Positions 1 to 35,428 of a DNA stretch of 35,428 nt are shown here, piece after piece. The stretch comes from Opitutus sp. (GTDB lineage: Bacteria > Verrucomicrobiota > Verrucomicrobiia > Opitutales > Opitutaceae). The notes beneath the pieces were generated by a model. That model was not told the DNA's origin, did not search any database, and worked only from the letters and a program-made list of their open reading frames with translations. The position numbers were made by a program, and so were the translations under genes. The DNA is taken from contig JANYAM010000060.1 of NCBI GenBank assembly GCA_025361365.1, forward strand, positions 1 to 35,428. Direction: 5' to 3'. The stretch's first letter is position 1; each line of letters opens with the position of its first letter.

Positions 1-1047
1 GAGGTTGTTGATGCCCATCGCGACGCCGATCATCTCCTTCGTGTAGCGGCGGAAGTAGGAGACGAGGCGGTAGAACTCCGAGTAGTTCGAGATGAGCGTG
101 GTGAAGCCGATGTGGCCGAGCATGTCGACACGGGCGAGGAAGTCGGCGGCGTCGAGGTCGCCCTCGGAGAGCAGGTTGTTCATGGTGATCTCCATGAGGA
201 CAACGATTTCCTTCCCCTTCACCATGGGCTCCTGCATGAACTGCGCGGTGGCGCAGGTGAGCATGTCGACGTTGACGTGCGTGACGGGCCGGAAGCTGCC
301 GCGCTCGACAAGCACGGCCTGGTGGTGCAGCGCCTCGGAGGGTTGCAGCACCTCGCCATTGGGAGAGAACATCACGGCGTTGGTCAGGCCGTATTGGACG
401 AGGCGGAGCGAGAGCAGGCGGTTGTCGACGGCGCCGAAGGCCGGGCCGCTGACGCGGAGCATGTCAATCTCGACGCGGTCGGTGCCGATGTTGTCGGCGA
501 GCGACTGGATCAGCTGAGGCGGGTCGCTGGCGTAGTTGAAGGCGGCGTAGATGAGGTTGGTGCCGACGATGCCGAGCGTCTGCTGCTGAAGGACATTCTC
601 TTTGTCCCACATGCGGACGTGGATGATGATGTCACTCGGCTCGGCGCCGACCTCGTGCTGGAAGCGCATGCCCAGCCAGCCGTGACCGTCGTTGGGGCCC
701 TTGAAGCTCTTGGCGACGACGGTATCGGCGAACACAAAAAACTTGGTGCGATCGCCGCGCTTCTCGGACAGGCGCTCCTTGAGCAGCCGGTATTCGTGGT
801 CGAGCATCGTCAGCAGGCGCTCGCGGGAGACATAGCGCGGGGCCTTGCCGTAGATGGCGTCGCTGAAGGTCATGTCGTAGGCCGACATGGTCTTGGCGAT
901 GGCGCCGGAGGCGCCGCCGACCTGGAAGAAGATGCGGGAGACCTCCTGTCCGGCGCCGATCTCCGCGATCGTGCCGTAGCGCGTGCCATCGAGATTGATG
1001 GTCAGCGCCTTGCGGTTGGTCGTGAGCAGTTCCTTTTTCTCACTCAT
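1..1047 (-). CDS. Conserved protein of unknown function, 3' end outside window
   Basis: An uninterrupted reading frame of 349 codons runs from an ATG (complement of 1045-1047) off the left edge, so the C-terminus is missing. The product looks soluble: I see no signal peptide or membrane helix. Notable stretches are GTIAEIGAGQEVSRIFFQ near residue 26, MSAYDMTFSDAIYG near 54, GRYVSRERLL-like APRYVSRERLL near 70, and a Tyr/Arg-rich segment around residues 325-340. I recall similar proteins in Bacteroidota and Verrucomicrobiota carrying inconsistent names (for example nicotinate-nucleotide adenylyltransferase or TonB receptor). I see no HxGH nucleotidyltransferase motif or barrel signature supporting either, so I assign no function. 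It is divergent from sppA, with a GC hairpin in its leader. The open frame and coherent composition make it a real gene. Confidence 0.8.
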   Translation of the reverse strand, partial: MSEKKELLTTNRKALTINLDGTRYGTIAEIGAGQEVSRIFFQVGGASGAIAKTMSAYDMTFSDAIYGKAPRYVSRERLLTMLDHEYRLLKERLSEKRGDRTKFFVFADTVVAKSFKGPNDGHGWLGMRFQHEVGAEPSDIIIHVRMWDKENVLQQQTLGIVGTNLIYAAFNYASDPPQLIQSLADNIGTDRVEIDMLRVSGPAFGAVDNRLLSLRLVQYGLTNAVMFSPNGEVLQPSEALHHQAVLVERGSFRPVTHVNVDMLTCATAQFMQEPMVKGKEIVVLMEITMNNLLSEGDLDAADFLARVDMLGHIGFTTLISNYSEFYRLVSYFRRYTKEMIGVAMGINNL

Positions 1048-1061
1048 GGTCCGGGTATATA

Positions 1062-1077
1062 GGCGGGTTTGCCCGCC
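1062..1077. repeat. GC hairpin in the leader of the unknown gene
   Basis: GGCGGG, loop TTTG, CCCGCC: a perfect 6-bp stem lying 15 bases upstream of the minus-strand ATG at 1047. No T-run follows, so it is not an intrinsic terminator. It could be a solo REP-like hairpin or a leader structure. The rest of the 1048-1230 gap shows a second small inverted repeat (GCGAT/ATCGC around 1135-1149) and no promoter I would defend. Confidence 0.4.
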
Positions 1078-1230
1078 CATGGGAAGGCTAGGAGTGTCAC
1101 AATCGGGTGCTAGCAGGGAAGATTAAGCAGCGGAGCGATTAATTATCGCGATCTTATGCTGATTTGGCGCCACTGGCCGGCCGGTCGCTTTTCGCTGGCG
1201 GATGCGGGGGGCTTGCCTAGGTTCGCCCGC

Positions 1231-3081
1231 ATGAAGAACTTCTTCACTTCTTTCTTTGCCACCCTGTCGGCCCTGATCATTTTTTTCATCGGCGCCTTTA
1301 TCTGCTGCTTCCTCTTCATCGGGGTTCTGGCGGCCCTCGGCGAGAAGAAGCCGGTGGCGGTGCAAAGCGGCTCCTACCTCGTGTTTGACATGGCGGCGAA
1401 CATCCAGGACGCGCCGGCGCAGGCCGAGGGCTTGGACCAGCTCATGGAGGCCTTCGGCAGCAAGGGGCGCCACCAGTTGCAGCTGCGCGAGGTCACCCGC
1501 GCCCTTCAGGCCGCCGCGAAGGACGACGCCATCAAGGGCGTCTACCTGACCGGCTCCTTCCGGTCGCAGGGTTACGGTTCCGGCTTTGCCGCGCTCAAGG
1601 AGGTGCGCGACGCCCTCGAGTCGTTCAAGGCTTCCGGCAAGCCCGTGAAGGCCCACCTCGATTACGCCGGCACGCGGGAGTATTACGTCGCGTCGGTGGC
1701 GGACGACCTCGTGCTCGACCCCTACGGCGCCATCGAGATGCCCGGCCTGGCCTCGCAACCGATGTTCCTCACAGGTGCGTTCGAGAAGTTCGGCATCGGC
1801 GTGCAGGTCACGCGGGTCGGCAAATACAAGAGCGCCGTCGAGCCCTACCTCCTCAAGCAGATGAGCCCCGAGAATCGCGAGCAGATCCAGAAACTGCTCG
1901 ATGACGTGTGGGCCGCGCTGACCACCAGCATCGAGACGGCGCGCAAGCTGCCCGCCGGCGCCCTGCAGAAGGTCGTCGACGAGAAAGGCCTCATCCGCGC
2001 CGACGACGCCAAGAAGCTCAAGCTCGTGGATCGCATCGCCTACCTCGACGAGATGCTCGATGAATTGAAGGCCGCGACCGGCCGGAAGGGCAGCAGCCAG
2101 CCGTTCAAGCAGGTCGCGATCAAGGACTATGCGCGCCTCGTCTCGACGGGCGGTCTGGTCGCCAAGCGGTCGGGCGAGGGCAAGCTCGAGCTCGGGAAGA
2201 GCGGCAACGGCAAGATCGCCATCGTCTACGCCGAGGGCGAGATCGTGGACGGCACGGGCAACGACGACGGCTATCTCTACGGCGACAAAACCGCCCGCCT
2301 GCTCCGACAAATCCGCCAGGACGACAGCATCAGCGCCGTCGTGCTCCGCGTGAACAGCCCGGGCGGCAGCGTCACGGCCTCCGAGGCCATCCTCCGTGAG
2401 CTGCGGCTCATCCATAAGGACAAGCCCGTCATCGTCTCGATGGGCACCGTGGCCGCCTCGGGCGGCTACTGGATCTCCACCGCCTCCGACCGGGTCTTTG
2501 CCGAGCCGGCCACCATCACCGGTTCGATCGGCGTCTTCGGCATGTTCGTCAACTTCCAGGGCCTGGCCACCGACAAACTCGGGCTGACCTTCGACACCGT
2601 GAAGACCGGCCGCTTCGCCGATGCCGCCACCGTCATCCGGCCCAAGACGGAGGCCGAGCTCGCCATCTTCCAGGCTTCCGTGGACTGGGTCTATGACCAG
2701 TTCATCGGCAAGGTCAGCGATGCCCGCAAACTCGACCGCAAGACGGTCGAGGAAATCGCCCAGGGCCGCGTCTGGTCCGGCAGCGAGGCGCTGAAACTCA
2801 AGCTCGTCGACGAGATGGGCGGCCTGGCCGACGCCGTCAAATACACCGCCACCAAGGCCGGGCTGGGTGATAATTTCCGCGTCGCGGAGTATCCGCGCAA
2901 GAAGCAGTTCGCCGAGCAGTTCAGCGAGGCGCTCGAAGGCCGGCGGCATGAAGAGTCTTCCTTCAGCGGGCCGGTCGGGGTGTTTGTCCGCGAGATGACG
3001 GCCGAGCTGAAATCGCTCAGCAAGCTCAACGATCCGCGCGGGGTCTATGCCCGGCTCCCCTTCGAGCTGCGCCTGAACTGA
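1231..3081 (+). CDS. sppA: Signal peptide peptidase SppA, 67K type
   Basis: Membrane-anchored serine protease that degrades cleaved signal peptides in the envelope. The chosen ATG at 1231 gives 616 residues, close to the E. coli enzyme, and begins directly with the N-terminal anchor (helix about residues 8-35). The frame is open back to 1156, but that extension puts 25 unlikely residues before the anchor. Two ClpP/crotonase-like repeats are present. The catalytic lysine is Lys200 in the N-terminal half (GKYKSAVEPY), and the nucleophile is Ser410 in the C-terminal half (AASGGYWIS), matching the Lys/Ser dyad of the long-form family (Lys209/Ser409 in E. coli). The motif VNSPGGS just before the nucleophile is also typical. 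sufT follows after 7 bases, so the two are probably co-transcribed. No missing residues or frameshift. Confidence 0.95.
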   Translation: MKNFFTSFFATLSALIIFFIGAFICCFLFIGVLAALGEKKPVAVQSGSYLVFDMAANIQDAPAQAEGLDQLMEAFGSKGRHQLQLREVTRALQAAAKDDAIKGVYLTGSFRSQGYGSGFAALKEVRDALESFKASGKPVKAHLDYAGTREYYVASVADDLVLDPYGAIEMPGLASQPMFLTGAFEKFGIGVQVTRVGKYKSAVEPYLLKQMSPENREQIQKLLDDVWAALTTSIETARKLPAGALQKVVDEKGLIRADDAKKLKLVDRIAYLDEMLDELKAATGRKGSSQPFKQVAIKDYARLVSTGGLVAKRSGEGKLELGKSGNGKIAIVYAEGEIVDGTGNDDGYLYGDKTARLLRQIRQDDSISAVVLRVNSPGGSVTASEAILRELRLIHKDKPVIVSMGTVAASGGYWISTASDRVFAEPATITGSIGVFGMFVNFQGLATDKLGLTFDTVKTGRFADAATVIRPKTEAELAIFQASVDWVYDQFIGKVSDARKLDRKTVEEIAQGRVWSGSEALKLKLVDEMGGLADAVKYTATKAGLGDNFRVAEYPRKKQFAEQFSEALEGRRHEESSFSGPVGVFVREMTAELKSLSKLNDPRGVYARLPFELRLN

Positions 3082-3088
3082 TCCACCC

Positions 3089-3625
3089 ATGGCTCAGGAC
3101 TACACGCTCACGAAAGATTGCCCCGCGACCGTCATTCCGGCGGGTGACAAGGTCACGCTCAAGGCCGGCACCAACGTCTTCATCACGCAGACCCTCGGTG
3201 GCAACGTCACCGTGCGCACCGACCTGGGCCTGTTCCAGATCGCAGTCGCGGACACCGGCGCCATCGGCGGCTATGCGGCCAAAGCCGAACAGCCGGTCGC
3301 TTCGGTCGCGGAGTTCAGCGAGCAGGCCGTCTGGGATGCGCTCAAGACCTGCTTCGATCCGGAAATCCCCGTCAACATCGTCGACCTCGGTTTGGTTTAT
3401 GACCTCGCCGTCGACAAGACCCCGGCGGGCAAACACCTCCTCGAGGTGAAGATGACGCTCACGGCGCCCGGCTGCGGCATGGGCCCGGTCATCGCCGAGG
3501 ACGCCCGGGCAAAAATCGCAAAGCTGCCCGACGTCGAGTCCGCCAAGGTGCACATCGTGTGGGACCCGCAATGGACCCCGCAGATGATCTCCGACACCGG
3601 CCGCAAGGTGCTCGGATTGGAGTAA
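3089..3625 (+). CDS. sufT: Putative Fe-S cluster assembly protein SufT (DUF59/MIP18 family)
   Basis: 178 residues. An N-terminal segment (about 1-62) with RDCPA-like KDCPATVIPAG and a TQTLGG motif is followed by a MIP18/DUF59 domain (about 76-178). That domain carries DPEIPVNIVDLGLVYD at about 90-105 and the conserved cysteine Cys129 in APGCGMGP. This two-part arrangement is the SufT family, an auxiliary factor for maturing Fe-S proteins in the cytoplasm. No other suf or isc genes are in the window, so here it is an isolated member linked only to sppA. Its stop codon (3623-3625) abuts the stop codon of the convergent dus gene (3626-3628) with no space between, so neither gene has room for a private terminator. 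Confidence 0.92.
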   Translation: MAQDYTLTKDCPATVIPAGDKVTLKAGTNVFITQTLGGNVTVRTDLGLFQIAVADTGAIGGYAAKAEQPVASVAEFSEQAVWDALKTCFDPEIPVNIVDLGLVYDLAVDKTPAGKHLLEVKMTLTAPGCGMGPVIAEDARAKIAKLPDVESAKVHIVWDPQWTPQMISDTGRKVLGLE

Positions 3626-4774
3626 TCAGGCTGTGATCGTGTCGAGCGAGCAGCTCTCTACGGGCGTCTCGCAGTTCGGGCGGGCGATGATGCCAGGGTA
3701 GGGTTCGGTCGCGAAGAGCTTGGCGGGTTCGGTCAGCAAATGGGCGTCGCACACGGCGAATAGCTCGGCCTCGGTCATGGCGCGGCGCATGTCGTGCAAG
3801 AATTTGCCTTCGGCGTCCACGCTCTGGCCGACGAAGTTCAGGTATTTCTTCATCTTGGCAACGTGTGCCTTCTCAGGGATGTCCGGTGTCTGCGTCTCGC
3901 GATAGAGGCGGGTGATGTATTCGCGGGCGTCAGCGAGGGTCGGTTGGAAGATCGGGGTGGAACGCTTTGCCTCCAACGCGTTGTTTGAGCTAGAAAGCGC
4001 GTTGGGGGCAACGCGCTCCACCAGCCGCTCGCGGCATTGCCGGAAAATCCACGGATTGCGGATGGCGTGGCGGCCGATCATCACGCCGGCGGCGCCGGTT
4101 TCTTCCAGGACGGCCGCGGCCTTGGCGGCCGAGGTCACGTTGCCGTTGGCCAGCACGGGACAGCGCACCGTGCGGGCAGCGATGGCAATGTGGTCGTAGT
4201 GGACATCGCTGCGATAACCTTCCTTCACGGTGCGGCCGTGGACGCTCAGCAGGTCGACACCGTGCTTGTTGATCAGGCCGAGGACGCGCTCGTAGTTTTC
4301 CGTCGAGTCGAAGCCGATGCGCATCTTGACGGTGAAGAGGCCGGGCACGGCGTCGCGGAGCGCGCCGATCAGCTCGTCGATCTTGGCCGGGTCGCGCAGG
4401 AGGCCGCCACCGACGTTCTTCTTGTAGATCTTGGGGGCCGGGCAGCCCATGTTGAGGTCGATGCCGGCGATCGGATACTTGAGCAGCTCCTTCACGGTGC
4501 GGACCATGTGGGGAATCTCCTCGCCGATGAGCTGGGCGAAGACGGGCCGGCCGGTCTTGTTCTCCACGATGGAGCGGAGGATGTGTTTCTCGGGGCGCGA
4601 CTGGGCGTGCACGCGGAAGAACTCGGTGAAGAAATAGTCCGGCGCGCCGTAGTGCGCGGCGACGCGTATGAAGGGCAGGTCGGTGACGTCCTGCATCGGC
4701 GCCAGCGCGGTGAGCGGCTGGCCGGGGATAATAGCCGTCGGAAGCTGGCGAGAGGTTGATGGCGTTGCGCTCAA
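3626..4774 (-). CDS. dus: tRNA-dihydrouridine synthase with a repeat-encoded internal insert
   Basis: FMN-dependent enzyme that reduces uridines in the tRNA D-loop. 382 residues from a TTG start (complement of 4772-4774). The only ATG, at residue 27, falls inside the conserved start of the barrel (LTALAPMQDVTD), and no in-frame ATG or GTG lies close upstream, so TTG is the best choice. I see no clear Shine-Dalgarno. The GCP active-site loop has Cys111 (NMGCPAPK). SVHGRT (about 177-182), PVLANGNV (206-213) and GVMIGRHAIRNPW (230-242) give the usual TIM-barrel and phosphate-binding pattern, followed by a helical domain. Residues about 252-274 are encoded by an inverted repeat (3956-4022) and look like an addition between barrel and helical domain. 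A second repeat begins 4 bases before the start codon. Confidence 0.93.
   Translation of the reverse strand: MSATPSTSRQLPTAIIPGQPLTALAPMQDVTDLPFIRVAAHYGAPDYFFTEFFRVHAQSRPEKHILRSIVENKTGRPVFAQLIGEEIPHMVRTVKELLKYPIAGIDLNMGCPAPKIYKKNVGGGLLRDPAKIDELIGALRDAVPGLFTVKMRIGFDSTENYERVLGLINKHGVDLLSVHGRTVKEGYRSDVHYDHIAIAARTVRCPVLANGNVTSAAKAAAVLEETGAAGVMIGRHAIRNPWIFRQCRERLVERVAPNALSSSNNALEAKRSTPIFQPTLADAREYITRLYRETQTPDIPEKAHVAKMKKYLNFVGQSVDAEGKFLHDMRRAMTEAELFAVCDAHLLTEPAKLFATEPYPGIIARPNCETPVESCSLDTITA
3956..4022. repeat. REPIN-like inverted repeat inside the dus coding sequence
   Basis: Two 25-base arms (3956-3980 and 3998-4022) are inverted copies matching at 22 of 25 positions, separated by 17 bases. Each arm is also a hairpin: AGCGCGTTG/CAACGCGCT around GGGG at 3996-4017 (9 bp, perfect), and AACGCTTTG/CAACGCGTT around CCTC at 3961-3982 (8 of 9). 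Each has GTGG at its outer foot. This hairpin pair with a short conserved foot is the plan of REP doublets. It is read in frame as residues about 252-274 of Dus. Confidence 0.75.
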
Positions 4775-4778
4775 GTAA

Positions 4779-4808
4779 CTGGATTCTTCGCTGCGCTCAG
4801 AATGACAG
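4779..4808. repeat. 30-base interspersed repeat, single arm (copy 1)
   Basis: These 30 bases (CTGGATTCTTCG... ending ...GAATGACAG) are identical to 32230-32259, 27 kb away. On the minus strand the sequence contains a small hairpin ATTCT...AGAAT. It sits 4 bases upstream of the dus TTG start codon, so it forms the untranslated leader of dus. Confidence 0.85.
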
Positions 4809-4832
4809 GCAAGGAGAGATTCAAGGGAAGGG

Positions 4833-4894
4833 GTGGGCTAGCGAGCTTGCTCGCGCTTGGCGTCATCCCGGCGCGAGCAAGCTCGCTAGCCCAC
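4833..4894. repeat. REPIN-like 24-bp perfect inverted repeat
   Basis: Arms 4833-4856 and 4871-4894 are perfect inverted copies 24 bases long with a 14-base spacer. Each arm begins or ends with GTGGG/CCCAC and itself contains a hairpin GCGAGC-TT-GCTCGC. The foot plus hairpin closely resembles REP units I know from Pseudomonas (GTGGGAGC...GCTTGCTC). It lies between the stop of the nuclease-family gene and the start of dus, where the long stem could also stop or stabilise transcripts. There is no T-run, so it is not a canonical terminator. Confidence 0.85.
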
Positions 4895-4909
4895 GGCCAG
4901 GCATCGATC

Positions 4910-5383
4910 TCACTGGTCCCCCTCGTCCTTCGGCTCTTCCTTCTGCTGCTTGAGCACGCGCTCGAGGATCTCGGACATATCCTCGACGAGGTCGAACACC
5001 TTGCGGGCGACGAAAATCGGGCGCTTCTGCTGCAGCGCGAGGACGATGGAGTCGCTCGGGCGGGCATCGAGCTCGAGGAACTTGCGGCCGAGTTCATTCT
5101 GCATGTGCAGGATGATGCGGGCGAAATAGGTGCCGTCGTTGACGTCGTTGATGATGATCCGCTCGAGGCCGATCTCGAAGCCCATGAGCAGGTGGCCGAT
5201 GAGGTCGTGGGTCAGCGGCCGCTCCTTCTTGACGCCGTTGATCGTCATCGAGATCGCACTGCCGACGCTCGGGTCCACGTAGATAACGAAGGTCTTGTCG
5301 TCGTTCCCCAGGAACACAGCGCAGCCGTTGGCCGTGGGCATCAGGCCTTTGATGGAGACTTCGACAATGTCAGCAGCGGGCAT
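4910..5383 (-). CDS. Bifunctional nuclease family protein (DUF151/BFN domain)
   Basis: 157 residues starting at the ATG at 5383. The family signature is clear: CAVFLGNDDKTFVIYVDP near residues 21-38, the PLTHDLIGHLL segment near 56-66, and ARPSDSIVLALQ near 106-117, followed by a short acidic/lysine C-terminal tail. DUF151 proteins are small cytoplasmic proteins. Some plant and bacterial members have reported DNase and RNase activity, but the physiological substrate in most bacteria is unknown, so nuclease function here is by family only. The length and motif order are normal. The gene lies between lpxI and dus on the same strand. The 135-base gap before dus is filled with two repeats, so co-transcription with dus is uncertain. 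Confidence 0.9.
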   Translation of the reverse strand: MPAADIVEVSIKGLMPTANGCAVFLGNDDKTFVIYVDPSVGSAISMTINGVKKERPLTHDLIGHLLMGFEIGLERIIINDVNDGTYFARIILHMQNELGRKFLELDARPSDSIVLALQQKRPIFVARKVFDLVEDMSEILERVLKQQKEEPKDEGDQ

Positions 5384-5426
5384 ACGGGAAAGGTGCTGGT
5401 GGCGGAGAAAAGTGCAAGTCAGGCGC

Positions 5427-5451
5427 GGCTCGTCCGGAGGACTCGCCCTAC
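5427..5451 (-). repeat. Solo REP-like hairpin with GTAG foot
   Basis: On the minus strand GTAG is followed by the imperfect hairpin GGCGAGTCC-TCC-GGACGAGCC: nine positions per arm with two internal mismatches, a typical REP irregularity. It begins one base after the lpxI stop codon (5453-5455). It is the only repeat in the 5384-5452 gap. Confidence 0.6.
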
Positions 5452-5452
5452 C

Positions 5453-6328
5453 TTAGAAGCCATGCAGCGTGATGCCCCAGGCCCTGGCCTGCGCGAGCAC
5501 GGCGGGTTTCTCGAGGACAATCACCTTGCCGGCCTCGAGAGCGGCGGCGTGGAGGCCGGCGGCGTGCATGGTCTCGAGGGTGCGCAGGCCGAAGACCGGC
5601 ACATCGAAGCGGAAGTCCTGCTTGGCCTTCACGGTCTTCACGAAAAGGGTCTCGTCGCTCTTGAAGGTGCCGGCACGGCGCAGCATGTCGTCGGTGCCCT
5701 CAAAGGCCTCGACGGCGAGGACGGTGCCTTTGCGGACGACGCAACCCTGGCCGACGTCGAGGCGGGCCATCTCGTGGGCGATGTGGATGCCGTGCTGCAC
5801 GTATTCGTCGTCGATCCCGAGCTTGCCGGTCATGGCGCCGGCGGTGGCGAGTTGGTCGTCGATGAAGGCGCGGGCGTCGAGCAGGGTGACGCCGAGCTTC
5901 TCGATCTCGGTGGCGATCGCGCCGAAGATCGTCTCGGCGTTGCGGCGCTTGAGGGAAAAGAGAATCGAGGCGGCCTTCAGGTCGGGCACGAGGCCGTGGA
6001 AGAGCTTCTTGGGCTTTACCTGGCCGGCCATGAGGGCGTAGCCGGCGCCGAAGGCCTTCAGGGTGTCGAGCATTTTGCCGACCTGGCCGACGTTCAGCGT
6101 GACGCGTTCGCTCTCCGGGAAGCTGGCGATGAGCGCCGGCTCGGTCTCGTCGTCCATGGCGATGAGCCGCAGCGGCACGCCGGCGGCGCGGATGGCGGCG
6201 GCGGTGATGACCGGATAGCTCCCACGGCCGGCGATGAGAGCGACGGGGCGGCGGGCATCAAAGCCCTGGGGCAGGAAGGCAGAAGGCACGGGGAGAGCAT
6301 GAAACGTCCAGCATCCAACACTCAACAT
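5453..6328 (-). CDS. lpxI: UDP-2,3-diacylglucosamine pyrophosphatase LpxI
   Basis: Cytoplasmic lipid A pathway enzyme that hydrolyses UDP-2,3-diacylglucosamine to lipid X and UMP, the alternative to LpxH. The conserved start VALIAGRGSYPVITAAA matches the usual LpxI opening, followed by the first domain and the C-terminal DUF1009 core with KVMKPKQDF-like TVKAKQDFRFDVPVFGLRT. The longest frame begins at ATG 6328 and gives 291 residues. Its first ten residues, however, are encoded by a heptamer repeat array and the homologous region starts only near residue 29. A GTG at 6289 (residue 14, giving 278 residues) is a plausible alternative and closer to normal family length. It lies 86 bases downstream of the tyrosine autokinase gene and might be read from the exopolysaccharide promoter. 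Confidence 0.88.
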   Translation of the reverse strand: MLSVGCWTFHALPVPSAFLPQGFDARRPVALIAGRGSYPVITAAAIRAAGVPLRLIAMDDETEPALIASFPESERVTLNVGQVGKMLDTLKAFGAGYALMAGQVKPKKLFHGLVPDLKAASILFSLKRRNAETIFGAIATEIEKLGVTLLDARAFIDDQLATAGAMTGKLGIDDEYVQHGIHIAHEMARLDVGQGCVVRKGTVLAVEAFEGTDDMLRRAGTFKSDETLFVKTVKAKQDFRFDVPVFGLRTLETMHAAGLHAAALEAGKVIVLEKPAVLAQARAWGITLHGF

Positions 6329-6399
6329 CCAACGTCCATTAGCGGCGCATGTTGATTGGGAACTGGACGTGCAACGTTCGAGGTTGAACGTTGGACGTT
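6303..6399. repeat. Inverted heptamer arrays (element A) at the lpxI start
   Basis: Left array 6303-6337 is five consecutive 7-base units on the plus strand: AACGTCC, AGCATCC, AACACTC, AACATCC, AACGTCC. Right array 6365-6399 is five units in opposite orientation: GGACGTG, CAACGTT, CGAGGTT, GAACGTT, GGACGTT. A 27-base spacer separates them. The outermost units pair perfectly and the inner ones have diverged. The element fills almost all of the gap between the autokinase stop (6415) and lpxI, and includes the ATG at 6328. Confidence 0.8.
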
Positions 6400-6414
6400 G
6401 CGGTTCGCAGCGTC

Positions 6415-8598
6415 TCAGCTCTGCGAGCCGTAGTATTTCTTGTAACTCCGGTAGTAGCGGTAATTCGAATAATACTCGATGCGCCGCGGCGAGAGGCCGT
6501 TGAGCACGATGCCGAGCAGCTCGTTTTTGCTCTCCTTGAGCTGCTTGATGTAGAGGCGAATGTGCTTCCGGTAGGCGCGATTGAAACGGCAGACGTAGAT
6601 GACCTCGTCGGTGCGTTCGGCGATGAGTAGCGAGTCGGTGACGGCGCCCATCGGCGGCGAGTCCACGACGATGAGGTCGAAGTGCTGCTTCATGGCCTCG
6701 ATGAACTGGCCGAAGATGGCGGTCTCGAGCAGCTCGGTGGGGCTCTTCGAGCGGCCGCCGGAGCGGAGGAGATAGAGGTTCTCGTCGACCTTGGTGAAGC
6801 CGAGCGCGGCGTCGGTGAAAGGATCGGCCGGGATCTTGGCACCGGCCTCGAACCAGGCGATGAGGCCGGCCTCGTTGGTCAGCTTGAAGTGGCGGTGCAG
6901 CATCGGGCGGCGCATGTCGCAGTCGATGAGCAGGACCTTCTTGCCGTGGCGGGCGAACGAGCCGGCCAGGTTGCAGCTGATCATCGTCTTGCCCTCGCCG
7001 GGAATCGTGCTGGTGACGAGGATGGACTTCGGGAAGTCGAGCTTCGACTGGATCTTGACCGCGCTGTAGACGCTGAGGAAGGCCTCGGAGCCGGGGGAGG
7101 TGCGGTTGCTGTTGACGAGCGAGTGCTTCTCCGTGTCCGGCACGTCGCCGATTTCCGGGATGATGCCGAGGAGATGGGCGCCGATGAAGCCCTCGATGTC
7201 CCAGGCGCTCTTTACCCGGTCGTCGAGGAAGCTGAGGCCGATGGCGACCAGCGCGAAGACGATGACGCCGAGAAAGAAACTCGTCTTGATGATGTTCCGG
7301 ATATTCGGCGTGAAGGCCGTCGGGTTGGGCAGGGCGCGGTCCAGCGGCTTGACGGGGATGTTCTCGAGGTTCTTCGAGGTGGTGACCTGGTTCAGGCGGT
7401 TGAGGATCTCGAGGTAGTTACTCTTGGCGACCTGGGCCTGGTTCTCGAGGCTCTTGAAGTCGACGGAGAGGTCGCCGAGGCGCAGGTTGTCCTTCTCGGC
7501 GGACTGGTATTCCTTGATGTAGGAGGCCTCGGTGTCCTTCAGCTTCTCATACTGCGTGCGCAGGTCGGAGATGGACTGCTCAATGTTGCGGGTGATCTGG
7601 CCCGTGACCACGTCAATGGAGTTCGCGAGCTCGATCATCTTCGGGTGGCGCTCGAGGTAGCGCTCGCTGAGAATGGCCTGGGTCTTGTTGAGCTCGGCGA
7701 GGTTGTTCTTGAGGATCGGGATGTTGCCGTAGTTGGAGATGTAACCGATCTCGAGCAGGTTGGCCGGATTCCCCTTCTGCATTTTCTCGATCTGGCTGAT
7801 GAGGGTCTCGATATCGAGCCGGGCGAGCCGGGCGGTCGTGAGCATGGCGTTCACCGTGCGGAGGCGCTCGCCGACGATGTTCATGCTGTTGTCGAGCGAG
7901 ACTAGGTTGTGCTTGCGGCGGTAGTCCTGCAGCTTTCCCTCGGCAGCCTCGGATTCCTGCTGGAGTTCCTTGGCGCGGCTGCGGAGGTAGTCCACGGCGA
8001 ACTCGTTCTTGCCGCCGACATTCTCCATCAGGTAGCGCATGAACTGCTCGACGTAACGGTTGGCCAGCAGCGCGGCGCCCTCGGGGTCGCGGTTGTTGAC
8101 GGTGATCGTGATCAGGAAGCTGTTGCGGATCGAAACGGGTGACATGCTGCCGAGCAGGCCGCCGACCGCGGGCGGGTTGGCGCCGGGCGCGAGGTCCTTG
8201 AGGTAGGGGCGCTGCAGCAGCCGGATCTCGTCGGGGGTCAGCGACTGGGCGACCATCGTGCGGAGCCGGCCGCTCCCGAGGATCTGGAGGTAGGTGCCGA
8301 GATCGACCTCGGACCGGACGGAGGTGTCCACGACCTGCTCGTTCTGCACCACGCGCTCCGGGCGCTCAAACTGCATGGTGGCCATGCTGGAATACATCGG
8401 GGTTTCCTGCGCCTGGTAATAGCCGATGGAGAGGGAGACGAGCAGGGCCACCGGCAGTGCGATCCAGAGGCGTTCGCGAAGGATGACGTAGTAGTCGCGC
8501 AGGGAGCGACGCTCGACGACCTGCTGGTCATTGCCATGCAGGGAAGGCCCGGGCGCGCGGGCCGGGGCGGTCGGGAGAGGAGCGTCGGGGTCGGACAT
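6415..8598 (-). CDS. Wzc-like exopolysaccharide co-polymerase and tyrosine autokinase
   Basis: 727 residues with the fused Wzz-plus-BY-kinase architecture. A cytoplasmic N-terminus is followed by a first membrane helix (about 45-62), a long periplasmic coiled-coil region with Wzz and GNVR-like segments (about 65-430), and a proline-containing segment with a second helix (about 430-455). The cytoplasmic kinase carries Walker A (IPGEGKTMIS, about 527-537), Walker A' (VLLIDCDMRRP, about 551-561) and Walker B (DLIVVDSPP, about 640-648). The C-terminus ends in a tyrosine cluster (eight Tyr in the last 24 residues), the normal autophosphorylation site. Such proteins control chain length and export of exopolysaccharide across the inner membrane. 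It follows the Wza-like gene by 7 bases. No polymerase or glycosyltransferase genes are nearby, so the rest of the synthesis machinery must lie elsewhere. Confidence 0.93.
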   Translation of the reverse strand: MSDPDAPLPTAPARAPGPSLHGNDQQVVERRSLRDYYVILRERLWIALPVALLVSLSIGYYQAQETPMYSSMATMQFERPERVVQNEQVVDTSVRSEVDLGTYLQILGSGRLRTMVAQSLTPDEIRLLQRPYLKDLAPGANPPAVGGLLGSMSPVSIRNSFLITITVNNRDPEGAALLANRYVEQFMRYLMENVGGKNEFAVDYLRSRAKELQQESEAAEGKLQDYRRKHNLVSLDNSMNIVGERLRTVNAMLTTARLARLDIETLISQIEKMQKGNPANLLEIGYISNYGNIPILKNNLAELNKTQAILSERYLERHPKMIELANSIDVVTGQITRNIEQSISDLRTQYEKLKDTEASYIKEYQSAEKDNLRLGDLSVDFKSLENQAQVAKSNYLEILNRLNQVTTSKNLENIPVKPLDRALPNPTAFTPNIRNIIKTSFFLGVIVFALVAIGLSFLDDRVKSAWDIEGFIGAHLLGIIPEIGDVPDTEKHSLVNSNRTSPGSEAFLSVYSAVKIQSKLDFPKSILVTSTIPGEGKTMISCNLAGSFARHGKKVLLIDCDMRRPMLHRHFKLTNEAGLIAWFEAGAKIPADPFTDAALGFTKVDENLYLLRSGGRSKSPTELLETAIFGQFIEAMKQHFDLIVVDSPPMGAVTDSLLIAERTDEVIYVCRFNRAYRKHIRLYIKQLKESKNELLGIVLNGLSPRRIEYYSNYRYYRSYKKYYGSQS

Positions 8599-8605
8599 GA
8601 AAAAA

Positions 8606-9232
8606 TCAGATCAGGCGCTCGGGCACGTAGACGATATCGCCCGGCAGCAGCACCATGGAGCTGTCGTCGGTCCGGGTGTCGCGCTTGCCCTTGATGACGC
8701 TGTCGACGTCGACGGTGAAGACCTTCTTGGTGCCGTCGGCCAGGATGCGGGTGACCGTGACCGCGGTGCCCTTGCCAATGTCGGTGATGCCGCCGGCCTT
8801 GGTGACCAGCTCGACGACCGTGAGGGTGGACTCGATCGGAAGGGTGTAGCGGCCCGCGCTGCGGATGGCGCCCTGGATGGAAACCTCGCGCGGGGCGTAT
8901 TCCTCGACGCTGACGGTGACCTGTGGGTTGCGCAGGAAGCGTCCTTCCTTGTAAGCGTTCTCGATCGCCGCCTGGGCCTCGACCACGGTCATGCCGCCGA
9001 TGGCGATCTCCCCGAGCAAGGGCATGTTGATCCGGCCCCGGGCATCGATGCGCGTCAGGCTGGTCAGGTCCTCCTCCTGATAAACGGCGACCCGCACGCG
9101 GTCGGCCAAGCCGAGGGTGTGGACGTAATTTTTCTTGTTCTCAGTCTTGCTGGTGCCCTGGCCGAACGCCGGCAGACCGCCGGCCATCGCGAGCGCGGCC
9201 AGAAGGGAGGGGAGGAGGCGGGCGATTTTCAT
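8606..9232 (-). CDS. Wza-like polysaccharide export protein (Poly_export/SLBB), short form
   Basis: 208 residues. A signal peptide (about 1-25, ending AFGQG) is followed by a Poly_export domain (about 35-110; YVHTLGLADRVRVAVYQEEDLT and DARGRINMPLLGEIAIGG) and an SLBB domain (about 113-200; VSIQGAIRSAGRYTLP). The protein ends with VLLPGDIVYVPERLI. It is much shorter than E. coli Wza, without the extra SLBB repeat and C-terminal pore helix. The signal sequence also has no lipobox cysteine, so it is probably not a lipoprotein. The outer-membrane passage may therefore depend on the neighbouring barrel protein (inference). It lies 9 bases after that gene and 7 bases before the Wzc-like gene in an obvious operon. 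Confidence 0.92.
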   Translation of the reverse strand: MKIARLLPSLLAALAMAGGLPAFGQGTSKTENKKNYVHTLGLADRVRVAVYQEEDLTSLTRIDARGRINMPLLGEIAIGGMTVVEAQAAIENAYKEGRFLRNPQVTVSVEEYAPREVSIQGAIRSAGRYTLPIESTLTVVELVTKAGGITDIGKGTAVTVTRILADGTKKVFTVDVDSVIKGKRDTRTDDSSMVLLPGDIVYVPERLI

Positions 9233-9241
9233 GAGTGATTT

Positions 9242-10378
9242 TCAGTAGCGGCTGGAAACGTCGATGGCAAATCCCTGTCGGTCAAAGTCCGAGAAAGCGA
9301 AAGTGGACCAGTTACGGAAGTAGGTATACGAGGCGCCCACTTGCAAGTGCTCGTTCATCTTGTAGCGGGCGCCCAGGTTGAAGCTGAAGAAAGTGTCGCG
9401 CCGCGTGGGCGGGGGCGTGCCGAGGAAGTGGTTCAGGCCGTAGCCCAGGCCAGCGTTGAAATCGATTTTGCGGGAGAAGGCGTAGCCGGCGTTGAGCGAG
9501 GCGGTGGTGGAGTCGACCGAGGCGCCGGTGGCGATGGTGCTGAAATCCCGGCTGAGCTGGGCGTTGAGGTTGAGCTTTCGGGTCACGGGCCAGCCGACGG
9601 CGGCGAGGGCGTTGAAGTGGGTGTAGTTCTGGGTGCCGGTGCCGCCGACCTCGCGGATCTGGTAACCGACGCGCACGGTGCCGTTCAGCTTGGCCAGCAG
9701 GCCGCCGCTGGCGCCGACGTTGAACCAGTGGTCGTAGGTGTCCCCGCCGACGGACGTCTGGGACACCCGGATGCGGTAGCCGGCGATCAGGTCTAGCCGG
9801 GAAGTGTAGACGTAGAACACGTCGAGGGACTGGGAGTAATCGGTGAGGTTGGCGAGGGTCGTGGTCTCCACGTATTTGCGGCGGAGGTAGGTGGTCTCGG
9901 AGGTGAGGTAGTATTTGTCGTTCACCGGATACTTCAGGTTGAGGCCGAGCGGGAAATTCCAGGAATTCGTGCGCAGGTTGACCGCGCTGTCCGACCGGCT
10001 TTCGCGGAAGGCGCTGACCGTGAAAGCCCCGGTCGTGCGCCCGGTGGTCTTGTTGAATTCCACGTGCAGGTTGGGATTGAGGGAATTCTCGTGCGAATAC
10101 TTGTTGTAGGTCGCGTAGTTGACGGTGAACACGGCGTTGACGGCGATGATGCCGGCCCGGCGCTTCATCTCGGCGCCCACCGCGCCCGTCACGGTGTAGT
10201 CGCCCTCGTTCCGCGAGTCGGAGAAGACGTTGGAATCATAGCTCAGCGTCACGCTGCCGAAGACGAACAGCTGGTTCCGCGAGCCGTCGAGGTTAATGAG
10301 CGCGTGGGCGGTCGGCAGGGCCAGCAGGAGCGCGGCAAGTCCGAGGAGGCAGGTTCGGGCTGGGGCGGAGAAAATCAC
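9242..10378 (-). CDS. Outer-membrane beta-barrel protein of the exopolysaccharide operon
   Basis: 378 residues from a GTG start (complement of 10376-10378). A signal peptide (about 1-26, ending AHA) precedes a mature protein made of alternating polar/hydrophobic beta strands rich in Tyr, Asn, Thr and Arg. It begins LFVFGSVTLSYDSNVF and ends with an aromatic residue (VSSRY), as expected of a barrel inserted by the Bam machine. I cannot give a family beyond outer-membrane barrel. Its place between a FecR-like gene and the Wza-like gene suggests a role in polysaccharide secretion or anchoring, similar in position to barrel proteins of other exopolysaccharide clusters. Function is inferred from context only. 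No Walker or enzymatic motif is visible. Confidence 0.85.
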   Translation of the reverse strand: MIFSAPARTCLLGLAALLLALPTAHALINLDGSRNQLFVFGSVTLSYDSNVFSDSRNEGDYTVTGAVGAEMKRRAGIIAVNAVFTVNYATYNKYSHENSLNPNLHVEFNKTTGRTTGAFTVSAFRESRSDSAVNLRTNSWNFPLGLNLKYPVNDKYYLTSETTYLRRKYVETTTLANLTDYSQSLDVFYVYTSRLDLIAGYRIRVSQTSVGGDTYDHWFNVGASGGLLAKLNGTVRVGYQIREVGGTGTQNYTHFNALAAVGWPVTRKLNLNAQLSRDFSTIATGASVDSTTASLNAGYAFSRKIDFNAGLGYGLNHFLGTPPPTRRDTFFSFNLGARYKMNEHLQVGASYTYFRNWSTFAFSDFDRQGFAIDVSSRY

Positions 10379-10400
10379 GTCAGGTTACGGAGGTGCCAGT

Positions 10401-11324
10401 TCAGTCGCCCGGCAGGCGGTCGGGGCTGATGACGACGTTGGTCGGCGGGCTCGCCGGGACCGTGGGCTTGGCCACGATTTCCTGGCCATCGTCCGTGGGC
10501 GCGGAGGGGGGCGGCGTGCCGGTGCCCGTGGCGGGCGTGGTCGCGGGCGGGGCGTCGAGCCCGGCCTCGGCCTTCTTTTCAATGGCCTCGAAGGTGACCG
10601 TCTTCTTGGCGTTGCACGCGATGCTGACGCGCTCGTCGGAGGCTTGCAGCGCCTCGGGCGGGATCTGGCTGATGGTCACGGTGGGCGGCAGGCCCGCCGG
10701 GGACGACCGCACCACGGCGCGCTCGCCCGGCCGCAGGATCTGGCCGCCGATATCCTTGCTGCCGCCGCGCACAGTGATGTCGCCGTCGAGCAGGTCGATG
10801 ATCGTCTCGTCCGCGTTGGTCTCGATGGCGACCTTGCCGCCACGGATGTTCACGGAGGCCTGCGGAGTGGAATAGGACATGGAGCTGCCCGAGACCAGCT
10901 GGCTGGTGCACACGCCGACGGCGCCATGGGCGATATGGACGTCACTCTGCGAGATGGACGGCTCAAAGGGGGCATCCGCCGTGGAGTTGCGGTCGGGCTT
11001 GAACGGCTCCTGCACGAAGCGATCGATTTCGACGCGGGTGTTCTGGTCGACAAACATGCCGGTGCCGTTGGAATACACGAAGGCGTTGTGGGCGCCCTCC
11101 TTGGTCTCGATCACGGTGCCGGGGGCATCAAACGCCGTTGCCTGGCGGGCCGTGTAGATCTTGTCGCCGGTCTGGATCTGGCTGTCGCCCACCGCCTCGG
11201 CCAGGTAGATCTTGCTGGTCGGGCCTTTCTTTTTGCCAAGCTGGCGCTGGGCGAACGCGCTGGGTGCAACCACCAACAGCGCGGTGGCGCTGAGCAGGAG
11301 TAGGCGGGCGAGTTTGGTTTTCAT
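10401..11324 (-). CDS. Secreted FecR-domain protein
   Basis: 307 residues. A signal peptide (about 1-25, ending SAFA) is followed by a FecR-like beta domain (about 45-200), recognisable by the run VRTGDKIYTARQA-like GDKIYTARQATAFDAPGTV, FVDQNTRVEIDRF and ASVNIRGGKVAIET. After about residue 255 there is a Pro/Thr/Ala-rich low-complexity tail. There is no N-terminal cytoplasmic anti-sigma segment and no transmembrane helix after the signal sequence. It is therefore unlike the iron-signalling FecR and more like periplasmic FecR-domain proteins found in exopolysaccharide or surface-protein loci. It is the first gene of the minus-strand operon and has a candidate promoter in the gap after leuS. 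The precise role is unknown. Confidence 0.85.
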   Translation of the reverse strand: MKTKLARLLLLSATALLVVAPSAFAQRQLGKKKGPTSKIYLAEAVGDSQIQTGDKIYTARQATAFDAPGTVIETKEGAHNAFVYSNGTGMFVDQNTRVEIDRFVQEPFKPDRNSTADAPFEPSISQSDVHIAHGAVGVCTSQLVSGSSMSYSTPQASVNIRGGKVAIETNADETIIDLLDGDITVRGGSKDIGGQILRPGERAVVRSSPAGLPPTVTISQIPPEALQASDERVSIACNAKKTVTFEAIEKKAEAGLDAPPATTPATGTGTPPPSAPTDDGQEIVAKPTVPASPPTNVVISPDRLPGD

Positions 11325-11387
11325 AGCCTGTGGGATTTTTGTTAGCGTCGTTCCGCCGGGAGGCGAACAGCTTATTTATGTATCCCG

Positions 11388-11417
11388 AATTTAACTAGGG
11401 TGTATCACCTATGGCAA
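11388..11417 (-). promoter_or_regulatory. Candidate promoter for the exopolysaccharide operon with an imperfect dyad in the spacer
   Basis: On the minus strand TTGCCA (complement of 11412-11417) and TAAATT (complement of 11388-11393) are 18 bases apart. They match the sigma-70 -35 box at 5 of 6 positions and the -10 box at 4 of 6. The spacer contains TAGGTGATACACCCTA (complement of 11396-11411), an imperfect palindrome (TAGGTG/CACCcTA) that could be an operator. It lies 64 bases upstream of the FecR-like start. Nothing else is visible in 11325-11457. Confidence 0.4.
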
Positions 11418-11457
11418 GGGTAAAAACCGGATCTTCAGCCATAAATTGCATGCTGCT

Positions 11458-14022
<2,565 letters not shown>

Positions 14023-14043
14023 CGATTGTTAAAACCCGCCACA

Positions 14044-15395
<1,352 letters not shown>

Positions 15396-15399
<4 letters not shown>

Positions 15400-16778
15400 G
15401 ACTCCTTCGCTGCTGCCTGCCTGTCCTTGCCCTCCTGCCGCTCGGCGCCCTCGCGACGCCGGTGGCCGAGCTCTTCAACGCGCGGCTCAAGTCCGTCGTC
15501 GCGGTGGAGTTTTTCATCCAGGCGGAAACCGAGCGCCAGCCCGTCATGGTGCTCGGCAGCGTGATTGACGATAACGGCACGGTCATCCTGCCCGGCGCCG
15601 CCATCCTGCCAGGCGTCGCGCCGAGTCAGCTGAAAGACTTCAAGGTCTACCGGCCGGGCAGCACCGAGTCGGCACCCGCCGTCTATCTGGGTCAGGACGC
15701 CTTCACCGGCTGGCATTTCGTGCGGATTGATGAAAAAGCCCGCGCCGGCCTCGTGCCCGTTACTCGCTGGACCGTCGCGCAGGCCGAGCCGGCCATGGGC
15801 GAGGAACTCTGGGGCATTGGCCTCCGCAACAAGGACGAGGATTTCCAACCGTATTTCCTGAGCTCGCGCGTGGCGGTGACGATGAAGTTGCCGCAGAAGA
15901 CCGTGATCCTTGGCAGCGACGTCGCCAGCCCGGGCCTGCCGGTGTTCAATGCCGCCGGCGAACTTGCCGGTCTCGCGCAGACGTCGTTCGGACAGAACTT
16001 TCTCCTCTTTTCCCGCAACCAGCGGGGCAATCCCGTTGTGCTGGTGAACGTCGAGGAAAGCAGCGTCGTGCTGCTCGCGGCCGAGGTGCTACCGTATCTC
16101 GGGCGCATCCCGCAGTCCGTCAGTGGCCGGCCGATCGCGTGGTTCGGCGCCTACGGCCTGCAGCCGATGGATCCCGAGGTGGCCAAGCTCCTCAAGCTCG
16201 AGAACCAGTCCGGTGTGGTCGTGAGCGACATCATGAAGTCGAGTCCCGCGGACCAGGCCGGCCTGCAGGAGCGCGACATCATCCTCGCGATCGACGGCCA
16301 GCCCTTGCCGCGCCTCAAGCCCGACCGGGTCGTCGTCAGTTATTTCGGCCAGGAAATTCTGCGCCGCCTGCCCGGCGACGTGGTCACGCTCGCCGTGCTG
16401 CGCGGCACCACCCGCGTCGAGGTGAAGCTCAAGCTGGGCGACGAGCCCAAGCTCGTGCGCGAGGCCGACCGGCACTACTTTGAGCGGCTCGGTTTCACGG
16501 CGCGCGAATTCCTCTACAACGACGGCATCCTACACCGCGCCAACCCGGGCACGACCGAGGGCGTCATGGTGCACTTCGTCAAGCCGGGCACCGCCGTCGC
16601 CACGGCCGGACTGCGGCCGGACGACTGGGTGCGCGAGATCGACGGCACCCCGGTGAAGACCTACGCGTCGGCCCTGGAAAAGCTGGCCGCCATCGAGGCC
16701 GACAAGGCCCGCGCGGAATTCGTGTTGCTCGTCAGCCGCGGCGGCGAGACACAGGTGCTGCGCGTCAAACTCAACTGA
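15396..16778 (+). CDS. Catalytically inactive HtrA-like protein with two PDZ domains
   Basis: 460 residues with a signal peptide (about 1-21, ending GALA), a degenerate trypsin-like region (about 25-230) and two PDZ domains (about 245-345 and 365-455; SSPADQAGLQERDIILAIDG and VATAGLRPDDWVREIDG). The active enzyme's motifs are lost. The His motif aligns with VILPGAAILPG (no His), the Asp motif with FTGWHFVRID, and the Ser motif with SDVASPGLPVF (no GNSGG). The overall plan still matches the preceding gene, so this is best read as a duplicated pseudoprotease, perhaps a regulator, substrate adaptor or hetero-oligomer partner of the active protease (inference). The ATGA overlap means the two are made together. 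ribE begins 4 bases after its stop. Confidence 0.82.
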
Positions 16779-16782
16779 AGAC

Positions 16783-17379
16783 ATGTTCACCGGCATCATC
16801 GAGGAAACCGGCCGCGTGGCCGCCTTCACCCAGGGACCCGATTCCTGGTGGCTGCAGGTTGCGGCCGGTCTCGTCACGTCTGACGTGAAGCTGGGCGACA
16901 GCATCGCCGTCAACGGCTGCTGCCTGACGGTGACGAAGTTCGACGCCGGCCACCTCTGGTTCGACATTCTCGAGGAGACGCGCCGCCTGACCAGTTTCGC
17001 GCAGCTCGCGGCCGGTTCGCTCGTCAACCTGGAGCGCAGCCTGCGGGCGGACGCGCGCCTCGGGGGGCATTTTGTTTCCGGCCACATCGATGCTCCCGGC
17101 CGCGTCGAGGTGTTCGAGGCGCGCGGCAAGGATCATTACCTGAAGGTGAGCGTGCCGGCCGGGTCCGCGCGCTATCTCGTCTACAAGGGTAGCGTGGCGA
17201 TCGACGGCATTTCGCTGACGGTGGCGGAGGTCGCGGGCGATTCCTTTGCGGTGTGGCTTATCCCGCACACGCTCGTGGTGACCAACCTGCGGGACAAAAA
17301 GGCCGGCGACACGCTCAACCTGGAATTCGACCTGCTGGCCAAGTATGTCGAGAAACTCCACGCCACCCGGCCGGTCTGA
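16783..17379 (+). CDS. ribE: Riboflavin synthase alpha subunit
   Basis: Cytoplasmic enzyme that dismutates two 6,7-dimethyl-8-ribityllumazines into riboflavin plus a pyrimidine. 198 residues with the characteristic N-terminus MFTGIIEETGRV and two tandem lumazine-binding domains (about 1-87 and 98-186). The first contains SIAVNGCCLTVT. The second begins after GGHFVSGHIDAPG and repeats the motif as SVAIDGISLTVAEV. It lacks any linked ribB, ribD or ribH in this window, so it is separated from the rest of the pathway and embedded in an envelope operon, 4 bases after the HtrA-like pseudoprotease and 6 bases before the uracil-DNA glycosylase gene. I see no FMN riboswitch upstream. The symbol ribC is used for the same enzyme in some species. 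Confidence 0.95.
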   Translation: MFTGIIEETGRVAAFTQGPDSWWLQVAAGLVTSDVKLGDSIAVNGCCLTVTKFDAGHLWFDILEETRRLTSFAQLAAGSLVNLERSLRADARLGGHFVSGHIDAPGRVEVFEARGKDHYLKVSVPAGSARYLVYKGSVAIDGISLTVAEVAGDSFAVWLIPHTLVVTNLRDKKAGDTLNLEFDLLAKYVEKLHATRPV

Positions 17380-17385
17380 TCCCGC

Positions 17386-18312
17386 ATGTCCACCCGTGAC
17401 CAACTCCTCGCGCTCAACGACGAGCTCCGCCGCCTGAAGGCCGGCGGCCAGCGCGCCGTGTCCGTCAGCGCGGAAGGACTGGCGCAGTTGCGCGAGGCGG
17501 TCGCCGCGGCTCAAGCGGACGGCACGGCCGAGACCGCCTCGATCACGACCGCGCCCTTCCTCATGGCCGAGCCGCCCAAGCCGGTCGTGCGGGCCGGGGC
17601 GGCGCCGGCCATTGTTTCAACCATGCCCGCGACGCCGGAGATCAAACTGCCGGAGGGCGACAAGCAGGCGCGTTGGAATTTCCTACGGGAACTGGTGGTC
17701 AACGACGCCACGTGCCGCGCCCGGGTCTATGCCGGCAAGCAGGTGGTCTTTGGCGTGGGCAATCTCGACGCGGCCGTCATGTTCGTGGGCGAGGCGCCCG
17801 GCGGCGACGAGGAGGACCAGAGCGAGCCGTTCGTCGGCCGCGCCGGTCAATTGCTGAACAAGATGATCAAGGCCATGGGCCTCGAGCGTGGCCAGGTTTA
17901 CATCGGCAACATCCTCAACTGGCGGCCGGAGATGGGCCCGCGCAACGCCGACGGCTCGCAGACGGGCAACCGCCCGCCGACCGCGCAGGAGATGGCCTAC
18001 TGCCTGCCCTTCATTCGCGCGCAGATCGCGATCATCCGGCCCAAGGTCCTGGTGGCGCTCGGCAAGACCGCCGTCGACGGCCTGCTCGGGGCGGATCGTT
18101 TCAAGTCCATGGGCGCGGCGCGCGGCAGCTGGCACTCGTATGCGGACACGCCGCTGCGCGCGAGCTACCATCCGTCCTACCTGCTGCGGCAGGAAGGACT
18201 CACCAGCGCGGCGGCGAAAAAAATCAAGCGCGACGCCTGGGAGGACATGCTCGCCGTGATGGAGCGGGCCGAACTGCCCGTCTCCGAGAAGCAGCGGAAT
18301 TATTTCCTGTGA
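17386..18312 (+). CDS. Family-4-like uracil-DNA glycosylase, Fe-S ligands incomplete
   Basis: 308 residues. The C-terminal ~200 residues are a UDG fold: motif [12 protein letters not shown] at 135-145, [12 protein letters not shown] at 149-160, and motif B around His262 (YHPSYLLR). These excise uracil from DNA and start base-excision repair. Family-4 enzymes normally bind a [4Fe-4S] cluster with four cysteines. Here, by alignment from memory, the first is Asp107, the second Cys110, the third Trp179 (GNILNWRP) and the fourth Cys206. The cluster is therefore probably absent, as in some proteobacterial homologues I recall with a Trp at the third site. The first ~95 residues are a helical, then Pro/Ala-rich extension of unknown role. 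Its TGA overlaps the GTG start of opgG. Confidence 0.88.
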
Positions 18313-19820
18313 ACGTGAAACTGCGCGCGTCCATCCTGGGTCTCCTGTTCCTGGCGCTGGCGGCGGCCGGCCGCGCCGAGGACCTGTTTGACTTCGAGGT
18401 GCTGCAGTTCCGGGCGAAGGCGCTGGCGTTCCAGCCCTACGCAGAGCCGAGGTCGCGGGTGCCGGACTGGTTGAAAAAACTGAGCTACGACCAGTATAAC
18501 GACATCCGCTTCGACGAGCGGCTCACCTGGTGGCGCGCCGACCAGCTGCCGTTCCAGCTCCAGTTCTTCCACCCGGGCGGCATCTTTACCCGCCCGGTGC
18601 AGGTGCACGAGGTGGTGAACCGGGTGGCGCGGCCCATCGAGTTTTCGTCGCGGTTTTTCGACTACGGCAAGAACCGGCCCGGCCGCATGCCCTCGGACCT
18701 GGGCTTCGCCGGCTTCAAGGTGCTGCAGGAACTCAACCAGCCGGGCAAGTGGGACGAGATCATCTCGTTCCTCGGGGCGAGTTACTTCCGGGCGCTGGGC
18801 AAGGACCAGCGCTACGGGCTTTCCGCGCGCGGGCTGGCGGTGAACACCATCGATTCCGGGGGGGAGGAATTCCCGGTCTTCGAGGAATTCTGGATCGAGC
18901 GTCCGGCCCCGGAGGCCCGCAGCCTGACGGTCTATGCGCTGCTCAACGGTCCGAGCGTGGCCGGGGCCTACCGCTTCGTCATCGTGCCCGGCGACGAGAC
19001 CGTGGTGCGGGTGCGGGCGGCGGTGTATTGCCGGAAGAACCCGGCGCAGCTCGGCCTCGCGCCGCTCACCAGCATGTTCGCGCACGGCGAGAACACCGGC
19101 TGGTCGCAGACGGATTTCCGCCCGGAGGTGCATGATTCCGACGGGCTGTTGCTGGAGACGGGCGCGGGCGAATGGATCTGGCGTCCGCTGGTCAACCCGC
19201 GGACCGTGCGGTCGGCGATGTTCATGGACAAGGCGCCGCGGGGTTTCGGCCTGATGCAGCGCGACCGGCAGTTCGAGCATTACGACGACCTGGAGGCCTA
19301 CTACCATCAGCGCCCGAGCGTCTGGGTGGAGCCCGTGGGCGACTGGGGCGCCGGCGCGGTCCGGTTGCTCGAGATCCCCACCGCGAACGAATTCAGCGAC
19401 AACGTCGTGGCTTTCTGGTCCCCGGCCCAGCTGCCGCCCGCGGGCGAGCCGCTTGAGTTTGAATACAACCTGCACTGGCTGGCCGAGTCGGGCCGTCACT
19501 CCGGGGGCGGCTACACGGCCTCCACCCGGATCGCCGGCGTGCCGGGGCGTCCGGGGTTGCGGCGCTTCGTCGTGGAGTTCACCGGCCCCTATCTGCAACG
19601 CCAGCCCGATGACCCTGAGATTGAGGCGGTTGTCAGCCTGGGCGCGGGTGCCCGGCAGGAGAACGCCACCGTGGTGCAGAAAAACCGCTTCACCGGCGCG
19701 TGGCGGGTGGTCTTTGAAATCCGGCCCGACCCCTCGGGCAGCCCCGTGGAACTCCGTTGCTTTCTGCGCAAGGGGCAGCATGTCCTGACCGAGACATGGA
19801 GCTATCTCTGGAATCCCTGA
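18309..19820 (+). CDS. opgG: Glucan biosynthesis protein OpgG (MdoG)
   Basis: Periplasmic protein required for osmoregulated periplasmic glucan. The OpgG/OpgD family has been placed among beta-1,2-glucan-active hydrolases (GH186). The GTG at 18309 overlaps the upstream stop codon (GTGA). A second in-frame GTG at 18315 is the alternative. 503 residues, near the E. coli length of 511. A signal peptide (about 1-22, ending AAAGRA) is followed by the family opening FDFEVLQFRAKALAFQPY and then YDQYNDIRF, LPFQLQFFHPGG, GFAGFKVL, FLGASYFRALG and FEEFWIERP, ending in the C-terminal Ig-like domain with VELRCFLRKG. All are typical OpgG blocks. The next gene starts 25 bases before its stop, so translation of the glucan genes is coupled. 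Confidence 0.94.
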   Translation: MNVKLRASILGLLFLALAAAGRAEDLFDFEVLQFRAKALAFQPYAEPRSRVPDWLKKLSYDQYNDIRFDERLTWWRADQLPFQLQFFHPGGIFTRPVQVHEVVNRVARPIEFSSRFFDYGKNRPGRMPSDLGFAGFKVLQELNQPGKWDEIISFLGASYFRALGKDQRYGLSARGLAVNTIDSGGEEFPVFEEFWIERPAPEARSLTVYALLNGPSVAGAYRFVIVPGDETVVRVRAAVYCRKNPAQLGLAPLTSMFAHGENTGWSQTDFRPEVHDSDGLLLETGAGEWIWRPLVNPRTVRSAMFMDKAPRGFGLMQRDRQFEHYDDLEAYYHQRPSVWVEPVGDWGAGAVRLLEIPTANEFSDNVVAFWSPAQLPPAGEPLEFEYNLHWLAESGRHSGGGYTASTRIAGVPGRPGLRRFVVEFTGPYLQRQPDDPEIEAVVSLGAGARQENATVVQKNRFTGAWRVVFEIRPDPSGSPVELRCFLRKGQHVLTETWSYLWNP

Positions 19821-20383
19821 ACTCTTTCCGTCCGAAGACGGGCACGCTGGAGCAGTGGAACGCGGCCTACGTCCGCGTGGAGGACTACCTGCGTGCCCAC
19901 CGGATTCACAACCGCCTCCACCAGAGCCGGCTCATCCAGCGCGTGCTCAGCGCGGCCGCGGGCCGGCATGAGCAGGACCCCGGCTTGAACCCCGTCACGC
20001 TGGCGATCGAGGAGACCGACCGCGTGATGGACAGGTGGTTCGCGGAGTTGCTCGGGGAAAAAGGCCGGTCGCACGACCGCATCGCCGCGGAGGGGCGGGT
20101 CGCCCTGCTGGTGTCCGACGGCACCTCGCGCTGGCCGTTCGCCTTTCTCGATAACCAAAACATCCCCGCCGAATTCGCGGCGGCCATGAAACAGGGGTCG
20201 CTCCAGGCCGGGCCCGACCTGGCGGTGTCGAGCATGGTGCCGCGCGACATCGACCTCGGCACGATCACCGAGGCCGCCGGCCAGACGCTCGAGCGCATCG
20301 AGCGCCTGCCGGTCCTGCGCGTCGTCATTCTCTGGGCGGTCTTCATTGCCGTGCTGACGGCGGTATTCTTCGCCACCCGCTGA
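19796..20383 (+). CDS. Small single-pass membrane protein between opgG and opgH
   Basis: 195 residues from the ATG at 19796, which overlaps the end of opgG by 25 bases. A short extension back to 19757 is also open, but the ATG is preferred. The first ~165 residues are soluble, helical and charged (FRPKTGTLEQWNAAYVRVEDYL; LIQRVLSAAAGRH; DRVMDRWFAELLG), and include a block IPAEFAAAMKQGSLQAGPDLAV. A single hydrophobic helix at about 172-193 (VLRVVILWAVFIAVLTAVFF) ends the protein, with no signal peptide, which predicts a tail-anchored cytoplasmic domain. I do not recognise a characterised family. It is 2 bases from opgH, whose usual cytoplasmic N-terminal region is absent, so this protein may replace that region as a separate subunit (inference). 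Confidence 0.85.
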   Translation: MELSLESLNSFRPKTGTLEQWNAAYVRVEDYLRAHRIHNRLHQSRLIQRVLSAAAGRHEQDPGLNPVTLAIEETDRVMDRWFAELLGEKGRSHDRIAAEGRVALLVSDGTSRWPFAFLDNQNIPAEFAAAMKQGSLQAGPDLAVSSMVPRDIDLGTITEAAGQTLERIERLPVLRVVILWAVFIAVLTAVFFATR

Positions 20384-20385
20384 CC

Positions 20386-22536
20386 ATGGCCGCCCTTTTC
20401 ACCGTCGAACAAGTGGACTGCGCCCGGGTGGGCCGGCGGCGCGCGACCTTTTTCACGCTCACGTTTCTCCTGACGAGCCTGGCGACTTGGTTCATGGCCG
20501 ACCTGCTGTGGCGCGACGGCATGGACGGGATCGAGTGGATCGTGCTGGGCCTTTTCGTCATCCTGTTCGCGCACATCGCCGTCGGCTTCAGCACGGCCCT
20601 GCTCGGGCTCTATGTGATCAACCGCCACGGCGATCCCTACCGCATCACCCGCTCGATCGAGGGCGAGCCGCTCGCCAGCCTGCCGCTGGCCTCGACGGCC
20701 ATCGTCATGCCGGTGTTCAACGAGGACCCGAGCCGCGTGTTCGAGGGGTTGCGCGTCATCTACCGCTCGCTCGAGCTGTCCGGGCGGCTTGAGAACTTCG
20801 ACTTCTTCATCCTCAGCGATTCGAACAACCCGAACAACTGGATCCAGGAGGAGGTCGCCTGGGTGGAGCTGTGCAAGCAGCTGAACGGTTTCGGGCGCAT
20901 TTTCTACCGGAAGCGCCGCATCTCGATCAACAAGAAGAGCGGCAACGTCGCCGACTTCCTGCGCCGCTGGGGCCGGAAATACCGCTACGCCGCGGTGCTG
21001 GACGCCGACAGCATCATGACCGGCGAGTCGCTGATCCGGCTGGTCGCGATGATGGAGCGCAACCCGAAGGTCGGCATCCTGCAAACCGCGCCGCGCATTG
21101 TGAACGGCGTCACGCTCTATTCGCGCCTGCAGCAGTTTTCCAACCGGCTCTACAGCCCGCTGTTTCTGGCCGGCTTGAACTACTGGCACCAGGGAGAGAG
21201 CAATTTCTGGGGGCACAACGCCGTCATCCGCGTGGCGCCCTTCATGGAGCACGCCGCGTTGCCGGACCTGCCCGGCCGGGAGCCCTTCGGCGGGCGCATC
21301 CTCAGCCATGATTTTGTCGAGGCGGCGCTGATGCGCCGGGCCGGCTGGCGCGTGTGGCTGGCCTACGACCTGGAGGGCAGCTACGAGGAGGGCCCGCCGA
21401 CGCTGATCGACAGCGCGAAGCGCGACCGGCGCTGGTGCCAGGGCAACCTGCAGCACAGCTGGCTGCTGTTCGCCCGCGGCTTTCATCCGGTCAACCGGGT
21501 GCATCTGCTGATGGGCATCATGGGCTACGTGGCCTCGCCGCTGTGGATGCTCTTCCTGCTGATCAGCAGCATCCATACTTTCCGCGAGGTGCTGGTCGGC
21601 ACCTACCATGGTTACCATGCCGAGGCCTACGCGTCGTTTTTCGGTTACACCCTGGAGGTGCCGGAGGCGTTCGCGCTGTTTCTCTTCACCCTGTTGCTGC
21701 TGTTCCTGCCGAAGATCATCAGCGTGATCATCGAGCTGAATAACCGCCGCGGCGCGGCCTACGGCGGACCGCTCCGGTTGATCGGCAGCACGCTGCTGGA
21801 GGTGGCCGTGTCCACCCTGCTGGCGCCGATCAACATGATGTTCAACACCAAGTTCGTGCTCTACATCTTGCTCGGCCAGGGCGTCGCCTGGGTGACGCAG
21901 CGGCGGGAGGCGACCGAGGACGTGGATTGGAGCGAGGCGATCATCACGCACTCGGGCCAGACACTCTTCGGGATCGTGTGGGGCGTGTCCGCCTTCATCC
22001 TGGTGCCGTCTTTTTTCTGGTGGCTGAGCCCGGTTCTCGCCGGCCTGGTGCTGTCCGCCCCGCTGTCGATCTTCCTCGGCAAGGCCAGCCTGGGCCGCCG
22101 CGCCCGGGAACTGGGGCTTTTTCTCACGCCCGATGAAACCCAGCCGCCCCAGGAACTCGTCCGCCTGCAGCGCCATCTGGAGGAATGTTACCGGCACATG
22201 CAGCCGATCCCGCCGCTGCGCGACGACTACGGGATGCTGCAGGCGGTGCTCGACCCCTACGTCAATGCCGCGCACGTGTCCCTCTTGCGGCAGCGGCAGG
22301 GCAACCTGGCGGTGCGGTCGTATTTCGTCGGCTTGCGGAAGAAACTGCTGGCCGAAGGTCCGGCCAACCTCACCCATCGCGAGAAGATGGCGCTGCTGCT
22401 CGATGCCGAGTCGATGATCTGGCTGCACGAGCAGCTGTGGAAGCAGCCCGCCGAGCAGCTCTCGGAATGGTGGCGGCTGGCGATGCGCCAATACAACGTG
22501 CTGACCGCCACCCCGGTGACTGCGCTCTACCGCTAG
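20386..22536 (+). CDS. opgH: Glucans biosynthesis glucosyltransferase OpgH (MdoH), lacking the N-terminal cytoplasmic region
   Basis: Inner-membrane family-2 glucosyltransferase that polymerises the beta-1,2 glucan backbone from UDP-glucose and passes it to the periplasm. 716 residues, against about 847 in E. coli. It starts immediately before the first membrane helix (about 24-45), with a second at about 52-78. The GT2 domain shows IVMPVFNEDPSRVF, FFILSDSNNP, KKSGNVADFLRRWG, LDADSIMTGESL, HDFVEAALMRRAGW and the processivity motif RRWCQGN near residue 348. About six further helices follow. The missing ~120-residue leader is the part that in E. coli OpgH interacts with FtsZ. Its TAG stop shares the CTAG tetranucleotide 22533-22536 with the stop of the convergent DUF1573 gene. 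Confidence 0.95.
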   Translation: MAALFTVEQVDCARVGRRRATFFTLTFLLTSLATWFMADLLWRDGMDGIEWIVLGLFVILFAHIAVGFSTALLGLYVINRHGDPYRITRSIEGEPLASLPLASTAIVMPVFNEDPSRVFEGLRVIYRSLELSGRLENFDFFILSDSNNPNNWIQEEVAWVELCKQLNGFGRIFYRKRRISINKKSGNVADFLRRWGRKYRYAAVLDADSIMTGESLIRLVAMMERNPKVGILQTAPRIVNGVTLYSRLQQFSNRLYSPLFLAGLNYWHQGESNFWGHNAVIRVAPFMEHAALPDLPGREPFGGRILSHDFVEAALMRRAGWRVWLAYDLEGSYEEGPPTLIDSAKRDRRWCQGNLQHSWLLFARGFHPVNRVHLLMGIMGYVASPLWMLFLLISSIHTFREVLVGTYHGYHAEAYASFFGYTLEVPEAFALFLFTLLLLFLPKIISVIIELNNRRGAAYGGPLRLIGSTLLEVAVSTLLAPINMMFNTKFVLYILLGQGVAWVTQRREATEDVDWSEAIITHSGQTLFGIVWGVSAFILVPSFFWWLSPVLAGLVLSAPLSIFLGKASLGRRARELGLFLTPDETQPPQELVRLQRHLEECYRHMQPIPPLRDDYGMLQAVLDPYVNAAHVSLLRQRQGNLAVRSYFVGLRKKLLAEGPANLTHREKMALLLDAESMIWLHEQLWKQPAEQLSEWWRLAMRQYNVLTATPVTALYR

Positions 22537-23183
22537 CGGACGTTGCCGTAGGCGCTGACGACGATCTCCTGGCCGGACGCCGCCTGACCCAAAATGCGGA
22601 AGGCGGCATTGGCCGGCGCCGCGGTCTCCGGCGGTTTCAGATAGACGCGGTAGCGCCGGCCGGCCTCGATGGTCTCGAGGCGCGCGGCAAAGTCGCCGCT
22701 GGTGGGCTGCACGCGGGTGAAGTTGATCTTCACGCCCGGGATGACCGTCAGCTCGACGGATTTCTCCACCGCGGGTTCGCGGAGTTCCCACGCCACGCTG
22801 CGCGGCGTGAGGACCACGAGCTCCGGCACTTCGACCCGCACCAGCAGGCGCACCGGCTCGGGGCTTTCATCGGTGACCACCTTGATGCGCCGCTCATACA
22901 GCCCCAGCCGGTCGCCGACATGGAAGTTGGTTTTGATGACGCCGCTCGCCCCCGGCGCATAGACCTGCCGGTCGGCCGCCGCATCCAGGCAGTCGCAGCT
23001 GCTTTCCACGTCGAGGATCGTGACCGGCTTGCTGCCGGTGTTGGTGAACTGGAAGGTGGCCTCCTGCGTCGCCTGGAAAGGCGCCGTGGTGAAGTCGAGG
23101 GTCAGAGCCTTCCACTCCAAGGCCGCCGCGGGCAGCACGGCGGCAGCGAACAAACAGCAGAGTATGGGACGGCGCGAGATCAT
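22533..23183 (-). CDS. Secreted DUF1573 domain protein
   Basis: 216 residues. A signal peptide (about 1-22, ending PAAALE) is followed by a DUF1573 domain (about 28-110) with TFQFTNTGSKPVTILDVESSC, the cysteine pair Cys-Asp-Cys (SSCDC, about 65-69) and VIKTNFHVGDRLG. The remaining C-terminal half (about 115-216) looks like a second Ig-like domain without cysteines. DUF1573 proteins are periplasmic or surface Ig-fold proteins common in Bacteroidota, Planctomycetota and Verrucomicrobiota. Their function is unknown. The gene is downstream of the HPt gene on the same strand (22 bases apart), and its stop overlaps the opgH stop. I have no evidence that the two minus-strand genes share a function. 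Confidence 0.87.
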   Translation of the reverse strand: MISRRPILCCLFAAAVLPAAALEWKALTLDFTTAPFQATQEATFQFTNTGSKPVTILDVESSCDCLDAAADRQVYAPGASGVIKTNFHVGDRLGLYERRIKVVTDESPEPVRLLVRVEVPELVVLTPRSVAWELREPAVEKSVELTVIPGVKINFTRVQPTSGDFAARLETIEAGRRYRVYLKPPETAAPANAAFRILGQAASGQEIVVSAYGNVR

Positions 23184-23205
23184 GGCGGCAGGACCGGGAA
23201 AAGGG

Positions 23206-23565
23206 TTAGGTGGCGGCGAGCTGATTTAGGGCGGCGGCGACCCGGGCAAAGCCGAGTTTGAACTCGGGTAGCGCGGCACTGGCGGCCGCCAGGTTGCCGG
23301 CCTTGGCGTGGCCTTCCATTTCCTGGGCGAGTCGCGCAAATTCCTGGGCGCCGAAATTCCCGGAGCTGCCCTTGATGCTGTGCGCGGCACGAACGGCCAG
23401 CGCGGCATCCTGACGGGCCAGCGCCTCCTCCAATTGCGCCAGCTGCTTGGGCGTGTCCGCCAGATAAATGGCGATGAGCTCACGCAGAAATTCCGAGTCA
23501 CCCTCCGGACTGAGGTCGCGCAACGCTTGGATGGCGTCCGGATTGAGGGTCGGCTCGGTCGTCAT
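23206..23565 (-). CDS. Single-domain HPt (histidine phosphotransfer) protein
   Basis: 119 residues, all-helical, with the HPt core motif RAAHSIKGSSGNFGA. The phospho-accepting histidine is His62, followed by the canonical Lys65 and Gly66. The flanking helices (LRELIAIYLADTPKQLAQLEEALA and ARLAQEMEGHAKAGNLAAA) form the usual four-helix bundle. Such proteins relay phosphoryl groups between a hybrid histidine kinase and a response regulator in the cytoplasm. No kinase or response regulator is present in the window, so it is an orphan relay whose partners must be encoded elsewhere. The ATG at 23565 is divergent from metK, and the 147-base gap between them is the only candidate control region for both. 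Confidence 0.92.
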   Translation of the reverse strand: MTTEPTLNPDAIQALRDLSPEGDSEFLRELIAIYLADTPKQLAQLEEALARQDAALAVRAAHSIKGSSGNFGAQEFARLAQEMEGHAKAGNLAAASAALPEFKLGFARVAAALNQLAAT

Positions 23566-23637
23566 GGGAGTGCTGGAATTAACAACGCATTAGCCATTTA
23601 TGGCAACGGTCTGTAGGTAGGGCAAGTAGCTCATTTT

Positions 23638-23671
23638 ATGATGCATCATGCAATCCGTATACGTTGATAAT
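23638..23671 (+). promoter_or_regulatory. Candidate metK promoter/operator: perfect 12-base palindrome and -10-like box
   Basis: ATGATGCATCAT at 23638-23649 is a perfect 12-base palindrome. GATAAT at 23666-23671 matches the -10 consensus at 5 of 6 positions and lies 41 bases before the metK ATG. The palindrome overlaps the place where a -35 box would sit (no good TTGACA match is visible), which fits an activator or repressor site. I compared the leader by eye with SAM and SAH riboswitch features and saw none. The rest of 23566-23712 holds nothing else I can name. Confidence 0.35.
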
Positions 23672-23712
23672 CTCCTTGCAGGGAAGGGCGTGGCGCTCTT
23701 TCTTACCCGCTT

Positions 23713-24879
<1,167 letters not shown>

Positions 24880-24898
24880 CCCTCACCTCTCTACTACC

Positions 24899-26317
24899 AT
24901 GGCTACCACCACCACCACCACCGATTTCAAGGTCAAGGACATCACCCTGGCCGATTGGGGCCGCAAGGAAATCTCCGTCGCCGAGCACGAAATGCCCGGC
25001 CTCATGTCCGTCCGCAAGAAGTTCGGTCCCGGCAAGCCCCTCGAGGGCGTCCGCGTCACCGGCTCGCTGCACATGACGATCCAGACCGCCGTCCTCATCG
25101 AGACATTGAAAGAGCTCGGCGCCGACGTGCGCTGGTGCTCGTGCAACATTTTCTCGACGCAGGACCACGCGGCTTCCGCCATCGCCAAGTCCGGCACGCC
25201 GGTCTTCGCCTGGAAGGGCGAGACGCTCGAGGAATACTGGGATCTCACGCTCCAGGCCATCAACTTCCCCGGCGGCAAGGGCCCGCAGCTCGTCGTTGAT
25301 GACGGCGGCGACGTCACCCTCCTGATCCACAAGGGCTGCGAACTCGAAGAGGGCAGCGACTGGGTCAATACCCCGTCCACCTCCCACGAGGAGCAGGTCA
25401 TCAAGAACGTCCTGAAAAAGGTCCACAAGGAGGACCCGCTCCGCTGGACGACCATCGCCAAGGAATGGAAGGGCGTCTCCGAGGAGACGACCACCGGTGT
25501 GCACCGCCTCTACCAGATGCTGGAGAAGGGCAAGCTCCGCGTCCCGGCCATCAACGTCAACGACTCGGTCACCAAGTCCAAGTTCGACAACCTCTACGGC
25601 TGCCGCGAGTCGCTCGGCGACGGCCTGAAGCGCGCCACCGACGTCATGATCGCCGGCAAAGTCGCCTGCGTCTGCGGCTACGGCGACGTCGGCAAGGGCT
25701 CGGCGTTTTCGCTCAAGGGCTTCGGCGCCCGCGTCATCGTCACCGAGATCGACCCCATCAACGCCTTGCAGGCCGCGATGGAGGGCTTCGAGGTCAACAC
25801 CATCGAGTCCACGCTCGGCACGGCCGACATCTACGTCACGACGACCGGCAATAAGGACATCATCACGCTCGAGCACATGCGCGCGATGAAGGACCAGGCC
25901 ATCGTCTGCAACATCGGCCATTTCGACAATGAGATCCAGGTCGACAAGCTCAACACGTCCGACGCCAAGCGCACCAACATCAAGCCGCAATACGACATGT
26001 ATACGTTCCCGAAGGGGAACAGCATCTACATGCTCGCCGAAGGCCGCCTGGTGAACCTCGGTTGCGCCACCGGCCACCCGTCGTTCGTCATGTCGAACAG
26101 CTTCACCAACCAGACCCTGGCGGCGCTGGATCTGTGGAAGAACAAGGACACCTACAAGGTGAACGTCTATCGCCTGCCGAAGTATCTCGATGAGGAGGTC
26201 GCGCGCCTCCACCTCGAGAAGATTGGCGTCGTGCTGACGAAGCTCACGAAGGCCCAGGCCGAATACCTCGGCGTGCCCGTCGAGGGTCCCTACAAGCCCG
26301 AGCATTATCGTTATTGA
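24899..26317 (+). CDS. ahcY: Adenosylhomocysteinase (SAH hydrolase)
   Basis: NAD-dependent enzyme that cleaves S-adenosylhomocysteine to adenosine and homocysteine, relieving product inhibition of methyltransferases. The ATG at 24899 gives 472 residues. A short Thr-rich start (MATTTTTT) leads into [13 protein letters not shown]. The substrate-domain block [17 protein letters not shown], the [12 protein letters not shown] segment, [14 protein letters not shown], and the NAD-binding Rossmann motif [21 protein letters not shown] follow. The C-terminal cofactor tail ends KPEHYRY. The ~40-residue insertion typical of bacterial long-form enzymes is present (around [17 protein letters not shown]). 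The conserved [21 protein letters not shown] precedes the C-terminus. It is the second gene of the metK-ahcY operon and is followed directly by an intrinsic terminator. Confidence 0.97.
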
Positions 26318-26326
26318 TTTCAACCC

Positions 26327-26360
26327 AAGAGCCGCGAAGCAATTCGCGGCTCTTTTCTTT
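26327..26360 (+). terminator. Rho-independent terminator of metK-ahcY
   Basis: A perfect 12-bp stem (26327-26338 with 26343-26354) is closed by a GCAA tetraloop, and the 3' arm runs into TTTTCTTT. It begins 9 bases after the ahcY stop codon. The structure and T-run are canonical, so transcription from metK very likely ends here. Confidence 0.9.
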
Positions 26361-26410
26361 GGAGGGCCCAGCTCCAGCTGGGCCGCGGCACATCGGGAGA
26401 TGTGCCCTCC
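26361..26410. repeat. REPIN-like element, GGAG family
   Basis: GGAG at the left foot and CTCC at the right foot. The outer stem GGAGGGC/GCCCTCC (26361-26367 with 26404-26410) encloses two hairpins: CCCAGCT-CC-AGCTGGG, and GCACATC-GGGA-GATGTGC. The fold is a three-way junction. It sits directly after the ahcY terminator and just before the stop codon of the convergent ABC ATPase gene. Confidence 0.75.
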
Positions 26411-26412
26411 AC

Positions 26413-27225
26413 TTAGGCTGACACTACGTCATAATCGCGGCCTCGCTTCACCACGCGCAACTTCGCGCCAAACAGTTTCGAGAGCGCCGCCGAGGTCAGC
26501 ATCCTCTGCTTCGGTCCGTCGGCCACGATGCGGCCGTCCTTCATCAGGATCACCCGCTCGATCTCGGGAATGAGGTCGGCGATGTGGTGCGTGACGAGGA
26601 TCAGGCTTTTGCCGGCGCGCGCCAGCTTGCGCAGCACGGTGCGGAATTCCCGCACCGCCCCGGGGTCAAGGCTGGTGGTGGGCTCGTCGAGGATCAGCGC
26701 CTCGGGGTCGTGCACCAGGGCCCGGCCGATCATGGCCCGGCGCTGCTCGCCGGAGGACATGGCGGAAAGCGGTCGGGCGGCCAGGTGGCTGATCTCCAGG
26801 AAACGCAGCAGCTCGCGCGCGCGGCGCTCGTGCGCCGGCGTTGGCCGGTGGTGCGGCCACAGCCCCAGGCTGTTGAAGAAGCCGGAGAGCACCATCTCGC
26901 GGGCCGTCACCTGCCGGGACATCACCTCGTGCGAGAGATTCTGCAGCATATCCAGGATGACGATGCCGATGCGCTGGCGGACATCCTCCAGCGCCCAGTT
27001 CTCCTGGCCGAAGAGCTGGAAGCGCATTCCGCGAAACCCCGTTTCCGGATACAGCTCGCAGGTGATCAGCTTGACGAGGGTGGATTTGCCCGAGCCGTTC
27101 GGACCGAGGAGGGCGATGTGCTCGCCGCGCCGCACTTGCAGGTTAAAGGCCCGCAATACCCGCCGGTCGCCGCGGGCGACAGTCAGGTTCTGGAAATCGA
27201 TCAGGAGCGGAGCGGGGGAGGACAT
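26413..27225 (-). CDS. ABC transporter ATP-binding protein, orphan
   Basis: 270 residues with one complete nucleotide-binding domain: Walker A LLGPNGSGKSTLVKLI (about 36-51), Q-loop region, signature MSSGEQRRAMIGRAL (about 155-169), Walker B ALILDEPTTSLDPGAV (about 175-190) and H-loop LVTHHIADLIPEIER (about 209-223). The form of the C-terminal segment (VILMKDGRIVADGPKQRML) and the single-domain architecture resemble ModF- and iron-type importer ATPases. I cannot name the substrate. No permease or binding protein flanks it: the neighbours are the convergent ahcY and, upstream, tRNA-Ser. It may energise a permease elsewhere or have a non-transport role. The ATG at 27225 is 5 bases from a REPIN-like element that fills its leader. 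Confidence 0.9.
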   Translation of the reverse strand: MSSPAPLLIDFQNLTVARGDRRVLRAFNLQVRRGEHIALLGPNGSGKSTLVKLITCELYPETGFRGMRFQLFGQENWALEDVRQRIGIVILDMLQNLSHEVMSRQVTAREMVLSGFFNSLGLWPHHRPTPAHERRARELLRFLEISHLAARPLSAMSSGEQRRAMIGRALVHDPEALILDEPTTSLDPGAVREFRTVLRKLARAGKSLILVTHHIADLIPEIERVILMKDGRIVADGPKQRMLTSAALSKLFGAKLRVVKRGRDYDVVSA

Positions 27226-27230
27226 TGGGA

Positions 27231-27288
27231 ATGTAGGGTCGCCGCTTGCCGGCGGACCGCGGCCCGGCGACTAGCGCCGGCCCTACAT
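27231..27288. repeat. REPIN-like element, GTAG family (copy 1)
   Basis: Outer stem ATGTAGGG/CCCTACAT (27231-27238 with 27281-27288, perfect) encloses two hairpins: CGCCG-CTTGC-CGGCG at 27240-27254, and CCGGCG-ACTAG-CGCCGG at 27264-27280. GTAG and CTAC stand at the two feet. It shares the TGTAGG...CCTACA ends and the layout with 30861-30925. It lies in the leader of the ABC ATPase gene, downstream of tRNA-Ser. No T-run is present. Confidence 0.75.
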
Positions 27289-27303
27289 GGGCTCAGGAAA
27301 AAG

Positions 27304-27393
27304 TGGCGGAGGGGAGAGGATTCGAACCTCCGGTAAGATTTCTCCTACGCATCTTTAGCAAAGATGTGCCTTAAACCACTCGGCCACCCCTCC
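27304..27393 (-). tRNA. tRNA-Ser, anticodon GCU
   Basis: The minus-strand sequence begins GGAGGGG (acceptor, 27387-27393), which pairs perfectly with CCCCTCC (27308-27314), followed by discriminator G and an encoded CCA (27304-27306). The anticodon stem CATCT/AGATG encloses the loop TTGCTAA, giving anticodon GCT (decodes AGC/AGU). A long variable arm and the T-loop GTTCGAATC are present, as expected of a class II serine tRNA. 90 bases with CCA. Its upstream flank 27394-27443 shows no clear promoter. Confidence 0.97.
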
Positions 27394-27443
27394 AAGAATT
27401 AAAAAGGCAAGCAAAGGCGCGGCTTTGCCGAGTGCAAGGCATT

Positions 27444-28037
27444 TTAGCCGCCGTAGTATTTCGGCTTCAAGACCCCGATGCAGGGCAGGTTGCGGTAGCG
27501 CTCGTTGAAATCGAGCCCGTAGCCGACGACAAATTCGTTGGGAATCTCAAACCCGACATAGTCCGCCTCGAACGGCACGGCCCGGCGCGCCTTCTTGTCG
27601 AGCAGCACGCAGGTCTGCACGGAAGCGGCGCCCTTGGCCTTGATCAACCCGGCCACGGCGGCGAGGGTCTTGCCCGTGTCCAGGATGTCATCGACGAGCA
27701 GCACGTGCTGGCCCTTCACATCCAGCTTCATCTGGTCGACGATCCGGGGTTCGCCGACGGCCCGGGTGCCGGTGTGGTAGCTAGAGGCGCGCAGGCAATC
27801 GAGCCGCAGCGGGCTCCGCATCTGGCGCAACAGGTCGGCGGTGAAGATCAGCGCGCCGTTGACGATGGCCACGACCATCAGGTCCTTCTTGGCGTAATCC
27901 TGGTTCAACTGGGCGCCGAGCTGGGCGATGCGGCGCTTGATGGCCAGCGGGCTGACGAGGATGTGGTCGAGATGCTTGAGCTCGGGCGGGCCTTTCGGGG
28001 AGGGCATGGCGCGAGGAAAGGCCGGCCGCCGGGCCAT
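27444..28037 (-). CDS. hpt: Hypoxanthine/guanine phosphoribosyltransferase
   Basis: Purine salvage enzyme that joins hypoxanthine or guanine to PRPP. 197 residues from the ATG at 28037. A second ATG at 28007 (residue 11) gives a length nearer the usual ~180 and cannot be excluded. The type I PRTase PRPP loop is VLLVDDILDTGKTLA (about 113-127). The flexible-loop region carries RASSYHTGTRA (about 84-94), the base-recognition part contains the Lys-Ala segment DKKARRAVPFEADYVGFEIP, and the C-terminus has GYGLDFNERYRNLPCIGVL. All of these are typical of bacterial Hpt. The gene is monocistronic by position: tRNA-Ser follows on the same strand after 50 bases, and the ABC transporter genes diverge from it. 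Confidence 0.93.
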   Translation of the reverse strand: MARRPAFPRAMPSPKGPPELKHLDHILVSPLAIKRRIAQLGAQLNQDYAKKDLMVVAIVNGALIFTADLLRQMRSPLRLDCLRASSYHTGTRAVGEPRIVDQMKLDVKGQHVLLVDDILDTGKTLAAVAGLIKAKGAASVQTCVLLDKKARRAVPFEADYVGFEIPNEFVVGYGLDFNERYRNLPCIGVLKPKYYGG

Positions 28038-28052
28038 GGCAAACTGTTACAA

Positions 28053-28077
28053 CCCGTCTGGCGGGGTTTATTTTTTT
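28053..28077 (+). terminator. Hairpin plus T-run in the leader of the ABC ATPase gene
   Basis: CCCG-TCTGG-CGGG (28053-28065) can extend by two A-T pairs across one bulged G and is followed by TTTATTTTTTT. This looks like a weak intrinsic terminator read on the plus strand, 50 bases before the ABC ATPase ATG. There is no plus-strand gene between ahcY and this point to terminate, so if real it would act as an attenuator of the transporter mRNA. Confidence 0.3.
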
Positions 28078-28127
28078 GACTTACCCCCGGCGCGCCGGTT
28101 GCCTCGCCGGGACGCGCGCTGCCTCCC

Positions 28128-29201
28128 ATGATTTCGATTCAGGTTAAGCAACTGACCAAGCAATTCGGGAGCATTGTCGCCCTGCACGGCCTCGACCTGA
28201 CGATCAACCCGGGCGAACTCTTCTTCCTGCTCGGCCCCAGCGGTTGCGGCAAGACCACCCTGCTGCGCAGCCTCGCGGGCTTCTACATCCCGGAGAAGGG
28301 CCAGATCCTGTTCGGCGACGAGGACGTCACCCGCCTCGAGCCGCACAAGCGGAATACCGGCATGATGTTTCAAAGCTACGCCCTGTGGCCGCACATGACG
28401 GTGGCGGAGAACGTCGCTTTCGGCCTCGAGGAGCGCAAGGTGCCGGCGGCCGAGATTAAGAAGCGGGTGGGCGACGCACTGGAGTCGGTGCGCATGGAAA
28501 AATACGCCGACCGTAAACCCAACCAGCTTTCCGGCGGCCAGCAGCAGCGCGTCGCCCTGGCCCGGGCGCTGGTCATCCGCCCGCGCTGCCTCCTGCTCGA
28601 CGAGCCGCTGTCCAACCTCGACGCCAAGCTGCGGCTTGAGATGCGCACGGAGATCCGCCGCGTCTGCAAGGAATTCAAGCTCACCACCGTCTATGTCACC
28701 CACGACCAGAAGGAGGCGCTCTCTATCGCCGACCGCATGGCGATCCTGGAGAGCGGCCACATCCTCCAGGTCGGCACGCCGCGCGAGGTCTACAAGCGCC
28801 CGACCCGCAAGACGGTCGCCAATTTCATCGGCGAGACCGATTTCCTGCCGGGCAAGGTGCTCGGGATGGTCGGCAACTACGTGACCGTGGAGACGGCGGT
28901 CGGCAAATTCGACGGCATCTTCGGCGACCCGGTCAACATGCCCAAGGTGGGTGATGAGGTCACGGTGTCCATCCGCCCGGAATGCTGGGAACTGCACCGG
29001 GACGCCGAGTCGCGCAATGTCGTTAAAGGCCGCATCGGCCAGTCCATCTATCTCGGCGAGGTTGCCCAATACGAGTTCATCACCGCCAACGGCACCCAGC
29101 TGAAGATCTTCGAGCGCAACCCGCGCTTCGTGGACGGGGCCTCGCGCGGCGAGCTCTACGCCACGGTGGAGCCGGACGACGTGGTCGTGCTGGTCGGCTG
29201 A
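28128..29201 (+). CDS. ABC importer ATP-binding protein with TOBE domain (FbpC/PotA type)
   Basis: 357 residues. Walker A is [12 protein letters not shown] (35-46), followed by the Q-loop [12 protein letters not shown] (about 83-94), signature [15 protein letters not shown] (about 134-148), Walker [16 protein letters not shown] (about 154-168) and H-loop [12 protein letters not shown]. From about residue 240 a TOBE region with IRPECWEL follows. This is the MalK/PotA/FbpC class, which energises import of iron(III), polyamines or small organics. Its partner solute-binding protein gene follows after 16 bases, but no permease gene is in the window. The substrate cannot be told from the ATPase. 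Confidence 0.93.
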
Positions 29202-29217
29202 GCCGGGCCCAGGCCAC

Positions 29218-30849
29218 ATGAAGCGGGCGCTCCTTATCATCGCGCTGGTGGCCGTGGTCGGCCTGCCGTTTATCTTCCGCACCAAGCAGGCGACGATCGA
29301 GAGCGCCGACGAGACGCTGGTCATCATCACGCCGCACAACGAGGCCCTCCGCTACGAATACACCCGCGGCTTCCGCGAATGGTATCACGCCCGCACCGGC
29401 AAGACCGTGGCCATCGACTGGCGCGTGATCGGCGGCACCAGCGAGATCACGCGCTTTCTCGAGTCGGAATACGTCTCCTCCTTCCAGAATTACTGGACCA
29501 AGCAGCTGAACCGCCCGTGGAGCCTCGAGATGCAGGCGGCCTTCCACAACCCGAAGCTCACGCCGGGCAAGACGCCGGCGGACGACACGCCGGAGATGGC
29601 GGCGCGCCGGGCCTTCCTCGACTCGAACATTAGCTGCGGCATCGACATCTTTTTTGGTGGCGGCAGTTTTGATTTCATCCGGCAGGCCAATGCGGGGCGG
29701 TTGGTGGACTCGGGCATCCTCAAGCTCCATCCCGACTGGTTCCGCGACGAGGTCATCCCGCAGTCCTTCACCGGCGAGCCCTATTGGGACAAGCAGGGCC
29801 GCTGGATTGGCGACGTGCTCAGCAGCTACGGCATGATCTACAACCGCGACTCGCTCAAGCGACTCGGCATCACGCAGGAGCCGCGGGCGTGGGACGATCT
29901 GGCGAACCCGCAGCTGCAGGGCGAGATCGCCCTGTGCGACCCGACCAAGAGCAGCTCCATCGCCAAGGCCTTTGAGAACGTCATCCAGCAGCATATCTAC
30001 CGGCAGTGGGCCCGACTCGCCAAGGAGACCGGCCGCGACCGCAAGGGGCTCGAGACGCAGGCGGTGGAGGCCGGCTGGACCAGCGGCCTGCAGCTCCTGC
30101 AGCGCGCTGGCGCCAACGCGCGTTACTTCACCGACACCTCGCAAAAGCCATCGATCGATGTGATCCAGGGCAACTCCGCCGTCGGCATGTGCATCGACTT
30201 TTATGGCCGCGGCGCCTTCCAAGGCAGCGCGCGGCGGGTAGATGGCACGCCCGGCCGCATCGGCTACTACTCGCCGCCTGATGGCACCGTGCTTTCTCCG
30301 GACCCGATCGCCGTGCTTCGTGGCGCGCCCAACCCGGCTGCCTCGCTGGCCTTTATGGAGTATGCGTTGTCGATGGACGGCCAGAAACTTTGGAACTTCA
30401 AGCTGGGTGTGCCGGGTGGCACCGACCGCTACGAATTGCGCCGCCTGCCCATCCGGCGGGATTTCTACACCGCGGATTTCGACAAATACCGCTCGGATCC
30501 CGACGTGAATCCCTATGCGGGCACCAATCCGCTCATCTACAACGGCGCGTGGACCGGCGGCGAGACGTTCCGGGCGATGGCCTTCATTGTGCGCGTCATG
30601 TGTCTCGACACGCACCCCGAGCTCGTGGCGACCTGGAAGGAAATCATCGCGGCCGGCATGCCGCCCGACGCGCTGGCGGCCATGGGCGACATGTCTGTTG
30701 TGGCCTATCCGCAGCTCAAGGAGCGCATCATCCCGGCGCTGACCTCGAAGAACAAGGTGGACGAGATCCGCCTCGCCAACGAACTCGCCGGCCAGTTCCG
30801 CGCCCAATACCAGAAGGCAACCGAGCTCGCGCGGGCGGCCCGGCACTAG
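29218..30849 (+). CDS. ABC transporter substrate-binding protein, family 1, membrane-anchored
   Basis: 543 residues. An N-terminal hydrophobic segment (about 3-20, RALLIIALVAVVGLPFIF) has neither a lipobox cysteine nor an obvious cleavage site, so it probably anchors the protein in the inner membrane. The mature part is a family-1 binding fold: ETLVIITPHNEALRYEYTRGF near the start, VIGGTSEITRFLESEY, the hinge-type DIFFGGGSFDFIRQANAGRL, SYGMIYNRDSLKRLGI, and GNSAVGMCIDFYGRGAF. The form resembles iron- and thiamine-type binding proteins. At 543 residues it is larger than the usual 330-400, with an extra segment after about residue 100 and an extended C-terminal region (from about 440). It pairs with the ATPase upstream. 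The gene ends 11 bases before a REPIN-like element and convergent with rpe. Confidence 0.88.
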   Translation: MKRALLIIALVAVVGLPFIFRTKQATIESADETLVIITPHNEALRYEYTRGFREWYHARTGKTVAIDWRVIGGTSEITRFLESEYVSSFQNYWTKQLNRPWSLEMQAAFHNPKLTPGKTPADDTPEMAARRAFLDSNISCGIDIFFGGGSFDFIRQANAGRLVDSGILKLHPDWFRDEVIPQSFTGEPYWDKQGRWIGDVLSSYGMIYNRDSLKRLGITQEPRAWDDLANPQLQGEIALCDPTKSSSIAKAFENVIQQHIYRQWARLAKETGRDRKGLETQAVEAGWTSGLQLLQRAGANARYFTDTSQKPSIDVIQGNSAVGMCIDFYGRGAFQGSARRVDGTPGRIGYYSPPDGTVLSPDPIAVLRGAPNPAASLAFMEYALSMDGQKLWNFKLGVPGGTDRYELRRLPIRRDFYTADFDKYRSDPDVNPYAGTNPLIYNGAWTGGETFRAMAFIVRVMCLDTHPELVATWKEIIAAGMPPDALAAMGDMSVVAYPQLKERIIPALTSKNKVDEIRLANELAGQFRAQYQKATELARAARH

Positions 30850-30860
30850 GAATGATCTTC

Positions 30861-30925
30861 CTGTAGGTCGGGGTTTATCCCCGACATGCCGCGTGCGATG
30901 TCGGGCATAAAGCCCGACCCTACAG
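30861..30925. repeat. REPIN-like element, GTAG family (copy 2)
   Basis: Outer stem CTGTAGG/CCTACAG (30861-30867 with 30919-30925, perfect) encloses two hairpins: GTCGGGG-TTTAT-CCCCGAC at 30867-30885 and GTCGGGC-ATAAA-GCCCGAC at 30900-30918. GTAG and CTAC stand at the feet. It occupies the whole space between the convergent binding-protein gene and rpe, and its right arm contains the rpe stop codon (30920-30922). Confidence 0.85.
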
Positions 30926-31579
30926 GGCGGCAATGCCTGCCGTAAACGCGGCCTTGTTGTCGGCTTTGAAGAATGACGTGCCGGCCACGAAGGTGTCGGC
31001 GCCGGCGGCGCGGCATTCCGCGGCAGTCGCGAGGTCGATGCCACCGTCGACCTCGAGGCGGAATTTCAAACCGCGGGCCTTTCGCCAGCCGTCGATCGTC
31101 CGGAGTTTCGGCAGCATGTCGCGCCGGAACGGCTGGCCCCCGAAGCCAGGCTGCACGGTCATCACGAGCACCAAGTCCACTTCGCTGAGGAGCGTCTCGA
31201 TGCTCGCCGCGGAGGTGCCGGGGTTCACCACAATGCCGCACTGGCAGCCGAGCTGGCGGATGCGGGCGAGCGTGCCGCGGTGGTCGTAGGTCGGCTCGAT
31301 GTGGATGCTGATGTTGTTCGCCCCGGCCTTGGCGAAGGCCTCGATATATTTCTGCGGCTCGGCGAGCATCAGGTGCGTGTCGAAAAATACCTTCGAGCCG
31401 GCACGACGCAGTGCGGCGGCGGTTTCCGGGCCAAAGGTCAGATTGGGCGCAAAATGTCCGTCCATGATATCCACATGGAGCCAAGTGGCGCCCGACTGCG
31501 CGACGGCCTGCGCGCTCGCGGCGAGGTTGGCGTGGTCGCCGGCGAGCAGGGAGGGGGCGATTAAGGAAGCATGGAGCAT
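30920..31579 (-). CDS. rpe: Ribulose-phosphate 3-epimerase
   Basis: Interconverts ribulose-5-phosphate and xylulose-5-phosphate in the pentose phosphate pathway; cytoplasmic TIM barrel. I chose the ATG at 31579 (219 residues) because it opens with the family start ASLIAPSLLAGDHANL. The open frame extends back to 31690, but those extra residues come from repeat DNA. Metal and active-site motifs are HVDIMDGHFAPN (His35, Asp37 and Asp40), FFDTHLML, MTVQPGFGGQPF and LEVDGGID, then GTSFFKA near the phosphate site. The ATG lies inside a heptamer array, and the TAG stop lies in the arm of a REPIN-like element, so both ends of this gene are made of repeat sequence. lptE is 97 bases upstream on the same strand. 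Confidence 0.95.
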   Translation of the reverse strand: MLHASLIAPSLLAGDHANLAASAQAVAQSGATWLHVDIMDGHFAPNLTFGPETAAALRRAGSKVFFDTHLMLAEPQKYIEAFAKAGANNISIHIEPTYDHRGTLARIRQLGCQCGIVVNPGTSAASIETLLSEVDLVLVMTVQPGFGGQPFRRDMLPKLRTIDGWRKARGLKFRLEVDGGIDLATAAECRAAGADTFVAGTSFFKADNKAAFTAGIAAL

Positions 31580-31665
31580 GGAGCGGGGAGCATGGAGCAC
31601 GATGCAGTTCCCCGGCTCAATCCTGTATTTACTCCCGGCTCCTTGCTCCGGGCTACCCGCTACAG
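31564..31665. repeat. Inverted heptamer arrays (element B) at the rpe start
   Basis: Left array 31564-31605 is six 7-base units on the plus strand: AGGAAGC, ATGGAGC, ATGGAGC, GGGGAGC, ATGGAGC, ACGATGC. Right array 31631-31665 is five units in the opposite sense: ACTCCCG, GCTCCTT, GCTCCGG, GCTACCC, GCTACAG. A 25-base spacer separates them. The unit sequence differs from element A (6303-6399), but period, arm length, spacer length and position between a stop codon and the next start are the same. It contains the rpe ATG (31577-31579). Confidence 0.75.
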
Positions 31666-31676
31666 CGCAAGGGCTG

Positions 31677-32189
31677 TTACCACGTATCAAGCACCGCGTG
31701 GATCGTCTCGGCGGCGAGCTGCTCGGCCAGCAAGGGCAGGCCCTGGTATTCGGCGGGCACGAGTCCGTTGTCGGTGAAGATGCCGCGCTTGGCGGTCAGC
31801 GGGCGCTTGGCAAACAGCACCTGCTGGGTGCGCTGGTCGGTCAGGGTGGCCGAGGCGCGCAGCGAGACGTCAAAGCGCCGGGCTAGCCCGGTGTCGTCCT
31901 GCCGCGCGACGGCGACGGCCCGGTCATAGCCGGTGAGCGAGACCCGGAGCACGGCGTCGGCCGCGGCGGGCGAGTCGACGAGGGTGACGCGGCCGTCCTT
32001 GATGAAGGCTTCGCGGATCTGGGTGGTGACGAGTTCGCGGGCCTGCGGGATCAGCGTCTCGGTGGTGACCGGCGCAATGAAGAGCGTGGCGAACTTCGGC
32101 GTCGTGCCGGCGCCGAGCTTGTAGCCGGCGCAGCCGGTTAGGCCGAGGACGGAAAGTAGAAGACCGAGGAGATAGCCGAGACGTGTCAT
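31677..32189 (-). CDS. lptE: LptE-family LPS-assembly lipoprotein
   Basis: 170 residues from the ATG at 32189. The lipoprotein signal ends LTGC with Cys20, so the mature protein is anchored to the outer membrane. The mature part has the LptE-like pattern AGYKLG, FATLFIAPVTTETLIPQARELVTTQIREAFIKDG, RVTLVDSPAAADAVLRVSLTGYDRAV and a C-terminal helix HAVLDTW. LptE plugs the LptD barrel that inserts LPS. LptD itself is not in the window. The ATG lies in a repeat arm (CAGGATGAC). A longer frame starting at 32228 would add 13 residues translated from the repeat (MTPSSAGSFAPLR) before the same signal sequence. The family call rests on pattern and neighbourhood with bamD, so other DUF4136-type lipoproteins remain possible. 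Confidence 0.78.
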   Translation of the reverse strand: MTRLGYLLGLLLSVLGLTGCAGYKLGAGTTPKFATLFIAPVTTETLIPQARELVTTQIREAFIKDGRVTLVDSPAAADAVLRVSLTGYDRAVAVARQDDTGLARRFDVSLRASATLTDQRTQQVLFAKRPLTAKRGIFTDNGLVPAEYQGLPLLAEQLAAETIHAVLDTW

Positions 32190-32259
32190 CCTGAGTGGAG
32201 CGAAGGATCCAGCGGAAGAGGGCGTCATGCTGGATTCTTCGCTGCGCTCAGAATGACAG
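32185..32259. repeat. GTCATYCTGAG repeat, inverted pair (copy 2)
   Basis: Arms 32185-32213 and 32229-32257 are 29-base inverted copies matching at 25 positions, 15 bases apart. Each arm contains its own 5-bp hairpin, ATCCT/AGGAT in one and ATTCT/AGAAT in the other, a compensatory C-G to T-A change. Bases 32230-32259 are identical to 4779-4808. The element sits between bamD and lptE, and the left arm includes the lptE ATG. Confidence 0.85.
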
Positions 32260-32280
32260 ATGAAATCGGGATAGTATCCC

Positions 32281-33342
32281 TTAGAACAGCCAGAGCTTCT
32301 TTTTCTTTTTCGGCTCGGGCGCCTTGGGGGCGGGCTGGCCGGCGGCCGCGGCGGCCTGGGCGTCGAGCTTGGCGTTCACGTCGATCAGTTTCTCGCGGGC
32401 CACCTTGGCCACGTCGGAGTCCGGGTAGACCGTAATGGCTTCGTTGTAGAACACCTTCGCGGCCTGGTAATTCTTGCGATACTTGTAGTAGTAGTCGGCG
32501 ATGGTCAGCTTGCTCTGGGCGAGCACGGTTTTCATCTTGGCCAGGCCGGTCTCGGCGTGGACCATGCCGGCGTCACCCGGGAAGAGGATCATGTAGTCCT
32601 CATAGTAGGTGATGGCCTGCTTCGTGGAGGCCTGGTCGTAGGCGGGGCCGTCGACCAGCGAGGAGTGGGTCTCGGCGATCTTAAGGTAGGCGTCGGGCGT
32701 GAGGACGCTGCGCGGGTAGGTGTTGATCATGCGGTCGAGAGCGTCGACGGCCGCCTCGGTCTCGCCGATGTCCTTGTAGCCGCGCGCGGCATTCATGAGG
32801 GAGAGCGGGGCGTAGTCGCTGTAGGGTGCGGTGGCGACGATGGTCTCGAAGTATTCGAGGGCGCGCTCCCGGTTCTTGAAGCCCGGCAGCCAGCCCCACA
32901 GGCGGGCGCGCTTGCCGGCGAACAGATCGGCGGCGATGCGGTATTGCTCGCCGATGACCTGGGTGAATTTCTCGGTATTCGGATACCGGGACACCATCTG
33001 CTGGTAGGTGCTGAAGGCCTTGTAGTATTCCTGGTTCTGCTGGTAGATCCGGCCGGCACGGAAAAGCGCCTCGGAGGCGAAGACGGAATTGGGATATTTT
33101 TTGTAGACGAGGTTGTAGCTCTTCAGGGCCGACCGGTTGCTATGGGCCTCCTCGGCGGTGCGCGCCTTGTTCATCAGGTCGAGGGCGTTGCGGCCCTCTT
33201 CGCCATTAAACTGGGCGAGTGCGCCACCCTCGACCTTCCAGCCGCCTTGCGGGGTCCAGACAAGGTCGGCGGCGAGACGGGCCGGGGCGAGCAGCAGCGT
33301 GAGGAGGGCGGCCAGGACGGAAAGGAGGGGGAGACGGCGCAT
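32281..33342 (-). CDS. bamD: BamD-like outer-membrane assembly protein, without lipobox
   Basis: 353 residues of TPR-like repeats. A signal peptide (about 1-25, ending ARLAAD) is followed by five helical repeat pairs. These include SALKSYNLVYKKYPNSVFASEALFRAGRIYQ, YYKAFSTYQQMVSRYP, ALEYFETIVATAPYSDYAPLSLMNAARGY, VDALDRMINTYPRS and the final KVFYNEAITVYPDSDVAKVAREKL. The spacing and motifs are those of BamD/YfiO, which docks BamA and C-terminal beta-signals. Normal BamD is a lipoprotein. Here the signal has no cysteine at all, so anchoring must be different. The protein ends in an Ala/Pro-rich stretch and a lysine run (EPKKKKKLWLF), also unlike E. coli. It is 11 bases downstream of fabH and probably in the plsX-fabH operon. 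Confidence 0.85.
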   Translation of the reverse strand: MRRLPLLSVLAALLTLLLAPARLAADLVWTPQGGWKVEGGALAQFNGEEGRNALDLMNKARTAEEAHSNRSALKSYNLVYKKYPNSVFASEALFRAGRIYQQNQEYYKAFSTYQQMVSRYPNTEKFTQVIGEQYRIAADLFAGKRARLWGWLPGFKNRERALEYFETIVATAPYSDYAPLSLMNAARGYKDIGETEAAVDALDRMINTYPRSVLTPDAYLKIAETHSSLVDGPAYDQASTKQAITYYEDYMILFPGDAGMVHAETGLAKMKTVLAQSKLTIADYYYKYRKNYQAAKVFYNEAITVYPDSDVAKVAREKLIDVNAKLDAQAAAAAGQPAPKAPEPKKKKKLWLF

Positions 33343-33353
33343 GAAAATAGTGC

Positions 33354-34340
33354 TTACCAGCGAATAAGAGTGGCGCCGTAGGTCAAGCCAGCGCCAAAGG
33401 CCACCAGCAGGGTCAGGCTGCCGGGCTTGACGCGGCCGGCGCGACGGGCTTCGTCGAGGGCGAGGGGGATGGAGGCGGAGGAGGTGTTGCCGTAACGGTC
33501 GAGGTTCACGTAAACGCGCTCCATCGGCACCTTCAGGTTGCCGGCCAGCGCCTCGATAATGCGGATGTTGGCCTGGTGGGGGATCACGAGGTCGATTTGG
33601 TCAGGCGAAAGGTTATGTTGTTCCATCATTTCCCGGGCGACGGTCTCCATGACGCGCACGGCGCTCTTGAAGACTTCGCGGCCGTTCATCCTGATGCAAT
33701 GGGCGCGCTCCTCGACGGACTTGGCGTCAGCCGGGCGCTTGCTGCCGCCGGCCGAGATGTAAAGGTTGTCGGCGAACTCGCCGTCGGCGCCGAGGTCGGA
33801 GCCGAGGATGCCGATGCCCGGCTGGTCGACCTTGGTTAACACGGCTGCGCCGGCGGCGTCGCCGAAGAGCACGCACGTGGTGCGGTCGGTCCAGTCGGTG
33901 ACGGTGGAGAGCTTCTCGGCACCGATGATCAGGGCGCGATTGTAGCGGTTGGTCAGCAGCTGGCCGTAGGCGATCTCGAGGGCGTAGAGGAAACCCGAGC
34001 AGGCGGCTGCGATGTCGAAGCAGGTGGCGTGACCCGGGACACCGAGCTTGTGCTGCACGTAGCAGGCGGTGGAGGGCAGGGGGGTGTCGGGCGTGGCGGT
34101 GGCGACAATCAGCAGGTCGATGTCCGCGGCGGTCACTTTGGCGTCGGCCAGCGCGGCGTTGGCGGCCTTGACGGCCAGGTCGGAGCAGGTCTCGTCATCG
34201 CCGGCGATGCGGCGCTCGCGGATGCCCGAACGCGTGAAGATCCACTCGTCCGAGGTGTCGACCATCTTGGAGAGGTCTTGGTTGGTGAGAATTTTCGGCG
34301 GCGCGTAGGAGCCGACACCCGCGATGATGACTGAGGCCAT
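33354..34340 (-). CDS. fabH: Beta-ketoacyl-ACP synthase III
   Basis: Starts type II fatty acid synthesis by condensing acetyl-CoA (or another acyl-CoA) with malonyl-ACP. 328 residues with the full thiolase-fold triad: Cys114 (DIAAACSGFLYAL), His255 (VIPHQANIRIIEAL) and Asn285 (RYGNTSSASIPLAL). The start GVGSYAPPKILTNQDL and TSDEWIFTRSGIRERR are conserved, as is the C-terminal LLVAFGAGLTYGATLIRW. It is 13 bases after plsX, the classic plsX-fabH pair that links phospholipid and fatty acid synthesis. bamD follows 11 bases later. Residues 196-207 (SAGGSKRPADAK) form the loop that often differs between species. Substrate chain preference cannot be read reliably from the sequence. Confidence 0.96.
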   Translation of the reverse strand: MASVIIAGVGSYAPPKILTNQDLSKMVDTSDEWIFTRSGIRERRIAGDDETCSDLAVKAANAALADAKVTAADIDLLIVATATPDTPLPSTACYVQHKLGVPGHATCFDIAAACSGFLYALEIAYGQLLTNRYNRALIIGAEKLSTVTDWTDRTTCVLFGDAAGAAVLTKVDQPGIGILGSDLGADGEFADNLYISAGGSKRPADAKSVEERAHCIRMNGREVFKSAVRVMETVAREMMEQHNLSPDQIDLVIPHQANIRIIEALAGNLKVPMERVYVNLDRYGNTSSASIPLALDEARRAGRVKPGSLTLLVAFGAGLTYGATLIRW

Positions 34341-34353
34341 AAGAGGAAAGGGG

Positions 34354-35428
34354 TTAGCCGGTTGCCGCGTCGGCGGCCGGGGGCGCCGCCATGAGCACGT
34401 TGGCCCGGGCGACGTCGGATTCGATGCGGTGGTAAAGATCCTGGTGGATGATCTGGGCGGCGGCGTGGATGGCGCTGTTCCAAGCGTGGCGGTTGGAAGA
34501 GCCGTGGGCCTTGAGCACGTTGCCCTTCACGCCCAGCAGCGGGGCGCCGCCATAGCGGTCGGGGTTCATCCGGGATTTCAGGGCGTCAAACGCGCCCTTG
34601 GCCAGCACGGCGCCGCCCATGCGGAGGGGATTGGCCTTCAACTCTTCCTTGAGCATCGTCGTGATGAACTTGGCGAGCGACTCCCACGTCTTGAGCAGCG
34701 TGTTGCCGACGAAGCCGTCGCAGACCACGACGTCCACGGTGTCCTTGAACACCTGGAAGCCCTCGATGGGGCCGACGTAATTGATGATCCCGTTGACCTT
34801 TTTGAGGAGGATGTTCGCCTCGGTGGTGAGCGTGGTGCCCTTGCCTTCCTCGGTGCCGATGGTGAGCAGCCCGACGCGCGGGTGGTCGAGGCCGAGGATG
34901 ACGCGCGCGTAGTCGGCGCCCAGGATGGCGTTGTGCACGAGATGCTCGGCCTTGGCCTCGGGGTTGGCGCCGGCGTCGATCAGGACAAAGTGGCCGTTCT
35001 CACGGGGGATGACAGCGGCCAGCACCGGCCGGTCCACCCCGGTGATCGAGCCGACGATGAGCTTGCTGCCGGCCATGAGCGCACCGGTGTTGCCGGAACT
35101 CACGAGCGCGCCGGCCTTGCCTTCCTTGACGAGATTGAAGCCCCGGACCATGGAAGAATCCTTCTTCTTCGCGATGGCGCGCAGCGGCTTGTCCTCCATC
35201 GTGATGACCTCGGTGGCATGGACGACGGCGAGCTTGGCGTGGCCGGCCAGCCCGGCGGCGGCGAGCAACGGCTCCAGCACGGCCTGATCGCCGATGAGCG
35301 TGATCGGCTCGATGGAAGCATCGGCCAGCGCGAGCTTCACGGCCTCGATGACCTCGGCCGGCCCGAGGTCGCCTCCCATCGCGTCCACCGCAATCCGGGC
35401 GTGAGCGGTCGAGGGACTGGCCGTCTCG
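34354..35428 (-). CDS. plsX: Phosphate acyltransferase PlsX, 5' end outside window
   Basis: Converts acyl-ACP to acyl-phosphate, the acyl donor for glycerol-3-phosphate acylation at the inner face of the membrane. The frame is open to the right edge. The conserved start IAVDAMGGDLGP lies only 14 codons in, and the in-frame GTG at 35388 falls inside it (the V of VDAMGGD). I therefore believe the true start is upstream of the window. Family motifs: VHATEVITMEDKPLRAIAKK, SMVRGFNLVKEGKAGALVSSGNTGALMA, VLAAVIPRENGHFVLIDAGAN, VGLLTIGTEEGKGT, VDVVVCDGFVGNTLLKTWE and LLGVKGNVLKAHGSSN. The C-terminus ends in a short Ala/Pro tail. It heads the plsX-fabH-bamD-lptE-rpe series in this window. The usual upstream neighbour rpmF would lie beyond the edge. 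Confidence 0.95.
   Translation of the reverse strand, partial: ETASPSTAHARIAVDAMGGDLGPAEVIEAVKLALADASIEPITLIGDQAVLEPLLAAAGLAGHAKLAVVHATEVITMEDKPLRAIAKKKDSSMVRGFNLVKEGKAGALVSSGNTGALMAGSKLIVGSITGVDRPVLAAVIPRENGHFVLIDAGANPEAKAEHLVHNAILGADYARVILGLDHPRVGLLTIGTEEGKGTTLTTEANILLKKVNGIINYVGPIEGFQVFKDTVDVVVCDGFVGNTLLKTWESLAKFITTMLKEELKANPLRMGGAVLAKGAFDALKSRMNPDRYGGAPLLGVKGNVLKAHGSSNRHAWNSAIHAAAQIIHQDLYHRIESDVARANVLMAAPPAADAATG

Follow-up and report, generated by a model that had tools for sequence, protein, structure and literature searches.

A pair of inverted heptamer arrays at the rpe junction of Opitutus sp. and its possible PF05635 gene-bearing relatives

The window analysed here, a stretch of 35,428 nucleotides from Opitutus sp. 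(contig JANYAM010000060.1), contains two arrays of degenerate heptamers that face each other between rpe and the gene upstream of it (element B), and a second pair built of another unit (element A) lies at a different gene junction. The locus raises the question of what kind of element keeps such an architecture while its unit sequence changes, and how it came to lie between two genes. A sequence-only reading had proposed that selection or a generating mechanism acts on architecture rather than on sequence, and had regarded element B as a candidate for an undescribed element class. The features concerned are the following.

6303..6400: element A, inverted period-7 pair of the AACGTCC type, score 78, RNA fold z -4.53
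30920..31579, minus strand: rpe (ribulose-phosphate 3-epimerase), TIGR01163 at 240.8 bits (cut-off 212.6)
31564-31665: element B, inverted period-7 pair between the upstream gene and rpe
31564..31605, plus strand: left arm, six heptamers of the ATGGAGC type; together with the right arm score 82, reached by 0 of 20,000 shuffles
31606..31630: spacer of 25 bases, no gene
31614..31623, minus strand: GGATTGAGCC box within the spacer
31631..31665, plus strand: right arm, five inverted heptamers (GCTCCNN), the outer two degenerate
31677..32228, minus strand: upstream gene (open reading frame and translation), called lptE in the sequence-only reading; stop codon TAA at 31679-31677

Element B and the rpe junction

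The score used here combines period and inversion and takes no account of unit sequence, a value of 70 being 0.625 of its maximum. The highest score among the 20,000 second-order-Markov shuffles of positions 31500-31750 is 70, against 82 for element B, which confirms the row of six heptamers and the inverted row of five on the far side of the 25-base spacer. The left units, from 31564, are AGGAAGC, ATGGAGC, ATGGAGC, GGGGAGC, ATGGAGC and ACGATGC, and the right ones (31631-31665) are ACTCCCG, GCTCCTT, GCTCCGG, GCTACCC and GCTACAG in the register of the sequence-only reading (an alternative scoring register starts one base later); the outer units are degenerate in both arms. Tandem Repeats Finder reports the left arm alone (31568-31599), and a general inverted-repeat search finds no arm-to-arm pair at element B because the arms are imperfect, the sole inverted pair being that of a short palindrome at 31533-31548. 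In the direction of the coding (minus) strand, the stop codon at 31679-31677 is followed by 11 bases, one arm, the spacer with the GGATTGAGCC box and the other arm, which overlaps the likely rpe start codon, so that the placement described earlier also holds. Since this ATG (31579-31577, picked by comparison with relatives) falls in the arm at 31564-31605, the heptamer array would encode the N-terminus MLHAS of the epimerase. The identity of the gene as rpe is certain; the name lptE is unconfirmed, since no NCBIfam family is found for the upstream gene at E≤0.1.

The predicted RNA fold of positions 31555-31680 on the coding strand has an energy of -53.2 kcal/mol (z -2.87). Neither an intrinsic terminator (a GC-rich stem followed by a T run) nor, in a sigma-70 scan, a promoter-like site was found at 31500-31760, and no Rfam family comes near its cut-off at 31400-31800. 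Two matches to Rfam microRNA models in the latter region (E≤1) were rejected, being far below the cut-offs. Elsewhere in the window, at 26326-26467, GC-rich palindromes (GGGCCCAGCTCCAGCTGGGCC; ACATCGGGAGATGT) stand beside a hairpin followed by T residues, and similar palindromes occur at other junctions.

The rpe junction was then scored in 69 loci, namely the window and 68 of 80 relatives, 12 others being omitted irrespective of result. A TTGAGC box lies upstream of rpe in 24 of the 69, and 16 of these 24 have no significant period-7 array; such an array near the rpe start is present in 8 of the 24 box loci (the window and seven others) versus 2 of 45 boxless ones (Fisher P 0.002). The seven others have it beside the rpe start with different units, e.g. 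GTCATCT (by eye), and the full inverted pair (≥0.60) exists only in the window. Thus, the box, accompanied in some relatives by one arm, occurs without the other arm of element B. Moreover, tblastn of the rpe loci of all 80 relatives revealed no PF05635-like gene (57 open reading frames read at PF05635 matches, E≤1e-6), so no gene-bearing form is known at this site. The junctions of five relatives (L007, L008, L016, L017 and L042) contain other palindromic repeats (e.g. GGCGGTCTATGACCGCC, GGGGTGCCCTCACCCC) near the position of the upstream arm of element B.

Inverted period-7 arrays with and without a PF05635 gene

The genome assembly comprises 3,556,238 bases in 297 contigs, of which the window and 60 further stretches (613,938 bases in all) were scanned; four of the 60 (contigs 36, 98, 146 and 244) were picked for their BLAST matches to element B, and the remaining contig numbers were picked blind, not by random draw. 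This sample contains 13 inverted period-7 pairs scoring at least 70 and 14 reaching 0.6, while five shuffles gave 0 at 0.6. Two of the 13 lie in the window, three in the BLAST-picked stretches (L091, and L105 twice) and eight in the other 56. The sequence-only reading would have been refuted by a shuffled-control scan with no excess of 7-periodic inverted pairs, and over this part of the genome there is no such refutation. Six unit types are represented: AACGTYC (seven pairs, including element A), CCAAATC-like (two), ATGGAGC (element B), ACCTGAA, GATTGCG and GGGTTTG-like. Measured over their best-scoring arms, the 13 pairs range from 60 to 120 bases, and the likeness of elements A and B in arm and spacer length, which had been noted as a shared trait, is therefore a coincidence and not a general rule. 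At 0.6, the scan gave 4 pairs of period 8 (one of them a period-7 pair again), 4 of period 9 and 2 of period 10, against 0 in the shuffles; there were none at periods 11 and 12, and periods 4 and 5 gave as many as the shuffles or nearly so. At period 6, weak matches are in excess (46 versus 6.2 shuffled at 0.6, and 4 versus 0.8 at 0.65). In the 80 related loci (1,228,170 bases) seven period-7 pairs score at least 70, two of which (L020 and L018) consist of runs of G or C and are not defensible; three shuffles gave none, two values reaching 68. Tandem segments alone, at high stringency, number 10 at period 7 in 1,263,598 bases, and within one genome the tandem pattern AACRTYS has 21 matches versus 0 for its reversed control. 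An inverted scan by shared 6-mers proved too loose in GC-rich DNA (128 real versus 117 shuffled at period 7) and was abandoned.

Copies of the B type were looked for with the pattern GGAGCANGGAGCANGGAGC, which describes GGAGCAN arrays and is strict enough to leave out element B itself. Of the 21 genomes examined in the genus, 10 contain it (reversed control 0), at 24 loci after 6 overlapping ones among the 30 found were dropped. Most arrays are solitary, and a close inverted partner is recognised by the strict pattern in three of the 24 loci. One is a B-type inverted pair in the genome of the window (L344). Another (L327) lies at a gene junction, between what we take to be genes for a uridylate-kinase-like and a ribosome-recycling-factor-like protein, in the same order of stop, arm, spacer, arm and ATG as element B. 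The third (L324, RNA fold z -4.53), from a draft genome estimated to be 86% complete, sits in frame inside a gene that is presumably valine-tRNA-ligase-like (valS-like). Between the two flanking parts of the gene, L324 has 108 bases against nine in all 19 matching congeners (or three, in one where the second part begins to align two residues earlier; one further genome has no match), a net gain of 99. Gene borders are hence the usual place of such elements, as the sequence-only reading had it, but not the sole one. The ends of the valS-like insertion were located short of single-base precision, and no target-site duplication was established for it; as far as sequence comparison goes, it is the clearest sign that arm, spacer and arm may arrive as a unit. 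In the same genome as element B, GGAGCAG arrays of four to five units (L002-L005) have no evident inverted partner and seemingly lie in coding regions (by eye).

Degenerate repeats often surround small genes of two families, PF13366 (GxxExxY) and PF05635 (23S rRNA intervening-sequence protein). A profile search of the same genome gave 12 PF13366 and 6 PF05635 matches, and inverted arrays flank most of these 18 genes (by eye), with arrays on one side or none at L152, L153, L154 and L161. For scoring of the flanks the best period among 5-12 was picked, one of the six PF05635 matches (L161, 44 profile positions) being excluded. Period 7 is best in 34 of 35 PF05635 loci (5 of this genome, 30 of the family), in 24 of 27 loci of the same genus and, for other families within the phylum, likewise in 24 of 27, with 0 of 270 shuffled flanks reaching 0.62 in each of the latter two sets. 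For Verrucomicrobiota in total it is 82 of 89 loci, which are the best-scoring matches of each search, not a random sample, and are not independent because some share ancestry and unit (e.g. L182/L184 and L302/L306); the other 7 have other best periods. The period-7 score is at least 0.62 in 81 of the 89, against 0 of 400 random gene-sized placements, and the outer span has a median of 448 bases. When flanks were swapped between loci, the mean score fell from 0.770 to 0.608, so both arms of one cassette share their own unit; 57 of 150 swapped pairs still reached 0.62 because each flank is periodic by itself. The units vary widely (TTGAGAG, GCGGATT, GAAACCT, GAGTCAG, AAGCTTT, GGAGAAC), and some recur. 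With best period 7 and inverted arms in 82 of 89 loci and such a choice of units, the proposal that architecture is kept and sequence is free is borne out.

The same arrangement is found on plasmids of other phyla, of which 15 PF05635 loci were taken from 32 matches (12 cyanobacterial, and one each from Bernardetia, Gemmatirosa and Azospirillum). Period 7 is best in 13 of the 15 and period 8 in those of Gemmatirosa and Picosynechococcus (shuffles 1/300); the Bernardetia locus has period 7 but is weak (0.625). Five cassettes of cyanobacterial plasmids lie inside cas or cmr clusters (L371, L372, L375, L381 and L384), with period 7 in four and period 8 in L384, and one of the 15 (L374) lies between two ribonucleotide-reductase genes. 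Members of the class thus occur in Verrucomicrobiota, Cyanobacteriota and Alphaproteobacteria, with a weaker case on one Bacteroidota plasmid. A PF05635 query matches PDB entry 2rld (E 7e-7). Below curated cut-offs, the Pfam model bAvd is matched by two of three PF05635 proteins (E 5e-8 and 7e-4) and the NCBIfam model NF033474 (Avd) by one of two (E 3e-10); by these sub-cut-off matches some PF05635 proteins are similar to Avd of diversity-generating retroelements.

Several gene-less pairs in the genome of the window resemble cassettes of that genome by eye, namely GCGGATT (L121, cassette L159), ACCTGAA (L091, cassette L160), CCAAACG-like (L127 and L100, cassette L162) and the AACG type (element A and others, cassette L163). 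For element B itself, the best match of its unit to PF05635 arms of best period 7 is 17 of 21 bases (L301), with a shuffle maximum of 16, and because this is only marginal we do not claim shared descent of its unit with the cassettes.

The family PF13366, which is unrelated to PF05635, behaves differently. Among 36 loci scored (L152-L154 of this genome and L201, L216 and L218 of the family were omitted), the best periods are 9 (13 loci), 8 (7), 10 (2), 6 (8) and 5 (6), so that 22 of 36 (L146-L157, L194-L223) have periods 8-10, e.g. AACCACGAAGGACACGAAG. At period 9, 14 of 36 loci reach 0.58 versus 12 of 150 swapped pairs; at period 7, 2 of 36 do. Pairs like those of the PF13366 type with no such gene between close arms were seen at L091, L099, L120 and L131.

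Origin of element B and described heptamer repeats

Gene-bearing PF05635 relatives are the main explanation of the architecture of element B. It has the two inverted arrays above chance that mark the class and no PF05635 gene between them, and with a 25-base spacer devoid of a gene it could therefore only be a gene-less form. We think it rather probable that element B belongs, as a MITE-like hairpin devoid of a gene, to a class of short, mobile period-7 elements whose full-length members carry a PF05635 gene. These would be cassettes of about 450 bases, with one small gene for a four-helix-bundle protein between inverted degenerate-heptamer arms. MITEs and REPINs are short and gene-less, with inverted ends and dispersed copies, and in all this they are like the present class; they are unlike it in that no transposase parent was found here and the ends share period, not sequence. 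The candidate full-length forms carry PF05635 and no transposase, the unit of element B matching them weakly (17/21 vs 16).

The sequences show that PF05635 genes have arms of period 7, that the units vary widely, that gene-less pairs exist, that junctions are re-used (see below) and that one B-type block is present in the valS-like gene of one genome and absent from its congeners; the mechanism of the class as a whole we infer. Since it is the period and not the sequence that tracks the protein family, the PF05635 protein may meet the array by its spacing, or help to make it. Gene-less forms would be derived from cassettes or moved by them in trans. The arms may pair in the transcript, and cutting or bypassing of the hairpin could make insertion between operon genes tolerable, by analogy with rRNA intervening sequences. 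For the copying step, the similarity to Avd prompts the guess of a route through RNA. The class of cassettes and gene-less forms is probably mobile. Several observations stand against this explanation: the unit of element B matches no PF05635 arm clearly, solitary GGAGCAN arrays predominate, no gene-bearing form is known at rpe, no target-site duplication was established, 7 of 89 loci have other periods, and the heptamers of Xanthomonas are reported, in the available text, apart from mobile elements (PMC4692102). Also, the box may be native to the site and element B may have been assembled around it instead of arriving as one block, since seven other loci have the TTGAGC box and an array with no full pair.

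This last point leads to a rival explanation, in which element B was made in place, an array at the rpe start being expanded by slippage and a reversed copy being laid down across the TTGAGC box by template switching, with mobility unneeded. The arrays of the seven further box loci would fit it, as would the finding that the arms of one locus match each other better than those of other loci, but unit types recur within one genome (21 AACRTYS matches versus 0 reversed) and GGAGCAN arrays in 10 of 21 genomes (versus 0), and at the valS-like site arms and spacer appear together; we consider it unlikely as the origin of element B. That element B is instead a regulatory RNA hairpin of the transcript into rpe (an attenuator, a stabiliser or a translational control), kept for its function, agrees with the stable predicted fold (z -2.87) and with the overlap of the likely start codon. 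A full inverted pair in the window only, out of 69 junctions, and the lack of any terminator- or promoter-like site (31500-31760) or Rfam family near its cut-off (31400-31800) make this reading improbable. In the least credible proposal, which follows one made for Beggiatoaceae and Xanthomonas, the heptamers would be sites to which a regulator binds or G-rich repeats that form structures; the published repeats of those two groups, in the text available, lie near gene starts and stops (PMC4692102, PMC4679880). Regulator sites would be expected to have one sequence, while the units here differ between sites and between orthologous junctions.

Repeats of this kind are partly known. In the accessible part of PMC4692102, convergent pairs of GGGAATC heptamers are counted in two Xanthomonas genomes (70 and 75 cases), the repeats are described as generally unassociated with insertion or transposable elements and as lying in stable regions, and no function is agreed for the tandem heptamers of Xanthomonas and Nostoc. 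Element B shares with these pairs the close inverted arrangement of heptamer arrays; they differ by their fixed GGGAATC unit (ATGGAGC in element B) and have been studied as a G-quadruplex sequence, and the accessible part links no protein family to them and says that they do not accompany mobile elements. Tandem heptamers are also described as GGGGAYT in Nostoc (PMC4692102), TAACTGA in Beggiatoaceae (PMC4679880) and GGACCGG in Geobacter (four units, 49 elements; PMC2700814). Like the present arrays they are dispersed, between and within genes; unlike them they are mostly direct, have fixed units and are viewed as putative regulatory sites or RNA elements. Because convergent pairs and dispersed tandem heptamers are already in print, element B is a variant of something known.

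The protein family has been described as well. According to the consulted part of PMC4990558, it belongs to intervening sequences (IVS) in rRNA, hairpins excised by RNase III (in Coxiella, 428 nt with a 28-bp stem); a member from Xanthomonas assembles as a homopentamer built from four-helix bundles, and no function has been established for PF05635 proteins. The IVS of 23S rRNA resembles the cassettes in having a PF05635 gene within inverted arms and a similar length (428 nt in Coxiella versus the cassette median of 448, as far as that part goes), and element B shares with it terminal inverted repeats able to pair in RNA, here as a predicted stem alone. It is unlike them in lying in rRNA helices, whereas the elements here lie between protein genes, element B between two of them; compared by description, the present elements also have tandem-heptamer arms, and element B is without a gene. 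The claim of an undescribed element class is therefore true in part: convergent heptamer pairs (PMC4692102) and the protein family (PMC4990558) are in print, as the consulted parts show, and the class as such is not wholly undescribed. A link between heptamer arrays and PF05635 genes was not found in the open-licence literature.

A connection of period and protein with varying sequence joins two puzzles, that of the heptamers and that of the function of PF05635, and makes both testable. More tentatively, we suggest that there could be a widespread transposase-free mobile class in which the period of the ends is set at seven, and their sequence left free, by a small four-helix-bundle protein related to Avd (S23/IVP), the nuclease-fold GxxExxY protein doing likewise at eight to ten, and the dispersed heptamers of cyanobacteria, Xanthomonas and others being its ends or gene-less forms. 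If the elements move, they would be mobile DNA that lacks a recognised transposase and enters operons between their genes, cas clusters of cyanobacterial plasmids among them; this would explain why different hairpins stand at one gene junction in related species.

Orthologous junctions in the genus

Two junctions were compared among the congeners; orthologous sites turned out to differ in unit, to have elements with or without a gene, or to be empty. The junction of element A, which follows a tyrosine-autokinase-like gene of 727 residues and precedes a gene that presumably resembles lpxI, was scored in 19 cases (L267, a fragment, was omitted, and L265 is cut there). A significant inverted period-7 pair is found in 5 of 19, with the AACGTCC unit in the window, a GTAGTCC-like one in L257, L258 and L268 and a GGTCTCT-like one in L264, and a period-8 pair in 4 of 19 (L252, L255, L260 and L261), all with P≤0.003 in 300 shuffles. 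At 10 of 19 there is no significant pair (L254 is at 0.043, and L254 and L262 show one arm by eye). The nearest relative (L252), whose neighbouring protein is 95% identical, has another unit and another period than element A. The second junction lies between genes that we take to be trpB and yicC, and its 19 cases were classified by eye. Eight have cassettes, five of them with arms of a CCAAACG-like unit and three with AAGTAAC, and in each of the eight a PF05635 match lies beside trpB; the remainder comprise one remnant arm, four gene-less inverted repeats (L274 uncertain), three plain gaps and three ATGA overlaps. At the junction of element A, a box like GGGATTGTCGTCC stands before the right arm in L254, L257, L258, L262, L264 and L268 (varied in L264 and L268); it resembles the GGATTGAGCC box at rpe and is possibly part of a promoter or of the element.
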